Assembly: GCA_018268355.1 (NCBI GenBank)
Contig: JAFDWR010000001.1
Coordinates: 707,858 to 771,857 of the forward strand
From: Armatimonadota bacterium
Lineage (GTDB): Bacteria > Armatimonadota > Fimbriimonadia > Fimbriimonadales > Fimbriimonadaceae
Reading direction: 5' to 3'
DNA: 64,000 nt
Shown: piece after piece, positions 1 to 64,000 of the stretch
Layout of the letters: every line of letters begins with the position of its first letter
Position numbering within the stretch: position 1 is the first letter of the stretch
The notes under the pieces: model-generated
Databases searched by the model: none
The model's input: only the letters and a program-made list of their open reading frames with translations
Told to the model about the DNA's origin: nothing
Made by a program: the position numbers and the translations under genes

Positions 1-133
1 CCTCCTTGAGCAGATCGAGCGGAAACGTCTTCGAGACGGCGATGAGGGTAACCGACGCCGGGTCACGTCCGGCGGCATCGCAGGCACGGCTGAGCCGGTC
101 GCGAACCCCTTGCAGCCTCGTCTCGAGCGACAT
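1..133 (-). CDS. YggS/PLPBP-family PLP homeostasis protein (N-terminal fragment)
   Basis: The first 44 codons of a minus-strand gene that runs off the left edge. The translation begins MSLETRLQGVRDRLSRAC and reaches a V-T-L-I-A-V-S-K-T segment at about residues 28-36, which matches the conserved first strand of YggS/PROSC proteins; the lysine there is the expected PLP-binding Lys. These single-domain alanine-racemase-fold proteins bind pyridoxal phosphate and buffer it in the cytoplasm without a known catalytic reaction. The ATG lies 4 bases after the stop of the upstream PLP-dependent sulfur amino-acid enzyme, so the two are probably co-transcribed, which fits a shared cofactor. Only the N-terminus is visible, so the family call rests on one motif and the context. 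Confidence 0.72.
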   Translation of the reverse strand, partial: MSLETRLQGVRDRLSRACDAAGRDPASVTLIAVSKTFPLDLLKE

Positions 134-137
134 CAGC

Positions 138-1319
138 TTAAATGCAGTTGATCGCGCGGTCGAGGTCGGCCATGAGGTCCTCGGCGTGCTCGATGCCTAC
201 GCTGAGGCGCACCAAGTTGTCGGTGAGGCCGATCTTCAGCCGGGTTTCCAGCGGTACCGAGGCGTGGGTCATGATCGCCGGGTGGTCGACGAGGCTTTCC
301 ACGCCGCCGAGCGACTCCGCGAGGGTGAACAGCTCAAGTGATTCCAGGAATCGACGCGCCCCTGCAAGGTCCGATTTGAGGAAGAAGGTGATCATGCCGC
401 CGAAGCCGTGCATCTGGCGCTTCGCGAGTTCGTGACCGGGGTCGGTGGTGAGGCCCGGATGCCGGACGGACTCCACGCGCGGGTGGGATTGGAGCCACTT
501 GGCGATTTTGAGCCCGTTCTCGTTGTGCCTCTGCATGCGAACCGCGAGGGTCTTGATCCCGCGCAGGACGAGGAAGCAGTCGTGGGGTCCCGGCACTGCG
601 CCAATCGAATTCTGGAGGAACTTCAGCCGGTCGCCGAGGCCGTTTTCGCCCACGTAGCGGTCGCCGAGGGGAAAACCGGGCTCCTTGATCATCAGCGCGC
701 CCATGACGACGTCGGAGTGGCCGTTCAGCCACTTCGTCATCGAGTGCATGACAATGTCCGCGCCGAGCTCCAGCGGCCGCTGGTTGTAGGGCGACATAAA
801 GGTGTTGTCCACGGCTAGGAGGGCGCTGCCCTCATGCGCAATCGAGGCGATCGCGGCAATGTCCACGAGCACCATGCCCGGATTGGTTGGGGTCTCGACC
901 CAGACGAGCTTGGTGTTGGGCCGCATCGACTCACGCACCGCAGCATGGTCGCGCATGTCGACAAAGGTGAACTCGAGCCCGCGGTTCTTCGCAACTCGGT
1001 TAAAAAGCCGGAAGGTCCCGCCGTAAAGGTCATCGCCCGCGACGATGTGGTCGCCGACCTTGAGGAGGTTCAACACCGCGTCGATGCTGGCGAGCCCCGA
1101 AGAGAAGACGAGGGCGCGATCCGCCGATTCAAGCGCCGCAAGCTGAGTCTGCAAGACCGTCCGCGTGGGGTTATCGGTGCGGCTGTATTCATAGCCTTGA
1201 TGCTCGCCGGGCGACTTCTGGGCGTAGGTCGAGGTCTGATAGATCGGCGTCATCACGGCGCCCGCGACAGGATCAGGTTCGATCCCAGCGTGGAGCACCT
1301 TCGTCTCAAAGCGACTCAT
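138..1319 (-). CDS. metB: Cystathionine gamma-synthase/lyase-family PLP enzyme
   Basis: 393 aa, the normal length for the Cys/Met-metabolism PLP family (fold type I). Visible marks are Y-E-Y-S-R-T-D-N-P-T-R at about 43-53 (the tyrosine and arginine that contact the neighbouring subunit's PLP phosphate), S-S-G-L-A-S at 73-78, D-N-T-F at 171-174 (the Asp that pairs with the pyridine nitrogen), and S-M-T-K-W-L-N-G-H-S-D with the Schiff-base lysine at about 196. The family carries out gamma-replacement or gamma/beta-elimination on homoserine esters, cystathionine or methionine; sequence alone does not separate synthase, lyase and methionine gamma-lyase, so the symbol is provisional. A YggS-like PLP carrier follows 4 bases downstream, and an AlkZ-like gene precedes it by 12 bases on the same strand. 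Confidence 0.85.
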   Translation of the reverse strand: MSRFETKVLHAGIEPDPVAGAVMTPIYQTSTYAQKSPGEHQGYEYSRTDNPTRTVLQTQLAALESADRALVFSSGLASIDAVLNLLKVGDHIVAGDDLYGGTFRLFNRVAKNRGLEFTFVDMRDHAAVRESMRPNTKLVWVETPTNPGMVLVDIAAIASIAHEGSALLAVDNTFMSPYNQRPLELGADIVMHSMTKWLNGHSDVVMGALMIKEPGFPLGDRYVGENGLGDRLKFLQNSIGAVPGPHDCFLVLRGIKTLAVRMQRHNENGLKIAKWLQSHPRVESVRHPGLTTDPGHELAKRQMHGFGGMITFFLKSDLAGARRFLESLELFTLAESLGGVESLVDHPAIMTHASVPLETRLKIGLTDNLVRLSVGIEHAEDLMADLDRAINCI

Positions 1320-1331
1320 GGAATCCCAAGT

Positions 1332-2525
1332 TTAGCCGCCCCGGAGCCAAGCGAGGAGCGGTTGCCGCGACTTTGGACTGTCGAGGCTGAACGACCGGCA
1401 GTCGCCGAGTTCATCGCGGATGAAGGCCTCGGTCTTTTCGATCTCGTTGAGCGTTTGTGGCGTTGGCGGGACCCAGTGCTTGGCGACGATCTTCCCCGCA
1501 TCGGGGTCGAACTCCCACCAGCCGATCAGCACGCCACGATCAAAGATGCCGTTCGAGACCATGTCCTGGAGACCGCTCACCTTGCTCGGCCCCTTCTCGC
1601 GGAAGACTTCGGAGGCGAGGTCCTTGGGCCGCAAGACGGCGGCAAGATCGCGGCGTAGGAGGACGAGCGAATCGAGGCTGCTGAGGAGCTTGATCTGGGG
1701 CTGGTTGCTTACCTGAAAGGCGGTAAAGGCTTGGATGGCTTCGGGAGTACCTAGGAGGCCGGTCTCAGGTTCGCCAACCAGGCCCGCCCGGGCGATAATG
1801 GCCTCCGCCTGCCGCTTGCCAAAGCCCGTGAACCAGACGAAATGCTCCAGGCTTGCGAGCCCGACCCATGACCAATAGCGCTGCGCGATGAGGTCTTCGG
1901 CCTCTTCGTCGGTGAGCGAACTCGGCTCCGGACCGCCCTCCCAAAGGGCGTATTTGTATCGCTCGCCATCGAGACGACCATCGACCGCGATCCGCCGAAT
2001 CTTCCCGTGCGCTTGGAGTCGCCCCGTCCCGAGCGAGAGGGTCGTGGTTTGGCCTCGCTTCTTCCCTTCGTCGCCCAAGTTGCGAAGGAGGTCGCCAAGG
2101 TGCGGCTTCATCTCGCGGGGGTCCATCGCCCCTTTGGCGAGCGTCGCGAGAATGCCTTCGCATAGCGCCTGGACCTCCTCCTCACTCACGCCGAGGAACT
2201 TCTTGGCCGTGTTGATCGGGACCTCGGCAGGGGGTGTGGCGAGCTTGAGCGCGAGAGCGAAATCGCCCTGCGGCACGACATAAGTGCATCCCCGCGCGCT
2301 CGGCAGCTCGTGGATCGTGCGGGAATCCACCGCCGACTCCGCTGCGGACTTGCGGATTCCTGCCCGCGAAAAGACGGTCAAGTAAGGATTTGCACCGCCT
2401 GCTGTCCTCGCCCAGCCCGCCCGCTGGAGAACGGATTCGGCGGAGGCAGAATCGAGCGAGCCGTCGAGACCCTGTCGATTCCACCAAAAAGCTTGCAGTT
2501 TTGAAGGCGTGACCACGCCAAGCAA
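1332..2525 (-). CDS. Winged-helix DNA-binding protein of the HTH_42 / AlkZ (YcaQ) superfamily
   Basis: 397 aa. Landmarks of the HTH_42 family appear in order: an R-Q-G-L near the start, N-P-Y-L-T-V-F-S-R-A-G at about 46-56, an L-Q-A-H-G strand near 170, a R-Y-W-S-W-V-G-L-A-S-L-E-H-F segment in the middle (the family's RY..xGPAsxxdF region), an L-L-S-S-L-D-S-L stretch and a final G-V-L-I-G-W-W-E-F. Characterised relatives (E. coli YcaQ/AlkZ2, Streptomyces AlkZ) are DNA glycosylases acting on alkylated or crosslinked DNA; whether this protein has glycosylase activity cannot be told, because the catalytic Q-x-Q type motif could not be placed with confidence. The start is TTG at 2525; a GTG nine bases further in is an alternative. 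Same strand as, and 12 bases upstream of, the metB-like gene. Confidence 0.72.
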   Translation of the reverse strand: MLGVVTPSKLQAFWWNRQGLDGSLDSASAESVLQRAGWARTAGGANPYLTVFSRAGIRKSAAESAVDSRTIHELPSARGCTYVVPQGDFALALKLATPPAEVPINTAKKFLGVSEEEVQALCEGILATLAKGAMDPREMKPHLGDLLRNLGDEGKKRGQTTTLSLGTGRLQAHGKIRRIAVDGRLDGERYKYALWEGGPEPSSLTDEEAEDLIAQRYWSWVGLASLEHFVWFTGFGKRQAEAIIARAGLVGEPETGLLGTPEAIQAFTAFQVSNQPQIKLLSSLDSLVLLRRDLAAVLRPKDLASEVFREKGPSKVSGLQDMVSNGIFDRGVLIGWWEFDPDAGKIVAKHWVPPTPQTLNEIEKTEAFIRDELGDCRSFSLDSPKSRQPLLAWLRGG

Positions 2526-2601
2526 TATATCACGCGGTCAAAATGTCGGAACTAGCCAAAGCGGAAGCAGCGTAGCAAGTGCGACCTGAAAATCACGAAC
2601 A

Positions 2602-2648
2602 GAACTTTTCAAGTTCCGTTGAACTTCAGGCGATCTGATTCGTATTGA
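2602..2648 (+). promoter_or_regulatory. Alternating GAACTT/AAGTTC half-sites over the presumed gsp operon promoter
   Basis: Three half-sites alternate in orientation: GAACTT at 2602-2607, AAGTTC at 2611-2616 and GAACTT at 2621-2626, separated by 3 and 4 bases, so two different hairpins or two overlapping dyads can form. The last one overlaps a TTGAAC (-35-like, 2619-2624) followed after 18 bases by TATTGA (-10-like, 2643-2648). This sits 20-60 bases upstream of the first gene of the secretion operon. The symmetry is seen directly; the regulatory role is inferred. Confidence 0.45.
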
Positions 2649-2666
2649 CTTTTGGCGACAGTCCCC

Positions 2667-4235
<1,569 letters not shown>

Positions 4236-4238
4236 GGC

Positions 4239-5450
4239 GTGCAATTCACGTACGTTGTCCTCGAACCGAACGGAAAGAAGCGCACGGGCTATATCGAAGC
4301 AGCCAGCAAAGAGGCTGCCACCCAAATCGTCACTGCGGACGGCAAATACCTCCTTGAACTCAAGGAAGACCGCTCCGTCGCCACCGCCGAAGACAAGGCG
4401 ATGCGCCAGGGCCGCAAGGTCACCAAAGGTGATCTTGCGCTGTTCACCCGGCGTCTCGCCGACCTTTCGGCCGCTGGTCTTCCCCTCGACCGAACGCTCC
4501 AGGTCATCGCCGAGCAGTCAGAAAATGCTGCCCTCAGCTACGTGGCCGAGCAAGCGCTTGAGGACGTCCGCGCGGGCTCGCCGGTTAGCGATGCCCTCAG
4601 CAAGCACCCGAAGTTCTTCCCTTCCGTCTATGCCCAGACGCTCAAGGCGGGTGAAGCTTCCGGTCAGTTCCCCCAGGTTGCCGCCAGGCTCGCCGACTTC
4701 CAAGAAAAGGAAGTCGCCCGCCGAAGCCAGATCATCTCCGCGCTGATCTACCCGGCGATCCTGGGAAGCACCGCCGTCCTCGTCATCATCTTTCTTCTCA
4801 CCTTTGTCGTCCCGCGACTCTCGGGCGTCTTTAAGGACCTCGGCAACGACCTCCCGATCACCACGCGGATGCTGCTCAGCACGACCGACTTCATCACCAC
4901 CAACTACATCCTGATTCTCATCAGCATCGTGGTGGCAGTGGTCGGCTATCGCGCTTGGAGCGCGACCGAAGGCGGAGCGCTCGCTAAGGACTCGTTCCTC
5001 CTCCGCGCCCCCGTTTTTGGCACCGTCATCCGAAAAGCGACGGTCAGCCGGTTTGCCCGCGTCCTCAGCACCCTCGTCTATGGCGGTGTTCCGATCCTCG
5101 AATCGCTCCAGCTCGCGGGACTCGCGGCTGGTAACCGCGTCTTCATGCGCGACGCCGAAAAGGTCTCGCAAGACGTTCGCGATGGCCGCGCGATTGCGGA
5201 TTCCATGCGCGACACCGGTGCCTTCCCTCCCGTCCTCACCCACATGGTTGCCATTGGTGAGGAAACCGGCGACCTGCCGTCCATGCTCAACCGAGTCTCC
5301 GACAGCCTCGACTTTGAGGTTGACATGGGCCTTCGTCGCGCCGTTTCGTTCATCGAACCCTTGATCATGCTCTTCATGGGCGTCTTCGTCGGCTTCGTCG
5401 TCCTCTCGGTAGTCCTACCGATCCTTGCCGCACAAAACACGGTGAAATAA
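4239..5450 (+). CDS. gspF: Type II secretion inner-membrane platform protein GspF (PilC family)
   Basis: 403 aa, the usual length. Two homologous cytoplasmic T2SSF helical bundles (about 70-190 and 270-395) each contain the G-x-P-L/I-x-x-x-L-x motif (G-L-P-L-D-R-T-L and G-V-P-I-L-E-S-L). Membrane segments are predicted at about 165-193, 221-239 and 370-397. GspF sits in the inner membrane, where the ATPase turns or scoops it to add pseudopilin subunits. Start codon is GTG 3 bases after gspE; its stop codon overlaps the gspG start (TAATG), consistent with coupled translation. Confidence 0.93.
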   Translation: MQFTYVVLEPNGKKRTGYIEAASKEAATQIVTADGKYLLELKEDRSVATAEDKAMRQGRKVTKGDLALFTRRLADLSAAGLPLDRTLQVIAEQSENAALSYVAEQALEDVRAGSPVSDALSKHPKFFPSVYAQTLKAGEASGQFPQVAARLADFQEKEVARRSQIISALIYPAILGSTAVLVIIFLLTFVVPRLSGVFKDLGNDLPITTRMLLSTTDFITTNYILILISIVVAVVGYRAWSATEGGALAKDSFLLRAPVFGTVIRKATVSRFARVLSTLVYGGVPILESLQLAGLAAGNRVFMRDAEKVSQDVRDGRAIADSMRDTGAFPPVLTHMVAIGEETGDLPSMLNRVSDSLDFEVDMGLRRAVSFIEPLIMLFMGVFVGFVVLSVVLPILAAQNTVK

Positions 5451-5896
5451 TGCACATCCTGAAAACACTCCAAATGGGTTCAACTCGTGACCGCCGACGC
5501 CGCGGCTTCACGCTCATTGAACTTCTCGTGGTCATCATGATCCTCGCGATCTTGGCCGCGATCATCGTCCCGCGCGTCGTCAGCCGAACCAGCGATGCCA
5601 AGCTCGCCAAGGCCCAGTCCGACATGGCTGGTCTCCGCAGCGCGCTTGACCAGTTCCGCGTTGACTGCGACCGCTATCCCAGCCAAGAAGAAGGCCTCGC
5701 CGCTCTTCGCGAGGCGCCGCAGGGTTCCACCGGCTGGAAGGGACCGTACATCACCAAGGAGCTCCCGATGGACCCTTGGAACCACGACTACCTCTATGCG
5801 CAGCCCGGTGCCGCTGGCCCCGATAGCTATGCAATCAAGTCGCTCGGACCCGACGGCGTGGAATCGGACGACGACATCTCAGAAGGAGACAAGTAA
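5450..5896 (+). CDS. gspG: Major pseudopilin GspG
   Basis: 148 aa. A basic leader R-R-R-R-G ends at Gly19, followed by F-T-L-I-E-L-L and a 20-residue hydrophobic helix; Glu24 is the +5 glutamate of processed pilins. The globular part shows GspG hallmarks: C-x-x-Y-P-S-Q-E-E-G-L-A-A-L, W-K-G-P-Y-I, L-P-x-D-P-W-N-H-D-Y, and a C-terminal D-G-x-x-S-D-D-D-I acidic stretch that in GspG binds calcium. It forms the shaft of the pseudopilus. It needs a prepilin peptidase, which is not encoded in this window. Its ATG overlaps the gspF stop by one base. Confidence 0.95.
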   Translation: MHILKTLQMGSTRDRRRRGFTLIELLVVIMILAILAAIIVPRVVSRTSDAKLAKAQSDMAGLRSALDQFRVDCDRYPSQEEGLAALREAPQGSTGWKGPYITKELPMDPWNHDYLYAQPGAAGPDSYAIKSLGPDGVESDDDISEGDK

Positions 5897-5900
5897 GGAC

Positions 5901-6449
5901 GTGCAGACTCAGGGACGAAATCGAGGTGGCTTCACGCTGATTGAACTCAGCGTCGTCATCACGATTTTGTCCCTGCTGTTCATGGCTGTCCTTCCTTCCA
6001 TCCGCGCCCAGCAGGACTCACGCGCCAGCGTGACCTTCCTTTCCTCGCTTCGCCGACTTGCGCTCGATGCCCGAACTCGGGCGATTGATCGTGGCGAGAC
6101 CCTGACCCTCACCTACAACGACGGTGACCGCGTTCTCGAGCTGCGGCCGCCGGGCGAAAGCAATGAGGAGTTTGGCGATCCCGTCATGACCGTTCGAATG
6201 CCAGGTAGCGCGGTGCTCCAGAACTTCCAGCAAGGAACGAACCTGTCGTCCTCGGCCGATTGGCAGATTCGACTCTTTCCCGACGGAACGTCGGATGGTG
6301 GCGGGTTTGAGGTCCTTGATTCCGACAAAACGACCTACTTCAGGATCGACGCCAACGCCCTCCTGTCCATGGGTAGCGGCAATCTTCCCGATGTGACCAA
6401 CGAACGGTGGGAGGCCGGAACCCTTGAACAAAGGCTCTCTTCGCCGTAG
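5901..6449 (+). CDS. gspH: Minor pseudopilin GspH-like
   Basis: 182 aa from GTG 5901, 4 bases after gspG. The prepilin cleavage site is Gly10/Phe11 (G-G-F-T-L-I-E-L-S-V-V) with Glu15 at +5, followed by a hydrophobic helix. The rest is a beta-rich globular domain with R-A-I-D-R-G-E-T-L-T-L near the middle, which resembles the GspH/FimT segment that follows the helix. Position between gspG and gspI supports the assignment. An in-frame open stretch continues far upstream inside gspG, but the pilin leader fixes the true start. Its end overlaps gspI by 26 bases. Confidence 0.85.
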   Translation: MQTQGRNRGGFTLIELSVVITILSLLFMAVLPSIRAQQDSRASVTFLSSLRRLALDARTRAIDRGETLTLTYNDGDRVLELRPPGESNEEFGDPVMTVRMPGSAVLQNFQQGTNLSSSADWQIRLFPDGTSDGGGFEVLDSDKTTYFRIDANALLSMGSGNLPDVTNERWEAGTLEQRLSSP

Positions 6450-6831
6450 GCTCGGTCTCACCCTCGTCGAGGCTCTCGTCGCCGTCACCCTTGTGGCGAT
6501 CGGCGTGGTCAGCGCGTTGGGGGCCATTGCGGCGATCAACAACGGCGAAGTTCGCATCCGCGACATCGAAAAGATGTCCCAGCTCGCCAATCGAAAGCTC
6601 GACGAGCTCGTGGCGACAGGCCAGATCACGAACACCCTCGGCGATGGCGATTTCAGCCAAGACTACGAGCCCAACTATAAGTATTCGGTCGATGTCCAGC
6701 CTTCGGGGATCGAAAACCTTGACGCCGTCACCCTCACGGTGAGCCGAACGGATAAAGACTCGAACTGGCCGACGTCGAAGGTGAACACCCTCGTCTTCAC
6801 CGCTCCGGTGACGGGAGGAACAACGCCATGA
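6424..6831 (+). CDS. gspI: Minor pseudopilin GspI-like
   Basis: 135 aa. Short basic leader ending R-R-R-L-G with cleavage at Gly11/Leu12, then L-T-L-V-E-A-L-V-A-V-T-L; the L-x-E-A-L/V-A-V pattern with Glu16 at +5 is typical of GspI/PilV proteins, as is the A-x-R-K-L-D-E-L (usually N-x-A-E) region after the helix. GspI nucleates the tip complex with GspJ and GspK. It overlaps gspH by 26 bases and gspJ by 4 bases, so translation is probably coupled across the whole minor pseudopilin set. Confidence 0.88.
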   Translation: MNKGSLRRRLGLTLVEALVAVTLVAIGVVSALGAIAAINNGEVRIRDIEKMSQLANRKLDELVATGQITNTLGDGDFSQDYEPNYKYSVDVQPSGIENLDAVTLTVSRTDKDSNWPTSKVNTLVFTAPVTGGTTP

Positions 6832-7580
6832 GGAATCGGCGCGGCATCACCCTCATCGAGCTTCTCGTGGCCCTCGTGATCGCGGCGATCATCGCGGCGA
6901 CGGCCGCGCGCTCCTTCTCGTTTGCCCTCACCGCCCAGCAACGCCTGGACGACGCCCACCTGCGCGACCAACGCATCCGTGCCTTCGAGCAGCGATTGGT
7001 CGACCTCATCCGAGGCGCGGAAGTCACTTCGAGCGCAACCAACGAAGCGAGCTTCTTCATCGGCGCCGACAGCCCCGACAGCCTCTCGGGCGGCGGCGGC
7101 TTGGAAGGTTCCAACGCGACGAGCCTGACCTTCACGACGTTTGGCGGACGCATCAATGCGAGCACGCTTGACTCGGACGACGACTTCGAGACCCTCAACC
7201 AGAACGTCGGTCCCCAGGGCGGCGTCACCGAGGTGAGCCTCAGCATGACCCCGGTCGGAACGCCCACCGGTGTTGAAGGTGGCCTCTATCTTCGCGAGCA
7301 AAAGCCCGCCGATGGCGACCCAACCCAGGGTGGATTTGAAAGCCAGCTCAACGCGGACGTCACGAATATCAGCTTTGAGTTCTTTGATGGTGAGGCATGG
7401 CAGACTTCCTGGGACACCCGAACCCAGCAGGGCGTGCGCCGCATTCCCGCTGCCGTCCGCGTCACCTACAACCTTTCGTCGGATACGAACGATCAAAGTC
7501 ACGTTCTCGTCATCCGGCTCCCGCATAGCGACGTGACCGTCGATAACCCCGCGACCCAGACGGCAGGAGCGACCCAATGA
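6828..7580 (+). CDS. gspJ: Minor pseudopilin GspJ-like
   Basis: 250 aa. Leader M-R-N-R-R-G with cleavage at Gly6/Ile7, then I-T-L-I-E-L-L-V-A-L and a Glu11 at +5. After the helix, an R-x-x-x-F-E-Q-R-L-V-D-L-I-R segment and the later F-E-F-F-D-G-x-x-W-x-x-x-W pattern match GspJ, where the latter strand precedes the C-terminal sheet (here V-T-Y-N-L). GspJ is part of the pseudopilus tip with GspI and GspK. ATGA overlap with gspI and an ATGA overlap with gspK place it firmly inside the operon. Confidence 0.88.
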   Translation: MRNRRGITLIELLVALVIAAIIAATAARSFSFALTAQQRLDDAHLRDQRIRAFEQRLVDLIRGAEVTSSATNEASFFIGADSPDSLSGGGGLEGSNATSLTFTTFGGRINASTLDSDDDFETLNQNVGPQGGVTEVSLSMTPVGTPTGVEGGLYLREQKPADGDPTQGGFESQLNADVTNISFEFFDGEAWQTSWDTRTQQGVRRIPAAVRVTYNLSSDTNDQSHVLVIRLPHSDVTVDNPATQTAGATQ

Positions 7581-8815
7581 AGCGCAGAGGAACCGTTTTC
7601 ATCCTCGCCCTACTGACCGTGGTCGCCCTCACCGCCGTGGTCGCGAGCATGTCGATCAGCCAGCGTTCCGCCGTCCTTTCGCGGCTGCGACGGGTGGAAA
7701 TGATCCGCGCCGAGCGCATCGCGGAAGCGGGAATTCAGCGCGCCATCGCCGAGCTTTCGACCCGCACCACCGGCCCTGTCCTCACTACTGACAGTTGGGC
7801 GACGCTTGGCAACAATGGCGACGACCGATTTGTCGTCGGTGCAGACAGCTTCCGCATCCAGGTGATCGACGCGAGCAGCCTCGTCAACATCAACAATGCC
7901 CCCGAGGAGCAGCTCCAACGGATGCCGCTTACCCAAGAGGAGATCGACTCCATCCTCGACTACCGTTCGGCGGGCGAGACGCCCCGCGCTACGGGTGCCA
8001 AGGACGACTACTACAACGCGCTGACCACGCCCTACAACGCGAAGCTGCTGCCGTTCGAGACGCCTGACGAACTCCTCCAAGTCCGTGGAATGACGCCGAA
8101 GACGCTCTACCAACCCCAGGAGAACGTCTCGGGCACGACGCTCGTTGGCGGAACCGCAGACTCGCAGCCCGCGCTCATCGACCTTATCACGACGGATTCA
8201 ACGTGCAGCCAGGTCGACACCGCCGGCACCCAAAAGCGAAACATCAACACCGCGAACCAGCAGGCGATCCAGCAGGTCGTCGGCAGCGCGCAGGTGGCGA
8301 CCCAGATCTTCCAACGACGCCAAACCACGCCGTTCACGACGATGGGCCAGGTCCTCCAAGTCCCCGGCGTCACCACCCAGATCGCCAAGTCGCTCCTCGA
8401 CAACTTCCAGATCGGCAATGGCGCGGTCCAAACGGGCAAGATCAACTTGAACACCGCGACGGAAGCGGTGCTCAACACGATTCCCAACCTACCCGCCGAC
8501 CTGGTGCAAACCATCTTGTCCAGACAAAGCCAAGGATTCCAGTCGCTTGGCGAAATCATGGACCTTCCCGGCTTCTCGGTTCAGGTCGCCCAACAAACGG
8601 TCGACCAGTTCAGCGTCACCTCCGACACCTTCCTCGTAAGGGTCGTGGGAACCGCCGGCTCGTCAAAAGTCACCCTGATTGGGGTGGTTACCTTTAGAAA
8701 CAACATTCCTACCTTGATTCGTATTGAACATCCCGCCGAAAGCAACGTCTCAGCCTCTCGATGGGGGTGGAACGATGAAACCACCAGCGACACCGTGCTG
8801 AAGGAGAATTCTTGA
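7577..8815 (+). CDS. gspK: Pseudopilus tip protein GspK-like
   Basis: 412 aa. Leader M-K-R-R-G, then a hydrophobic helix with Leu rather than Glu at +5, as is usual for GspK. The body contains repeated helix-hairpin-helix-like units of the form I-N-L/I-N-x-A-x-x-x-x-L-x-x-x-P: N-I-N-N-A-P at about 97, N-I-N-T-A-N near 222 and I-N-L-N-T-A-T near 290, each followed by an L-x-x-V/L-P-G-hydrophobic turn. In characterised GspK such SAM/HhH-like domains form the tip cap. The C-terminal strand F-L-V-R-V-V-G-T-A matches the family ending. Its stop overlaps the TTG start of the next gene. Confidence 0.85.
   Translation: MKRRGTVFILALLTVVALTAVVASMSISQRSAVLSRLRRVEMIRAERIAEAGIQRAIAELSTRTTGPVLTTDSWATLGNNGDDRFVVGADSFRIQVIDASSLVNINNAPEEQLQRMPLTQEEIDSILDYRSAGETPRATGAKDDYYNALTTPYNAKLLPFETPDELLQVRGMTPKTLYQPQENVSGTTLVGGTADSQPALIDLITTDSTCSQVDTAGTQKRNINTANQQAIQQVVGSAQVATQIFQRRQTTPFTTMGQVLQVPGVTTQIAKSLLDNFQIGNGAVQTGKINLNTATEAVLNTIPNLPADLVQTILSRQSQGFQSLGEIMDLPGFSVQVAQQTVDQFSVTSDTFLVRVVGTAGSSKVTLIGVVTFRNNIPTLIRIEHPAESNVSASRWGWNDETTSDTVLKENS
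8801..8806 (+). promoter_or_regulatory. Strong Shine-Dalgarno AAGGAG that fixes a TTG start
   Basis: AAGGAG ends 5 bases before TTG 8812. It lies at the end of gspK and selects TTG as the start of the GspL-like gene; no ATG in that frame lies near. Confidence 0.7.
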
Positions 8816-10083
8816 GCAAGCCTACAGCCGCACCCGATGCGGTGGTTGAATGGGGACCGAGTCAATCGACGGTCCTCAATTTGATGTCGCGTGACCGGAA
8901 GTTCGGTAACAGCCTCGCTGAAGCCTCGACGGTCCTCAACGGTCACCGAAATGTGGTCGGCGCGATCTCGCGCCGGGCAACCTTCATTCGCCAGATCCGC
9001 GTGCCGGACGCCCCGCGCGAAGAAGTCGCCAAGATCCTGGATCTCAAGCTCGACGACCTCTTCCCCGTCCCCGGCAGCGAGCTTGCCTACGACTTTCTGC
9101 TCACCGACGATCGGAACCTTGATGGTCGCCTCGCGATCGTCATCGCCGTCCGCGAGAGCGACCTCAATCAGTTCCACGACGAGGCCAAGACCCAAGGGCT
9201 GAAAGTCAGCCAGGTCCTCCCGGTTGCCCTGGGCAGCGAGGAAATCGCCCGCCAAAAGGGGATGCTGAATTGCGCGTTCGTCGAGCGTTCGGCAGAAGGC
9301 CTCGCGATTGACCTGATTCAAGGCGGACGCCTTTGCTACTCGCGCGTCGCTCCTTCCGGTCCGGGCACCGACGTGGAGGCAGAAGTCGCTCGCACGTTTG
9401 CCGCCGCCGGGATTGAGCGTGGTCCGATCATCGCGACCGAAGGCCTTCAGATCGACGGCCTCCCAGGCGCAACGACCACCCTCGAAGCCCTTGCCAAGGC
9501 GCGCACGACGATTGATCTTGAGCCACGGGCGGTCATCGAATCTCGCGAAAAGAGCCGCACCTCGGGCCGCGTTCGACTTTCTGGACTTCTCGTCGCCGGT
9601 GCTGCGCTCGTCGCTGCTTTCGTGGGCCTTGAGCGCTTTGACGCGATGTCCGCGATCCAGAAGGACGAGGCCAAGGAAAAGAAGGCTTACACGAGCGCGA
9701 AGACGATTCGTGACGGCATGAAGAAGAAGCTGGAACGCTCCAAGGCGGTCCAGATCGCCGTCGACCGTGGATTCCGGCCCGCCCAGCGCCTCACCGAGGT
9801 CCTCAGCGTGGTCACCCAAGTGACGCCATCCGACTGCTGGCTCACCGCAATCACCCTCGAGCGCGGACGCATCATGAACCTGCGCGGAACGTCGATGTCG
9901 AGCCAAAGTGTCGCCGCCTTCGTCCAGGCCCTCGCCGATAACAAGCGATTCCGCGACGCCAAGCTGACCTTTGCCAACAACGGCAAGATCGGCGACAAGG
10001 CGGTCGTCGAATTCGCAGTCTCTGCGATCCCGGTCGGCAACATCCCGCTTGTCGAAAAGACCAAGGGAGGCACCAAGAAGTGA
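8812..10083 (+). CDS. GspL-like protein: PilM-like domain fused to PilN-like segment
   Basis: 423 aa from TTG. Residues about 1-250 resemble the actin-like PilM/GspL cytoplasmic domain (an R-x-x-x-I-R-Q-I-R-V-P-D-A-P stretch, then D-D-L-F-P, an A-V-R-E-S-D-L-N-Q segment). A single membrane helix lies at about 252-275. Residues about 285-405 look like PilN: coiled region followed by L-T-E-V-L-S-V-V-T-Q-V-T-P, W-L-T-A-I-T-L-E and L-R-G-T-S-x-S-x-x-S-V-A-A-F-V-Q-A-L. This is the cytoplasm-TM-periplasm layout of GspL, which links the ATPase to the inner-membrane platform. The next gene is PilO-like, supporting the assignment. Stop and next start overlap (GTGA). Confidence 0.78.
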   Translation: MSKPTAAPDAVVEWGPSQSTVLNLMSRDRKFGNSLAEASTVLNGHRNVVGAISRRATFIRQIRVPDAPREEVAKILDLKLDDLFPVPGSELAYDFLLTDDRNLDGRLAIVIAVRESDLNQFHDEAKTQGLKVSQVLPVALGSEEIARQKGMLNCAFVERSAEGLAIDLIQGGRLCYSRVAPSGPGTDVEAEVARTFAAAGIERGPIIATEGLQIDGLPGATTTLEALAKARTTIDLEPRAVIESREKSRTSGRVRLSGLLVAGAALVAAFVGLERFDAMSAIQKDEAKEKKAYTSAKTIRDGMKKKLERSKAVQIAVDRGFRPAQRLTEVLSVVTQVTPSDCWLTAITLERGRIMNLRGTSMSSQSVAAFVQALADNKRFRDAKLTFANNGKIGDKAVVEFAVSAIPVGNIPLVEKTKGGTKK

Positions 10084-10688
10084 GAATCAACACCTCAACG
10101 CCCGCGGATCGACTCGCGAACGGTCTCACGCTCTTTGCGATGCTGCTAATCACCGCCACCGTCGTGGTTGTCTTCGCGGTGCCGAAGCCGTCTCGCCAGG
10201 TCGCCGCGACCACCCGCGAGCGCAACATCCGCGACCTCAAGATTGAAGCAAAAACGCTCAGCGAAGAGGTCAAGAAGGTGGACGGCGCGGTCGACTCCCT
10301 GGTTTGGAACGAGGGTCCCGAATCGGTCAGCCCGAAGGCACTCGACTTCGTGACAAAGGTCGCCGAGCGGAATCAGGTCAAGCTGATCTCCTTCCGCCCG
10401 CAAAAGAGCGACGTCACTGAAGGCCTCACCGTACTTCCCTTCCTCATGAACGTCGAAGGCAAGTTCGAAGCGGTCGCCCAATTTGCCCGGGACCTTGAAA
10501 CTTTCGAGAATCGACTCGCCGTAACACAGCTATCACTTGCGCTTGGCGAACAAGGCTCGGACAAGGTGGCTGCATCCATCGGCATCACGGCGTATCTGAA
10601 CACTCCGGAAGCCGCGCCCACTCCTTCTCCGTCGGCGACCCCCTCTCCGACCCCGTCTTCAACTCCATCTACTCCGACAACTCCCTAA
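10080..10688 (+). CDS. PilO/GspM-like inner-membrane alignment protein
   Basis: 202 aa from GTG, overlapping the GspL-like stop by 4 bases. One N-terminal membrane helix at about 16-34, a coiled segment (about 45-70), then a ferredoxin-like domain with V-L-P-F-L-M-N-V-E-G-K-F-E-A-V-A-Q-F at about 120-137, the conserved PilO beta-alpha unit. The last ~25 residues are almost pure Pro/Ser/Thr from a C-rich repetitive tract (about 10614-10686), probably a flexible periplasmic tail. PilO and GspM dimerise with PilN/GspL and connect platform to secretin-side proteins. Position directly after the PilN-like gene supports the call. Confidence 0.75.
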   Translation: MRINTSTPADRLANGLTLFAMLLITATVVVVFAVPKPSRQVAATTRERNIRDLKIEAKTLSEEVKKVDGAVDSLVWNEGPESVSPKALDFVTKVAERNQVKLISFRPQKSDVTEGLTVLPFLMNVEGKFEAVAQFARDLETFENRLAVTQLSLALGEQGSDKVAASIGITAYLNTPEAAPTPSPSATPSPTPSSTPSTPTTP

Positions 10689-10691
10689 GCC

Positions 10692-11333
10692 ATGGCTCAG
10701 AAACCCTTCTATAAGAATCCTGTCTATGTCGCTGGCATGCTGATCGGCGGTGTCGCCTTGTTCCTCCTCACCCAACCGCAAGAGGAGGTCAAGACGCGCC
10801 CGTCGACCAAGAAGCTGGCCCGCAAGGCAGACAAGAACTCGATCTTCATTGATCAGGACTACACGGCCAAGTTTGAATCCGTGGCCACTCCGGTTCGCAA
10901 CACCTTCAAGCCGCTGCTCACCAAGGATGCAGGCAAGAACTCGGTGGACGAAGGAAAGCCGAACGGCATTCCCCAAGGCCTCGCCGAAGGTGAAGCCAAC
11001 TGGATTTACACTGGCCTCGCGACGATCGACGGAAAGGCCCAAGCCCTCGTCGAGAACCCCACCACTGGAGATTCGGAATTTCTTGTCCGAGGACAGAAGT
11101 GGAAGTCGTGTACAGTGGTGGATATGAGTTCGGAATCGCTTGTGCTGCGAAGCCAAGATGGCGAGACTGTGACGATCTCGATCAACGGTGCGGAAAAGGC
11201 ACCGACGACGCAACCCGTGCAAAGGGCTGAACTCCCGCCCACCGACCAACGTCAGAACCTACGAGGCCGAATTGGCCGACAAAATGACCCGAATTCCTCT
11301 ACGGTGATGGAAGCACCAGGAGAAATGCCATGA
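10692..11333 (+). CDS. PilP/GspC-like secretin-connecting protein
   Basis: 213 aa, not recognised by a strict motif. One N-terminal membrane helix at about 9-27, an extended Lys/Pro-rich linker, an R-N-T-F-K-P-L motif near 70 (compare the R-N-P-F segment ahead of PilP and GspC homology regions), then a small beta domain at about 95-155 with W-I-Y-T-G, A-L-V-E-N-P-T-T-G and V-R-G-Q-K-W-K, typical of PilP/GspC HR domains that contact the secretin N0 domain. A proline-rich disordered tail follows. Gene order (after PilO, before secretin) is that of pilP in pilMNOPQ and supports the role. ATG 10692; the end overlaps gspD by 4 bases. Confidence 0.6.
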   Translation: MAQKPFYKNPVYVAGMLIGGVALFLLTQPQEEVKTRPSTKKLARKADKNSIFIDQDYTAKFESVATPVRNTFKPLLTKDAGKNSVDEGKPNGIPQGLAEGEANWIYTGLATIDGKAQALVENPTTGDSEFLVRGQKWKSCTVVDMSSESLVLRSQDGETVTISINGAEKAPTTQPVQRAELPPTDQRQNLRGRIGRQNDPNSSTVMEAPGEMP

Positions 11334-13795
11334 ACAAGAAGCTCATCGCTCTCGCCCTCGGCGCAGTCCTCTGCACGCCTGCTTTCGCTCAGTTCGATTG
11401 GGGCGGCGGATCGACCACGCCTCCAAAGCCGGCCTGGGAGGAATTCAAGCTCAACCCGAAGACCAAGCTGAAGCTGAACTTCCGCAACGCGAACGCGGAT
11501 GCGGTCATCACGCTGCTCAGCAAGACCTCGGGTGTCACCATCGTCAAGGATCCGTCGCTGAACTTCCCGCTCACCCTCACGAGCGCGAAGGAAGTTTCGC
11601 TCAAGGATGCCTTCTCAATCCTCAACGCCACGCTTTCGCTCAAGAACTATGAGATGGTGAAGGAGAATAACCTCCTCATCATCCGGCAGAAGCAGAACCG
11701 AGACCAGGGTCGTGGCGGCGGTATGCCCAGCTTCGACCCGAACATGATCGCGTCGATGTTCCCGCAGGCGAACCTCAAGGTCTATCCGATCAGCTATGCC
11801 AACGCGAGTCAGCTCGCCCGCGTGGTCAACGAAGTCTTCCAGTCGCAGCAGGACCCGCTCAGCATGCTCTCCCAGATGATGGGTGGCATGGGTGGCGGCA
11901 ACCGATTTGGCGGCGGCAACCAAGGTGGTCGCGGTGGAAATCGCTTCAGCGGTTTCGGCGGCATGTCCGGCATGATGGGCATGGGCCGCGGTGGCTCCTC
12001 GGTGCGCGCTTCCAGCGACGACTTCTCGAACTCGGTGATCGTCAATGCTCCGGACCGTGAGCAGGGCCAGGTTGAGCGGCTGATCAAGCAGCTCGACAAG
12101 CAGACCGATGACGTCCTCAAGTCTGAGGTCTATAAGCTCGAGTTCGCCTCCAGCGACGACCTTGTCACCGTCATCCAGAACGTTCTGAACGCCAACGCCC
12201 CGCGAGGTCGAGGCGGCGCAAACACCCAGCAGCAGCAGGGCTTTGGAGCTTTCCTGAGCGCGGTGCGCGGCCAGACCGCCGGTAGCGGAACGGTCACCAG
12301 CGACCCGCGAACGAACTCGCTGATCATTAGCGCAACCGCTGACAATCAGAAGATCATTGCCAAGGTCGTCAAGGACCTCGACACCGAGGTGAAGGTTGAG
12401 AACACCGCGATGGTGTTGACGCTCAACAATGCGCGCGCCGACCAGCTCGCGACGCTGCTTCAGCAGACCTTTGGTAGCCGAACCGGAACCAACGGCCAAA
12501 ACCGCTTTGGTGGTGGCACGAACACCCAAACCCAGCGTCGAACCACGACCAACAACAATAACAACAACCGACTCCAGGGTCCGAACGGCAGCATCGGCAA
12601 CGGTGCAGTCGCGCAGAACACGATGGATGCCGATGGCAAGGCGCTGAGCCTCGCCCTCGATGATCCGGGTGCCGACGAGAGCTCGCTGATGACCCAGATC
12701 GGCGTCCAACAGGGCGGCGGCTTCCGAGGACTCTTCGGACAGCAGGGCGGTCAGCGCAACAACAATGCGCCGATCGGTCGCGATGCCAACGGCCGACTCG
12801 TGAACATTCGTGACCTCACGAACCAGATCACGGTCATCCCTGACATCAACACGAACTCGCTCATCATCGTGGCGAACCCGGACAACGCGGACCTTCTCCG
12901 ACAAATCGTCGGCCAGCTCGACCGCATCCCGGAACAGGTCATGATCGAGACGATCATCGTCGAAGCCTCGCTCGATTCGACTGATCGACTCGGCGTGGAA
13001 TGGACGCTGACCTCACCGAAGACGCTCGGTCAGCCGGGCACTTCGACCGGCAACCAGAACTTTGGCCTCGGTGCCGCAAGTCCCGCGCTCGATGGCTTCC
13101 GCTACACGCTGAGCAGCAAGTCGATCAACGCCTTTGTGAACGCGATCCAGACGAACACGAAGTTCAACGTCCTCAGCACGCCGAAGATCTTCACCTCGAA
13201 CAACATCGAGGCCGAGATCAACATCAGCCAGAGCGTTCCGTACGTTCTCAACTCGCGACAGGACGTCAACGGCAACTTCACCTTCAACTATGCGTTCCTC
13301 GACGTCGGCATCATCCTCAACGTGACGCCGCGAATCACGTCGAACGGCTACGTGACGATGGACGTTTCGCAGACCGCGAACGACCTGCAAGGCTACACCT
13401 CGTTCAACGCTCCGATCGTCAATCAGCGACAGGCTTCGACGACGGTCAGCGTGAAGGACGGCGAGACGGTGGTTCTCGGGGGCATCATCCGCCAGAACAT
13501 CACCTCGACGGTGAAGAAGATTCCGATCCTGGGCGATATTCCGCTCCTCGGCAACCTCTTCAAGTCGAACAGCACGACGAAGGGCAAGACCGAACTGCTC
13601 GTCTTCCTCACCCCGCGCGTGGTGCGCTCGCCCGAAGAAGCGGCTCGACTCCGAGATATCGAAGTCAAGAAGCTCAGCCCTGGCAGCCAAGACAAAGTGA
13701 ACAAGGAGATTCCGCCCAAGCCCAAGCCGAAGCCGGATCCCGACAAGCCAACTGATCGAGATAAGATCCCGCCCGTGAAAACGGGAGGCAAGTAA
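11330..13795 (+). CDS. gspD: Outer-membrane secretin GspD (PulD/PilQ family)
   Basis: 821 aa. Signal peptide of about 20 residues ending A-F-A. An N0/STN-like domain (about 40-115) is followed by three N1-type repeats, recognisable by V-x-x-L-x-x-x-D paired with an N-S-L/V-I-I-x-A strand (near 235, 325 and 510). The secretin core (about 530-770) contains V-M-I-E-T-I-I-V-E-A-S-L, V-P-Y-V-L-N-S, an L-N-V-T-P-R-I strand and V-L-G-G-I-I-R-Q near the gate, ending I-P-I-L-G-D-I-P-L-L-G-N-L-F. Between the N-domains are long Gly/Met-rich (about 180-225) and Gln/Asn-rich (about 290-305, 385-420) inserts. The tail is Pro/Lys-rich. It forms the outer-membrane channel. No separate pilotin is seen. Confidence 0.93.
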   Translation: MNKKLIALALGAVLCTPAFAQFDWGGGSTTPPKPAWEEFKLNPKTKLKLNFRNANADAVITLLSKTSGVTIVKDPSLNFPLTLTSAKEVSLKDAFSILNATLSLKNYEMVKENNLLIIRQKQNRDQGRGGGMPSFDPNMIASMFPQANLKVYPISYANASQLARVVNEVFQSQQDPLSMLSQMMGGMGGGNRFGGGNQGGRGGNRFSGFGGMSGMMGMGRGGSSVRASSDDFSNSVIVNAPDREQGQVERLIKQLDKQTDDVLKSEVYKLEFASSDDLVTVIQNVLNANAPRGRGGANTQQQQGFGAFLSAVRGQTAGSGTVTSDPRTNSLIISATADNQKIIAKVVKDLDTEVKVENTAMVLTLNNARADQLATLLQQTFGSRTGTNGQNRFGGGTNTQTQRRTTTNNNNNNRLQGPNGSIGNGAVAQNTMDADGKALSLALDDPGADESSLMTQIGVQQGGGFRGLFGQQGGQRNNNAPIGRDANGRLVNIRDLTNQITVIPDINTNSLIIVANPDNADLLRQIVGQLDRIPEQVMIETIIVEASLDSTDRLGVEWTLTSPKTLGQPGTSTGNQNFGLGAASPALDGFRYTLSSKSINAFVNAIQTNTKFNVLSTPKIFTSNNIEAEINISQSVPYVLNSRQDVNGNFTFNYAFLDVGIILNVTPRITSNGYVTMDVSQTANDLQGYTSFNAPIVNQRQASTTVSVKDGETVVLGGIIRQNITSTVKKIPILGDIPLLGNLFKSNSTTKGKTELLVFLTPRVVRSPEEAARLRDIEVKKLSPGSQDKVNKEIPPKPKPKPDPDKPTDRDKIPPVKTGGK

Positions 13796-13813
13796 TCCTC
13801 TAGGACAAAGAAA

Positions 13814-14473
13814 ATGAAATCACTTCGAACCCTACTCCTGGGCATCTTCGTCGCCGCGTCGACGGTGGTTGCCCTCGCCCAAGGCGGCGGCATGCGAATG
13901 ATGGGCGGACAAGGCGGCGGTAGTCCGCTCATGCTCCTCCAGCGCAACGACGTCAAGAAAGACCTCGCCCTCACGGACGACCAGATCAGCAAGCTCGAAT
14001 CTCTCCAGCAGAAGATGATGGAAGAGATGCGCAGCATGTTCCAGGGCGGCGGCGGTGGCGATCGCGAAGCCATGCGCAAGAAGATGACCGAGATGATGAC
14101 CGCGATGGAGAAGGAAGCCAACGGCATCCTCGACGCCAAGCAGCAGGGTCGTCTCAAGGAGATTCACCTTCAGTTCCTCGGCAACCGAGCGATCAGCACG
14201 CCGGCCTACCAGAAGGAGCTCAAGGTCACCGACGCTCAGCTCGCCAAGATCAAGGAACTCAACGACAAGAGCCGCGAAGCCATGTCGTCGATCCGCGAGA
14301 AGATGCAGAGCGGCGAGATCACCCGTGAAGAACTCATGGAGATCATGAAGAAGAACAACGAAGCCATGGACAAGGAGCTCGGCAAGATCATGACCGATGA
14401 GCAGAAGGCCCTCCTGACCAAGATGCAGGGTCGCAAGTTCGAGCGCGATCCGGACGAAGGCGGCGGCAACTAA
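13814..14473 (+). CDS. Spy/CpxP-like periplasmic protein
   Basis: 219 aa. Signal peptide of about 22 residues ending V-A-L-A, then Gly/Met-rich start and two copies of an L-T-x-x-Q-type helix (L-A-L-T-D-D-Q-I-S-K-L at about 54-64 and K-V-T-D-A-Q-L-A-K-I near 138-147). The rest is highly helical and charged (Met, Lys, Glu). This is the layout of Spy/CpxP/ZraP-type all-helical periplasmic chaperones or sensors. It sits 18 bases after the secretin stop, ahead of the operon terminator, so it is likely co-transcribed with the secretion genes; a role in protecting exported clients is an inference. Stop codon overlaps the convergent oxidoreductase gene. Confidence 0.68.
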   Translation: MKSLRTLLLGIFVAASTVVALAQGGGMRMMGGQGGGSPLMLLQRNDVKKDLALTDDQISKLESLQQKMMEEMRSMFQGGGGGDREAMRKKMTEMMTAMEKEANGILDAKQQGRLKEIHLQFLGNRAISTPAYQKELKVTDAQLAKIKELNDKSREAMSSIREKMQSGEITREELMEIMKKNNEAMDKELGKIMTDEQKALLTKMQGRKFERDPDEGGGN

Positions 14474-15516
14474 GCCTTCGCTGACTTACCGCCTCTCGGA
14501 GCCTTCGGCTTCGGGAGGCTTTTTCTTTGCCTGATCGCGGCTTCGGTTGCGGCAATCGCCAGTTGGGTCGCGGCGAGGCCGTCTTGGCCGGTGGCGAGGT
14601 CGCCCTGTTCGCCCGTCTCAATCGCGCGCCAGAGCGCGCGCGCCATCCCTTCAAAGTTCTTCTCGCTTGCGCCCGGGCGTCGCACGGTTCCCTGCCCGGT
14701 GCGCGCCTCAAGGACATAGCCGTTGCGATTGTAGTGGAGGATGCCGCCATCGCCGACAAGGTCATAGGTGAAGATCGGCGCGACGTCCTTTGAGGTGTGG
14801 CCAAAGGTGAAACTGGTCTCCACCGACGTCAGCGAGCCATCTGCGCCGCGGAAATGGCCGTAAACGTGGTCGGGGGCGTCAAACGTGCTCACCCAGCCGC
14901 CTGCTGCGCTCTCCAAGGTCAGCTCTGTGCCGAGCCACCAACGCGCAAGGTCAATCTGGTGGACGCCGCAATCGACAAGCGGTCCGCCCTCGAGCATACG
15001 GCCCACCCAACGCGGGGATCGCTCCCAAACTCCTGGGCTCGACTCAAACCACTCGCCGTGTAGGTCCCAATCGTAGATGAGGCGCAGGGCGTGGACCTTC
15101 CCCACGATGCCTTCCTTCACCCAATCTCGGATTTGCATGGCGACTGGGCTGAACCGGTACACAAAGCCCACCATGAGGAGGGTCTTTGCCTCCGCCATCG
15201 CGCGGATCATGCGCCCGCCTGCCTCGACCGAGTCGGCGAGGGGCTTTTCACAAAGGACGGGGATCTTCCGCTCGGCGGCGGCAAGGACGGCCGCCTCGTG
15301 GGCAGCGGGAGGCGACGCGATGACAAGGACGTCGGACTTGGCGTCGAGCAGCCCCTCGAGGGTCTCAAAGCCGGGGCAACCGATGTCGGTCGCCGTGCGC
15401 TCGCGACGGACTGCGTCGGGATCAAAGACGCCCGCAAAGCCAAAGCCGGCTTGGAGAAGGGCGGGCACATGCCCAAAGTGGGCCACGTCACCCGCACCGA
15501 CCAAGCCAACTTTCAT
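14470..15516 (-). CDS. Gfo/Idh/MocA-family oxidoreductase
   Basis: 348 aa from ATG 15516. N-terminal Rossmann fold with G-L-V-G-A-G-D at residues 4-10 and the family's V-L-C-E-K-P-L-A motif near 92-99, whose lysine is catalytic. The C-terminal domain has D-C-G-V-H-Q-I-D (about 178-185), the conserved G-x-H-x-x-D of the substrate site. These enzymes oxidise or reduce hydroxyl groups of sugars or inositols with NAD(P). The reading frame stays open further upstream, but that part lies in another gene and is rejected. The Lys-rich C-terminus is encoded by the neighbour's terminator hairpin. A lipoprotein gene ends 1 base upstream. Confidence 0.88.
   Translation of the reverse strand: MKVGLVGAGDVAHFGHVPALLQAGFGFAGVFDPDAVRRERTATDIGCPGFETLEGLLDAKSDVLVIASPPAAHEAAVLAAAERKIPVLCEKPLADSVEAGGRMIRAMAEAKTLLMVGFVYRFSPVAMQIRDWVKEGIVGKVHALRLIYDWDLHGEWFESSPGVWERSPRWVGRMLEGGPLVDCGVHQIDLARWWLGTELTLESAAGGWVSTFDAPDHVYGHFRGADGSLTSVETSFTFGHTSKDVAPIFTYDLVGDGGILHYNRNGYVLEARTGQGTVRRPGASEKNFEGMARALWRAIETGEQGDLATGQDGLAATQLAIAATEAAIRQRKSLPKPKAPRGGKSAKA
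14491..14527 (+). terminator. Intrinsic terminator of the secretion operon
   Basis: A 13-bp stem (14491-14503 with 14507-14519, two G-T wobbles) with a TTC loop, followed by TTTTTCTTT. It lies 18 bases after the Spy-like stop and entirely inside the 3' coding end of the convergent oxidoreductase gene. Confidence 0.85.
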
Positions 15517-15517
15517 G

Positions 15518-15847
15518 TTAGTTGGGCTGATTCTTCGTTTCTGCGCCCTTCGTTGGCTCAGCAGGAGCGTTCGTCGAAGGCATCTCGACGCGCTCGCCCA
15601 TCGCCTTCTGGCCATTGGGCGTTGTGACGCGAGGATCGACCGACTTCGAGTCGGTGGCATACGAAGTGCGCGACTTGATGCCGCCCGTCGCACCGGCGAA
15701 GCCGCCGAAGCTGTAGGGGTCGCCGTTGCCGGGAGCCGCCGCGTTCTTGGTCGTCGCCGAATAGTAGCTGTCGATCGACTTGGGCGCGCCGCAACCGACA
15801 AGAGCGATGGCCGCGAGGCTAAGGATGAGAAGGTTGGTGTTCTTCAT
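15518..15847 (-). CDS. Small lipoprotein of unknown function
   Basis: 109 aa. Type II signal peptide with lipobox L-V-G-C, acylated Cys at residue 19. The mature part is short, low in hydrophobic residues, Ser/Thr/Gly/Pro-rich and probably disordered (Y-S-F-G-G-F-A-G near the middle, T-T-P-N-G-Q-K later). No known domain is recognised. It is sandwiched between two Gfo/Idh/MocA genes with 1-base and 3-base gaps, so all three are probably one transcript. Confidence 0.75.
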   Translation of the reverse strand: MKNTNLLILSLAAIALVGCGAPKSIDSYYSATTKNAAAPGNGDPYSFGGFAGATGGIKSRTSYATDSKSVDPRVTTPNGQKAMGERVEMPSTNAPAEPTKGAETKNQPN

Positions 15848-15850
15848 GGC

Positions 15851-16924
15851 TTAAAAGGTCACGTCGATGGGCTCTTCTCGCCCAGTTTCACTACTACGAT
15901 AAATCGCGTCAAAGATGGCATTGAGGATCAGGCCGTTCTCGCCCGGCACCGGTGAAGGTCCGCCGGTTTCGATCGCCTTGAGGAACGCATCCACCTCTGC
16001 CAGATAAGGATTATCCACCCGCGGGATGTTGGCCGGTCGCTCGTCGAACAGCTGCTTCTCGCGCTCAGAGTAAAGGACGATGGGTTCGTCGCCCGAGGAT
16101 CGGATGATCGCGCCCGATTTCGTGCCCATGAGCTGGCTGGTCAGGGGTTGGTCGGCGATATTCGCCATGAACGAGCTCTCCAGCACCACGGTCGCGCCAT
16201 TCTCAAATTTCACAAGGGCAACGGCGAAGTCCTCGACGGTGAACTTCGACCGGTCGTAGTCGCCAAAGCCGTTGTAGATGTCCGGGTTCTTGCCCAAGTG
16301 GTCATAGGTCGAGCCGAGGGCCATCACCGGCTTCGGATAACCCATCAGAAAGAGCGTGAGGTCGAGGATGTGGACGCCGATATCGATGAGCGGTCCACCG
16401 CCCTGCTTCTCCTTGTCGATGAAGACGCCCCAGCCGGGCACGCCACGACGACGCAGGGCCTGCGCACGGGCGTAATAGACGTCACCCATCTGACCGGAGT
16501 CGATGTAGCTCTTCAGGAACCGCGCTGGGCCGGTAAACCGCTGCTGGAGGCCGACCTGGAGGATCTTGCCGCTATCGCGGGCGGCGGCGCACATTTGGCG
16601 GCACTCGTCGGCGTTCATGCCGAGCGGCTTTTCGCACAGCACGTGCTTCCCTGCCTTCAGCGCGGCGACGGTCGGGTCGAGGTGAAACTTGTTAGGGGTG
16701 GCGACGCTCACCGCATCGATCGCGGGGTTGGCGAGGAGCTCGCGGTAGTCGGTCGTGACGTTCTCAACGCCAAATTCAGCGGCAGCCGACCGCGCGACGT
16801 CTTCGTTCACGTCGCAGACCTGGACGATCTCACAGCGATCGGGCAAGGCCGCATAGCTCTTCATGTGGCAACCACGGGCGATTCCGCCGCTGCCAATGAT
16901 TCCAATGCCGAGCTTCTTACTCAT
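15851..16924 (-). CDS. Gfo/Idh/MocA-family oxidoreductase
   Basis: 357 aa. ATG 16924 gives a start M-S-K-K-L-G-I-G-I-I-G-S-G-G-I with the dinucleotide loop at once; the longer open frame would run into terC. V-L-C-E-K-P-L-G-M-N near 96-105 supplies the catalytic Lys, and D-I-G-V-H-I-L-D-L the substrate-site His/Asp. The W-G-V-F-I-D-K-E-K-Q-G-G-G stretch ahead of it is common in family members acting on sugar-like substrates. Substrate unknown. Its start overlaps the terC stop by 8 bases; a lipoprotein and a second family member follow. Confidence 0.88.
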   Translation of the reverse strand: MSKKLGIGIIGSGGIARGCHMKSYAALPDRCEIVQVCDVNEDVARSAAAEFGVENVTTDYRELLANPAIDAVSVATPNKFHLDPTVAALKAGKHVLCEKPLGMNADECRQMCAAARDSGKILQVGLQQRFTGPARFLKSYIDSGQMGDVYYARAQALRRRGVPGWGVFIDKEKQGGGPLIDIGVHILDLTLFLMGYPKPVMALGSTYDHLGKNPDIYNGFGDYDRSKFTVEDFAVALVKFENGATVVLESSFMANIADQPLTSQLMGTKSGAIIRSSGDEPIVLYSEREKQLFDERPANIPRVDNPYLAEVDAFLKAIETGGPSPVPGENGLILNAIFDAIYRSSETGREEPIDVTF

Positions 16925-17663
16925 CCTTCGGTGAAGGATACTCCGGCTGCGGCTTTGCTTGCCCCACCCGGGCAAGGATGAATCCAACGAGGATGATCAA
17001 TCCCATGCCGATCCAGAAGACCGTCTGGCTCATTTCGGGGACGTGGAGCCCGAACGGCGGCTCACCTGAGTTCTTCTCATAGGAGTGCGCGCTCAGGAAG
17101 AGGAGCTTTACGCCCACCCAGCCGACGATCGCATAGGCGATGGCATCGAGCATCGGATACTTTTGCATCAAGGCCACAAACCACTGGGCAACGAACCGAA
17201 GCAGGATCACGCCGACCATCGCACCGGCAAAAACCACCCAGACCTTGTCGCTACGGCCGCTGACAAAGGCCACCCCCGCGAGCACGGAGTCAATCGCAAA
17301 AGCGATGTCCATGATCTCGACCGTGATGACCGTTCGCCAGAACGACTTCCCCGAGACGTCCTTGTGGGTGCCTTCCCCGCCGCTGGAGATGAAGTGCTTG
17401 GTGGTAAGGAAGATGAGATAGCCCGCGCCGATGAGCTGGAGCCACCAGAGCTTCAGCACGTAAGCGGCGCAGAGAATCGCGACGAGCCTGAAGAAGAACG
17501 CACCGATGAGGCCGTAGCGAAGGGCTTTGCCCTGTTGCTCGGGCGGAAGGTGCCGTACAAGCAGTGCGAGAACGAGCGCGTTATCCCCCGAAAGCAGCCC
17601 CTCCAGCGCAATGAGCACGAGGATTCCGGAGAGGTCATGAAGGTCGAGGGTTTGTCCGAACAT
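16917..17663 (-). CDS. TerC/YkoY-family integral membrane protein
   Basis: 248 aa from ATG 17663. About seven membrane helices. The two conserved acidic motifs of the TerC family are present: E-G-L-L-S-G-D-N-A-L-V near residues 18-28 and V-E-I-M-D-I-A-F-A-I-D-S-V near 114-126. TerC-type proteins are implicated in metal (notably manganese) efflux, metalation of exported proteins, or tellurite resistance. No yybP-ykoY-type leader fits into the 58-base gap to the divergent zinc-ribbon gene. Its stop overlaps the following oxidoreductase gene. Confidence 0.88.
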   Translation of the reverse strand: MFGQTLDLHDLSGILVLIALEGLLSGDNALVLALLVRHLPPEQQGKALRYGLIGAFFFRLVAILCAAYVLKLWWLQLIGAGYLIFLTTKHFISSGGEGTHKDVSGKSFWRTVITVEIMDIAFAIDSVLAGVAFVSGRSDKVWVVFAGAMVGVILLRFVAQWFVALMQKYPMLDAIAYAIVGWVGVKLLFLSAHSYEKNSGEPPFGLHVPEMSQTVFWIGMGLIILVGFILARVGQAKPQPEYPSPKDE

Positions 17664-17671
17664 ATTTTGGG

Positions 17672-17691
17672 TGCGCCATAATGGTGGCGCA
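17672..17691. promoter_or_regulatory. Inverted repeat in the terC / zinc-ribbon divergent gap
   Basis: TGCGCCA (17672-17678) and TGGCGCA (17685-17691) form a perfect 7-bp dyad around TAATGG. The dyad fills much of the 58-base divergent intergenic space and could be an operator for either or both genes. Role inferred. Confidence 0.4.
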
Positions 17692-17721
17692 ATCCGCATC
17701 AAAAAAGGGATTCAAAGCGCA

Positions 17722-17976
17722 ATGCCAACTTACGTTTACGCATGTTCAAGCTGCAAAGAGCAATTCGAAGTCGAGCAGCGCATCACGGAGTCGCCGCTCA
17801 CGTCCTGCCTGTGTGGATCGGAAGGCACGGTCAAAAGGGTCATCCAGCCGGTGGGAATCGCTTTCAAGGGCTCGGGATTCTATGTCACCGAAAGCAAAAC
17901 GCAGGCCGCCCCATCTTGCTCGGGCGAGCCTGCGTCTTGTCCTTCCTGCGCTCCGTCAGTCGATTCGAAAGACTGA
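17722..17976 (+). CDS. FmdB-family zinc-ribbon protein
   Basis: 84 aa. Starts M-P-T-Y-V-Y-A-C-S-S-C with a second pair C-L-C-G, the FmdB/regulatory zinc-ribbon signature (C-x2-C...C-x-C-G). The C-terminus adds three more cysteines (C-S-G, C-P-S-C). Function of this family is not established; it has been linked to regulation of amidase and formamidase genes. ATG 17722 is chosen since it gives the family's exact N-terminus; an in-frame GTG at 17671 lies within the operator-like dyad. The last 21 bases overlap the convergent gene. Confidence 0.82.
   Translation: MPTYVYACSSCKEQFEVEQRITESPLTSCLCGSEGTVKRVIQPVGIAFKGSGFYVTESKTQAAPSCSGEPASCPSCAPSVDSKD
17891..17933 (-). terminator. Terminator-like hairpin for the LolA-like gene, inside the zinc-ribbon CDS
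   Basis: Stem GCAGGC-CGCCC (17901-17911) with GGGCG-(A)-GCCTGC (17922-17933): 11 bp with one bulge. On the minus strand it is followed by GTTTTGCTTT (17891-17900), as in an intrinsic terminator. It lies 23 bases past the minus-strand stop at 17956. Confidence 0.55.
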
Positions 17977-18663
17977 GTCGGGCACGCCTACGTTGATCTT
18001 AAGATTCTCGTAGTTAAGCGAACCTGCCATCGCGCCGTCGGCGTTCTTCACCGAGCTCGTCGTCGGCGCCCAAACTCCATTGATCTGCTTCGGGTTCTCG
18101 TAGTAGAACGTCGCCCGGAACTCGCCGGTCTGGCCGTACCACTCGCGCTTCGAGACGAACCGCTTTTCGGGGTCGATCCAGATTCGATAGCGGGTGTTGT
18201 CCTTTCGCCAACCCACGTAGGTGAGGTCAAAGACGACGTCGTTCGTCGCGCGGTCGAGGCGGATGAACTTCGCGTTGAAAAAGTCGTTGAAGAGGCTCGG
18301 CGTCAGGATGCCGAACTCGAGCATCGTGCGGAGGCGACCCGGCTTGGTTGAAAGCTCCTGGGTTCCGCGGTAGATCGGGGTGTCGAACTTCTGCTTCATC
18401 CCGTTCTGGGTGACAACGAGCTTGGAATCCTCAATCTCCGATTCCGCGCGGAACTTCCAAGGCTCCTTGATCTGGATGTTCGAGTATTTGAAGCGGTAGC
18501 TGAGGCCGAAATCAGAGTTGATTTTGGCGAGCTCTTTTTGGTTCCCCATCTTCACTCGCGCGGTGACCTTGGCGTCCTTAAACTCACGGACAAGGTAGGC
18601 GTCGATGGAAGTGGAAGGGCCCCCACCGAGGAGGCAAACGGCGGCAATGAGCATGGCTGACAA
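17956..18663 (-). CDS. LolA/LolB-fold-like exported protein (outer-membrane lipoprotein sorting-like)
   Basis: 235 aa. A short hydrophobic N-terminus (M-L-I-A-A-V-C-L-L-G-G-G) suggests export but has no strong basic region. The body is an alternating beta pattern typical of LolA-like folds: F-R-A-E-S-E-I near 71, D-V-V-F-D-L-T-Y-V-G near 142-151, Y-R-I-W-I-D-P-E-K-R-F-V near 159-170 (the classic W-I-D-x-x...-V/I of DUF/LolA-like 'outer membrane lipoprotein-sorting' proteins), and G-V-W-A-P-T-T. Probably binds a lipid or lipoprotein in the periplasm. TTG 18663 is preferred because AAAGGA lies 6 bases upstream; ATG 18654 is the alternative. Confidence 0.6.
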   Translation of the reverse strand: MSAMLIAAVCLLGGGPSTSIDAYLVREFKDAKVTARVKMGNQKELAKINSDFGLSYRFKYSNIQIKEPWKFRAESEIEDSKLVVTQNGMKQKFDTPIYRGTQELSTKPGRLRTMLEFGILTPSLFNDFFNAKFIRLDRATNDVVFDLTYVGWRKDNTRYRIWIDPEKRFVSKREWYGQTGEFRATFYYENPKQINGVWAPTTSSVKNADGAMAGSLNYENLKINVGVPDSVFRID

Positions 18664-18676
18664 GTTTATCCTTTAC

Positions 18677-18695
18677 TAGGGTTAAACTAACCCTA
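18677..18695. promoter_or_regulatory. Perfect 8-bp inverted repeat between divergent genes
   Basis: TAGGGTTA (18677-18684), AAC spacer, TAACCCTA (18688-18695). The dyad occupies most of the 36-base gap between the LolA-like start and the GTG of the membrane protein at 18700. Likely operator or promoter core; inferred. Confidence 0.45.
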
Positions 18696-18699
18696 CATA

Positions 18700-19749
18700 G
18701 TGACGAACGACCCACTCTCGCGTTTCCGTTCCCGCAAGCTGTTTATTCATGACCGGAGCTCGTATCTCCGGCCCATGTCGGTGCAAGAGACGATCGATGC
18801 CAGCGCGAACCTCTATCGGCTGGTGGGTTGGCCGCTGCTGAAGGCTTGCTGGCTGAGCGCGACCCTGATGTACCTCGGCTATGAGTTCCTCCTCAGCGCG
18901 GCCCTGCCGAGGATCGCGAAGACCGCCTACCCGGGCAACCTAGCGGCCCAGGTGATGGAGGTGACCGTGCTTCTGATGATCATCAGCTGCGTGATCATCC
19001 CCCTCATCCTCTTTGGTGCGTCGTGGGTGACCGCCGTTTCTGCCCAGGTTGCGGCATCCGTAATCCAGGGCAACACCTTCCACATCGGTCACGCCACCGC
19101 CACCGCGAATCGAAACATCTTCCGCCTCTTCGGGCTCACTGCGGCGCAGTCGTTCGCCAGGTTCGGGGCGGTGGCCTTTTCGGGGCTGCTCATCTTTGGC
19201 GGTGGTTTCCTCGCCAAGTCGGTCCCCGACAACGCGGGCGGTGACTTCCTTTCGGGCCTTGCGTTGGTTGCTGGCTTTGCGGGGATCGCAGTCGGGCTCA
19301 TCTTGAGCCTGGTTTTCACAATTCAATACTCGCTGGCAGTCCCGGCCATGCTCGTCGAGGGGATTGGCGTCCGCGCTGCCTTGAAGCGCAGCGTGAGCCT
19401 CCTGAAGCGGCGCAAAGGGGTTCCTGATGGAAGCACCGCCGCTTTCAATGGCCTGGTGCTCACGGTCTTCCTCTTTTTGCTCCTCATCGCAGGGATCAGC
19501 ACGATCTACTCGTATGTGAACTCGAGGGCGATCTACGCGGTGATCAACCAGTTCCCCCTCGGCGGCTACCTGCCGGCTTTCCTTGAGCGGTTGCCCGTCT
19601 TCCTTGCCCTTTGGGTGATCGTCCCCTTTGGCGCGTGCCTGAACACGATGTTCTACTTTGAGCGGCGCGTTCGGCTTGAGGGGTTCGACATCGAACAAAT
19701 TGGACTTCAGACTCGGAGGAAAGCGCTTGCGATTCGCTACGACCTTTAG
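18700..19749 (+). CDS. Polytopic membrane protein, GPDPase-membrane-domain-like
   Basis: 349 aa with about six hydrophobic segments (near 55-75, 88-112, 145-170, 185-210, 245-270, 290-320). A conserved-looking amphipathic R-A-A-L-K-R-S-V-S-L-L-K-R segment near 225-237 separates the last two pairs, a pattern seen in the glycerophosphoryl-diester-phosphodiesterase membrane domain / DUF7544-type proteins, in which V-R-A-L-x-R-S-x-x-L is typical. No catalytic domain is attached. GTG start lies 5 bases after the operator-like dyad, so the mRNA leader must be very short or absent. First gene of an operon with DUF4129 and DUF4350 proteins, which often accompany such membrane proteins. Confidence 0.6.
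   Translation: MTNDPLSRFRSRKLFIHDRSSYLRPMSVQETIDASANLYRLVGWPLLKACWLSATLMYLGYEFLLSAALPRIAKTAYPGNLAAQVMEVTVLLMIISCVIIPLILFGASWVTAVSAQVAASVIQGNTFHIGHATATANRNIFRLFGLTAAQSFARFGAVAFSGLLIFGGGFLAKSVPDNAGGDFLSGLALVAGFAGIAVGLILSLVFTIQYSLAVPAMLVEGIGVRAALKRSVSLLKRRKGVPDGSTAAFNGLVLTVFLFLLLIAGISTIYSYVNSRAIYAVINQFPLGGYLPAFLERLPVFLALWVIVPFGACLNTMFYFERRVRLEGFDIEQIGLQTRRKALAIRYDL
19715..19720 (+). promoter_or_regulatory. Shine-Dalgarno GGAGGA fixing a TTG start
   Basis: GGAGGA ends 6 bases before TTG 19727 and lies within the end of the upstream membrane-protein gene. It selects TTG as start of the DUF4129 protein, which then opens directly with a signal peptide. Confidence 0.65.
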
Positions 19750-20611
19750 TCTGCTCTGTCTCGGCCTCGTGACCGCATTCGGCTCGCCGCTCGACGACTT
19801 TCGCGCGGCAAAGTCGAAGGAAGAACAGGTCGCCATCCTGCGCCGCGAGGGCCTCACGACGGAGGCGGACCGATGGCAAGAGTCCGACAACCCTGCCAAC
19901 CAATCGGATGCCGAAATCGCGCTCATGTCGCAGTCTGAAAAGTGGACGAGCGACGTTTCACAAGAGGTCAAGGCAGCCAAAGACCAGGGAGAGTTTGTGC
20001 CCGGGAAGGAGCTTTCCGACGACTCGTGGGCCCAAGACGCGATGCGGCGAATGGGTCGCTTGATCCCAAGGTCAAAAGGCGAAAAGCGTGAGCCCCGTAT
20101 CGAGCGCGATGGCCCCTCGATGACCACCTATGGCGGCCCGGATATCGGCGGGTTCGTCGTTTATCTCATCTACATCGCCCTGGCTGCTGCCCTGGGCTAC
20201 GTGATTTTCCTGCTCGGAAAGCAGATCCAGCTGAGCCGAAAGCGGGTCTCCACGATGGACGGTCTGATCGACGAAGAGGAAGCGATGCGGCCGCTCGACG
20301 AATGGCTCCAAATGGCGGACCAATTTGAGCGTGAAGGCAAGTATCGCGAGGCGATCCGATGTCTCTATGTCGCCTGTCTGATGCAGTGCGATGCGCGCGG
20401 GATTGCCGAGTTTCGGCGGATGGAAACGAACTGGGAGCACCTGCGCCGGATTCAATCCAGCGGCAAGCTCAACTCCAGCATTGACATCTACGGCGCAACG
20501 TCCATCTTCGACCGGGCCTGGTACGGCTACCTCACCAAGGGCCGCGAGGATGTAGACATGGTCCGGCAAACCTATGTGGCAATCCGGGATGGCGGGGTGC
20601 TCGTCGCGTGA
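19727..20611 (+). CDS. DUF4129-domain membrane protein
   Basis: 294 aa from TTG. N-terminal signal sequence or anchor (about residues 4-20), a charged extracytoplasmic region, a membrane helix near 145-165 and a C-terminal cytoplasmic helical domain. The latter has the DUF4129 pattern: G-K-Y-R-E-A-I-R-C-L-Y-V-A-C-L (about 203-217), then E-x-N-W-E-H-L and the late F-D-R-A-W-Y-G-Y near 260. DUF4129 proteins are commonly fused to or next to transglutaminase-like proteins and MoxR ATPase clusters; the biochemical role is unknown. It overlaps the upstream gene by 23 bases and the DUF4350 gene by 4 bases. Confidence 0.75.
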   Translation: MRFATTFSLLCLGLVTAFGSPLDDFRAAKSKEEQVAILRREGLTTEADRWQESDNPANQSDAEIALMSQSEKWTSDVSQEVKAAKDQGEFVPGKELSDDSWAQDAMRRMGRLIPRSKGEKREPRIERDGPSMTTYGGPDIGGFVVYLIYIALAAALGYVIFLLGKQIQLSRKRVSTMDGLIDEEEAMRPLDEWLQMADQFEREGKYREAIRCLYVACLMQCDARGIAEFRRMETNWEHLRRIQSSGKLNSSIDIYGATSIFDRAWYGYLTKGREDVDMVRQTYVAIRDGGVLVA

Positions 20612-21726
20612 AAAGGGTCTGGCTGGTCCCCGGGGTCATGGTCTGGCTCGCGATTGTCGTAGTCGGCCTCCTCGTCATCAACCGGTTCGCGTTTCCCGAG
20701 CGCGTCATCAAGCCGACCGTGGCGAACGTTAAGGACACGGGCCTCGCGCGGTTCTATACGTGGATGCGAAAGATTGGCTACGACGTCCACGTCAATCCTT
20801 ACAACACCGACCTACCCCGGGATGCGGTCGTCATCCGATTCAAGATCGACCTTCCGGTTGAGGATGACTTTCCAGTCATGGAGGAGCAGACTTATACGAA
20901 CCGCTTGAGAGAGCTCTATGGGTTCTCGCTCGCCAGGCACCTCGAGCAAGGGGGCCGTGGCATCCTGTTCCGACTTCCTTTCATTGAGCCGAACTACAAA
21001 GCGATCGACCCTCCCGTTGCGGTTCTCGTTTCCGAGCGGCGGACGTCGATAAATATCAACCTCGGGGGCTACAGCGCGACCTTCCAGAACATCGTCGGAA
21101 TGAACGGCTATGCCGCGCTTGAGCAGGTTGGCGACGGAATTCTTGCCGACGTGCGCGATGGAACGCCTGCCCTCAACCGCTACCTCGCGCGTGGAGACAA
21201 TGCCGAACTCCTTGCGCGGATGTTGAAGGTCTTGGTCCCGAAGGGAGCAATGGTCATCATCGACGAATCGGACGGCAACACGCCGGGCTTCTTGGAGGCG
21301 CTAGGTCCTTGGGCGATCAGCGCAGCCAACCAGTTCTGGATTGGGTTCTTCTTGTTCGCGGCCTTCGCGAGCATCGGCGTGGGGCACGTCTACGGCAAGC
21401 GCGCGCCGCAACCCGGCATCACCTCGATCCACGGGGCCCTCACCGCGCTCATGCTCCGCAACCGGAATCAAACCCTGCTCGCGAAGACCGTGGCGCAGAT
21501 GACGATTCGGGATGTGAACCGCTACCTTCGCATGCCGAGTTCGACCAAAACCGGAGAATGGCCCGCCCGAGTTCCGCCGGGCTTGATCAACGCCGTCGCT
21601 CGACTCCAAATCCTCGGAGAATCGCAACAAGCGAAGGCGAACGAGGTCGAGGCGTTGATCAAGGATATTTACATCCGGTGGAATGCTCTCAAGAACACGG
21701 ATGCCGCCGGACCAACCGAGAAGTAA
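20608..21726 (+). CDS. DUF4350-domain membrane protein
   Basis: 372 aa from GTG (GTGA overlap with the DUF4129 stop). N-terminal helix at about 5-24, an extracytoplasmic GATase-like alpha/beta region with G-L-A-R-F-Y-T-W-M-R-K-I-G-Y-D-V near 48-63 (DUF4350 typically has S-x-x-x-x-x-G...L-x-x-L-G-Y-x-V here), an E-Q-G-G-R-G-I-L-F-R segment near 113, V-L-V-P-K-G-A-M-V-I-I-D-E-S near 208, and a second membrane helix near 238-258 followed by a cytoplasmic tail. DUF4350 is a frequent partner of DUF4129 proteins and MoxR ATPases; the role is unknown. No MoxR gene is present here. Confidence 0.7.
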   Translation: MKRVWLVPGVMVWLAIVVVGLLVINRFAFPERVIKPTVANVKDTGLARFYTWMRKIGYDVHVNPYNTDLPRDAVVIRFKIDLPVEDDFPVMEEQTYTNRLRELYGFSLARHLEQGGRGILFRLPFIEPNYKAIDPPVAVLVSERRTSININLGGYSATFQNIVGMNGYAALEQVGDGILADVRDGTPALNRYLARGDNAELLARMLKVLVPKGAMVIIDESDGNTPGFLEALGPWAISAANQFWIGFFLFAAFASIGVGHVYGKRAPQPGITSIHGALTALMLRNRNQTLLAKTVAQMTIRDVNRYLRMPSSTKTGEWPARVPPGLINAVARLQILGESQQAKANEVEALIKDIYIRWNALKNTDAAGPTEK

Positions 21727-21735
21727 ACTTCCATC

Positions 21736-22110
21736 ATGCGAAATCCATCCCTGGCCCTCGCCCTACTCGCCCTTCCGTTGGTCGCCTTTGGGCAAATGAA
21801 GCCCGAAGAGAAGACTCGCGAGATGAACGAGCTGGCAGCCCTGCGCAAGGTCCAGGCAAAGGCAAAGACGACCTACTTGAAGAAGCCAAAGGACGCCAAG
21901 CTGAAGAAGGCCTACGTCTTTGAGACCGTGCGCCTCGGAATGCGCATCCTCTACAGCCCGGCGATGGACCACAAAACCCAGTCCGCCCAGGCTCGCCCCT
22001 TCTTCGTCGAGGCCCTGAAGGTGGATCCCACGAACGCGGACGCGAGGAAAGCCCTCAATCAAATCGACATGATTGACCGGCTCATCAAGTCGAAGAAGAA
22101 GTCTGGCTGA
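21736..22110 (+). CDS. Small exported helical protein
   Basis: 124 aa. Signal peptide of about 19 residues (A-L-P-L-V-A-F-G then Q-M). The rest is Lys/Ala-rich and helical, with A-R-P-F-F-V-E-A-L-K-V-D-P-T-N-A-D-A-R near 84-102, which reads like one TPR unit. No enzymatic motif. Same transcript as the DUF4350 gene (9-base gap) and the following membrane protein (2-base gap). Confidence 0.65.
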   Translation: MRNPSLALALLALPLVAFGQMKPEEKTREMNELAALRKVQAKAKTTYLKKPKDAKLKKAYVFETVRLGMRILYSPAMDHKTQSAQARPFFVEALKVDPTNADARKALNQIDMIDRLIKSKKKSG

Positions 22111-22112
22111 GC

Positions 22113-23984
22113 ATGGAAATCAAGGCGCGACTGAAAAGCGAGAATCTGTACGCTCGGTGGTTCGCCCTTGCCATCGCCCTCGTCATCTTGGCCGACTACG
22201 GCCTGGGGCGGCTGAACGCCACCGCAGGATCGACCTTCCTTGGGTTCACGATCAATGCCGATGACCACATGGTCTATAGCGCGTGGATTCGTCAGGCGAT
22301 GGACGGCCACCTTCTGTTCGACAACCGGTTCACCACCGACCCCCAGCCCGGGATCACGTTCCACCTTTTCTTCCTCGTCCTCGGGTGGCTCGCCAAGCTT
22401 GTCGGCATTCCGGTTGCGTGCTTGATTGCCCGTGTAGCGGGCTCGGTCGGCGTCGTCTTCCTGCTCAACAACCTTTGTCGGCGCATTTTTTCGGACCCCT
22501 ACGGCACCAAGCTGGGCCTAACCCTATGCGTGCTCGGCGGCGGCGTTGGATTCCTCTGTTGGCACAACTTCGGCGTCGCGTTCACCAAGCCTTCCCCCCT
22601 TGCGGGCATCCTCCAGGGCCAGTTGCCGATCGACGTTTGGCAACCCGAGGCGTTCACGTTCCCTTCCCTGCTGACCAACGGTCTGTTCTCGGTCAGCCTA
22701 TGCCTCATCCTGGCCATTTTTATCTTTGCGCTCGACGCTCGCGACTCGTGGAAGCCGGTTTTGCCAGGTGCTTTGTGCTTCCTCGTGCTCATGAACATCC
22801 ACAGCTACGACGCGCTGCTCGTCACGATGGTGCTCGTCGCCTTGGCGGTCACGCTGTACGTGCGCAAGGTGCTCACCTCGCAGTGGCTGGTCAGAGTGGT
22901 GGTCATGGGGCTTGGTGCGCTGCCAAGCGCGGCGTGGTTCCTCCATGTCCTCGCCGAAGACAAGGTCTTCCAGGCGCGAGCGGCCACACCGACCTTCTCG
23001 CCGTCCTTCCGGGCACTTTTCGCCGGGGTCGCGATCTTCGCTGGACTCGCGATGGCGGGCGGGATTGCCGCGCGGAAAACGAGCGAGTCGGGCAATGAGC
23101 TGAGGCGAAGCTGGCTCGGCGCGGCGGTCGGCGGCGCGGTGATCGCGATTCTCTTTGCGATGTCCACTCCGGACACCTCGAAGGCCTTCCTCAGCCCCGC
23201 GGTTTGGGGCGCACTCCTTGCGGTGCTCGTGGTGGCGGCCGCGCTGATCTCAAGCGAAGAGCCCACCTTCAACCTCTTTCTCTGCTGGGCGCTCGTGGGC
23301 ATCATCGCGCCGTACTTCCCCGCCCTGTTCCAGCGCAAGCTCGCGATGGGCCTGGTCATCCCCTGGGCGGTAGTCGGCAGCTTGGGGCTCACCGCGCTAA
23401 CGCTCAAGACCGAGCGGAACGCGCGCAACCTCGTCACCGTCCTGTCGATCGTGCTCCTTTCAGCGACGTCGATCTACTGGATTGGCGTTCGAAATCGGCT
23501 CATCACCCGCACCAACGTCTCGTCGACCACCCGCCAGCCCGTCACCCTGCCGAACGACCTCCTGAACGTCTTTGACAAGCTCCACGACGAGGCAGCCAAG
23601 GGCAAGGTCGTCGTCATCGCCTATCCGGGGGCCAGTATCAAGGGTGAGCGCATGGGCGATCAGGTCGCCGACATCCCCGACGCGTTCTCGATCCTGATTC
23701 CCGACCTGAACCCGTTCATTTCTGGCCTCGCCAGTGCCTACACCTACGCGGGACACTGGTCCGAAACCCCCGACTACGGCAAGAAGGTCGGTGAGGTCAT
23801 GCGCTACTTCGACGCCCGGTCCACCGCCGAATCGCGGCAAGAATTCCTGAAGAAGGTGGGTGCGAACTACGTCCTCGCCCCGAGGCCCGAGACCTTCCCC
23901 GAAGTGAAGATGGCAGACGTCAGCACGGACGGCACGGTGGTCGCGGAAACCGCCCAATACCGACTGATCAAGGTCGGCGGTTAG
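22113..23984 (+). CDS. Large polytopic membrane protein, candidate GT-C glycosyltransferase
   Basis: 623 aa with about 12 membrane helices. After the first helix comes N-A-D-D-H-M-V-Y-S-A-W-I-R-Q-A-M-D-G (about 49-66), placed like the acidic first-loop motif of GT-C lipid-dependent glycosyltransferases, and the end is a soluble extracytoplasmic domain (about 470-623) with H-D-E-A, Y-A-G-H-W-S-E-T-P and D-A-R-S. This resembles PMT/ArnT-like or YfhO-like organisation, but no diagnostic family motif is recognised, so the function is inferred. Last gene of the operon; its stop overlaps the convergent PilT gene by 4 bases. Confidence 0.55.
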   Translation: MEIKARLKSENLYARWFALAIALVILADYGLGRLNATAGSTFLGFTINADDHMVYSAWIRQAMDGHLLFDNRFTTDPQPGITFHLFFLVLGWLAKLVGIPVACLIARVAGSVGVVFLLNNLCRRIFSDPYGTKLGLTLCVLGGGVGFLCWHNFGVAFTKPSPLAGILQGQLPIDVWQPEAFTFPSLLTNGLFSVSLCLILAIFIFALDARDSWKPVLPGALCFLVLMNIHSYDALLVTMVLVALAVTLYVRKVLTSQWLVRVVVMGLGALPSAAWFLHVLAEDKVFQARAATPTFSPSFRALFAGVAIFAGLAMAGGIAARKTSESGNELRRSWLGAAVGGAVIAILFAMSTPDTSKAFLSPAVWGALLAVLVVAAALISSEEPTFNLFLCWALVGIIAPYFPALFQRKLAMGLVIPWAVVGSLGLTALTLKTERNARNLVTVLSIVLLSATSIYWIGVRNRLITRTNVSSTTRQPVTLPNDLLNVFDKLHDEAAKGKVVVIAYPGASIKGERMGDQVADIPDAFSILIPDLNPFISGLASAYTYAGHWSETPDYGKKVGEVMRYFDARSTAESRQEFLKKVGANYVLAPRPETFPEVKMADVSTDGTVVAETAQYRLIKVGG

Positions 23985-25201
23985 TCCCTGCGGAAGGCGG
24001 GCCGGTTCGGCTGGCCTCGAACGCCACTCGCCGGGTTGTTCGGCGACTGGGGCGCATTGGAGGGGCTTGCGGGGGGCGGAGGCGTGCTCGGCGCGGAAGT
24101 CGAAGCCGGTCGGAGGCCGCCACCCGGTGCAGGGCCGTCGAGTTGGATCAGCCGGTCGAACTCCCAAGGATCCTTGGACTTCAGCCGTGCATCCTCAAGC
24201 GTGACGAGGCCACGTTGGACGAGATTCGCGAGCGACGTGTCGAGCGTCTGCATCTTCGCCCGCGCACCGGTCTGGATGAGCGAAGCGATCTGATACGACT
24301 TGTTCTCGCGAATGAGGTTGCGAACGGCGCCCGTGGCGACGAGCACCTCGTAAGCGGCCACTCGCCCGCGACCATCCGCGCGGCGAACCAGCGTCTGCGA
24401 GACGACGCCGACGAGGTTGACCGAAAGCTGCATCCGAACCTGCTGCTGCGAGTGGATCGGGAACACGTCCACGATGCGGTCCACCGTCTGGACTGAGTCC
24501 ACCGTGTGGAGGGTGCCAAAGACAAGGTGGCCGGTTTCCGCTGCGGTGATCGCGAGGTGAATCGTCTCAAGGTCGCGCATTTCGCCGACGAGGATGACGT
24601 CCGGGTCTTGGCGCAGCACGTACTTGAGGGCGTTGGCAAAGCTGTTTGTATCGACCTCAAGCTCGCGCTGGTTGATGAGCGCGACGTGGTCGTCGTGGAC
24701 AAACTCAATCGGGTCCTCGACCGTCATGATGTGGTCGGCATGGGTCCGATTGATCCGGTCGATCATCGCAGCGAGCGTGGTTGATTTGCCACTACCCGCC
24801 GGTCCGGTGACGAGAACGAGGCCGCGAGGGCGATCAATAAAGTCGTAGCAGGCCGGCGGAAGCTGCAGGTCTTCCATCGACTGGATCTCGTAAGGGATGA
24901 CCCGGAAGGCGGCCTGGAGGTGGCCGCGCTGGAAGTAGGCGTTGCCGCGGAAACGCGACAGGCCCTTGATTTCAAGCGCGTAGTCGAGTTCGAACATCCG
25001 TTCGAGGCGCTCAATCTGCTCGGGGCGAAGCCGCTCATAAAGCGTCCTCGTGAATTCGTCATTGGTGAACGGAGGCTCGTCGTCGAGGTGGACCAGCTCG
25101 CCGTAAACGCGGACGTAGACCGATCCGGTGTCCGTTTTGAAATGAAGGTCCGAGCCATTCATCTCCACGCAACGGCGGAGATAATGGTCAAGGCTAAGCA
25201 C
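23981..25201 (-). CDS. pilT: PilT/PilU-type retraction ATPase paralogue (third in tandem)
   Basis: 406 aa from GTG 25201, which overlaps the upstream pilT stop by 8 bases; a longer TTG start at 25228 is possible. N-terminal PAS-like domain opens with N-G-S-D-L-H-F-K. Walker A G-P-A-G-S-G-K-S-T lies near 129-137, Asp box V-E-D-P-I-E-F, Walker B D-P-D-V-I-L-V-G-E-M-R-D, and the PilT-type A-I-T-A-A-E-T-G-H-L-V segment. The A-I-R-N-L-I-R-E-N-K region is PilT-like. No tetracysteine, so not PilB/GspE. Unlike its siblings it has a ~55-residue Pro/Ser/Gly-rich C-terminal tail. Motor for pilus depolymerisation in known systems. Confidence 0.85.
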   Translation of the reverse strand: MLSLDHYLRRCVEMNGSDLHFKTDTGSVYVRVYGELVHLDDEPPFTNDEFTRTLYERLRPEQIERLERMFELDYALEIKGLSRFRGNAYFQRGHLQAAFRVIPYEIQSMEDLQLPPACYDFIDRPRGLVLVTGPAGSGKSTTLAAMIDRINRTHADHIMTVEDPIEFVHDDHVALINQRELEVDTNSFANALKYVLRQDPDVILVGEMRDLETIHLAITAAETGHLVFGTLHTVDSVQTVDRIVDVFPIHSQQQVRMQLSVNLVGVVSQTLVRRADGRGRVAAYEVLVATGAVRNLIRENKSYQIASLIQTGARAKMQTLDTSLANLVQRGLVTLEDARLKSKDPWEFDRLIQLDGPAPGGGLRPASTSAPSTPPPPASPSNAPQSPNNPASGVRGQPNRPAFRRD

Positions 25202-26291
25202 CGGTCTGCACCCCCGGAATGAGGCCAAGATTTTCGGCGCGGCGGCGGAAATCGGCGACGTTCGAGCACTTGGCGACCGCGTGCTCGTAGTCGATCTTGC
25301 CTTCCTTCAAGAGGCCAATAAGGCAGCCGTCCAGCGTCTGCATCCCGAATTCCGAACCGGTTTGAATGTCGAGATAAAGCTGGTGGGTCTTGCCGTCTCG
25401 GATGAGCGTGCGGATCGCAGGCGTTGCCACCATCACTTCATACGCCGCCACTCGACCCGAATTGTCCTTGGTGGGCAAAAGGGTCTGGGAGACGACCGCT
25501 TGAAGGGTGACGCTAAGCTGGGTCCGGATCTGCTCCTGTTGCTCGGGGCTAAAGACGTCGACGATGCGGTCGATGGTCTGAGCGGCGTCCACTGTATGGA
25601 GGGTGGACATGACGAGGTGTCCGGTTTCCGCCGCGGTGATCGCGAGCTGAATCGTCTCAAGGTCGCGCATTTCACCAACGAGGATCACGTCTGGGTTTTG
25701 CCGCATCACGTGCTTGAGCGCTTCGGCAAAGCTATGAGTATCCGTTCCCAGTTCGCGCTGGTTGATAATCGACGTCTTGTCCTGGTGGACGTACTCGATC
25801 GGATCCTCGATCGTCATGATGTGCGACCGCTTGTTCGTGTTGATGTGGTTGATCATCGCCGCGAGCGACGTTGATTTTCCGCTTCCGGTGGGACCCGTGA
25901 CGAGGATGAGGCCACGAGGAAGCATCGCGAGCTTCTTCGTGACCTGGGGCATGTTCAATTCATCGATCGAGCGAATCTTGAACGGGATGACCCGGAAGAC
26001 CGCGCCGACGTGCCCCCTTTGCCAGAACATATTCACGCGGAAGCGAGCAAGCCCCTCCACGTAATAGCTGAGGTCAACTTCCTTGAACTCGAACAGCTTC
26101 TGACGACGCTCCTCATTAAGGAGGCTGAGCAGCAAGGCGTTGTGCTCTTCCTCGGGCACCGCCGGGCGCCTCACCGGCACCAGCGAGCCTCGGATACGCA
26201 TGATGGGAGGACGACCTGCCTTCAAATGAAGGTCGCTTGCGTCTTGCGCCACCAATTCACGCAGCAGGTCGTCGATCATTGCGTCTCGCAC
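25194..26291 (-). CDS. pilT: PilT-type retraction ATPase (second in tandem)
   Basis: 365 aa from GTG 26291, 2 bases after the upstream pilT stop; ATG 26279 is an alternative, but the M-R-D-A opening matches that of the upstream paralogue. Q-D-A-S-D-L-H-L-K near 16-24, P-loop G-P-T-G-S-G-K-S-T near 130-138, I-E-D-P-I-E-Y-V-H, D-V-I-L-V-G-E-M-R-D-L-E-T, A-I-T-A-A-E-T-G-H-L-V-M-S-T-L-H-T, and A-I-R-T-L-I-R-D-G-K-T-H-Q (PilT's A-I-x-N-L-I-R-x-x-K/G-x-x-x-Q). This is the most canonical PilT of the three. It acts in the cytoplasm on the pilus platform protein. Confidence 0.9.
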   Translation of the reverse strand: MRDAMIDDLLRELVAQDASDLHLKAGRPPIMRIRGSLVPVRRPAVPEEEHNALLLSLLNEERRQKLFEFKEVDLSYYVEGLARFRVNMFWQRGHVGAVFRVIPFKIRSIDELNMPQVTKKLAMLPRGLILVTGPTGSGKSTSLAAMINHINTNKRSHIMTIEDPIEYVHQDKTSIINQRELGTDTHSFAEALKHVMRQNPDVILVGEMRDLETIQLAITAAETGHLVMSTLHTVDAAQTIDRIVDVFSPEQQEQIRTQLSVTLQAVVSQTLLPTKDNSGRVAAYEVMVATPAIRTLIRDGKTHQLYLDIQTGSEFGMQTLDGCLIGLLKEGKIDYEHAVAKCSNVADFRRRAENLGLIPGVQTGA

Positions 26292-26293
26292 TT

Positions 26294-27373
26294 TTAGCGT
26301 CGGAGCATTTGGCGCAGTTCCGAAGCAATTCCGGCATATTGCATGGCGGTTTGCTCGGTGATGATGCCGGCCTTGGCATAACGCAGGAGGCTTTGGTTCA
26401 TCGTCTGCATGCCCCAGTGCTCGCCCTCGGTCATCAGCTGATACAGGTCGCTGAACTGACCGTCTTCAATCGCCTTGGTAACCGTCGGCGAACAAACGAG
26501 GATCTCGTTGGCGGCGACACGGCCCTGACCATCGGCCCGAGGCACCAGCTTTTGCGCGATGATCGCGCGGAGCGAACCGGCTAGTCGCTGACAAAGGAAC
26601 GGCTTCTCGTGCGGCGGGAACATGTTGATGATTCGGTCCATCGTTTCATAGGCCGAAGCGGTGTGGACCGTCGAGAAGACCAAGTGTCCGGTTTCACCGG
26701 CCTGGAGGGCAACGTTCATCGTCTGGACGTCACGCATTTCACCAACGAGGATGACGTCGGGAGCTTCTCGGAGAACGGCGCGGAGCGAGTTCTCAAAGCT
26801 CTCGGTGTCGATGTGAACTTCGCGCTGGGAAACGTAGGCCTTCTTGTCGGGGTGGGCAATTTCAAGCGGGTCTTCGATCGTGACGATGTGGCACGGCCGC
26901 GACTCGTTGATGACGTCGAGCATCGCGGCGAGGGTCGTCGTCTTTCCCGAACCCGTCGGTCCCGTGACGAGGATAAGGCCCTGGCGGTGCTTGACGACTT
27001 CGCCGAGAACGGGTGGGAGGCCCAGGTCGCTGATCGTCATGATCTTCAGCGGGATGATTCGGCATACCGTCGCCCACGTTGTTCGCTGCATGTACATGTT
27101 GGCGCGAACGCGGCAGAAGTCCCCAACCTGGAAGGCAAGGTCCATTTCCATGTGGTTCTCAAACTTCTCGATTTGCTTCGGCGACATGACTTGCGAGATG
27201 ATCGCGCGGGCATCGGCAGCGGTAAGAACCGGGAAGTCGCCGGGCAGCGGCTTCACGATGGAGTGTTGGCGCATCATCGGCGGCGCACCGGCTTTCAGGA
27301 ACAAGTCGGATGCACGTTCGTGGTAGCCGATTTCGATGAGTTCGTGGATTTTGATCGAAGCTGCGTCTCGCAT
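26294..27373 (-). CDS. pilT: PilT/PilU-type ATPase (first in tandem, divergent)
   Basis: 359 aa. E-R-A-S-D-L-F-L-K-A-G near 19-29, P-loop G-P-T-G-S-G-K-T-T-T near 134-143, T-I-E-D-P-L-E-I-A-H, then E-A-P-D-V-I-L-V-G-E-M-R-D-V-Q-T. It differs from its two neighbours: the pilT A-I-T-A-A-E-T-G segment reads A-L-Q-A-G-E-T-G-H-L-V-F-S-T-V-H-T, and the C-terminus lacks an A-I-R-x-L-I-R motif (T-V-T-K-A-I-E-D-G-Q instead), closer to PilU-like or T2-type relatives. Same operon, 21 bases after the stop of an exported unknown. Confidence 0.87.
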   Translation of the reverse strand: MRDAASIKIHELIEIGYHERASDLFLKAGAPPMMRQHSIVKPLPGDFPVLTAADARAIISQVMSPKQIEKFENHMEMDLAFQVGDFCRVRANMYMQRTTWATVCRIIPLKIMTISDLGLPPVLGEVVKHRQGLILVTGPTGSGKTTTLAAMLDVINESRPCHIVTIEDPLEIAHPDKKAYVSQREVHIDTESFENSLRAVLREAPDVILVGEMRDVQTMNVALQAGETGHLVFSTVHTASAYETMDRIINMFPPHEKPFLCQRLAGSLRAIIAQKLVPRADGQGRVAANEILVCSPTVTKAIEDGQFSDLYQLMTEGEHWGMQTMNQSLLRYAKAGIITEQTAMQYAGIASELRQMLRR

Positions 27374-27394
27374 GATGATTCTCGGTGCTCTAGC

Positions 27395-28114
27395 TTAGGC
27401 GGATTTTGAACGTTTTGAGTTCCTTGGTTGAAGAAGAAGCGAGTATACCAACGCCCCCAAGGCAATCAGGCCCACGCCAACCAGCGCGGCAATGCGCCAG
27501 TCGAACGTCGAACTTGGCTTGGCAGGTGGGGACTTGGGCTCGGCTGGGACCTCACTCAAGGCTGAAGGAATGACGAGTCCAGACGGGTTGGTCGTTCGAA
27601 CCTCGACGCGATATTCAATCCCAAGGGGCTGCTGAGTGTGAATCGCTTGCACGCCAACGTCGTCGGCAAGGTACTGGCGGACGGTCTCGTCGGTCGGCTT
27701 TTCTCCGTCGAGGACGATCGAAAAACCCTTGACCGGCGGGTTTGCCTTCATCGACGAAAAGGCCCTCACCAGCGGTTGGAGGTTGATGCGCTTGTTCTTC
27801 CGGTCGATGAAGCCGTTCACCGCGAACTTGGCGGTCAGGTATTCGGTGGAGGGGCCAGGGCCGGGGACCACTCGCCGGTCGATGACCGGGACCTGAAGCG
27901 GACTGCCGAGCTGGGTTTCAAAATCCTTGAGCGCGGCCTTCATCGCCTCGAGGTCAACGCCACCCTGCAGCATTTGGATCTCAAAGAGGTCGGACCCCAT
28001 CGCATGTTTGCGGACGACGATCATGACCTGCGGTCGGACCGTGTCAAACAGGGTTTGAGCGGCAGCCAGGCAAGGCAGGAGCACCAGGCACAGGGCAAGC
28101 CACCACTTTCGCAT
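27395..28114 (-). CDS. Exported protein with C-terminal membrane anchor, unknown family
   Basis: 239 aa. Signal peptide (M-R-K-W-W, cleavage after A-A-A near residue 19), an extracytoplasmic domain of about 165 residues, a Pro-rich linker (P-A-E-P-K-S-P-P-A-K-P) and a C-terminal membrane helix at about 207-226 followed by a basic tail. The domain has a beta pattern with V-M-I-V-V-R-K-H, Y-L-T-A-K-F-A-V-N-G-F and K-G-F-S-I-V-L-D-G, compatible with an alpha/beta sandwich, but nothing is recognised. It opens the operon of three pilT genes, so a part in the same envelope machine is plausible; no direct motif supports it. Confidence 0.6.
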   Translation of the reverse strand: MRKWWLALCLVLLPCLAAAQTLFDTVRPQVMIVVRKHAMGSDLFEIQMLQGGVDLEAMKAALKDFETQLGSPLQVPVIDRRVVPGPGPSTEYLTAKFAVNGFIDRKNKRINLQPLVRAFSSMKANPPVKGFSIVLDGEKPTDETVRQYLADDVGVQAIHTQQPLGIEYRVEVRTTNPSGLVIPSALSEVPAEPKSPPAKPSSTFDWRIAALVGVGLIALGALVYSLLLQPRNSKRSKSA

Positions 28115-28252
28115 GAGAATAAGTTACCTCTGGCGCACATTTCGGTTCACAGGCGAACCCCTGACCTAAAGAAAACCGTCAAATTCCCCGAATCTGCGAA
28201 CCGTGGCCGATAATTTTTCGTTATCAGCGTAAGCAGTCATAGATAGAAAAGC

Positions 28253-28258
28253 TATAAT
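28253..28258 (+). promoter_or_regulatory. -10 box (TATAAT) of greA
   Basis: Perfect TATAAT at 28253-28258, 35 bases before the chosen greA ATG. No good -35 hexamer at 16-18 bases. It overlaps an upstream ATG (28257), which argues against that ATG as the start. The 178-base divergent gap also holds a GGTTC...GAACC dyad near 28144-28159. Confidence 0.6.
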
Positions 28259-28292
28259 GCCTGCTTCTCAATCTAACCCGAGAGTGTCCAGA

Positions 28293-28793
28293 ATGAACGA
28301 ATCCGAATTCAAAAGTGAGAGCCTAACCGGCGTGTGGTTGACCCAAGAGGGTTATGAACGGCTCCAGGCGGAGCTCGAGAACTTGACCACCGTCAAGCGA
28401 CCCGAGATTGCCGACCGAATTCGAGAGAGTCAGCAGCACGGCGAGTTCAGCGAAGACAACAGCGAGCTCGACGAAGTCAAGCTTGAGCAAGCGTTCGTTG
28501 AATCGCGCATCGGCGAACTCAAGGTCATTTTTGCCGCCGCCCAGGTCCTCACGCACGACAAGATCCCGACCGATGTGGTCGGACTCGGCTCGGTGGTGAC
28601 GCTCGAGGATCCCGACTACGGCGACTTTGAGATCCAGCTCGTCAGCAGCATCGAGGCCGACCCCAGCCGAGACATCCTGAGCGATGAATCGCCGATGGGC
28701 GCGGCTATGCTCGGCAAGCGCGAAGGCGAAGTGGTGAAGTTCATGACCCCCGAGGGTCAGCGAGCCTTCAAGATCAAGAAGATCCAGAAGTAG
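28293..28793 (+). CDS. greA: Transcript cleavage factor GreA
   Basis: 166 aa. N-terminal coiled coil (about 20-85) begins L-T-Q-E-G-Y-E-R-L-Q-A-E-L-E and carries the tip acidic pair in E-F-S-E-D-N-S-E-L-D (normally E-x-x-E-N-A-E-Y-x-A), with D51-E/D residues that place Mg2+ in the RNA polymerase secondary channel. C-terminal FKBP-like domain has V-G-L-G-S-V-V-T-L-E-D and I-S-x-x-S-P-M-G-x-A-M-L-G-K-R-E-G-E. It rescues backtracked polymerase. ATG 28293 is used because the upstream ATG at 28257 lies in the -10 box. The stop overlaps the convergent padR gene by 20 bases. Confidence 0.93.
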   Translation: MNESEFKSESLTGVWLTQEGYERLQAELENLTTVKRPEIADRIRESQQHGEFSEDNSELDEVKLEQAFVESRIGELKVIFAAAQVLTHDKIPTDVVGLGSVVTLEDPDYGDFEIQLVSSIEADPSRDILSDESPMGAAMLGKREGEVVKFMTPEGQRAFKIKKIQK

Positions 28794-29346
28794 GTTCGTC
28801 GGGCTTCTTGCAGTCGCCCAACATCTCGCGAATCCAGTCCTGCCTTGCCTCGAGGAGGTGAAGCAAGTTGGTGTAAGCCGCTGCCCGGTGCGGTCCAAAC
28901 TGTTCGGCGACCACCTTGATATCCTGGGCGAGCTCAGCCATCACGGTCTTGTTTTCCTTGCCCCAAACCCTCAGGACGCGCGCCCGAGCGGCGGGATCAA
29001 GTCGATTCAGGAAGTAAGCACGGGTGCGCAGCGGGTCGATGATGCCGAGATACTCGCTCCGCGTCGGCGCAAAGGCCAGCCAGGCCTCCAGCATCGTCGA
29101 GCCGCGTTCGGTGACCGCATATTCGGTGCGCTCACGGTTGGGACATCCCGCCTTACAGGTCTCGGAGATCAGGCCATCGGCAAGAAGCCGCCGAATGACG
29201 CGGTAGATCGAACCGCTCTCAACGCTCCAGTGACTTCCCTTCATGCGGGTCATCACCTTCTTGATCGCATAGCCCGAAGAGAAGTTCTCTCCGATCAAAG
29301 CCAGGATCAAATAGTCCAGTTCGCTGAGCTGCTTCCGAGTCGCCAT
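28774..29346 (-). CDS. PadR-family transcriptional regulator
   Basis: 190 aa, the usual size for PadR with a C-terminal effector/dimerisation domain. N-terminal winged helix: L-S-E-L-D-Y-L-I-L-A-L-I-G, then S-G-Y-A-I-K-K-V, S-I-Y-R-V-I-R-R-L-L-A-D-G-L-I (the P-S-x-Y-x-x-L-x-x-L-E-x-x-G-L-I motif) and R-T-E-Y-A-V-T-E-R-G (R-x-x-Y-x-L-T-x-x-G). The C-terminal half is helical. The short palindrome TGTA-CCT-TACA at about 29365-29375 upstream of its start could be an autoregulatory site. Target genes unknown. Confidence 0.88.
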   Translation of the reverse strand: MATRKQLSELDYLILALIGENFSSGYAIKKVMTRMKGSHWSVESGSIYRVIRRLLADGLISETCKAGCPNRERTEYAVTERGSTMLEAWLAFAPTRSEYLGIIDPLRTRAYFLNRLDPAARARVLRVWGKENKTVMAELAQDIKVVAEQFGPHRAAAYTNLLHLLEARQDWIREMLGDCKKPDEPTSGSS

Positions 29347-29466
29347 AGGTTCGCCGCGTTGTTGTACCTTACACTATTCGAACGCCGAATTCTGACCATT
29401 CACGGCGGGCTTCGACCAGAAACCAGCACAATTCAATATCCCTATCCAAGTCGGGGCCCGGAGCGG

Positions 29467-29472
29467 TATACT
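29467..29472 (+). promoter_or_regulatory. Possible -10 box (TATACT) of secE-nusG
   Basis: TATACT 37 bases before the secE ATG. The expected -35 position carries no good match. The 162-base gap from padR shows no tRNA (a tRNA-Trp gene precedes secE in some bacteria). Confidence 0.4.
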
Positions 29473-29508
29473 CTGCTTTCCCCCCTTTGTAAGGCGGTCT
29501 GAACGCGT

Positions 29509-29766
29509 ATGGCGAAGGAACAAGAACTGACTACGGCAACTCCAGCTGGTGCCCCACCTATGCCTCGCTCCAAGCGAGGAATCAAGGGATTCTTCTCGGA
29601 GACCCGCAAGGAACTGAAAAAGGTCCACTGGCCCACCCGACAAGAGAACCTGAAGATGTCCGGTGTTGTCCTCGGCGTCTCGGCAATGATGGCGGTTCTC
29701 CTCCTTGTTCTCGGCTACCTGTCGAACGCGATCGTCAGCCTCATCGTCACGGGAAAGGTGAACTAG
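29509..29766 (+). CDS. secE: Preprotein translocase subunit SecE
   Basis: 85 aa single-helix SecE of the short bacterial type. A basic, Pro-rich N-terminus, then the amphipathic hallmark F-F-S-E-T-R-K-E-L-K-K-V-H-W-P-T-R-Q-E (about 29-47; K-V-x-W-P is diagnostic) and one membrane helix at about 52-76. It clamps SecY in the inner membrane. nusG follows after 4 bases. Confidence 0.95.
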   Translation: MAKEQELTTATPAGAPPMPRSKRGIKGFFSETRKELKKVHWPTRQENLKMSGVVLGVSAMMAVLLLVLGYLSNAIVSLIVTGKVN

Positions 29767-29770
29767 CACA

Positions 29771-30298
29771 ATGCCCCGAGCCTGGTACGCCGTGCATACA
29801 ATTGCCGGCCACGAAAACAAAGTTCGCGACGTCTTGACCCGACGCGCCCAAGTCGAAGGCCTTTGGGACCTCGACATCTATCAAGTTTTGATCCCGACCG
29901 AGAAGGAATTGGCCACTCGAAACGGAAAGCGCTACGAGAAGGACAAGAAGGTCTTCCCGGGTTACATCCTCGTCCAGATGCACCTGAACGACGAGTCGTA
30001 CAAGCTCGTTAAGTCGACGAGCGGCGTGACCGGCTTCGTCCAGAGCGGCAACAAGCCCGTTCCGCTTGAAGAGTACGAAGTTCGCCGCATCATGACCAAC
30101 CTCGAAGCCAGCAAGGAAGCTCCGAAGGTGGCTTGGAACAAGGGCGACGCGATCCGAGTGGTCGAAGGTCCGTTCAGCGAATTCAGCGGCAAGATCGAAG
30201 ACGTGATGGCGGACAAGGAAAAGCTCAAGGTCCTCATCAACATCTTTGGTCGCGACACGCCGGTCGAGCTCGACTTCAACCAAGTCGAAAAGCTCTAA
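29771..30298 (+). CDS. nusG: Transcription elongation/antitermination factor NusG
   Basis: 175 aa. NGN domain opens W-Y-A-V-H-T-I-A-G-H-E-N-K-V and contains F-P-G-Y-I-L-V-Q-M and V-x-x-T-S-G-V-T-G-F-V. C-terminal KOW domain (about 120-172) has G-D-A-I-R-V-V-E-G-P-F-S-E-F-S-G and V-L-I-N-I-F-G-R-D-T-P-V-E-L, which binds Rho or S10. Four bases after secE. Unlike the usual order, no rplK follows: a terminator and recJ come next. Confidence 0.97.
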   Translation: MPRAWYAVHTIAGHENKVRDVLTRRAQVEGLWDLDIYQVLIPTEKELATRNGKRYEKDKKVFPGYILVQMHLNDESYKLVKSTSGVTGFVQSGNKPVPLEEYEVRRIMTNLEASKEAPKVAWNKGDAIRVVEGPFSEFSGKIEDVMADKEKLKVLINIFGRDTPVELDFNQVEKL

Positions 30299-30314
30299 AT
30301 CGCCCACGTCTGAT

Positions 30315-30359
30315 AAGGTGGTCTTTGGCCGAACGCCACGGGCCACCTTTCTTTTTTTC
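30315..30359 (+). terminator. Intrinsic terminator after nusG
   Basis: Stem AAGGTGGTC (30315-30323) with GGCCACCTT (30341-30349), 9 bp with one G-T wobble, 17-base loop containing a minor GGC/GCC hairpin, then TTCTTTTTTTC. It ends 2-3 bases before the recJ ATG. Confidence 0.82.
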
Positions 30360-30361
30360 TC

Positions 30362-32083
30362 ATGCAAAGCGACCTATCGAGCCTCCCGAAGCACTGGAAC
30401 TTCAACGAACCTGATCCTGCCATCGTGGACCAGGTCGCTCAGGCGCTCGGGATCCGTCGCCTCCTCGCCCAGATCCTCGTCGGCCGCGGCTTCACCGATG
30501 TCGCCGGCATCAAGCACTTCCTCGAGCCAAGCCTCGACGATCTCCACGATCCGTTCCTTCTTCCCGATATCAACCCCGCCGTCGACGCCATCCTGAAGGC
30601 ACACGCCGATAAGGAGCTCGTCTTTGTCCACGGCGACTACGATGCGGACGGGGTTACCAGTTCGGCGATCTTCGAAAAGTTTCTGCGGAGCCTTGGCTGC
30701 AACGTCACCACTCACCTTCCCCACCGGATTCGCGAGGGCTATGGCATCCACCCCGACACCGTTCGTCGTGCCGCCGATGAGGGCGCCAAGCTCCTCCTGA
30801 CCTGCGACTGCGGCATCAGCGCCCACGACCCGGTTGCGCTCGCCCGCGAGCTCGGCATGGTCGTCGTCGTCACCGACCACCACCACGTCCCCGACACTCT
30901 GCCCGATGCCTCGGCGGTCATCAACCCCCACCGACCCGATTCCGACTACCCCTTCCCCGAACTCTCGGGCGCGGGCGTCGCGTTCAAGGTGGGCGCGGCG
31001 GTGGTTTCCCGCCTCGGGAAGAACGTTCGCAAGTATTACGAGCACTTCATCGACCTCGCCGCGATTGGCACCATCGCCGACGTCATGCCTCTGGTTGGCG
31101 AAAACCGCGCGATTGCCGCCCTCGGCATTCAGCGGATGAACGACCAGCGCATCCCCGGCGTTGAGGCGATCATGCGGGCCGGTCGGCTGCGCGAGCCAAT
31201 CTCGTCGTACTCAATCGGGTTCCAGATCGGCCCGCGCATCAACGCGGCGGGCCGGATCGACGATGCAACCCTCGCCCTCTCGGTGCTGCGCTCAAAGACG
31301 CTGGAAGAGGCCGAGCCGCTCGCCGCCAAGCTCGAGCAGCTTAACAGCGACCGCCGTTCGCGCCAAGAGGACGTCGTTGACGAGGCGCTCCAGCTTATCG
31401 AAGAGCACAACATGGCCGACCACCGCGTCATCTTCTTGATTGGCGAAGGCTGGCATAAGGGGCTCGTCGGTATCGTCGCCGGGCGACTCGTTGACCGGTT
31501 CCGGCGGCCCGTCTTTGTCGGTACCGTGAACCCCGAGAAGGGCGTGGCCACCGGTTCGGCGCGCACGATCCCTGGCTTCCACCTCGCTAACGCAATCAAC
31601 GCCCTCAACCCGCTCCTGCGGGGTGGCGGCCACGCGGATGCGGCGGGATTTGAAGTAGAAATCGGCCAGATTGACGAAGTTCGGGCCCAACTCCTCACCT
31701 ATGCGGAGTCGATTCTATCCACCGAGGACCTCGTCAAGCCGCTTCAGCTGGACGGCATCGCCGATCCGAAGATGATCGATATCGACGCGGTTGAAGAGCT
31801 GGAGATGCTCGAGCCGACCGGCTCCAGCAACCCTTCCCCGCTCTTGCTCGTCCGGCATGCACGGCTCGTCGGTCGCGAGGTCTTTGGCCAAGAAGGCACC
31901 CACGTGAAGGCAACCTGGGAGACTCCGGAGGGCTTCCTCACCACGAAGGCGTTTGGAATTGCCGACTCATTCCCGGACCCAAGCCCCGCGATCCCGCGCA
32001 ACCTTGTGGTGCGGTTGGGTGTCAACCGTTGGAACGGCCGAAAGGAAGTCCAATGGACCTACGTGACGTCGGAAATCGAGTGA
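30362..32083 (+). CDS. recJ: Single-stranded-DNA exonuclease RecJ
   Basis: 573 aa. DHH phosphoesterase core: H-G-D-Y-D-A-D-G-V-T near 89-98 (motif I), L-L-T-C-D-C-G-I near 144 and V-V-V-T-D-H-H-H-V-P near 163-172 (DHH motif), S-G-A-G-V-A-F-K (motif IV), then DHHA1 with G-W-H-K-G-L-V-G-I-V-A-G-R-L and the R-G-G-G-H-A-D-A-A-G-F (G-G-H-x-x-A-A-G) motif, and a C-terminal OB-like domain. It degrades ssDNA 5'-3' in recombination and mismatch repair. The ATG comes directly after the nusG terminator's T-tract with no Shine-Dalgarno, so its leader is unusual. Confidence 0.93.
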   Translation: MQSDLSSLPKHWNFNEPDPAIVDQVAQALGIRRLLAQILVGRGFTDVAGIKHFLEPSLDDLHDPFLLPDINPAVDAILKAHADKELVFVHGDYDADGVTSSAIFEKFLRSLGCNVTTHLPHRIREGYGIHPDTVRRAADEGAKLLLTCDCGISAHDPVALARELGMVVVVTDHHHVPDTLPDASAVINPHRPDSDYPFPELSGAGVAFKVGAAVVSRLGKNVRKYYEHFIDLAAIGTIADVMPLVGENRAIAALGIQRMNDQRIPGVEAIMRAGRLREPISSYSIGFQIGPRINAAGRIDDATLALSVLRSKTLEEAEPLAAKLEQLNSDRRSRQEDVVDEALQLIEEHNMADHRVIFLIGEGWHKGLVGIVAGRLVDRFRRPVFVGTVNPEKGVATGSARTIPGFHLANAINALNPLLRGGGHADAAGFEVEIGQIDEVRAQLLTYAESILSTEDLVKPLQLDGIADPKMIDIDAVEELEMLEPTGSSNPSPLLLVRHARLVGREVFGQEGTHVKATWETPEGFLTTKAFGIADSFPDPSPAIPRNLVVRLGVNRWNGRKEVQWTYVTSEIE

Positions 32084-32085
32084 CG

Positions 32086-33150
32086 TCAGTCGGCAGCGAT
32101 GCCGACTTTGATCATCACCGTCACTTGCATCTGGTCGCGTAGCAGCTTCACGCGGACCACCTGTCCCGCCTCGAGGTTCAATAGGAACCAGGCGAAGTCG
32201 GTCGTGGTCTTGATCGGCGTGTTGTCCATGCTGAGGATCGTATCGCCCGCGTGGACGCCCGCCTCTTCTGCCGGTGACTTCTCGGTGACCGACTGCACGA
32301 TCACGCCGCCCATCATCACCGGGCTGTCCTTCACGAACAGTCCAACCGCGGGGTGCTTGACCACGTGGTCCGACGAGGCAAAGCCCTTCAGGACTCGGCG
32401 CATGATCTCAGGGCCAAGCGTGTAAGCCGTCGTCATGTCGCGCGGGCCGAATGAGCGCTTCATCGCATTGTTGTCGGTCAGCTGACCGCGGATTTCTCCG
32501 CCGCCCGACTGGCCACCGACGCCGTTGTTCGGCTGTCCGCCCGGGGTTGCGCCGGCAAAATTGCCCGTGCCTCCACGGCTGTTCTGCGTTCCTGCGGCTT
32601 GGAGCGAGGCGCTCAGGACGCCAACGAACTGTCCGTCGCGCGTGAAGACCAGCGCACCGGCGATATTGGTTTCCGGCAGCTCAAATCGAAGCTCGTTCAG
32701 GCTCGTCATGCGGCGAGTAGCGCGCTCATAGCCGAGCATGCCGTTCGAGGCCATTTCGCCGCGGACGGTCCCTCCGGCAAAGGCGACGAGCAGGGGCGTT
32801 CCCGCGCGGATATCGCGCCGGGCGATCGGCTTCAGCTCTTGGACTTCGCCCGGTTTCCAGCCTTCCGCCTTAAGCAGCGAAAGGTGGCTCACCTCATCGG
32901 ACGAGACAAGCTTGAAGGTCACCGGCTTGCCGTTCGCCTTCCCAGTGAACGACTTTTCGACCTCACCATAGGTGATGAAGTAGCCGTTTCGGTCATCTAC
33001 GAGCAGGGCGAGGCCGTTCGTCTTGGTGGACGGGTACGAGGCGACGGCAGGCGCAATCTTTTGCCACGCCGCGCGCTCGAAGTCCATCAAGTCCGACTGG
33101 GGGAGTTCGCCTCCCACCCAAGCGTTAGCCACCCACAACAACGTCAACAC
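32086..33150 (-). CDS. HtrA/DegS-like PDZ protein with inactive trypsin-like domain
   Basis: 354 aa. N-terminal hydrophobic export signal or anchor, a trypsin-like domain (about 40-190), a Gly/Asn-rich linker (about 195-225) and a C-terminal PDZ domain (about 255-350: V-T-E-K-S-P-A-E-E-A-G-V-H-A-G-D-T-I-L-S-M-D). Laid against HtrA, the catalytic His region (T-N-N-H-V) reads I-T-Y-G-E-V, the Asp region (D-L-A-V-L-K) reads H-L-S-L-L-K, and the Ser loop (G-N-S-G-G-A-L) reads T-N-I-A-G-A-L, so all three catalytic residues are gone. GTG start overlaps the anti-sigma gene by 26 bases, third in a sigma/anti-sigma operon, suggesting a peptide-sensing pseudoprotease. Confidence 0.7.
   Translation of the reverse strand: MLTLLWVANAWVGGELPQSDLMDFERAAWQKIAPAVASYPSTKTNGLALLVDDRNGYFITYGEVEKSFTGKANGKPVTFKLVSSDEVSHLSLLKAEGWKPGEVQELKPIARRDIRAGTPLLVAFAGGTVRGEMASNGMLGYERATRRMTSLNELRFELPETNIAGALVFTRDGQFVGVLSASLQAAGTQNSRGGTGNFAGATPGGQPNNGVGGQSGGGEIRGQLTDNNAMKRSFGPRDMTTAYTLGPEIMRRVLKGFASSDHVVKHPAVGLFVKDSPVMMGGVIVQSVTEKSPAEEAGVHAGDTILSMDNTPIKTTTDFAWFLLNLEAGQVVRVKLLRDQMQVTVMIKVGIAAD
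32088..32109 (+). terminator. Hairpin after recJ, inside the convergent PDZ-protein CDS
   Basis: Perfect 8-bp stem AGTCGGCA (32088-32095) / TGCCGACT (32100-32107) with a GCGA tetraloop, followed by only TTTG. It starts 5 bases after the recJ stop and covers the last codons of the minus-strand gene. Weak U-tract, so termination is uncertain. Confidence 0.5.
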
Positions 33151-33985
33151 TGTTGGTCGTTACCTCCGTGGCGCGGTTGGCGCCGGTCAATAGGTCGGTG
33201 TCCGAATCGATGATCACGATCTTAGGTTCAGCCTTGGGCGGTCCCATCTTGCTTGCCACCATCGGGGCAGGCGATGCGATCGGCTTCGGAGGCATGCCAA
33301 AACCGTTGCTCGCACCGCTCGGGCGCGGCGCACCGTCGGCGATGTCAACATTCGGCGTCACGGCCGGAGCCGGCTTCTCAGGAAGGATCTTGGGCACGGA
33401 AGCTTCAACCAGTGCAGGACGGCGAACGCGGCGAACCGTCCGTTCGGGCGTGCTCTGGCGAGGCTTGACCGGCTCATTAAGGAACGCGCGAAGCCCCGTT
33501 GAGCTTGCGCCACCCACCAGGCCCTCGGAAGCGGCACCGGCAAAATCCGGCCTCATCGCAACCGAAGCGGCGTCGCCACCGTTCGCCGAAGGAGCGGGCG
33601 TGGGCACGAAAATCTGATTCGGCGAGGGCGAAGGAACGTTAAACGCAAGGTTCGGTTCCGCCTTCGGGCGAAGATTGAGCATGACGACGGCAAGCGCAGC
33701 CGCACCCAGTGGGGCGAGAATCCACCCCCAGCGCGTGCGTGACTTGGCGACCGGAGCCGCCATCGGACCCGCCGAGAGGATCCGATCCTTGACGCCTTCA
33801 AAGTTGATCTGGGGCTCGGGGACTTCGCGCAGCATCTGGAGGTCCGACTTCAGCTGGCGCGTCATTTCGAACTCGCGGAGGGCGGCTTGGTTGCCGCGAT
33901 GACCCGCGAGCCAGGCCTCGATCTCATGATCGGGCACTTCGCCAAAAGCGAGTTGGATCAGCTCTTCTTCGTTTCTCTTTGCCAT
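33125..33985 (-). CDS. Membrane anti-sigma factor, RseA-like layout
   Basis: 286 aa from ATG 33985 (an ATG three codons upstream has no properly spaced ribosome site). Short cytoplasmic N-terminus (about 1-75) with E-E-L-I-Q-L-A-F-G-E-V-P and a helical L-R-E-F-E-M-T-R-Q-L segment, no H-x3-C-x2-C zinc motif; one membrane helix near 92-108; then a long Pro/Ala-rich periplasmic region. Gene order (24 bases after an ECF sigma gene) indicates it binds that sigma. It overlaps the PDZ pseudoprotease by 26 bases. Regulated proteolysis as in RseA is possible but the window has no matching site-2 protease. Confidence 0.72.
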   Translation of the reverse strand: MAKRNEEELIQLAFGEVPDHEIEAWLAGHRGNQAALREFEMTRQLKSDLQMLREVPEPQINFEGVKDRILSAGPMAAPVAKSRTRWGWILAPLGAAALAVVMLNLRPKAEPNLAFNVPSPSPNQIFVPTPAPSANGGDAASVAMRPDFAGAASEGLVGGASSTGLRAFLNEPVKPRQSTPERTVRRVRRPALVEASVPKILPEKPAPAVTPNVDIADGAPRPSGASNGFGMPPKPIASPAPMVASKMGPPKAEPKIVIIDSDTDLLTGANRATEVTTNSVDVVVGG

Positions 33986-34009
33986 GATGTCCATTCCGTC
34001 AGTCGGGGG

Positions 34010-34633
34010 TTAAGACGGGTCCTCCAATAGCGGTGCAATTCGTTCTTTCAAAGCGCGTCGTGCTCGGAGCACGCGGAGCTTGGCTCCGCCGACCGAACAC
34101 CCTAAAATTTCGGCGATATCCGTGTATTCCTTCTCTTCAATGTCGCGCAACACGATGACATTTCGGTGATGAGGCGGCAGCGCGGCAAGGGCCTTTCGAA
34201 GGGCAATCTTGCGTCTGTCTTGCTCAAGGTTCTCGTTGGGATCCTCGTTCGATCCGATTGTCATCCAGTCCAGTCCGTCGGTCGCTTCCTGCTGCTCGAG
34301 GGCCGTGCGACGCTGGTTCATGCGAGCGCGGTCGGCACAGAGGTTAGAAACGATCCGAAGCAGCCAGGTGCTGAATTTTGCTTCGTCGCGATACTTCGGC
34401 AGGTGCTGGTACGCCCGGACGAACGCTTCTTGAGTGACATCTTCGGCGTCGTCTCGGCGTCCCGTCATCTGATAGGCGAACCGATAGGCCAAGACTTGAT
34501 AGCGGTGGTACAGCGTTTCGAACGCGGCGAAGTCACCATCACGGGCGCGACGAACCAGAAATTCATCTGATTCATCACTCGCCGCTTTTTGACTTGGCCA
34601 AGTGCTCGTGTTCAAAACTCCATCCAATGCCAT
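34010..34633 (-). CDS. ECF (sigma-70 family) sigma factor, RpoE-like
   Basis: 207 aa from ATG 34633, preceded by AGAGGG; a longer TTG start at 34690 is possible. Region 2: F-L-V-R-R-A-R-D-G-D-F-A-A-F-E-x-L-Y-H-R-Y (about 25-45), then D-A-E-D-V-T-Q-E-A-F-V-R-A-Y and F-S-T-W-L-L-R-I-V-S-N-L. Region 4: L-P-P-H-H-R-N-V-I-V-L-R-D-I-E-E-K-E-Y-T-D-I-A-E-I-L-G-C-S-V-G-G-A-K (about 150-184), ending R-V-L-R-A-R-R-A-L. Recruits RNA polymerase to stress promoters; controlled by the membrane anti-sigma encoded next. Confidence 0.93.
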   Translation of the reverse strand: MALDGVLNTSTWPSQKAASDESDEFLVRRARDGDFAAFETLYHRYQVLAYRFAYQMTGRRDDAEDVTQEAFVRAYQHLPKYRDEAKFSTWLLRIVSNLCADRARMNQRRTALEQQEATDGLDWMTIGSNEDPNENLEQDRRKIALRKALAALPPHHRNVIVLRDIEEKEYTDIAEILGCSVGGAKLRVLRARRALKERIAPLLEDPS

Positions 34634-34697
34634 GGCGTGTTGACCCTCTTCATTCGTTCGACGGTCAACGAAGGCATTCGTTACGTTCAAGTTTAGT

Positions 34698-35150
34698 CTA
34701 TGCGTCGACGATCAAGGTCACCGGACCATCGTTGAGGATGGAAACCTGCATGTTCGCGCCAAAAACCCCTGTTTGTACGGGAATTCCCCGTCCCCGGAGT
34801 TCCTGAACGAACGCCTCGAACAGCTCCTCGCCCTTTTCAAAACCCGCTGATTCGCCAAAACTGGGCCTGCGCTGACTGGTGTCGCCGAAAAGTGTGAAGT
34901 TGGAGACCGCGAGGATGTCGGCCTCGTCGTGACCCTCTTCCCGGAGCTGGAGGATCGAGAGGTTCATCTTCCCTGCCGCATCGGAGAAGATTCGCATCCC
35001 CGCAATCCGGTCGGCGAGCTTCGCCGCATTGGCGGCGGTGTCGACCTTATGGACACCCACGAGGAGCATCAGCCCAAAGCCGCAACGACCGACTTCTCGC
35101 CCATCCACCGCAACGGTGGCAGCACTAACTCGTTGGACCACACAGCGCAT
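34698..35150 (-). CDS. dtd: D-aminoacyl-tRNA deacylase
   Basis: 150 aa, full length. M-R-C-V-V-Q-R-V-S-x-A-x-V at the start, the S-Q-F-T-L motif present as S-N-F-T-L near 83-87, and the cross-subunit G-P-V-T motif in N-D-G-P-V-T near 140-145. The enzyme hydrolyses D-amino acids (and glycine mischarged on tRNA-Ala) from tRNA. The Gln-to-Asn change in S-Q-F-T-L is mild but noteworthy. A Nudix gene lies 9 bases upstream on the same strand; the sigma gene follows. Confidence 0.93.
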   Translation of the reverse strand: MRCVVQRVSAATVAVDGREVGRCGFGLMLLVGVHKVDTAANAAKLADRIAGMRIFSDAAGKMNLSILQLREEGHDEADILAVSNFTLFGDTSQRRPSFGESAGFEKGEELFEAFVQELRGRGIPVQTGVFGANMQVSILNDGPVTLIVDA

Positions 35151-35159
35151 GACGCTCGA

Positions 35160-35636
35160 CTAGCCGCAGGCTTCCCTTCGGCGGAGGATTTCCCGGGCGT
35201 GCAGGAAGACCTGCTCGGTCAACGGGTTCCAAATGTGATAAATCTCGGGCAGCTCGTCCATGCCAAAGAGCGCACGGCCGTGGGACTCTTCCGGGATCGT
35301 GATCTCGCAAAGGTCGTGCACCTTGGCGACGTAGCAATCGGCCCAGCGGACCTCGCGGCGCTCGGAAATTTGGTAGCAGCCGATGTACTGAAGGTCTTTC
35401 AGCTCTGCGCCGGCCTCTTCGATCGCCTCGCGCTTCACCGCATCAAGGCTGGACTCGTAGGCTTCGACTCGCCCCGATGGGATGCACCATCCGCGGCCTT
35501 CGATGTCGCAAAGGAGAACCTTCTCGCCCATCCATGGAAAGACGAGACCCGCAAACGCCCGGATGGGCGCCCGAAAAGGTGCGGGATAGAACTGCAATCG
35601 CTGCCGCCCATAGGTTCCTCCAGGAAATCGCTTCAA
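35160..35636 (-). CDS. Nudix hydrolase
   Basis: 158 aa. Nudix box G-R-V-E-A-Y-E-S-S-L-D-A-V-K-R-E-A-I-E-E-A-G-A at about 55-77 fits G-x5-E-x7-R-E-U-x-E-E-x-G-U, with the metal-binding R-E-x2-E-E intact. The preceding W-C-I-P-S-G is the usual strand into the box. Substrate unknown (nucleotide or coenzyme derivative). Its ATG overlaps the signal-peptidase stop by 4 bases, so lepB, Nudix and dtd form one transcript. Confidence 0.9.
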   Translation of the reverse strand: MKRFPGGTYGRQRLQFYPAPFRAPIRAFAGLVFPWMGEKVLLCDIEGRGWCIPSGRVEAYESSLDAVKREAIEEAGAELKDLQYIGCYQISERREVRWADCYVAKVHDLCEITIPEESHGRALFGMDELPEIYHIWNPLTEQVFLHAREILRRREACG

Positions 35637-36079
35637 GGTCGAATCACAATTTTTCCAATAATCTCTGATCGTTTGACGGGTCCAAAGACGCGACTGTCCT
35701 CACTCACGGCGCGATTGTCGCCTAAAAGATAGTACGAGTCGTTCGGGACGATGTAGGGTCCGTCTGAAAGGCGGGCCGTCTTCGGGATGTTATAGAAGTC
35801 GACCTTTTCGCCTGGCATGAACGCCACCCTCTTGATGATGTACCCGCTGGCATTCGGATCGCGCACCACGACGATATCTTTGCGCTTAATGTCGCCAACA
35901 AGCCAATAGGCGCTGCTCGCGAGGAGCCGCTCACCCGATTGGAAGGTCGGAAGCATCGAAGGTCCGCTCACGACCACCGTCGTGAAGGCCTGCCGGAAGA
36001 AGATCACAAATCCAAGCACGGCGAGCATCGCCACACCAAATCCAGTGATCAGTCGCTTTCTCTTCTTCCCCGTTGCCAT
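35633..36079 (-). CDS. lepB: Signal peptidase I
   Basis: 148 aa from ATG 36079, spaced 9 bases from AGGA; an ATG three codons upstream directly abuts that AGGA. Basic tail then one membrane helix (about 12-30). Catalytic dyad visible: Ser41 in V-S-G-P-S-M-L-P-T-F and Lys83 in I-I-K-R-V. Box E reads Y-Y-L-L-G-D-N-R-A-V-S-E-D-S-R (G-D-N-x4-S-x-D-S-R). Short single-helix type, resembling the Gram-positive form. It cleaves signal peptides of exported proteins at the outer face of the inner membrane. Confidence 0.93.
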   Translation of the reverse strand: MATGKKRKRLITGFGVAMLAVLGFVIFFRQAFTTVVVSGPSMLPTFQSGERLLASSAYWLVGDIKRKDIVVVRDPNASGYIIKRVAFMPGEKVDFYNIPKTARLSDGPYIVPNDSYYLLGDNRAVSEDSRVFGPVKRSEIIGKIVIRP

Positions 36080-36124
36080 TGGTCTCATTCCTGTCTACGC
36101 CGCCCATCGTCGGGCCGTGTCCGC

Positions 36125-36130
36125 TATACT
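36125..36130 (+). promoter_or_regulatory. Possible -10 box (TATACT) for the DUF4446 operon
   Basis: TATACT 43 bases before ATG 36173 in the 93-base gap divergent from lepB. No convincing -35 hexamer. Confidence 0.35.
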
Positions 36131-36172
36131 GTGCAAGCCGACCCACTTCGGAATTATCGGCGAAACGCTCGG

Positions 36173-36694
36173 ATGAAGTCAGTTCTTGATCAGCTTTCCA
36201 CCCAGAGTTCGGCCATCATTTTGACCCTTTTTGCCCTCGTGGTTGGGTTGTTGGTGGCGGTGTTCCTCCTCAATCGACGCGTCCGCGAGCTTCAAGGACG
36301 CTGGGGACGTGTGTTTGAGGGTGCGCGCGGCGAGCACGTCGAGGAGATGCTCAACCACCATCTTCGCCACCACGAAGAGGCGTCGAAGCGGCTCGATGAA
36401 CTTGAGCGCCGGTCTGCCCTTCACGAAAAGACTTTGAAATCCACCCTGCGCCACGTCGGACTTGTCCGCTACGACGCCTTTGAAGAAGTCGGCGGGGCCC
36501 AATCCTTTGCACTCTGCGTCCACGACGACGAAGGGAACGGCGTTCTCATGACGAGTATCGTGGGTCGAGCCGATTGCCGCGTCTTCTGCAAGCCGTTGCT
36601 CCACGGAACATCTGAGCGAACGCTGAGTCAAGAAGAACAGCGAGCCCTGCGCGAGGCGCGCTCTGAAGCGCCCAAGACTTTGATCTCTCCCTAG
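36173..36694 (+). CDS. DUF4446-family membrane protein
   Basis: 173 aa. One N-terminal membrane helix (about 15-33), a helical cytoplasmic region (40-95: R-V-R-E-L-Q, then H-H-E-E-A-S-K-R-L-D-E-L-E), and the DUF4446 core: H-V-G-L-V-R-Y-D-A-F-E-E-V-G-G-A-Q-S-F-A-L-C (about 95-116), then G-N-G-V-L-M-T-S-I-V-G-R. Function unknown; in Firmicutes the family often sits by chromosome-partition genes. Here it precedes an ECF sigma gene by 3 bases, so it is probably co-transcribed with the sigma/anti-sigma pair. Confidence 0.85.
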   Translation: MKSVLDQLSTQSSAIILTLFALVVGLLVAVFLLNRRVRELQGRWGRVFEGARGEHVEEMLNHHLRHHEEASKRLDELERRSALHEKTLKSTLRHVGLVRYDAFEEVGGAQSFALCVHDDEGNGVLMTSIVGRADCRVFCKPLLHGTSERTLSQEEQRALREARSEAPKTLISP

Positions 36695-36697
36695 CCT

Positions 36698-37291
36698 ATG
36701 GACCGTCCGTCGAGCGATGCCATCCTGATTGAACGCGCCCAACGCGGCGACCGTTCGGCCTTTGACGACCTCGTCCGCCGCTATGAGGCGAAGGCCTATC
36801 AATACGCCTTCCGGCTCACCCGCAACCAGGAGGAAGCCTGCGACGTCGTCTCCGATGCCTTCATCCGCGTTTACAACGCGCTCCACAACTTTAAGGGCCA
36901 ATCGACCTTCTCCACCTGGCTCTATCGAATCCTGACCAACTGCTTCCTCGACTCGCGCAAGAAGGAAAAGAACCGCCAGACCGTTTCTCTAGAAGCAAAC
37001 TTCCAGACCCTTGAAGGTGAGATCGAGCGTGAAGTCGAGGACGAACGCCCCAGCCCGCTCGAAGAGACCGAGAAGAACGAGCGAGAGGCACGGATGCAAC
37101 GCGCGGTTGCGATGCTGCCCGAATTCCAGCGGGCGATGATTGTCATGTACCACGCCGAGGACATGACCTATGAGGAGATTGCGGAGTCGCTCGACCTTCC
37201 CGTCGGCACCGTGAAGAGCCGCCTCAATCGAGCCCGCAGCAGCCTCCGAGAATTACTCATGAAAGATTCGGAACTCTTTTCGGCTTCGTAA
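36698..37291 (+). CDS. ECF sigma factor
   Basis: 197 aa. Region 2 (about 10-85): L-I-E-R-A-Q-R-G-D-R-S-A-F-D-D-L-V-R-R-Y, then E-E-A-C-D-V-V-S-D-A-F-I-R-V-Y and F-S-T-W-L-Y-R-I-L-T-N. An acidic linker, then region 4: L-P-E-F-Q-R-A-M-I-V-M-Y-H-A-E-D-M-T-Y-E-E-I-A-E-S-L-D-L-P-V-G-T-V-K-S-R (about 133-168). Second of three ECF sigma genes here; its membrane anti-sigma follows 49 bases downstream. Confidence 0.93.
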   Translation: MDRPSSDAILIERAQRGDRSAFDDLVRRYEAKAYQYAFRLTRNQEEACDVVSDAFIRVYNALHNFKGQSTFSTWLYRILTNCFLDSRKKEKNRQTVSLEANFQTLEGEIEREVEDERPSPLEETEKNEREARMQRAVAMLPEFQRAMIVMYHAEDMTYEEIAESLDLPVGTVKSRLNRARSSLRELLMKDSELFSAS

Positions 37292-37340
37292 AGTCGAAAA
37301 TCGTATTACAACTACCATTGGGATCATGGTGAGGCCCTAG

Positions 37341-38177
37341 ATGAACCGAGACAAGGCAAGAGAATTCTTCTCAGCATATGCTGAAGGCACCCTCGATGAA
37401 GGGTTGAAGCAGTCATTCGAACTGCGACTCCAGAACGACCCCGAGCTCAACAAGGAGTATCAGGCGTTCGAGACCACCTACCGCGCCCTCGACTCCATGA
37501 AGTCTGAGGCGATCCATGTCCCTGCCGACCTGCACGAGCGCATTTCGGCTCGCCTCGACCGGCAGATTTGGGAACAGAAGCAAAATGCCGCTCCCGCCTG
37601 GAAAGGCTGGCTGAGGAACCTCGGCTTTGCGGGCATCGCGGGTCTTGCGATCCTCGGTGGCGTCCTCGCCCTCCGCGGCGGACCTTCGCAAACGGTTGGC
37701 GCTGGCATGTCGGGAAGTGGTTCGCAGGCGGGCCACCTGATCACCGAATCGAAGGGCAACGTCGTCAAGGCGAAGTACCTTTCGGGTCGCGACATGAATG
37801 GCACCGTTGACGGTCCGATGGGTCGTCAGCAGCTTCAAATTCCGCGCGGCACGCCGTGGGAAAGCACGTTTGAGAACAAGCAGCCCGGCGCCGCGATCTT
37901 CCGTGTGAAGATGGAAGGCGACGTCGAGACCACGGTGGTGGCGATCCCCGGCAGCAGCCCCTCGGCAGTCGCAACCGGTCAGGGTGACCTCGATCAGATG
38001 CTCAAGAGCGCGGCTGACTTCTACAACACGCCCATCGTGGCCCGCGTCACCGGCAAGTCGGTTTCGTACAAGTGGGAGTGGAAAGAAGGCAACGCCTTTG
38101 ACAGCCTGAGCAATGCGATCGACAACCGCGGCTCGGTGCAGAAGAAGTCCACTGGCCTCGAAATTACGATCAACTAA
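37341..38177 (+). CDS. Putative membrane anti-sigma factor
   Basis: 278 aa. N-terminal ~75 residues are helical with A-R-E-F-F-S-A-Y-A-E-G-T-L-D-E and L-R-L-Q-N-D-P-E-L-N-K-E-Y-Q-A-F, the layout of zinc-less anti-sigma domains (Y-x-E-G-x-L). One membrane helix near 95-112, then a Gly-rich periplasmic part with A-K-Y-L-S-G-R-D-M-N-G near 145 and a beta-rich end. Position behind an ECF sigma gene is the main evidence for the role. Ends with a strong terminator. Confidence 0.72.
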   Translation: MNRDKAREFFSAYAEGTLDEGLKQSFELRLQNDPELNKEYQAFETTYRALDSMKSEAIHVPADLHERISARLDRQIWEQKQNAAPAWKGWLRNLGFAGIAGLAILGGVLALRGGPSQTVGAGMSGSGSQAGHLITESKGNVVKAKYLSGRDMNGTVDGPMGRQQLQIPRGTPWESTFENKQPGAAIFRVKMEGDVETTVVAIPGSSPSAVATGQGDLDQMLKSAADFYNTPIVARVTGKSVSYKWEWKEGNAFDSLSNAIDNRGSVQKKSTGLEITIN

Positions 38178-38198
38178 GCCGGTTGGCTTGGATTCATG

Positions 38199-38235
38199 GC
38201 AGGGTGCCCTTTCGGGGGCACCCTGCTTATTTTGT
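38199..38235 (+). terminator. Intrinsic terminator after the second sigma/anti-sigma pair
   Basis: Perfect 11-bp stem GCAGGGTGCCC (38199-38209) / GGGCACCCTGC (38216-38226), loop TTTCGG, then TTATTTTGT. Confidence 0.88.
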
Positions 38236-38270
38236 AACCATCTTGAGGGACTTTTTGGTAGTCTTTTGGT

Positions 38271-38803
38271 GTGAAGGAGACGGCGACGTTTGGTTTGGTG
38301 CCGGACACGACGAGCCACAAGGTGGCCCTCGCGGTCCTGTTGCCGGTGGTCGCGATGGGGTTCATCGTGAACTTTGTCTTTACAAAGTCCTCAAGCCAGG
38401 ATGAATTGGTTAGGCAGCTCTTTTTGCCCATTAGCGGTTGTTCGATTTGCTGTCAGCTAATGATGGAAATCTTGACGAATGAGGCGGATCAGCTGAAGCG
38501 GTTAAGGCTCAACCCCGAAGGCGTTGCCTACCTCAATGGTGATCAAGTTGAATGGCGAGTGGGCTGGGATGAACTCCAGTCGGTCGCTGTTCGTAAGACG
38601 AAAGACTGGGCCAACGGGAATTCTGAAGATCTTATCTTCTACACAACCTCGGGTACGGAGCAGTTCCTACCCATCGCTTGGCAAAAACCGATCTTCCACG
38701 CAAGCCGAAACTTCTTGCGCTCCTCGCGTCGGCTGGCTTCATGGCTACGACCGAGGTGGTCCGCCCCGGCGAGCAACCAGCCAAACCCGTTGGGGGGTCC
38801 TAG
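38271..38803 (+). pseudogene. Frameshifted member of the two-helix PH-like membrane protein trio
   Basis: Starts at GTG 38271 and reads M-K-E-T-A-T-F-G-L-V-P-D, closely like the next gene's start (E-F-R-L-V-P-D). Two membrane helices, then L-N-P-E-G-V-A-Y-L-N-G...V-E-W-R-V-G-W-D-E-L (next gene: L-S-P-D-G-I-T-Y-S-N-H...I-E-W-Q-I-A-W-S-D-L). Between about 38660 and 38690 the homologous frame switches: the matching C-terminus (K-L-L-A-L-L-A-S-A-G-F; sibling E-L-L-A-A-L-E-S-A-G-F) is in another frame and ends at TAG 38801-38803, 3 bases before the next ATG. One missing base explains this. The unshifted frame runs to 38855 with an unrelated tail. A real pseudogene, a sequencing error, or less likely recoding. 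Confidence 0.7.
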
Positions 38804-38806
38804 TCC

Positions 38807-39334
38807 ATGGCCGAGATCAGTGAAACGAAGGAATTTCGGCTGGTGCCAGATGTAAAGCTGCAGAAGTTCTTCCATGCCCTGTTGATAGTCATTTTCCTGG
38901 CGAACTCAATCCTTGCATGGACCCGTGATCCGAGACCAACCGGCGGGCTTTTTCTTTGCGTCACTTACGCGTTCTTAGCACTTTGCTACATGTTCACAAT
39001 GACGATGACGATCAAGACACTTATGCCCCACCAGCAGAAGCGACTCACCCTTAGTCCCGACGGCATCACCTACTCCAACCACGGCCAAATCGAATGGCAG
39101 ATCGCCTGGAGCGACCTGAAGTCAGTCGAGCTCAACAAGCTTATCGACGGCATCAACGGCGACACCGAGGACCTGATCTTCACGACGACCGTCGGCGAAG
39201 TGCATTCTATTCCCACAAGATCTTCGAACTTGCGAACCATGCCAAAGAAGAAAGAGCTCCTTGCCGCACTCGAATCGGCGGGCTTCAAAGCAGAGCTGAG
39301 CGAGATCGATTCCTACCAAGTCCGGGCTCGGTGA
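38807..39334 (+). CDS. Two-helix membrane protein with PH-like C-terminal domain
   Basis: 175 aa. Two membrane helices (about 20-38 and 48-70), then a C-terminal ~95-residue domain opening L-T-L-S-P-D-G-I-T-Y and running through I-E-W-Q-I-A-W-S-D-L-K-S-V-E-L and E-D-L-I-F-T-T-T-V-G, ending K-K-E-L-L-A-A-L-E-S-A-G-F. The W-x-x-I-x-x-V and late amphipathic-helix pattern resembles bacterial PH-like / YcxB-like C-terminal domains, usually at the cytoplasmic face. Function unknown. Middle gene of a tandem trio. Confidence 0.65.
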   Translation: MAEISETKEFRLVPDVKLQKFFHALLIVIFLANSILAWTRDPRPTGGLFLCVTYAFLALCYMFTMTMTIKTLMPHQQKRLTLSPDGITYSNHGQIEWQIAWSDLKSVELNKLIDGINGDTEDLIFTTTVGEVHSIPTRSSNLRTMPKKKELLAALESAGFKAELSEIDSYQVRAR

Positions 39335-39349
39335 CGGTACGCTTATGTC

Positions 39350-39886
39350 GTGCAAGGGACCTCTGTCTACTGGCTGTTTAACCCAGGAAAGTACAGGCTT
39401 CTTGTCGAGTCCATTGTCATTTTCTGCATATCGCTACTTCCCCTTGTGGCCGTTCGTCGAGATCAGGTGGACAATGGCTCCGGTTCGACCGTTGAATCTG
39501 GCGGACTGCCAATCGACCCGAGGATTGGAATCGGGGGCGCCGTGGCGATCCTCGTCTATGGGGTTTTCAACGTCCTCTGGAAGCGCGCCAAGTTCTCTTC
39601 TCGGGTGGAGCTGAGCCCCAGCGGCATTCGGTTTCGACGAGGCACAAAGGTTATCTGGACAATCCCATGGGACACGATCGTCTACACCCGATTGCAGGAG
39701 ATACCCCATGAAAAGCAGATCGAAGAACGGCTCCACTTCATCCTCAGCGACGGTTCCTCACGGCGCATCGTGACCGTCGACGAGCACTATGGCCCGATGC
39801 CGCAACGGGACCAATTCATCGCCGATCTGCAATCAGTAGGCTTTGAGCCGATCATCGAGCAACGCGCCCAGTTCGGCATCTTCTGA
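39350..39886 (+). CDS. Two-helix membrane protein with PH-like C-terminal domain (third paralogue)
   Basis: 178 aa from GTG. Two membrane helices (about 17-35 and 60-78), then L-S-P-S-G-I-R-F-R-R-G-T-K-V-I-W-T-I-P-W-D-T-I-V-Y-T-R-L, the same pattern as its upstream siblings, and an ending F-I-A-D-L-Q-S-V-G-F. More diverged than the first two. 15-base gap to the middle gene suggests one transcript. It meets the murQ gene end on. Confidence 0.62.
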   Translation: MQGTSVYWLFNPGKYRLLVESIVIFCISLLPLVAVRRDQVDNGSGSTVESGGLPIDPRIGIGGAVAILVYGVFNVLWKRAKFSSRVELSPSGIRFRRGTKVIWTIPWDTIVYTRLQEIPHEKQIEERLHFILSDGSSRRIVTVDEHYGPMPQRDQFIADLQSVGFEPIIEQRAQFGIF

Positions 39887-39899
39887 TCGCCCGTGAGCC

Positions 39900-40712
39900 T
39901 CAGACCTGCGTTCGAGCCGTCTCAAGCACCGCGCGGATGCTCCACTCATGACTCTCGAGCGCGGCTTGCGCTTCGTCGGCGGTGAGCGGGCAAAGCGCGG
40001 TCACGATGCGTACGCATCGCTCCTTGAGCTTCTGGTTCTTCGCGAGCACGTCGATCATCAGGTTCTCGACGACCTTGCCGTTCAGCACCATCGCGCCGGT
40101 CGAGATTCGGTTGAGGACGAGCTTTTGGGCCGTTCCCGCCTTGAGCCGGGTCGAGCCGGTGAGGACTTCGGGCCCAGTTTCGATCAAGATGCCGAGGTCG
40201 GCCTCGGTGAGGAGCGGCGCACCGGGGTTGTTGGCGATGCCGCAGGTCCAGATTCCCTTCTGGCGGGCGTGACGGACGCCGCCCCGAACAAAGGGGGTGG
40301 TTCCGCTGGCCGCAATCCCGATGACGACGTCGTCGGGGGTCACGTTGAGCGCGTTGAGGGCGATGATCGCCGCGTGGGGGTCGTCTTCAGCATCTTCCAC
40401 CGCACGTTCCACCGCCGAGGCACCGCCCGAAACGAGGGCGACGAACCTTCCGGGAAGGATGCCAAAGGTGGGCGGCATTTCTGCCGCGTCGGCCTGGGCA
40501 ATGCGGCCACTGGTGCCTGAACCGAGGTAGATGATCCTTCCGCCCCGTCGATAAGCGTCGGCGGCACGTTCAATCGCCTCCGCAATCTCGGGCTCGGCCT
40601 TCGTGAGGGCCCGCATCACAATGTGCTCCTCCTCGTTCATGAGGCGAACAATTTCGCGCGCCGACATCTTGTCGAGGCCGTAGGAGCGGGGGTTGCGTGA
40701 TTCAGTGCCCAT
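39900..40712 (-). CDS. murQ: N-acetylmuramic acid 6-phosphate etherase
   Basis: 270 aa. Starts T-E-S-R-N-P-R-S (the family's T-E-x-R-N). SIS domain with L-G-S-G-T-S-G-R-I-A-Q-A-D-A-A-E-M-P-P-T-F-G (about 63-84; Glu78 is the first catalytic glutamate) and A-V-E-D-A-E-D-D (Glu106, the second), then I-A-A-S-G-T-T-P-F-V and G-S-T-R-L-K-A-G-T-A-Q-K. It removes the lactyl ether from MurNAc-6-P to give GlcNAc-6-P in peptidoglycan sugar recycling. Its start overlaps the upstream sugar-kinase gene by 11 bases, which gives the preceding step. Confidence 0.94.
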   Translation of the reverse strand: MGTESRNPRSYGLDKMSAREIVRLMNEEEHIVMRALTKAEPEIAEAIERAADAYRRGGRIIYLGSGTSGRIAQADAAEMPPTFGILPGRFVALVSGGASAVERAVEDAEDDPHAAIIALNALNVTPDDVVIGIAASGTTPFVRGGVRHARQKGIWTCGIANNPGAPLLTEADLGILIETGPEVLTGSTRLKAGTAQKLVLNRISTGAMVLNGKVVENLMIDVLAKNQKLKERCVRIVTALCPLTADEAQAALESHEWSIRAVLETARTQV

Positions 40713-41598
40713 GGGAGTATTTGATGGCGAGTTGGACGGCGCCCATCACGGGCGGCTTTTTGATGCGATTGAGCTCAAATTCCACCTTCGGGAGTCGAGC
40801 GCCCAGCTTTTCGAGGAGCTTCTCGCGGTAGATCCCTGCTGACTGCCAAAGGCCGCCGGCAAGGCTAATCACAATCTTCGGTTGACCGGCGTGGAATTTG
40901 TCGATGTGTTTATGAATGACGCCCGCGAGCGCATCAGAATTCCGGTCGAGGCTATCGAAGGCATAGGCCACGTTGTGGTGGGCGTCCACGGCGCAGGCCT
41001 TGGCGAGCTTGGCAATGAGCATCGCCGGGCTGCCAGTGCGATACAGCTTGCTCAGAATCCGCGGCTCGTCGTCAAACTCGAACACCCGCTCGATCACCGA
41101 CTTGACCTCGGCACTCGCGGAATCGGGGTTGTTCAGGTAGTGCAAGAACGTATCGCGGCCATATTGGAACGCGCTTCCCTCGTCGCCGAGGATGAAGCCG
41201 CGACCGCCACTCTTGACGACCTTGCCATCGTGGAAACTGCTCACGAGCGAGCCGGTGCCCGCGACAACGCAGATGTCGGTGCCGGGTTCGCTCGCAAAGA
41301 GCGCAGCGGCAAAGTCAGGCTCGGCAAAGATCTTTGCCGATGGAAAGAGCTCTTCGATGTAGGAAATCGCCCGGTTGCGGTCTTCGGGTGTAAGAAGTCC
41401 CGCAAAGCAGCCGCAAATGAAGTCGGGCTGCGGGGCTTCGCGACAGGCCTGTGCGAGGGACCGGCGGATGCGACGGTCGGGGGTCGAGGCCACGTTGGCC
41501 GCGCCACCCTGACCTGAGAACTTGGGTTCTCCTGCCTCATTCAGCGCGAGGGCCCTCGTTGAGGACCCTCCGCAATCTAAACCAAGATAGATCGGCAT
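40702..41598 (-). CDS. BadF/BadG/BcrA-family sugar kinase (GlcNAc/MurNAc kinase-like)
   Basis: 298 aa, ASKHA ATPase fold. Phosphate-1 motif L-G-L-D-C-G-G-S-S-T-R at 5-15, adenosine region with V-V-A-G-T-G-S-L-V near 110-118, G-G-R-G-F-I-L-G-D-E-G-S-A-F near 131-144, and a late L-A-G-G-L-W-Q-S-A loop near 245. The family includes eukaryotic-type GlcNAc kinase and the bacterial MurNAc/GlcNAc kinase MurK. The 11-base overlap with murQ points to phosphorylation of MurNAc (and/or GlcNAc) before the MurQ reaction. Confidence 0.8.
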   Translation of the reverse strand: MPIYLGLDCGGSSTRALALNEAGEPKFSGQGGAANVASTPDRRIRRSLAQACREAPQPDFICGCFAGLLTPEDRNRAISYIEELFPSAKIFAEPDFAAALFASEPGTDICVVAGTGSLVSSFHDGKVVKSGGRGFILGDEGSAFQYGRDTFLHYLNNPDSASAEVKSVIERVFEFDDEPRILSKLYRTGSPAMLIAKLAKACAVDAHHNVAYAFDSLDRNSDALAGVIHKHIDKFHAGQPKIVISLAGGLWQSAGIYREKLLEKLGARLPKVEFELNRIKKPPVMGAVQLAIKYSHGH

Positions 41599-41617
41599 GC
41601 GCCGTGATCCGGAATCC

Positions 41618-42004
41618 TTAGAGGGCGACCTTGCCCTTGACCTTCTGGACCGGACCGATGTTGGCCATTCCCTTCTTCATGAGCTCGTTTCGACCCTTCT
41701 TGGCCGAACCTTCGCAGCCAAAGTAGGCGTACTTGTCGCCCGCCCAAACCTTGAACTTGGCGAGCTCGCCCTTTGCGTTGCAGCAGCCCTTTTCGCCCTT
41801 GGCGACCGGCTTTTCGGGGGTGGACTTGCAGCAAGCCTTCTTGCCTTCTGCTTCCATCATCATTCGCTCCGCTTCCTTCATGAACTGATCTTCAGCGGCG
41901 ACCTTCTTGCCTCCGCAGCAGCTTCCCGTGCCGCACTTGTCGGGACCAGCGGCAAAGGCCGAAACAGCGATGAGAAGGGTTGCAATCGTAATTCCGAGTT
42001 TCAT
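41618..42004 (-). CDS. Cys-rich exported protein, possible metal binder
   Basis: 128 aa from ATG 42004, 6 bases after GGAG. Signal peptide (cleavage near A-F-A-A, residue 19). The mature part holds clusters C-G-T-G-S-C-C-G-G-K-K, K-A-C-C-K-S and K-G-C-C-N-A, and a C-terminal Y-A-Y-F-G-C-E-G-S-A-K-K-G that looks like the end of a YHS/TRASH-type metal domain. Likely binds a thiophilic metal or makes disulfides in the periplasm. Not assigned to a family. Confidence 0.6.
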   Translation of the reverse strand: MKLGITIATLLIAVSAFAAGPDKCGTGSCCGGKKVAAEDQFMKEAERMMMEAEGKKACCKSTPEKPVAKGEKGCCNAKGELAKFKVWAGDKYAYFGCEGSAKKGRNELMKKGMANIGPVQKVKGKVAL

Positions 42005-42306
42005 GGGTTTCTCCACTTGTAAGTGAACCCGATTTCAGCCTCTGGGAACATTATCCGGCGATTGGCGTCTCTCAAAAGAGCTGCAACAAAGCGAAGGTTG
42101 CTCCAGAGTCCTTTGAACTTAGCCAAAGATACATTGGCGCTCAAATGTGAACGTTCTGGCAAATCTGCGGGGGTGGCATGCAGGCGATGGAGCCTTCCTG
42201 TGTTATCCTGTGAGTAGATCTTTCTTGAGTCGATTGGACTCGGGGATCGGAGGACCAGGGCCGCTGTGGAATGCAAGCTTGGGGCCAGGAGTAGGGTGAA
42301 AAAGGG
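42005..42306. other. 302-base divergent intergenic region
   Basis: No coding region, tRNA or recognised riboswitch was found. For the minus-strand gene a weak promoter can be seen on the minus strand, GATAAT at about 42047-42052 with a poor -35. Towards the sugar-transferase gene there is only a TATCCT near 42202-42207 without a -35. The long leader could hold a structured RNA, but none is recognised. Confidence 0.4.
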
Positions 42307-42972
42307 ATGAGTCAGCAATCGCTCCTTGAGGCTGCGTCGATTGAAATGCGCTCGGTAACGCCAAAAGTCTGCGAATATGCCAAGAGGAAGCGCATTCTTG
42401 ACATCCTCTGTGCTCTCATCGCCCTTCTGATTTTCTCGCCGATCTTCCTCATCCTGTCGATCCTCATCAAGCTCGGCAGCAAGGGACCGGTTTTCTATTC
42501 CCAGACTCGCGTCGGTAAGGGCGGCAAGCACTTCAAGTTCGTGAAGTTCCGCTCGATGTACATCGATGCCGACCAGCGCCTTGCCGAACTTCGCGCCCAA
42601 AACGAGAAGGACGGACCGATCTTCAAGATGAAGAACGACCCGCGGATCACCCCCGTCGGCCGGTTCATCCGAAAGTATTCGCTCGACGAACTTCCCCAGT
42701 TCTTCCACGTGCTCACCGGCCACATGTCGATCGTCGGTCCCCGACCGCCGATCCCGCGCGAAGTCGCCGAATACGACGAGTTCGCGATGCAGCGCCTGAG
42801 CGTCAAGCCGGGCATCACCTGCTACTGGCAGATCATGGGTCGCAGTAACCTCACCTTTGAGGAATGGATGGAGCTCGACAACAAGTACATCCGCGAGATG
42901 AGCTTCTGGACTGACCTCAAGATCATCGTGAAGACCCCCCTCGCGATCCTCCGTGGCGACGGGGCATACTGA
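42307..42972 (+). CDS. Short monotopic phosphoglycosyl transferase (bacterial sugar transferase)
   Basis: 221 aa, close to the minimal size of the family. One N-terminal hydrophobic re-entrant helix (about 30-55: L-I-A-L-L-I-F-S-P-I-F-L), then K-G-P-V-F-Y-S-Q-T-R-V-G, F-K-F-V-K-F-R-S-M, the catalytic D-E dyad in S-L-D-E-L-P-Q-F-F-H-V, and M-S-I-V-G-P-R-P-P. It moves a sugar-1-phosphate from a nucleotide sugar to undecaprenyl phosphate, the first step of surface polysaccharide synthesis. A TagA-type glycosyltransferase follows 8 bases later, a plausible second step. Confidence 0.92.
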   Translation: MSQQSLLEAASIEMRSVTPKVCEYAKRKRILDILCALIALLIFSPIFLILSILIKLGSKGPVFYSQTRVGKGGKHFKFVKFRSMYIDADQRLAELRAQNEKDGPIFKMKNDPRITPVGRFIRKYSLDELPQFFHVLTGHMSIVGPRPPIPREVAEYDEFAMQRLSVKPGITCYWQIMGRSNLTFEEWMELDNKYIREMSFWTDLKIIVKTPLAILRGDGAY

Positions 42973-42980
42973 CGCCGCTC

Positions 42981-43739
42981 GTGGCTAATCCCCCATCCGC
43001 TCCGATTCCAAGCTCGGTTACGCCCGTGCCCATCGTTGGCCTGCAAGTCATGCCGATCGACGAGGCAACCCTCATCGCCCACCTGCACCACAACGTTGAG
43101 ACCGGCCACCGAGATTGGATCGTCACGCTGAACCTTGACCACGTCGCCCGCAGCGGCCGCGAGCCGTCGTACCGCAAGGCCCTGGAAGGCGCAACCCTCA
43201 TCGTAGCCGACGGCGCGCCCATCGTCTGGGCGGTCAAGAAGAAGCGGCCCGACCTCTCCAGCCTCGACCGCGTTACCGGCGCCGACGCCACCAGGCACTT
43301 GCTCCAATCGCTTCCCCCGGGCCAAGTCGCGATCATCGGCGGCAAGGACCCCAAGCTCGCCTTGCAAAAGCTCGACCTCGATCCCGAGGCCGGTTGGCTC
43401 ATCTTCGATGGCGTGATTTCGCTTGAGGACCAGTCGGTGCGCGACCTTGCGGAGGCGATCAAGGGCCGGCGGTTCGCCTTCGTCGCGCTCGGCGTCCCGA
43501 AGCAGGAGTATCTGATCGAAAAGCTCTGGCCGCTTTGCCCCGAAACGACGTTTATTGGCGTCGGCGGTAGCTTTGAGTTCATCGCCGGGCTCACCCAGCG
43601 CGCCCCGATGTGGATGCAAAAGCGGGGCCTTGAATGGCTCCACCGACTGGTCAGCGAGCCCAAACGGTTGTGGCGGCGCTACCTGGTTGAATACATTCCG
43701 GGGGCGATTGCCCTCCGCAAGGACGTCAAGAGAGGGTAA
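42981..43739 (+). CDS. WecG/TagA/CpsF-family glycosyltransferase
   Basis: 252 aa from GTG. Family hallmarks: V-T-L-N-L-D-H-V near 48-55, I-V-A-D-G-A-P-I-V-W near 75-84 (the Asp is the likely catalytic residue), R-V-T-G-A-D near 98-103, I-I-G-G-K-D-P, F-V-A-L-G-V-P-K-Q-E near 164-173 and I-G-V-G-G-S-F-E-F-I-A-G. The C-terminal R-A-P-M-W-M-Q-K-R-G-L-E-W-L-H-R-L appendage matches the membrane-tethering end of TagA. Adds the second sugar to an undecaprenyl-linked acceptor, here probably that made by the preceding gene. Confidence 0.92.
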   Translation: MANPPSAPIPSSVTPVPIVGLQVMPIDEATLIAHLHHNVETGHRDWIVTLNLDHVARSGREPSYRKALEGATLIVADGAPIVWAVKKKRPDLSSLDRVTGADATRHLLQSLPPGQVAIIGGKDPKLALQKLDLDPEAGWLIFDGVISLEDQSVRDLAEAIKGRRFAFVALGVPKQEYLIEKLWPLCPETTFIGVGGSFEFIAGLTQRAPMWMQKRGLEWLHRLVSEPKRLWRRYLVEYIPGAIALRKDVKRG

Positions 43740-43750
43740 ACCCCTCTTTG

Positions 43751-44794
43751 ATGAATCATTCACTCCTCCGCCGTCTCACCGAAGCGCACGGCGTGCCTGG
43801 ACAAGAGGATGCCGTCCGGTCGATTGTCGTTGAAGAGCTTAAGGGTCTCGGCGACCTTTCCGTCGATGCGATGGGCAACCTCATCTGTCACATCCCCGGC
43901 GACGGCCCCAAGGTCATGATCGCCGCCCACATGGACGAAATCGGCTTTGTCGTCAAGCACATCGAAAAGGACGGATTCCTTCGCATTCACCCGCTCGGCG
44001 GTTGGGATCCTCGCCAGATGTTCAGCCAGCGAGTGATTGTCCAGACCGAATCGGGTCCCCTTGCCGGTCTCCTCGTCTTCGGCACCAAGCCCAAGCACAT
44101 GCTCACCGACGCGGAAGCGAGCAAGAAGCCGGAAGTCGATGGGTTCTTTGTCGACCTCGGACTGAGCCACGAGGAAGTCTCGAAGAAGGTCCGCAAGGGC
44201 GACCAGGTCACGATGGACGGTCGCTACAACCAGATTGGCGGCCTCGCCTCGTGCAAGGCGATGGATGACCGCGCTGGCCTTTATGTGATGATTGAAGCGG
44301 TCCGCGCCATGCGCCACCACAAGTGCGACATCTATGCCGTCGCCACCGTGCAAGAGGAGATCGGCCTCCGCGGCGCAGCCGCAAGCGGCTCGTCGGTCCA
44401 GCCCGACGTCGTCATCGCGCTCGACATCACCCTCGCGAACGACATCCCCGGCATTTCGGAAGTCGACCAGGTGACCAAGCTCGGCGAAGGCGCCGCGATC
44501 AAGTTCCTCGACTCCTCGCTCATCTGCCACCCGAAGCTGTTTAAGCACTTCGTCTCGATCGCGGAAAACCACGGGATCAAGCACCAGATTGAGGTCCTAC
44601 CCTTTGGCGGCACCGATGCGGGCGCGATCCAGAGGCTCAACGGCGGCAAGCCATCGATCACCCTCTCGATTCCGACGCGCTACGTCCACACGGTCAATGA
44701 GACGGTGCATCCGGACGACATGGACGCCTGCGTCCACCTCCTCGCACGGTATTTGGAAGAAGCCCACGAGGGCGACTACAGCTACAAGGTCTAA
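43751..44794 (+). CDS. M42-family metallo-aminopeptidase / endoglucanase-like
   Basis: 347 aa from ATG 43751. Metal-site motifs of M42: A-A-H-M-D-E-I-G-F near 57-65, M-D-D-R near 171-174, Q-E-E-I-G-L-R-G near 204-211 (catalytic Glu), A-L-D-I-T near 222 and the late P-T-R-Y-V-H-T near 310-316. Family members form dodecameric tetrahedral aminopeptidases with two metals. Cytosolic peptide turnover is the likely role. A hairpin AGAGGG-TAAAC-CCCTCT straddles the end of the upstream gene (43731-43747). Its stop overlaps the convergent gene by 4 bases. Confidence 0.92.
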   Translation: MNHSLLRRLTEAHGVPGQEDAVRSIVVEELKGLGDLSVDAMGNLICHIPGDGPKVMIAAHMDEIGFVVKHIEKDGFLRIHPLGGWDPRQMFSQRVIVQTESGPLAGLLVFGTKPKHMLTDAEASKKPEVDGFFVDLGLSHEEVSKKVRKGDQVTMDGRYNQIGGLASCKAMDDRAGLYVMIEAVRAMRHHKCDIYAVATVQEEIGLRGAAASGSSVQPDVVIALDITLANDIPGISEVDQVTKLGEGAAIKFLDSSLICHPKLFKHFVSIAENHGIKHQIEVLPFGGTDAGAIQRLNGGKPSITLSIPTRYVHTVNETVHPDDMDACVHLLARYLEEAHEGDYSYKV

Positions 44795-45624
44795 CGACGA
44801 TACATCCACGCTCTGGGCACTGCCCAGAGCGGGTTGATGATGTCATCGCGTCGGTAGCGGGCTTGCTCGGCGGTCATGAACCGCACGCGGCCACTCGCGG
44901 TGATGATGTTCACCTTCTTTCGGTGGCGACCCTGGGTCTCCTCCGTCCACTTAGGCGGTGATCCGGTCTCAAAGGCGAGCCGCGTCACGTCCTGGGTGTT
45001 CTTTTCGGGCATCCGACCTCCGGTGTTGAATCCAACGACAAATCCGTCATAAGGAACGGTCTCGCCGGACGAAAGCTTGAACGGCACCGGGTCATAGCTG
45101 CCGCCCGCACCCATGTTCGTGGTCTCTGCGAGGAGGGCGACCTTGTCCGGCTGATCGAGGCCACTCACCGCCTCCGTGCTCATCGGAACGTACATGCCAT
45201 AGGTGAGGAGGCGCTTCTTTGCCTTCTTGGTCGACGAAACCACCCAAACCCCTTCCCCTTCCCTCGCGCCCGGACAGTTAAAGTCGAGGTCCTCCTTGAT
45301 GAGGCCCTCAATCGGCAGCGTCCACGAAACGGCGGCACCGTTTTCGATGACCGGGGTCTGGTTGTCACCTTCAATGTAGGTGGGCGGGAAGCGACCGTCG
45401 TTCGCCTCTGCATAGAGCGACATGCCCTGATAAAGGCCCATGAGCTGGCGACGACAGATCGCCTCGTAAGCGTTTTCGCGCAGGTGGAAGTAGATCGGGG
45501 TGAGGAGGCCAGCGGTGAGTCCAATCAGGAGGACAAACAGCTTCCAGTCCTTCTTTGAGATGTACTGGCTCGAACGTTGGGCGTCTACCCTCTCGTCCTG
45601 GGGATCGTCGTCAAATGGTGGCAT
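44791..45624 (-). CDS. Pilin-derived membrane protein without a prepilin leader
   Basis: 277 aa. Cytoplasmic ~25-residue charged start, a membrane helix near 28-46, then C-R-R-Q-L-M-G-L-Y-Q-G-M-S-L-Y-A-E-A-N-D-G-R-F-P (about 57-80). That segment matches the post-helix part of Armatimonadota pseudopilins (compare L-x-Q-M-K-Q-L-S-M-G-V-M-L-Y-A-G-D-Y-D-D in the 54353 gene). No F-T-L-I-E site, so it cannot be processed as a pilin. The later part has V-A-L-L-A-E-T, N-T-G-G-R and a V-R-F-M-T near the end, again pseudopilin-like. Operon with LCP and kinase genes (2-base gap). Confidence 0.6.
   Translation of the reverse strand: MPPFDDDPQDERVDAQRSSQYISKKDWKLFVLLIGLTAGLLTPIYFHLRENAYEAICRRQLMGLYQGMSLYAEANDGRFPPTYIEGDNQTPVIENGAAVSWTLPIEGLIKEDLDFNCPGAREGEGVWVVSSTKKAKKRLLTYGMYVPMSTEAVSGLDQPDKVALLAETTNMGAGGSYDPVPFKLSSGETVPYDGFVVGFNTGGRMPEKNTQDVTRLAFETGSPPKWTEETQGRHRKKVNIITASGRVRFMTAEQARYRRDDIINPLWAVPRAWMYRR
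44809..44831. terminator. 10-bp perfect hairpin at a convergent gene junction
   Basis: CGCTCTGGGC (44809-44818), loop ACT, GCCCAGAGCG (44822-44831). It lies 15 bases past the M42 stop, inside the 3' coding end of the convergent gene. There is no T-tract on either side, so it may be a pause, an RNA 3'-end stabiliser or a Rho-linked element. Confidence 0.45.
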
Positions 45625-45626
45625 CG

Positions 45627-46610
45627 TTATCCTTGAGTCCGGTCGGGCTGAATGCCATCGGCGAGGTTGTATTGCTGGAGGACGGCGGGCAGCTTGTCCT
45701 CATCCAGCCGGAGCATCGTGCCCGAGGTTTCGCGGACGGGAAGGCCGCCAATTTCAAACTTCTCGACGCCCTTGGCAAAGGCAGCGATTGAACCCACTTC
45801 TTCGCCGTTCAGCCCGCCACCCATGATGTTCACCGCGATGTTGATGACCTCGGGAAGGTCGGTCCAGTTCGCCAGGACGGCACGCTTCAGGCCGCTGAGG
45901 AAGACCTGCTGGCGCTGTTGGCGGTGGAAGTCGTCGTCACCCGGTCCGGCGACCTTGGCGTGGCGATAACGGACAAAGCACATCGCGTCGTAACCCATGA
46001 GCTTGTTGGGCCCCTTCTTGATGTGGATATGGAGGTTGCCCGCGTTGTCGTCGTACTCGAGGTCCTTGTCGGCGACGACCTCAACGCCGTTGACGCGGTT
46101 CACGAGCTGCTGGAAGGCATCGAAGTTAATCACGATCACGCGATCGATCTTGATCTTGAGGAGGTCTTCGACCGTCTGCTTGCTGAGGTCAGCTCCGCCA
46201 TAGGCAAAGGCTGCGTTGAGCTTGTGGCGACCCACCTTGCCCTCATAAGGAATCATCACGCCAAGGTCGCGGGGGAGGCTCAGTCCGGTGATCTTCTTCT
46301 TCACGAAGTCGAGCCGAACGACCATGACCATGTCGCTGCGGGCGGCCGACTTTCGCACCTTTTGGCCAAGGAGGGCCGCGTTGTCCTGGTAGTCCTCGTC
46401 GCAGCCCAGGATGAGCAAGGTCAGCTCATCGCCGTGGAAGGTCTCTTTCGGGTCGGTCGCGGCAAACGGGATCGACTGGCGGATGATCGTGGCGATCGCC
46501 TTACTCTGGGCGAGCCAAGCGTAGCCCGCCGTTCCGAGCGCAATAAATAAGATGAGGATGCCCCCAAGAATTCGCGCCCAGCGTCCTTTGCGCCGACCCT
46601 TCCTAGCCAT
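45627..46610 (-). CDS. LytR-CpsA-Psr (LCP) family protein
   Basis: 327 aa from ATG 46610. Basic N-terminus and one membrane helix (about 14-32), then the LCP domain: L-L-I-L-G-C-D near 70, A-R-S-D-M-V-M-V-V-R-L-D near 94-105, K-I-T-G-L-S-L-P-R-D near 111-120 (the conserved L-P-R-D), K-L-N-A-A-F-A-Y-G-G, Y-R-H-A-K...G-D-D-D-F-H-R-Q-Q-R-Q-Q (R-x-R-H...G-D-x-x-R-x-x-R-Q). LCP proteins transfer undecaprenyl-linked polymers to the cell wall or other acceptors. PGT and TagA genes nearby make a source of such polymers plausible. Confidence 0.88.
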   Translation of the reverse strand: MARKGRRKGRWARILGGILILFIALGTAGYAWLAQSKAIATIIRQSIPFAATDPKETFHGDELTLLILGCDEDYQDNAALLGQKVRKSAARSDMVMVVRLDFVKKKITGLSLPRDLGVMIPYEGKVGRHKLNAAFAYGGADLSKQTVEDLLKIKIDRVIVINFDAFQQLVNRVNGVEVVADKDLEYDDNAGNLHIHIKKGPNKLMGYDAMCFVRYRHAKVAGPGDDDFHRQQRQQVFLSGLKRAVLANWTDLPEVINIAVNIMGGGLNGEEVGSIAAFAKGVEKFEIGGLPVRETSGTMLRLDEDKLPAVLQQYNLADGIQPDRTQG

Positions 46611-46618
46611 TGCCTTGT

Positions 46619-47926
46619 TCAACTCCGATCTCCGGCCTCAGGTTCCAACTCAATGTGCGGGAAGGTGACCACAAACGACGATCCCTTTCCGATTTCCGAT
46701 TCGATGTCGAGCTTTCCTTCGTGGGCATTCGCAAGTTCAAGGACGATCTTTGTGCCCCATCCGCTGCCGCTTCCCTTGTCCCACATACTGCGGGCGGTTC
46801 CGCTGAGAATGCGCCGGGCGATCTCCGGGGTCATGCCCGGGCCAGAATCGTGGACCGCGATCCGGTGTTCGCCGTCCTTGCAGGTGTAGGTGACGCGGAC
46901 CTTGCCATACATCGCCTCTTCGTTCGCGGGGTCATCAATCCAGGCGTCAGGAATCGTCTCCCGGACGGCCTTGATCGAATTGCCCACGAGGTTCTGGACA
47001 ATGCGGAAGATGAAGAGCTCGTCGTGGCGGCAGGGCGGGGCAGTCTCGTCGATCTCAGTGGTGAGCTCCACGTGGTTCCGACGCCCTTCCGTCGCGAGGT
47101 AGGCCGCGCTGTTCTCAATGATCGGCCCGAGCGGTCCTTGCACCCATTGCGGCCGCACCGGGCGTCCGGCGCTGAGGTCAGAGATGAGCCGGGAATAGCC
47201 CACGATCCGGTCGATCGACTTGTGGAGGTCGCCCGTCATGTCGCGGATGATGTCGACGTAGATGTTGACCTCGTCGTCATCCGGGTCGATGAGTTCGCAG
47301 AGGCTGTCAATCGCGGGCTCGGCATAGCCGATCGTCGCGTGGAGGCTGGCAGCAAGGTTGCCGATGTCGTGGCTGACCTTGCCCATACCGAGCAGGGTGG
47401 AGGCGCGCGAAGCCTCTTCGGTGAGCTGGGCGTTGAGGTAGCCCATCGTCGAAACCGCAGCAATCGTCTCAAGCACCGCGCGGTCTTCGTCGGTGAACGG
47501 TCCGCCCTTCTTGTTGATCAGCTGGACGACGCCAACCGGGGTTGAGCCTTCCATCACGAGGGGCGCGGCCGCCATCGATCGCACAATCACGCCGGTCGCG
47601 CGCTCAAAGTCGTTCGCCTGGTCGGGGGTTTTCGGCGGAAACTCCTTGAGGACGGTGGATGCGGACTGAAACGCTTGACCCGCCGCTCCAAAGTCGTCGG
47701 GAATGTCGAGCGAGGGGAGCTTTCCAGCGATTTCGGCGGGGATCACGTGCTGGAAGCGAAGCGTGTTGCGCGCGCCGTCGTGGACGTAGATCGTGCCACC
47801 TTCCGCGCCGACGGCCTCGACGCACGTCGAGAGCACTGCGCTCATGAGTTGGTCGAGCGTTCCCGTACTGACCAAAGCACGCGTGGCCACCTGTACGGCG
47901 CGGATGAGTTGTTCGCTCGAACCCAT
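46619..47926 (-). CDS. GAF-domain sensor histidine kinase
   Basis: 435 aa, no membrane helix. GAF domain about 20-165 (G-A-E-G-G-T-I-Y, A-P-L-V...G-V-V-Q-L-I-N-K), phospho-acceptor helix with G-K-V-S-H-D-I-G-N-L near 183-192 (H-D replacing the common H-E), then HATPase: N-box R-I-V-Q-N-L-V-G-N-S-I-K-A, G1 H-D-S-G-P-G-M, G2 G-S-G-S-G-W-G-T-K-I-V. Cytoplasmic sensor; no response regulator lies in the window. The LCP gene starts 8 bases downstream, so the two may be co-regulated. Confidence 0.87.
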   Translation of the reverse strand: MGSSEQLIRAVQVATRALVSTGTLDQLMSAVLSTCVEAVGAEGGTIYVHDGARNTLRFQHVIPAEIAGKLPSLDIPDDFGAAGQAFQSASTVLKEFPPKTPDQANDFERATGVIVRSMAAAPLVMEGSTPVGVVQLINKKGGPFTDEDRAVLETIAAVSTMGYLNAQLTEEASRASTLLGMGKVSHDIGNLAASLHATIGYAEPAIDSLCELIDPDDDEVNIYVDIIRDMTGDLHKSIDRIVGYSRLISDLSAGRPVRPQWVQGPLGPIIENSAAYLATEGRRNHVELTTEIDETAPPCRHDELFIFRIVQNLVGNSIKAVRETIPDAWIDDPANEEAMYGKVRVTYTCKDGEHRIAVHDSGPGMTPEIARRILSGTARSMWDKGSGSGWGTKIVLELANAHEGKLDIESEIGKGSSFVVTFPHIELEPEAGDRS

Positions 47927-47946
47927 GGGCAGTTAGTTTACATCGG

Positions 47947-48840
47947 TTAAGGTTGGGATTTCAGAGCCTGCGCCATGGTGCGCAGTTCCTCTGCGGCCTT
48001 CTCTGGCCCGAGCGTCCATCGTTCGGTGTGGCTGAGGGCCTCTCCGACCTTGAGGTGTTTCCCTCGACCGAGCGACTCCACCTCAAGCATGTCCGACCGC
48101 GTGTAGACCTCGAAATTGGCCCCCTGGTCGACGCCGAGCGACGTGCCTTCCACGCGATCATATCTCTCAGCGTCGAACGTTTTCAGGAACGATTGACCCT
48201 GCCACTGGTAGGCCGCCCAGCCTTCTTCGAGCGGCATCCCAACCTTGATCGGCCCCGCGTCGGCATTGTGGAGTTCGCCAAAACCGTTGACGAACCGCAG
48301 CCTTGGATCACACAGGTCGGTGTAACGCCACAGAACCAGACTCGAGGTGGGCAGGAGCTCGCCCGTTCCCTGCTTCGGGGTGGGGAGCGGCCAGACGCAG
48401 TACCCGCCCGGCTTCATCACGGTCACGCCCCAAGGCGCGACGTGGAAAAGATCCTCCCGTTGAAGCTGCACACGGTGAATGATCTCGATCCCATTCTCGA
48501 TGCCGCGAATCGAAAGCCGCTTCTGCATCCCCGCCGCATCAACCGGCGCCATGAAGTGGGTCCATTCGCCGTCCTCGCTCATCTCAACCGCGTGGTTGTC
48601 GGGCGCGGTGGTCCGGCCCGCGATCTCGGGAGCAATCCAGAATCGGTGCCCGCCGTACGAGCGATACTCGTCTCCGCCAATCAGGCCCTCGTGCTTCTCG
48701 TAGACCCGCAGAGGGCTCTCGCCGCCATCGCGGCTGAAGCTCAGGATCCGCGGCCCAACATCGAGGGTGACCACGACCCGAAAGGGGCCGCAATTCAGCT
48801 CCGCGTTGTTGGGGCGTCCGGCAAACTCAACGATTCTCAT
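47947..48840 (-). CDS. DUF4380-like aldose-epimerase-fold protein
   Basis: 297 aa from ATG 48840. Beta-rich. V-V-V-T-L-D-V-G-P-R-I-L-S-F near 22-35, then G-G-D-E-Y-R-S-Y-G-G-H-R-F-W-I-A-P-E near 56-73, the core of DUF4380, which has a galactose-mutarotase-like fold, and late W-A-A-Y near 215. Probably binds a sugar or works on its anomers; unproven. The ATG overlaps the UPF0182 stop (ATGA), so the two are co-translated. No signal peptide. Confidence 0.72.
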   Translation of the reverse strand: MRIVEFAGRPNNAELNCGPFRVVVTLDVGPRILSFSRDGGESPLRVYEKHEGLIGGDEYRSYGGHRFWIAPEIAGRTTAPDNHAVEMSEDGEWTHFMAPVDAAGMQKRLSIRGIENGIEIIHRVQLQREDLFHVAPWGVTVMKPGGYCVWPLPTPKQGTGELLPTSSLVLWRYTDLCDPRLRFVNGFGELHNADAGPIKVGMPLEEGWAAYQWQGQSFLKTFDAERYDRVEGTSLGVDQGANFEVYTRSDMLEVESLGRGKHLKVGEALSHTERWTLGPEKAAEELRTMAQALKSQP

Positions 48841-51662
48841 GGGTTGGATTTCACGATCTGGTCGAGGTTCTTTCGTATCGACTTCTGCAGCTCGCCATAC
48901 TTGGCCCAATCGCCAGCCTTGAGGGCAGCATCCGCCTGTCGGTAGAGCTCGAGGGTCGCCTTCGCGAGCTCCTTGACGCTCGGCGCGTTGGGGGTCGGCC
49001 CGGGCTGGGGCTGCGTCCCCGGGTCGGGAGGAATCGGGTTGGCGTCGGGGCCGTTGGCGAGTCCCTGAAGCAGCTGCCTCGTCGCCGACTCCACAGAATC
49101 GCCGATCACCACGTTGTTCGCAAGGCCAAGGATCACCTTCTTCAATCGAGGCACCGCTTGGAGGCCCGATGTTGCGCCCTGCGGGTAGATCGGTTCGGCG
49201 TAGAGCACGCTGTTTCCGACCGGCAGAACGAGCATGTTGCCGACGACGATCTTCGTCTCGCCGCCACCTCGAAGCTGGAGGTTCGTCGCGGTGACTTGCG
49301 GGTCACTCGTGAAGTTGGTCTCCATCTGCTCAGGACCGGGGATGTTTTCGCCCTTGGCGAACCGGTAGAGCTTCAGCTTGCCATAGTTCGGACCGTCGCA
49401 TCGGGCCACGAAGTAGCCGACCATGTTCGACTTCCCGCGCGGTGTCATCGGCAGCATGAGGGCGAACTCGTCCTTGGGCTCCTTGGGAAGCTGCATCTGC
49501 ACGTAGTAAGGCGGCAGGTCCTCGCTCGAACCTCCCATTCCCCGCTGACGCGGGAGGTCCCACGCATCGTTGTTGTTGAGGAAAATCGTCGGGTCGGTGA
49601 CGTGGTAGCTCGTGAGGATGAACGACTGAATCCGGAACAGGTCCTCGGGGTAGCGGTAGTGCTTGACAATCTCCGCCGGGGCGGCACTTCCCTCTTCAAC
49701 CGACCCCGGATAGACGCCGCGCCACGCCTTCAGAAGCGGGTCCTTGTCATCGACGGCATAAGCATGAAGCTCGCCGGTGTAGGCGTCGATCGTCACCTTC
49801 ACCGAGTTTCGGATGTAGTTCACCGTTCGGCCCGCGTACGCGATCATCGGGCTGTAAGGCACCTGGTCGGTCGTCGTGTAGCCATCCATGATCCAAACTA
49901 GCCGTCCGTCGATCACCGTGATGTACGGGTCATCGTCAAAGGCGAGGAACGGCAAGGCGCGCTGAGCACGGCGTCGCACGCCGCGATAGACGAGCACCCG
50001 CGAGTTGGCGGTGACGTTCGACGAGACGAGCAAGTTGCCATCGCTGAAGGTCTTGGCAAGGGCGAGCCGCTGGAAGAACCCGCCAACCGGAATGCCGCGG
50101 CTTCCCTCCCACCGGTGCTCCGCGATGCTGTCTTGCATCGAGTAGTCCACTTCGGGGACCTTGGAATCGACGACCACGTAACTGTCGCGCAGTCGCCCAC
50201 CGAAGTCCTCGTCGTCAAAGTCGCTGAAGTAGATGCGCGGTTGCTTCACCTCGGGGCCACCGCGTCCCGATTGAATCGGGATGTCGCGAAGGACGAAGTT
50301 CGGCTCGCCATAGTTGTTCGCCTCGTGAGTGGGCGCCATGACGAGGCCGTAGCCGTGGATGTATTGCAGCTTGGTGTTGAGCCAGGTCCGTGCGTTCTCG
50401 CTCAGCCCGTCGACCTTGAGGTCGCGCGGGGCGAGCATGACCAGCCGCTGGCGACCGTTGATCATGTAGCGATCAACGTCGACATCGGTGAAGGTGTAAA
50501 ACGGCCGGAAAGTCTGGAGGATTTCCACCGTGGTCTTGATGATCTCGGGATCCCAAAGCCGGATGTTCTCGATCGTGCCCTTGGCACTGCGAAACTCCTC
50601 GGCAGTGGGGGCGGCGGTGACGGTGAGGTCCTCGCCCTTGATTCCATCGAGGCCATAAGCGAACCGGGTGGACTCAATCGCGCGCTTGGCGTTCGGTCCT
50701 TCCCGGGTCAGCTTGTCGGGGTCAACGAGGAACCGCTGAACGTAAGCCGGATAGGCCCCGAGAAGGATGACACTCAGGACGATGAGGCAGCCGAGGCCCA
50801 CGAGCATTCGGCGGGCAAAGCCGGCTCGGCCCACGCCGATCAGCAACACGACGCCGATGACTCCGGTAAGGATGGCAACGAAGCGCTCGAGCGGCAGCTT
50901 GGCGAGCATGGCCGCGCCCGCGCCGGTGAACTGCATCGACTCCACGGTGCCGTAAGAGAACGTGCTGAGGAAGGTGTTCACCCCGCTCACGATGAACATC
51001 AGCGAGATCAGTCCAAACAGGACCATCGCCGGTTTGCCCGGCGCGGGGCGAGACTTGAGGTCAAACGGTCCGTTCCACGAGGCAAGCGCGAGAAGGCCGA
51101 CCACGACGAGGTTGACCATGATGATTCGGCCCAGGACGTGGACGACGAGTCGATAGAACGGCAGCTTGAAGATGAAGAAGCCGAGGTCCATGCCGAAGAT
51201 CGGATCTTGCCTTCCAAACGGCACCGCGTTCTGGAAGAGGAGAACGGTGCGCCACTCCTTCGTAAGGCTCAGACCGATGATCAGACCCGCCAGGAGCGGC
51301 AAACCCCAGACCAGTCCCTTCGGCTTGCGGCTGAGGAACTGCCGGAGGCCGATCATCTGGAGTTCGAATGGCGAATCGGCGTCGGGGCGCGGCGGAGTCA
51401 GGCCCTTCAGCGCCTCGCGAACGAGGAAAAAGGTGACGAGGAAGGCAACGCCAAACCCGGCGAGAAAGAGCGTGACCGACGGCCAGAATGCCCGCCAAAA
51501 CACGTCGGTTCGGCCAAGGTCGTGCTTGTACCAAAGGTAGTCGACGTAGGTCTCCGACGCAAGCAGAAACGCGACGAAGAGCACGATAAGAACCATGGCC
51601 CCGATCCGCGAAGGATTCCAGAAGCGCGGTGGTTTAGGTCGAATCACACCATCAACGTCCAT
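48837..51662 (-). CDS. UPF0182 family large membrane protein
   Basis: 941 aa, the normal length for UPF0182 (COG1615). Seven N-terminal membrane helices within residues 1-310 (beginning I-G-A-M-V-L-I-V-L-F-V), followed by a large extracytoplasmic domain. Landmarks: V-D-Y-L-W-Y near 35, Q-R-F-L-V-D-P-D-K-L near 309, E-x-P-Y-I and Y-G-L-V-M-A-P near 435, and D-G-Y-T-T-T-D-Q-V-P-Y-S near 597-608, F-T-D-V near 390. The C-terminal ~70 residues (Pro-rich linker then a helical A-x-A-L-K-A-G-D-W-A-K-Y-G-E-L segment) are a typical family tail. Function unknown. Translationally coupled to DUF4380. Confidence 0.92.
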   Translation of the reverse strand: MDVDGVIRPKPPRFWNPSRIGAMVLIVLFVAFLLASETYVDYLWYKHDLGRTDVFWRAFWPSVTLFLAGFGVAFLVTFFLVREALKGLTPPRPDADSPFELQMIGLRQFLSRKPKGLVWGLPLLAGLIIGLSLTKEWRTVLLFQNAVPFGRQDPIFGMDLGFFIFKLPFYRLVVHVLGRIIMVNLVVVGLLALASWNGPFDLKSRPAPGKPAMVLFGLISLMFIVSGVNTFLSTFSYGTVESMQFTGAGAAMLAKLPLERFVAILTGVIGVVLLIGVGRAGFARRMLVGLGCLIVLSVILLGAYPAYVQRFLVDPDKLTREGPNAKRAIESTRFAYGLDGIKGEDLTVTAAPTAEEFRSAKGTIENIRLWDPEIIKTTVEILQTFRPFYTFTDVDVDRYMINGRQRLVMLAPRDLKVDGLSENARTWLNTKLQYIHGYGLVMAPTHEANNYGEPNFVLRDIPIQSGRGGPEVKQPRIYFSDFDDEDFGGRLRDSYVVVDSKVPEVDYSMQDSIAEHRWEGSRGIPVGGFFQRLALAKTFSDGNLLVSSNVTANSRVLVYRGVRRRAQRALPFLAFDDDPYITVIDGRLVWIMDGYTTTDQVPYSPMIAYAGRTVNYIRNSVKVTIDAYTGELHAYAVDDKDPLLKAWRGVYPGSVEEGSAAPAEIVKHYRYPEDLFRIQSFILTSYHVTDPTIFLNNNDAWDLPRQRGMGGSSEDLPPYYVQMQLPKEPKDEFALMLPMTPRGKSNMVGYFVARCDGPNYGKLKLYRFAKGENIPGPEQMETNFTSDPQVTATNLQLRGGGETKIVVGNMLVLPVGNSVLYAEPIYPQGATSGLQAVPRLKKVILGLANNVVIGDSVESATRQLLQGLANGPDANPIPPDPGTQPQPGPTPNAPSVKELAKATLELYRQADAALKAGDWAKYGELQKSIRKNLDQIVKSNP

Positions 51663-51703
51663 TCACCGTAGCATACGTGAATCGGAACCGAGCGGTTGAG
51701 GTC

Positions 51704-52501
51704 CTAGCCGAATCGTCCCGAGATATAGTCCTCGGTTTCCTTCTTCTGGGGGTTGAGAAAGAGGTTCTGGGTCTTCGCGACCTCAATCAATCGTCCACCG
51801 TTGAAGAACGCGGTCGTATCGCTCGCGCGCTGAGCCTGCTGCATGTTGTGGGTGACGATGACGATCGTGTATTGCTCCTTGAGGGCAAAGATCAGGTCTT
51901 CCACACGTGCGGTGGCGATCGGGTCGAGGGCGCTGCACGGCTCGTCCATCAGGATGATCTTCGGGTTCACCGCCATCGTTCGCGCGATGCAAAGCCGCTG
52001 TTGCTGGCCGCCAGAGAGTTCGAACGCGCTCTTGTTGAGCTTGTCCTTCACTTCTTCCCAGAGGGCCGCGCTCTTGAGGCACCGCTCAACGATCTCTTCC
52101 AGCTCGGAGCGCTTCTTGATGCCGTGGATCTTAGGCCCAAAGGCGATGTTCTCAAAAATCGTAGTTGGGAATGGGTTCGGCTTCTGGAAGACCATCCCTA
52201 CTTCCTTTCGGAGTTCGACCGGGTCCACGTCGGGGCCATAAAGGTCGATCTCATCCAGCAGGATCTTGCCTTCGATGCGCGCTCCGTCGACGAGGTCGTT
52301 CATCCGGTTCAGGCAACGCAGCAGGGTCGACTTTCCACAGCCCGACGGGCCGATCAGCGCGGTGACTTCATTCGCCGCGATGTCGAGGCGGATGTCCTTG
52401 AGGGCATGGTAGGAGCCATAGAAGACGTCCAACCCTTGGATCGAGATCTTAGGCTTCGACTCAGCTGAGATGGGCGGTTCGGCCACCGGGACGGAGTTCA
52501 T
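51704..52501 (-). CDS. pstB: Phosphate ABC transporter ATP-binding protein PstB
   Basis: 265 aa. Walker [10 protein letters not shown] near 53-61, the Pst hallmark Q-K-P-N-P-F-P near 106-112, signature L-S-G-G-Q-Q-Q-R near 168-175, Walker [14 protein letters not shown] near 189-201 and a His switch V-T-H-N-M. Energises phosphate import with PstCA and PstS. None of pstS, pstC, pstA or phoU is found next to it; upstream is a divergent tRNA gene and downstream UPF0182, so pstB stands alone here. Confidence 0.95.
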
Positions 52502-52584
52502 TCCTCATAAAGTATGGCAACTTCGTGTTAAGGAAGTGTAGATTTCGCCTCAAGCGCGATTGCTGGTAAACTCACGCTTCGAAA

Positions 52585-52660
52585 GGCGTCGTACCCAAGT
52601 GGCTAAGGGAAGGGTCTGCAAAACCCTCATTCAGCAGTTCGAATCTGCTCGGCGCCTCCA
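52585..52660 (+). tRNA. tRNA-Cys (anticodon GCA)
   Basis: 76 bases. Acceptor stem GGCGTCG / CGGCGCC (one G-T), anticodon loop TCTGCAAA with GCA at 52617-52619 flanked by GGG/CCC stem, T-arm with GTTCGAATC, discriminator T and an encoded CCA (52658-52660). T73 and the GCA anticodon are tRNA-Cys identity elements. Confidence 0.95.
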
Positions 52661-52669
52661 ACCTTTCCC

Positions 52670-53551
52670 CTACTTGCCCGGCAAGACCTTGGCGATCACC
52701 TGTTCGGCGTCCTTGGTCATGAGCTTTTGGTAGTCCTTGGCAAAATCAAGGATTGTCTGCTGGATCGGGTCCTTCTCAAGTTGCGCTGTTCGGTGCTGAA
52801 GGTCTCGTGGCAAGTTGGCCCGCTTGGAGATCAGGATCAGCTCTGCCGTTGGTGCCCGGGTTTCCAGTCCCGAATCGAGCGGATTGATATGGAGGCCCAT
52901 CCTTTGCCGGTAGGCAAAGTAGCGACTCCGGGCCACCGACGCCACCGATCCAAACGTGCGCTGCTTGGTGAGGAATTGCTGCAGTTGCGGTGCCCAGGTG
53001 CTGGCTTCCTTCGACGGTTCGGTGCGCAGCCTCGTTGCTAGCTTCTGGATCAGCCCAAACTGCGCGGCCGCCGCCTCGTAGGCGCTCTTGGGATCGGAAT
53101 ATTTCAAGACCTCCATGAGCCGCATGACGAGCACAGCATCGCGGGCAAAGCCATCGACGCTGACGTGCTCGCCGTTCTTTTCCGCCCAGTGCAGGAGCCT
53201 TCGACCCAAAACTCGTCGGGCCTCAAAGATCTCTTCCTTCGCGTTGTCGGACCAATCGTCCTCAAAGGCCACCGGAATTAGATCGCGGAGCTCCCCTTTC
53301 TCGTGAGCGCGAATCCACTGGAGTGCCTCTCGCCGGAGAGCTTTGACCTTTTCGAACTCGGGTACGCCGTCCAAACAGGACGTGGCGGAGTTGACGTACG
53401 GGACGTACGCCTCGACGCGCGCTTGCTCTGTTGGGGACATCATGTCCGGCTCAAAGGGGTCGTTATAAGTCCTCGCTTGGACTCCGATCCCCAACAACAG
53501 GAGCACCGGCGCCAGCAACATGAGCTCGTAGATCAGCTTCCGTGCCGACAT
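52670..53551 (-). CDS. Membrane-anchored or exported helical protein, unknown
   Basis: 293 aa. N-terminal hydrophobic segment (about 5-24: I-Y-E-L-M-L-L-A-P-V-L-L-L-L-G-I-G-V) that may be a signal anchor. The rest is mostly helical and rich in Arg/Ala/Glu, with R-A-P-T-A-E-L-I-L-I near 232-241. No motif recognised. Divergent from an ECF sigma gene across a 168-base gap that holds overlapping inverted repeats. Confidence 0.6.
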   Translation of the reverse strand: MSARKLIYELMLLAPVLLLLGIGVQARTYNDPFEPDMMSPTEQARVEAYVPYVNSATSCLDGVPEFEKVKALRREALQWIRAHEKGELRDLIPVAFEDDWSDNAKEEIFEARRVLGRRLLHWAEKNGEHVSVDGFARDAVLVMRLMEVLKYSDPKSAYEAAAAQFGLIQKLATRLRTEPSKEASTWAPQLQQFLTKQRTFGSVASVARSRYFAYRQRMGLHINPLDSGLETRAPTAELILISKRANLPRDLQHRTAQLEKDPIQQTILDFAKDYQKLMTKDAEQVIAKVLPGK

Positions 53552-53636
53552 GGATAGGTCTAATCGTCGGCAGGTCGAGTGTCGAACCTACAGGGCCTAG
53601 CAGAAGTTTCGGGGGAATCTTTGCCCCGAGGGACCA

Positions 53637-53687
53637 ATAGGTCTGTGGACCTATGTCCACTGTTTTCGCCGTTTTCTCGCCTATAAT
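53637..53687 (+). promoter_or_regulatory. Overlapping inverted repeats and -10 box upstream of the third ECF sigma gene
   Basis: ATAGGTC (53637-53643) / GACCTAT (53648-53654) around TGTG, and overlapping it GTGGAC (53645-53650) / GTCCAC (53655-53660) around CTAT. About 20 bases on is a perfect TATAAT (53682-53687), 32 bases before the ATG. Two dyads share bases, so they cannot both form as hairpins at once; operator role inferred. Confidence 0.5.
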
Positions 53688-53719
53688 GATCTCGTTCGTT
53701 GCTCTTGTGACGAACAGGA

Positions 53720-54286
53720 ATGGAACAAAAACTGACCCCTGGTGAATGCGGGGTAATGCATTCGCAAGCGGCGCGTGATGACCGCGCCCTCGTGCTCCAG
53801 TTCGAAGCGCAACGAACTTGGATGCTGAGAAATGCGTATCGGAAGCTGCGCAACTGGGACGAGGCGCAAGACGCCGTGCAAGAAGCCCTCATCAAGGCCG
53901 TTCGGCATGCGGACCGGCTCGACCCCGAACGATCCTTACGCCCTTGGCTCAGCCGAGTGCTCGCGACCACCATCGTGGACATCGTGCGCCGGCGAGAGGT
54001 TGCCGAGTACGGCCTCGAAGACGACAGTCGCGAGGTACGGACCGAGGCAGGTGCGCCGAGGGAATTGGACAACCTGGAGGTTTCCGAGGTGGTCGAGGAA
54101 GCGATGAACAAGCTGCCTCGGTCGTATCGCCAGATCCTCCAGATGCGCTACCTCGGCGACATGGGCGTCGAGGAGATCGCGGTCGCGATGAAGCGACCGA
54201 CAGGAACGATCAAGAGCTGGCTCTTTCGGGCAAGGGAGATGCTTCGAAATGACCTGTCGATCCGTTCGCTGGACGTCGCATGCTAA
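53720..54286 (+). CDS. ECF sigma factor without adjacent anti-sigma
   Basis: 188 aa. Region 2: Q-R-T-W-M-L-R-N-A-Y-R-K-L-R-N-W-D-E-A-Q-D-A-V-Q-E-A-L-I-K-A (about 31-60), then L-R-P-W-L-S-R-V-L. Region 4: L-P-R-S-Y-R-Q-I-L-Q-M-R-Y-L-G-D-M-G-V-E-E-I-A-V-A-M-K-R-P-T-G-T-I-K-S-W-L (about 131-167). Downstream is a terminator, not an anti-sigma gene; the divergent gene at 52670 encodes an anchored protein that could conceivably be a regulator. Confidence 0.92.
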   Translation: MEQKLTPGECGVMHSQAARDDRALVLQFEAQRTWMLRNAYRKLRNWDEAQDAVQEALIKAVRHADRLDPERSLRPWLSRVLATTIVDIVRRREVAEYGLEDDSREVRTEAGAPRELDNLEVSEVVEEAMNKLPRSYRQILQMRYLGDMGVEEIAVAMKRPTGTIKSWLFRAREMLRNDLSIRSLDVAC

Positions 54287-54302
54287 ATCCGGGCAGGCGA
54301 CG

Positions 54303-54340
54303 AAAAAGGCGGCAGCTCAACCGAACTGCCGCCTTATTGC
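54303..54340. terminator. Bidirectional intrinsic terminator
   Basis: Perfect 10-bp stem AAGGCGGCAG (54306-54315) / CTGCCGCCTT (54326-54335). AAAAA precedes it (a T-tract for the minus strand) and TTATTGCTTT follows on the plus strand. It separates the convergent sigma and pseudopilin genes. Confidence 0.83.
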
Positions 54341-54352
54341 TTTCAGGCTTTC

Positions 54353-55147
<795 letters not shown>

Positions 55148-55232
55148 GATTGCAATGCACCTAACGGCTAGTTAGACCTTCGATTATACGCAAGAAGTTC
55201 GCCACAACGGCCCCTTTCACGGCGCAAATCTA

Positions 55233-56411
<1,179 letters not shown>

Positions 56412-56443
56412 GGGACTCTTTTAGTCTACGTCAACGAACCTGG

Positions 56444-56788
56444 CTAAGGCTTATCGAGGTCGACGATCTTCTTGGGAGCGGCCTTTTCTTCGGCAACCGC
56501 CTTCTTGTCTTGCTCGGAGGCGATGATCGCGTCTACGCCGGGGCCATCAACCTTCTCGTACTCGCCTTGGCCGACCTTCTTCCAGGTCGTGAATCCCTTT
56601 TCGGCGGCCTTCCCTGCCCCCGAAGGCTTCTTGATCTGGATGCTGACCTTGCTGATCACGCGGCGAACTTCCATCCCGCACTGCGGGCACATCTTGAGCG
56701 CTTCTTCGTTGATCCCCTGGATCACCGCCACACGGTTTTCGCACATCGGGCAGTCCCAATCGATCGGCTCGTACTCGTAGATCGGCAT
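56444..56788 (-). CDS. Zinc-ribbon protein, FmdB-like
   Basis: 114 aa. Begins M-P-I-Y-E-Y-E and has C-P-M-C near 13-16 and C-P-Q-C-G near 34-38, a C-x2-C...C-x2-C zinc ribbon. The rest is Lys/Glu-rich with G-F-T-T-W-K-K-V-G-Q-G-E-Y-E-K near 65-79 and no known motif. Its ATG overlaps the Eis-like stop (TAATG), so it is translationally coupled; trpB follows after 32 bases. Second FmdB-like gene in the window (other at 17722). Confidence 0.75.
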   Translation of the reverse strand: MPIYEYEPIDWDCPMCENRVAVIQGINEEALKMCPQCGMEVRRVISKVSIQIKKPSGAGKAAEKGFTTWKKVGQGEYEKVDGPGVDAIIASEQDKKAVAEEKAAPKKIVDLDKP

Positions 56789-57930
56789 TAGAAGAAGTCC
56801 ATCATGACCACGGGCCGCGGAGAAAGGAGCTGCGTCGCCTCCTGCCAGCGGTCACCGCGCACCTCGACCGCGCCAAGCCGCACCAACCGGTCGAGTGAAG
56901 GGTCGCCGAGAAACGCCTGGGTCCAAGCGGTGATCGGGGCGACAAGGTCGGGGACGTCGATGCAGGCCTCGGTGGTGACCTTCCCGTCCGCCCACGAAAT
57001 GCGCCAGGTGCCCTGGTTTTGGGGGATGTCGGGGTCGAGGAGTTCGAGGACGAACGACCCCTTCCCGCGCGGACTCAGCTTGCTCAGCGCCTGCCGGAAG
57101 TCGATCACGCGGTACATGAACGGTCGGTCCACCTCGATCTTGGGCCCTTGGTCGAGAAACTGACTGTAAAACGGACTGTCGCCCGGCTCGCACCACTCCA
57201 TCGCCGACTTGTTCACGCCGAGCTGCTCAAAGAAGCTGAGGATGGACTGATAGCCGCGCATCGACGACCAAACGAACTCGTCGACCGATTGCACGTTCCA
57301 GAACTGCCAGTCGTGCTGGACAAGCGCATAGGCCTCAACCGGGTCGCCCGCGACATAGATCGTCTGGTTAGGGTTGAGGCGGCGACGCCAAAGCACTTCA
57401 TCGCGCAGGTTGACACCGCTGCGGGCGCGGGCAAAGCTGTCGAGGCAGGGCTGGAGGACCGCCGGGTCGTGAGTCTCCAGGCGATGGACGGGAAGCTCGG
57501 CGTTGAGCTTTGGCAGGCGATTGGAAGGACAGGTGATCTTGTATCGCATCCCGCAGGTCGCGAACCCAACCCGGCGATAAAACGTCTCGCGGAACGCGGC
57601 CAGCGAGGCGAGGTCATGACCCGAGGCATAGAGGTCTTGCACCGCGGCCTGCATCATCTGGGTGCCATTTCCGCCTCGGCGAAGCACGGGGTCGACGGCA
57701 ACGCCCGCGATGCCTGCCGCCTTCAGGGTCGATTCACCCCGGGTGGTTTCGAACGGCAGAAGGGCGTAGATCCCGACCGTTTCGCTGCCCTTTTCAGCGA
57801 CGTAGCCGTTCCAGGTGAGATCGGCCCGCTGCTCTGCTTCGATGGGTTTGGCGTTGTTGTACGTCAGCGAACGCACGCGCCAAAACGTCTCATCAGCATC
57901 GGTGATCGGCCGGACCGAAATTCCTGACAT
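56788..57930 (-). CDS. Eis-like GNAT N-acetyltransferase
   Basis: 380 aa from ATG 57930 (the longer frame reaches back into recG's upstream region and is rejected). N-terminal GNAT domain (about 1-150) with G-I-A-G-V-A-V-D-P-V-L-R-R-G-G-N-G near 72-88 (the V-x-V-x-P-x-x-R-x-x-G acetyl-CoA loop), a second GNAT-like domain and a C-terminal SCP2-type fold, ending M-M-D-F-F; in Eis the C-terminal carboxylate acts as base. Eis proteins acetylate amines on aminoglycosides or peptides; substrate here unknown. Confidence 0.82.
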   Translation of the reverse strand: MSGISVRPITDADETFWRVRSLTYNNAKPIEAEQRADLTWNGYVAEKGSETVGIYALLPFETTRGESTLKAAGIAGVAVDPVLRRGGNGTQMMQAAVQDLYASGHDLASLAAFRETFYRRVGFATCGMRYKITCPSNRLPKLNAELPVHRLETHDPAVLQPCLDSFARARSGVNLRDEVLWRRRLNPNQTIYVAGDPVEAYALVQHDWQFWNVQSVDEFVWSSMRGYQSILSFFEQLGVNKSAMEWCEPGDSPFYSQFLDQGPKIEVDRPFMYRVIDFRQALSKLSPRGKGSFVLELLDPDIPQNQGTWRISWADGKVTTEACIDVPDLVAPITAWTQAFLGDPSLDRLVRLGAVEVRGDRWQEATQLLSPRPVVMMDFF

Positions 57931-57983
57931 ACTTCTGACTCCAAGTTTGGCACGAACGCCATAAGGTAGACGTCTCTTTAGCC

Positions 57984-60194
57984 ATGCCCGTCGGTCCACT
58001 GGAAACAGAATCGCAATTCCTTAAGGGGATTGGACCGAAGCTGTACCCGCTTGCCTCAAAGATCGGCCTGAAGACGGTCCAAGACGTGCTCTTCAACTTT
58101 CCGCGTCGATACGAGGACCGTCGCCACCTGCCCAAGCTCAAGGACGTGCGCGGCGGCGAGGTCGTGACCATCCGTGGCGTCATCAAGGACATCGAAACCC
58201 GGCCCCTGCGAGGCGGAAAGGTGATCCTCCGGGCGGTGATTTCCGACGGAACCGGCATGGTTGCGCTGACCTGGTTCAACCAGCCGTGGGTGAAAAAGCA
58301 GCTTGAAGGCCACGAGGGTGAAGTCCTTGCCTTCGGCGAACTGAAGGAGGGGAAGAACTGGCGCCTTGAGATGAGCTCGCCGGAGTTCGAACTCATTGGC
58401 GAAGGCGACGACGCCGAAGCCTTTGCCCGAATCACCCCGGTTTATCGCCTCACCGAAGGGTTGCCGCAGAAGTCGCTGCGACGTGCCGCCGGAGATGCGA
58501 TCGCAAAGTACCTCCACGAGATCGTCGATCCCTTCCCTGCCAAGTTCCTCAAGGAGCATCAGCTGATCGACCTGAGGACCGCGGTTCGCGCGATTCACCA
58601 GCCGGAAACTCAAAAGGAAGCTGATGAGGCCCGAAAGCGGCTCGTCTTCGAGGAGTTTTTCTACCTGCAGGTCGTCCTCGCCCAGCGACGCCAGTCGGTC
58701 CACCAAGAGCACGGCATCGCCTTTCCGATCCAAGAACTCATCGAGGGCAAGCCGGTCATCCTCCCCACGGCGCCCGCCGAAACGCGAACCCGCGCGGCGG
58801 TGGTGAAGAAGGAGCGCGTGCCGACCACTCTCTTCGCCGAGACCCTAGAGGCTGACCTCAATCGCCAGGGCCTTCGCGAGCAGATCGCCGCCTTGTTCCC
58901 ATTCAAGCTCACCGACGCCCAGCAGCGCGTGGTGGATGAGATTTACCGCGACATGGCCGAGCCTTATCCGATGAACCGCCTCGTCCAGGGCGACGTCGGT
59001 GCGGGAAAGACGGCGGTTGCAGCCTGCGCGATGCTCGCCGCCGTTCGCAGTGGCTACCAATGCGCGCTCATGGCTCCGACCGAGATCCTCGCCGAGCAGC
59101 ACGCGGTGGGTCTGCGCCGAGTGTTTGAGCCTCTGGGGATTTCCGTTGATTTCGTGGCTGGAAAGCTGAAGGCTCGCCAGCGAAAATCGACCGCCGAGCG
59201 GGCCAAGTCGGGCGAGACCCAGATCGTCGTCGGCACCCATGCCCTGATCCAAGATCGCCTTGATTTCGACCGGCTTGGCTTCGTTGTCATCGACGAACAG
59301 CATCGCTTCGGCGTCCTCCAACGCGCCGCCCTCCGCGACAAGGGCCTCGGGCATCCCGACGTCCTCGTCATGACCGCCACGCCGATCCCGCGGACGCTCA
59401 CGATGACGCTTTATGGCGACCTCGACGTTAGCATCATCGACCAGCTCCCGCCCGGCCGAAAGCCGATCAAGACCCACTGGAAGCGGGCCTCGGAGCGCGA
59501 TTCGGTGTACCAAGCTGTCCAGCGGCTGCTCGACGAGGGTCGCCAGGCCTACTTCGTCTGCCCGCTCGTAAGCGAGAGCGAGAAGCTGGAGGCCCAGGCC
59601 GCCGAAGACCTCTACTACCGGCTCAGCCACGGACCCTTCAGCATGCGAAAGATCGGGCTTCTTCACGGCCAAATGAAGAGCGACGAGAAGGAGTCGGTGA
59701 TGGAGGCCTTCCGCCGCCACGAGCTCGACATTCTCGTTTCGACGACCGTGATTGAAGTCGGCGTGGACGTGCCGAATTCAACCGTAATGGTCATTGAAGA
59801 CGCCCAGCGATTTGGCCTTGCCCAGCTCCACCAGCTTCGGGGCCGCGTGGGCCGAGGCGAGCACCAAAGCTACTGCATCCTCATCGCCGACGCCTCGACC
59901 GACGATGGCCGTGCGAGGCTCAACATCATGACTTCGACCACCGACGGCTTCCGAATCGCAGAGGCCGACCTTGAGATCCGTGGTCCGGGCGCGCTCGCGG
60001 GGACGATGCAAAGTGGTCACAGCGGATTCCAACTCGCGAGCCTTGTTCACGACGCCCACCTCCTTGAGGTCGCCCGCCAGGCCGCGATCAAGCTCATTGC
60101 CGACGATCCCGAACTCACCAAGCCCGACCATCAGGGCATCCGGGAACGCACTGAAGAGAAGCGCTCGCGGATGGCGCTCATCACGATCTCGTAA
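57984..60194 (+). CDS. recG: ATP-dependent DNA helicase RecG
   Basis: 736 aa. N-terminal wedge/OB domain (about 60-155: V-V-T-I-R-G-V-I-K-D, then V-A-L-T-W-F-N-Q-P-W), helicase motifs G-D-V-G-A-G-K-T near 336, A-P-T-E-I-L-A-E-Q-H near 362, V-I-D-E-Q-H-R-F-G-V near 434 (RecG's D-E-Q-H form of motif II), T-A-T-P-I-P-R-T-L, and late T-T-V-I-E-V-G-V-D-V-P and Q-L-R-G-R-V-G-R. The start has F-L-K-G-I-G-P-K. Remodels stalled forks. Divergent from the Eis-like gene. Confidence 0.96.
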   Translation: MPVGPLETESQFLKGIGPKLYPLASKIGLKTVQDVLFNFPRRYEDRRHLPKLKDVRGGEVVTIRGVIKDIETRPLRGGKVILRAVISDGTGMVALTWFNQPWVKKQLEGHEGEVLAFGELKEGKNWRLEMSSPEFELIGEGDDAEAFARITPVYRLTEGLPQKSLRRAAGDAIAKYLHEIVDPFPAKFLKEHQLIDLRTAVRAIHQPETQKEADEARKRLVFEEFFYLQVVLAQRRQSVHQEHGIAFPIQELIEGKPVILPTAPAETRTRAAVVKKERVPTTLFAETLEADLNRQGLREQIAALFPFKLTDAQQRVVDEIYRDMAEPYPMNRLVQGDVGAGKTAVAACAMLAAVRSGYQCALMAPTEILAEQHAVGLRRVFEPLGISVDFVAGKLKARQRKSTAERAKSGETQIVVGTHALIQDRLDFDRLGFVVIDEQHRFGVLQRAALRDKGLGHPDVLVMTATPIPRTLTMTLYGDLDVSIIDQLPPGRKPIKTHWKRASERDSVYQAVQRLLDEGRQAYFVCPLVSESEKLEAQAAEDLYYRLSHGPFSMRKIGLLHGQMKSDEKESVMEAFRRHELDILVSTTVIEVGVDVPNSTVMVIEDAQRFGLAQLHQLRGRVGRGEHQSYCILIADASTDDGRARLNIMTSTTDGFRIAEADLEIRGPGALAGTMQSGHSGFQLASLVHDAHLLEVARQAAIKLIADDPELTKPDHQGIRERTEEKRSRMALITIS

Positions 60195-60203
60195 AATCGG
60201 GGC

Positions 60204-60521
60204 GTGGAACAAATCCTCCCCGTCGAACTTGCCGAACTCCTGAAGTCCGAGAACCCTCCCACCGTCATCGACGTTCGCGAGCCCGATGAGTACGAGATCT
60301 GCCGGATTGAGGGAAGCATCCTCATCCCGCTTGGCGAGATCGGCAGCCGCCTTGACGAGCTCGACCCCGAGGGCGACTACGTCATGCAGTGCCACCACGG
60401 CCGCCGCAGCCAGATGGCAGGCGAGGTCCTCCTTTCGAACGGTTTCACGCGGGTCCGGAACCTTGCCACTGGCATCGACGGATGGTCGATGACAGTAGAT
60501 GCAAATGTACGGCGATACTGA
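60204..60521 (+). CDS. Rhodanese-like sulfurtransferase
   Basis: 105 aa from GTG, 9 bases after recG. Single rhodanese domain: V-I-D-V-R-E-P-D-E-Y near 21-30, G-S-I-L-I-P-L-G near 37-44, and the active loop Q-C-H-H-G-R-R-S with Cys63 (C-x4-R/K-S). N-L-A-T-G-I-D-G-W (usually L-x-G-G-x-x-x-W) near 87-95. Carries persulfide sulfur in the cytoplasm. GlpE-like size. Confidence 0.93.
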   Translation: MEQILPVELAELLKSENPPTVIDVREPDEYEICRIEGSILIPLGEIGSRLDELDPEGDYVMQCHHGRRSQMAGEVLLSNGFTRVRNLATGIDGWSMTVDANVRRY

Positions 60522-60567
60522 TAGATCGCCCTCAAGTTAATGCCAGGACTATGGAAGAAAAAACCTG

Positions 60568-63525
60568 GTGGCGAGGGAGAAACGGGATCCCAGGGTAGAG
60601 GTTGTCCTCCAGAGGAAGAAGAAGCTCCGCAAGAAGGGGCCTCGTCCTTTCGTGTTCAAGCTTCGTTATCGCGTCCTGATCTTCTTGGTCATCGCGATGA
60701 CGCTGCTCTATATGGGCATCGTGACCATGGTTCAAAACCAGGTCCTCGCAAGCTATTCCGACTTTGAAAAGCGCACCTCGGTCAAGAATCTGACCCGGTT
60801 CAAAGATGCGGTTGAGTTCATGCAGCAAGAGCTGCTCGACCGTGCGACGCGTTGGGAAGCGGATGACGCTCCTTCCGCCGTCATGCGCCGCGACCGAGAT
60901 TGGGCTGCGCGCCGAATGGTCTTCGGTCGCCAGGAAGAGCTTGGCGTCAACATGATCGTCCTGGTGGATGGCAGTGGGCGCATCGTCGAAGGCCGTTCGC
61001 GTGGTCGAAACGATGTTCCGCCGCCCAACTACGAATCGGCGATCCAGTCCCTGCATTTTACGGCCAGCTCGGCAAGGGCGGGCCAGTACACGCGGCCGTT
61101 TTTCGGCCTCGTGAAGTCGCGGAACAACCCGTTGCTCATCGCGGTGGCCCCGCTGAAGCAAGGCACGCTGATCGTCGGGTGGACGGTCTTCGGTCGACTG
61201 CTGACCCAACGTGACGTCGCGGACCTCGCCAAGCGCCAAGGCTTTGAAGGCGTTGAACTCGTGCCTTTTCATGGCGACCTGAGCTCGGCTTTCGCCGACG
61301 CACGGAATCGACTTGAAGCGGATCGAAGCAAGAACGACGAGGTCGTCATCGCCTATCCCGCCAGCTCGGACCGCGAGAAGGCCAAGGTCTCTGGCTTCGG
61401 CATCATCCGCGACGCGGCCAACTCGGCGGCCTTCCTGCTCCGCATCACCGAGGAGCGCACCATTTTCACCAAGGGCCAAGAGACGATGCGCGACATGATC
61501 CGCTCGATCCTCGTGGTCGGCGTGGTCTTTGCGCTCATCGTGTTCTGGATCCTGGAAGGAACCATCGTTCGCCGCGTTATCAAGTTGGGCAACCAAGTCG
61601 ACTATGTGACCTTCAACGCTGCTGCTCGAGTTTCGCTCAAGGGTCGCGACGAGCTACGCGCTCTTGCCGACCAGATCAATGCGATGCTCGAAAAGCTCTA
61701 TGCCAGCCAGGAAGAACTGCGCCGCAGCCGAGAGCAGCTCAAGGGCTACAACGAGAACCTTGAAGAAACGATTCACGAACGAACCCAGAAGCTCGCTGCG
61801 CTCAACTCGGTTCTTGAGTTCGCACTTGAAGGCATGGCGGTCTTTGACCCCAATCACAACGTCATCGAGCTGAACTCGGTGTTCGCCTCGATGCTTTGCT
61901 ATGACCAAGCCGAGATGGTGGGAATGAACCTCTCGAACTTCGTCTCTTCGATGGATCACGACCGCCTCGCCACCGCGTTCAAGGTCATGACCGACCTCGG
62001 TAAGGCTGAAGTTGAGTGCGAAGCCCTGCGAAAGAACGGTGAGCGGTTCTTTGTCCAGCTCGTGCTCGTTCCCAGCTACGACAAGGCCCAGCAGCTGAAC
62101 GCGTACCACGTCTTTATGAAGGACATTACGGAACGTAAGCGACTCGAGAAAGAGATCGCCTACAAGGCGTTCCACGATAGTCTTTGCGGCCTTCCGAACC
62201 GGCTTCTCTTCACCAACCGCGTCCAGCAGGGCCTTGCCCGTGCCCACCGCGAAGGTGAGTTTGTGGCGGTCATGTTCATCGACCTCGACAACTTCAAGGT
62301 CGTCAACGACTCGCTCGGCCACGAAGCGGGCGACGAACTGCTCAAGACGGTCGCCAAGCGGCTGCAGGAAGCGGTCCGTCCCGGCGATACCGTTGCGCGA
62401 ATGGGCGGCGACGAGTTCACCGTCCTCCTTGAGCGGCTCCCGAACGCCGACGAGGCGATGCGCGTTGCCAACCGCATTGTCCAGGCGATGTCGCTACCCG
62501 TCCACTTGCCCGAGAACCGCGAGATTTTCGTCACCTGCTCGGTCGGTATCGCGCTCAACTCGGACGACTGTAAGTCCACCGAAGAGCTTCTCCGCGATGC
62601 CGACACCGCGATGTATGAGGCGAAAACGCGCGGTAAGGCAGGCTACGTGGTCTTCGACCGCTCGATGAACGAGAGCGTCGTGGAACGACTGGAGATCGAA
62701 ACCGGTCTGCGCCGCGCGGTCGAAAACGGCGAGTTCATCGTCTACTACCAACCGATCGTCGACCTCAAATCGGGTGCAATCTCGGGCGCGGAAGCCCTTG
62801 TTCGATGGGTCCACCCCGAGCGCGGCATGGTTCCGCCCGGCAAGTTCATCCCCATCGCCGAGGAAACCGGCCTCATTTCGCCGATCGGCTACTGGGTGCT
62901 CGAGCGGTCGTGTGAATACGCGAAGGTCATCAACGACCGACAAGGCCCATCCGACCCGTTCGTGATGAGCGTCAATTTGTCCACGCGCCAGCTCCAGCAG
63001 TTCGACTGCGTTGACCGCGTCCGCGAGATCCTCACCATCACCGGTCTTGACCCGCACCACCTCAAGCTCGAGGTCACCGAAAGCGCGATGATGGACGACA
63101 TGGAAGCGATCATCTCGAAGCTGGATGACCTGCGAAAGCTCGGCATTCAACTCGCGATCGACGACTTCGGAACTGGCTATTCGTCGCTCAGCTACCTTCG
63201 TCGACTGCCCGTCAACACCGTCAAGATCGACCGCTCGTTTGTCTGCGTCATGGGTATCGAGGCCGAACCGACCGCGATTGTCAGCGCGATCGTCACCCTC
63301 TGCCACGCGCTTAACCTCACCGTCACCGGTGAAGGCATCGAGAACGAAATGCAGATGTCACAGCTCCAAGAAGTGGGCTGCGATTACGGCCAGGGCTACC
63401 TCTTCAGCAAGCCGATCAACGCGCACGACTTCGATCTGCTGCTCGACATGGTCCGCAAGAGCCAAGCGCCGACCTCAAGTTCGGTGCCGAGCATCGAAGA
63501 CGTCGCGTACCACCCGGCCGCCTAA
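60568..63525 (+). CDS. Membrane diguanylate cyclase/phosphodiesterase (sensor-HAMP-PAS-GGDEF-EAL)
   Basis: 985 aa from GTG. Membrane helices at about 33-53 and 309-331 flank a CHASE4-like periplasmic domain; then a HAMP-like linker, coiled coil, PAS domain (about 405-525, ending I-T-E-R-K-R-L-E), GGDEF domain (about 531-700) with intact M-G-G-D-E-F at 612-617 and an R-P-G-D inhibitory site at 604-607, and EAL domain (about 711-960) with E-A-L at 742-744, N-L-S-T-R-Q-L and D-D-F-G-T-G-Y-S-S-L. All catalytic motifs of both domains look intact. Makes and/or breaks c-di-GMP in response to an external cue. Confidence 0.94.
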   Translation: MAREKRDPRVEVVLQRKKKLRKKGPRPFVFKLRYRVLIFLVIAMTLLYMGIVTMVQNQVLASYSDFEKRTSVKNLTRFKDAVEFMQQELLDRATRWEADDAPSAVMRRDRDWAARRMVFGRQEELGVNMIVLVDGSGRIVEGRSRGRNDVPPPNYESAIQSLHFTASSARAGQYTRPFFGLVKSRNNPLLIAVAPLKQGTLIVGWTVFGRLLTQRDVADLAKRQGFEGVELVPFHGDLSSAFADARNRLEADRSKNDEVVIAYPASSDREKAKVSGFGIIRDAANSAAFLLRITEERTIFTKGQETMRDMIRSILVVGVVFALIVFWILEGTIVRRVIKLGNQVDYVTFNAAARVSLKGRDELRALADQINAMLEKLYASQEELRRSREQLKGYNENLEETIHERTQKLAALNSVLEFALEGMAVFDPNHNVIELNSVFASMLCYDQAEMVGMNLSNFVSSMDHDRLATAFKVMTDLGKAEVECEALRKNGERFFVQLVLVPSYDKAQQLNAYHVFMKDITERKRLEKEIAYKAFHDSLCGLPNRLLFTNRVQQGLARAHREGEFVAVMFIDLDNFKVVNDSLGHEAGDELLKTVAKRLQEAVRPGDTVARMGGDEFTVLLERLPNADEAMRVANRIVQAMSLPVHLPENREIFVTCSVGIALNSDDCKSTEELLRDADTAMYEAKTRGKAGYVVFDRSMNESVVERLEIETGLRRAVENGEFIVYYQPIVDLKSGAISGAEALVRWVHPERGMVPPGKFIPIAEETGLISPIGYWVLERSCEYAKVINDRQGPSDPFVMSVNLSTRQLQQFDCVDRVREILTITGLDPHHLKLEVTESAMMDDMEAIISKLDDLRKLGIQLAIDDFGTGYSSLSYLRRLPVNTVKIDRSFVCVMGIEAEPTAIVSAIVTLCHALNLTVTGEGIENEMQMSQLQEVGCDYGQGYLFSKPINAHDFDLLLDMVRKSQAPTSSSVPSIEDVAYHPAA

Positions 63526-64000
63526 ACCGTCGCGACCCAGGCCCGCGACTCGTGGCTTCGCTCGACTGCTTCGAGTACGCGCTGGGTCCTCAGACCGTCG
63601 TTGAAGTTCGGGTTGAGCGGTTCGCCGCGCTCCATCGCCTGAATAAAGCCTGCGACCAAGTTGATGAAGGTGTGCTCGTAGCCGATGATGTGGCCGCTCG
63701 GCCAATAGGTGCCGCCGTAAGGGTGGGGCTGGTCGGTCACGTTGATGACGGTGAATCCTTGGGCATCGTCCGCCGCGGTTCGATCAAAGAACTGAAGCTC
63801 GTTCATCCGTTCCAGGTTGAAGACCGCCGAGCCCTTGCTGCCGTTGACCTCGATGCAGTTGTAGTTCTTGCGGCCCGCCGCGAAGCGGCTCGCCTCGATG
63901 GAGCCGATTGCGCCGGATTCGAATCGCAACAGCGCAAGGGCGGCATCGTCAACATCCACCTCGCCGGTTTTGGAAGGGTCGTCGGGCAAGGGGCGCTCGG
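63522..64000 (-). CDS. Gfo/Idh/MocA-family oxidoreductase, C-terminal part
   Basis: The last 158 codons; the N-terminal Rossmann part lies beyond the window edge and the frame remains open to base 64000. The visible part has E-V-D-V-D-D-A-A-L-A-L-L-R-F-E-S-G-A-I-G-S-I-E-A-S-R near the left, the typical domain-2 strand pair, then F-N-L-E-R-M-N-E-L-Q-F-F, and a late F-N-D-G-L-R-T-Q-R-V-L-E-A-V, which is the conserved D-G-L-x-x-x-x-I/V-L-x-A motif. Third family member in the window. Stop overlaps the convergent GGDEF-EAL stop by 2 bases. Confidence 0.85.
   Translation of the reverse strand, partial: ERPLPDDPSKTGEVDVDDAALALLRFESGAIGSIEASRFAAGRKNYNCIEVNGSKGSAVFNLERMNELQFFDRTAADDAQGFTVINVTDQPHPYGGTYWPSGHIIGYEHTFINLVAGFIQAMERGEPLNPNFNDGLRTQRVLEAVERSHESRAWVATV

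Follow-up and report, generated by a model that had tools for sequence, protein, structure and literature searches.

Envelope-stress pathways are commonly described as cascades of proteases. DegS, a membrane-anchored enzyme with an active H-D-S triad and a PDZ domain that binds YxF, makes the site-1 cut in such a cascade and is encoded outside the rpoE-rseA operon, and the RseB/MucB proteins have a LolA-like fold joined to a second domain. In the rpoE-rseA-rseB operon of E. coli, a sigma factor and a membrane anti-sigma factor are followed by a non-catalytic envelope protein, RseB. This protein is believed to hide the site-1 site of RseA from DegS until misfolded OMPs and lipoprotein intermediates bring about its release (PMC10202637). 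In M. tuberculosis, rseA-htrA-tatB lies next to sigE, an arrangement whose meaning has been called hard to understand (PMC10027907). MamO, a relative of HtrA, has an inactive catalytic site and serves a role other than catalysis (PMC4794232). In the literature that we searched, subscription papers aside, there was no description of a catalytically dead HtrA in a sigma operon.

The window, by which we mean the whole 64-kb stretch of DNA analysed (G000:C1:707858-771857), comes from a 2.7-Mb genome of the order Fimbriimonadales, phylum Armatimonadota, and holds one operon, entirely on the minus strand, that encodes an ECF sigma factor, a membrane anti-sigma factor and a PDZ protein of the HtrA fold (Table 1). 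The sigma factor matches Sigma70 region 2 (PF04542, 4.4e-21) and region 4 (PF08281, 6.2e-14) and has no region 3, as is required of the ECF class. Its start is placed at ATG 34633, with TTG 34690 also possible; the ATG is favoured because of where the conserved promoter sits (Table 1). An earlier note on this DNA had described three consecutive genes with a 24-base gap and a 26-base overlap, and this layout was borne out, both distances being dependent on the starts chosen: the gap between the sigma and anti-sigma genes is 24 bases with ATG 33985 and 15 bases with ATG 33994, and the overlap between the anti-sigma and PDZ genes is 26 bases if the GTG start is right, TTG and GTG alternatives lying within 20 bases. 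That the operon arose by chance or by an annotation error was ruled out by its conservation.

Table 1. Features of the sigma operon, in window coordinates.
Feature	Position	Strand	Basis
ECF sigma factor, regions 2 and 4	34010..34633	(-)	Pfam matches and order-wide orthologue group
Membrane anti-sigma factor, consisting of a helical domain at the N-terminus, a single TM helix, a linker rich in proline, and a hairpin plus tail at the C-terminus	33125..33994	(-)	
HtrA-fold pseudoprotease with a hydrophobic stretch at the N-terminus and a single PDZ domain at the C-terminus	32086..33150	(-)	
Promoter of the ECF type, GTAAC-N16-CGTC, lying 26 bases upstream of the sigma ATG	34660..34684	(-)	Conserved in orthologous upstream regions
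Predicted TM helix of the anti-sigma factor, residues 85-107	33674..33742	(-)	
Conserved C-terminal region of the anti-sigma factor: predicted beta-hairpin (259-266, 273-278), end TGAxxAxEV...VVxGG-stop	33128..33220	(-)	
Codon of E63, catalytic His position	32962..32964	(-)	Alignments
Codon of H89, catalytic Asp position	32884..32886	(-)	Alignments
Codons of I163-A164, either of which holds the nucleophile Ser position, by alignment register	32659..32664	(-)	
PDZ domain, residues 277-349	32101..32322	(-)	PF13180 (PDZ_2), E 6.8e-18

The third protein can be assigned firmly, on its predicted structure and on profile comparisons, to the HtrA/Deg fold, a chymotrypsin-like domain followed by a PDZ domain. 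With Pfam only PDZ matches were obtained, Trypsin_2 scoring 15.3 bits, below the cut-off. However, an AF2 model built from 57 orthologues (pLDDT 85, pTM 0.79) matched HtrA structures over its full length, with Z scores of 25.1 for Deg1, 24.0 for Rv1223, 23.6 for AlgW and 23.4 for DegS, and gave Z 20-25 to DegS, DegP, Deg1 and Rv1223 across 253-287 residues. The superposition on DegS (3gdv), of the kind that the earlier note had proposed, aligned 273 residues at 3.3 Å and likewise indicates an HtrA fold. A profile of the pseudoprotease domain retrieved the true HtrAs of these genomes at E about 1e-8, and the operon members of outgroup families scored 58-84 bits against Trypsin_2, above the cut-off; it is because of these matches, together with the structural ones, that the assignment is firm.

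The gene order had been likened to rpoE-rseA with a DegS-type partner. This analogy is misleading, because DegS cuts and lies outside the rpoE-rseA operon, and the seat taken here is that of RseB or, where the HtrA is active, of the M. tuberculosis htrA. The window protein resembles DegS and AlgW in combining a trypsin-like domain with one PDZ domain, but these two proteins have an active triad, a membrane anchor and a cutting role and are encoded outside the sigma operon, whereas the window protein is without the triad. With RseB it shares its place after the sigma and anti-sigma genes, whereas its predicted HtrA fold sets it apart from the LolA-like fold of RseB/MucB; we infer by analogy that its role may be RseB-like, built from an HtrA. 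The M. tuberculosis locus has the same order of sigma, anti-sigma and HtrA, and its Rv1223 matches the predicted fold at Z 24, but the HtrA there is an essential serine protease and sigE and rseA are not cotranscribed (PMC10027907). A dead operon HtrA also bears on the unexplained htrA beside rseA in mycobacteria. MamO differs in that its catalytic residues are placed and its site is blocked, in its TauE-like fusion, and in serving biomineralization, with no link to a sigma factor.

The segments TYGEV, HLSLLK and TNIAGAL correspond to the positions of His57, Asp102 and Ser195, and all three are substituted, so that the His-Asp-Ser triad of HtrA/Deg serine proteases is absent from the window protein. 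H89, which occupies the Asp position, is the sole His of the protease domain, and a conventional triad can therefore not be built from other residues. For comparison, orthologous loci of relatives were retrieved with the sigma alignment as the query; families carry the arbitrary labels f1-f45, f1 being that of the window and f2, f3, f4 and f5 belonging to the same order. Among 85 Fimbriimonadales orthologues His was never found in the His column (S in 38, E in 16, others in the remainder), Asp was present in 7, and the Ser column was mostly V, L or I. At the Ser position the alignment can be read in two registers one residue apart, and a shift from one to the other brings a Ser into the column in a few orthologues (for example L071, L072, L076, L069 and L114), never together with a His. 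The claim that each catalytic position is substituted therefore stands (E63, H89, and A164 or I163), and a homologue that keeps H-D-S in the operon, which would have spoken against it, occurred neither among these 85 orthologues nor among 10 others.

It could still be argued that the protein cuts by an unusual mechanism: the outgroup members retain the Ser and have D or E in the His position, and sedolisins use Glu as a base. The window protein and nearly all f1 and f5 orthologues, however, have no Ser there, and in the window protein the one His of this domain sits where Asp should be, which makes residual proteolysis scarcely credible. The gene is nevertheless not decaying, since dN/dS in close pairs is about 0.006-0.1, indicating purifying selection on a protease-dead product. 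These findings suggest that the pseudoprotease probably senses or shields by binding and not by cutting.

The pseudoprotease gene was found in 110 of 113 Fimbriimonadales genomes, a count in which, for a few incomplete genomes, the match may be another HtrA instead; the three genomes without it are two reduced genomes of 1.5 Mb and one that is 68% complete. The most reduced genomes of the window's family, G028 and G093 (f1, genus g29, 1.5 Mb), have neither the sigma factor nor the pseudoprotease. Every Fimbriimonadales locus with enough flanking sequence carries the sigma orthologue in the same orientation, 350-900 bases upstream of the pseudoprotease gene, and the anti-sigma gene lies between the two. 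The sigma orthologue group is well delimited, at >234 bits compared with <195 bits for the other ECF sigma factors of the phylum. One locus with the operon (L137, JADZEW010000008.1) is titled as a Methanoregulaceae archaeon; its sigma factor is 74% identical, and it is probably a mislabelled Fimbriimonadaceae bin. Two weak Trypsin_2 proteins of the window's genome (C4:65866 and C2:270778) were rejected as second copies, since they have no adjacent sigma gene and no match to an HtrA model.

Beyond the order, the nearest relative of the sigma factor in the outgroup families f13 and f19 is also followed by an anti-sigma gene and then by an HtrA gene, whose product has D or E in the His position and N in the Asp position and retains the Ser. 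In f2 the three sites hold E or D, then G or N, then P or S. No HtrA was found next to 8 more distant sigma relatives (among L213-L221), the ninth locus being incomplete. All 49 HtrAs sampled elsewhere in these genomes have an intact H-D-S triad, and in a quick maximum-likelihood tree they fell on one side of a branch (SH-aLRT 99), with 25 of 25 sampled operon members on the other. These sequence comparisons fit, and do not prove, one ancient recruitment in which His and Asp were lost first and Ser later in the Fimbriimonadales; this order of decay is provisional because several operon members are long branches in the tree. The members that kept the Ser and those that lost it would form a natural series for the passage from HtrA protease to signalling scaffold, and the operon HtrA would have lost its chemistry in an ancestor, in contrast to the usual account of these pathways. 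In one f13 genome, a second sigma gene is closely followed downstream by a second Trypsin_2 protein (G152:C146:13218-15594), possibly a paralogous system.

Prediction gives the anti-sigma factor a cytoplasmic domain of helices, a single TM helix, then a long proline-rich linker, disordered and of low confidence, and finally a C-terminal beta-hairpin. A fold search with its model returned nothing significant, RskA appearing only at E 8.3, and zf-HC2 was not matched by the window protein and only weakly by 4 of 55 orthologues (best 8e-4). The H-x3-C-x2-C motif is present in the f2, f13 and f19 orthologues; the f1 anti-sigma factors have lost this zinc motif. In f1 and f5 the last 25 or so residues are strongly conserved, as T-G-A-x-x-A-x-E-V ... 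(D/N)-V-V-x-G-G-stop. Only the last six codons overlap the PDZ gene, the TGAxxAxEV part preceding the overlap, and the tail is conserved at the first and second codon positions of the anti-sigma reading frame, the third being free, and is also kept at loci where the PDZ start codon lies elsewhere; codon-position entropy and these loci rule out that its conservation is a by-product of the overlap. The tail was not found in other proteins of 21 genomes. The ends are lineage-specific while the operon persists: GG-stop in f1 and f5, -SF in f2, and -Y or -W in most of f13, and such ends beside a PDZ protein have the look of a matched ligand-receptor pair. The f2 end (AIICSF-stop or VGSF-stop in L070-L086, L222 and L223) recalls the C-terminal Phe ligands of DegS-type PDZ domains.

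A dead operon HtrA is thus under strong selection across the order and its relatives, beside an anti-sigma factor with a conserved tail, and the two give a concrete handle on how stress is signalled in a phylum that has received little study. It is possible, although we would sooner bet against it, that a pseudoprotease lineage as old as the phylum, having decayed stepwise (His and Asp, then Ser), has become a dedicated receptor of the anti-sigma tail, a cutting sensor turned into one that registers envelope stress by binding.

With regard to mechanism, we tentatively propose, at a little under an even chance, that the dead HtrA is the shield of an autoregulated switch for envelope stress, which binds the C-terminal part of the anti-sigma factor, gates a true protease and is released by a ligand. 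In the resting state the ECF sigma factor would be held by the membrane anti-sigma factor, and the exported pseudo-HtrA would bind the hairpin and tail through its PDZ groove, its dead active-site groove or both, shielding the anti-sigma factor from the site-1 protease. Competition at the PDZ domain from misfolded-protein termini or other ligands would lift the shield; the site-1 protease, putatively one of the genome's four HtrAs over the Trypsin_2 cut-off, would then cut, and a site-2 protease (M50) would act on the anti-sigma factor, so that the sigma factor would be freed and the operon induced. The genome does encode a site-2 protease of the M50 family, along with four HtrAs that exceed the Pfam cut-off, and a normal proteolytic cascade is therefore available without the pseudoprotease. 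Export is likely, although the N-terminal hydrophobic stretch has no positive residues of the kind typical of signal peptides. A shield built from an HtrA is favoured because the third seat of rpoE-rseA-rseB belongs to RseB, a non-catalytic shield, and we also count for it the conservation of the operon, the unique tail, the lineage-specific ends, the conserved promoter, the purifying selection and the absent His. Against it stand the C-terminal Gly-Gly, which is unusual as a PDZ ligand, and the consideration that the pseudo-HtrA could equally activate or recruit a protease. This last is the main rival reading, in which the protein would be a positive partner that activates or recruits the site-1 protease, either by assembling into hetero-oligomers with an active HtrA or by bringing one to the anti-sigma factor. 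Triad-intact HtrAs exist in the same genomes, and MamO, though dead, is needed for MamE proteolysis (PMC4794232); the gene order nevertheless recalls a regulator in RseB's seat, and we regard a positive role as unlikely.

The complete loss of catalysis and the conserved tail would also suit a stress sensor that works by allostery alone, free of any protease, with a PDZ ligand altering the hold on the tail and the change being relayed across the membrane. However, an M50 site-2 protease is present, and the tail is joined to the membrane by a long linker, rich in proline and modelled with low confidence, through which a mechanical relay would be difficult, so that this model appears decidedly improbable.

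Upstream of the sigma gene, G(A/T)AAC-N16-CGTC was found in 33 of 37 non-redundant loci and in none of the antisense and reversed controls. An ECF-type promoter of its own implies positive autoregulation, and the operon is thus probably autoregulated. Self-induction would also be expected if the pseudoprotease were a regulon member of general use in the periplasm, as a chaperone or a binder of ligands, encoded in the operon but making no direct contact with the anti-sigma factor, and HtrA proteins can act as chaperones. Its strict linkage across families to one sigma pair, together with the unique conserved tail of the anti-sigma factor, argues against such a general function, which we consider rather improbable.

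Across the window's own genome, promoter-like sites showed no excess over the control in a search for the regulon (27 versus 51). The only gene with partly conserved sites encodes a LolA-like protein (PF17131; 17956-18663, minus strand), a candidate regulon member with GAAAC-N16-CGTC at 18702-18726, 38 bases upstream, and 7 of 30 genomes, that of the window among them, retain this site, with 0 in controls. In addition, another pair of genes lies 2 kb from the operon and divergent from it (36698-38177, plus strand), the first for an ECF sigma factor and the next for a membrane protein that resembles an anti-sigma factor.
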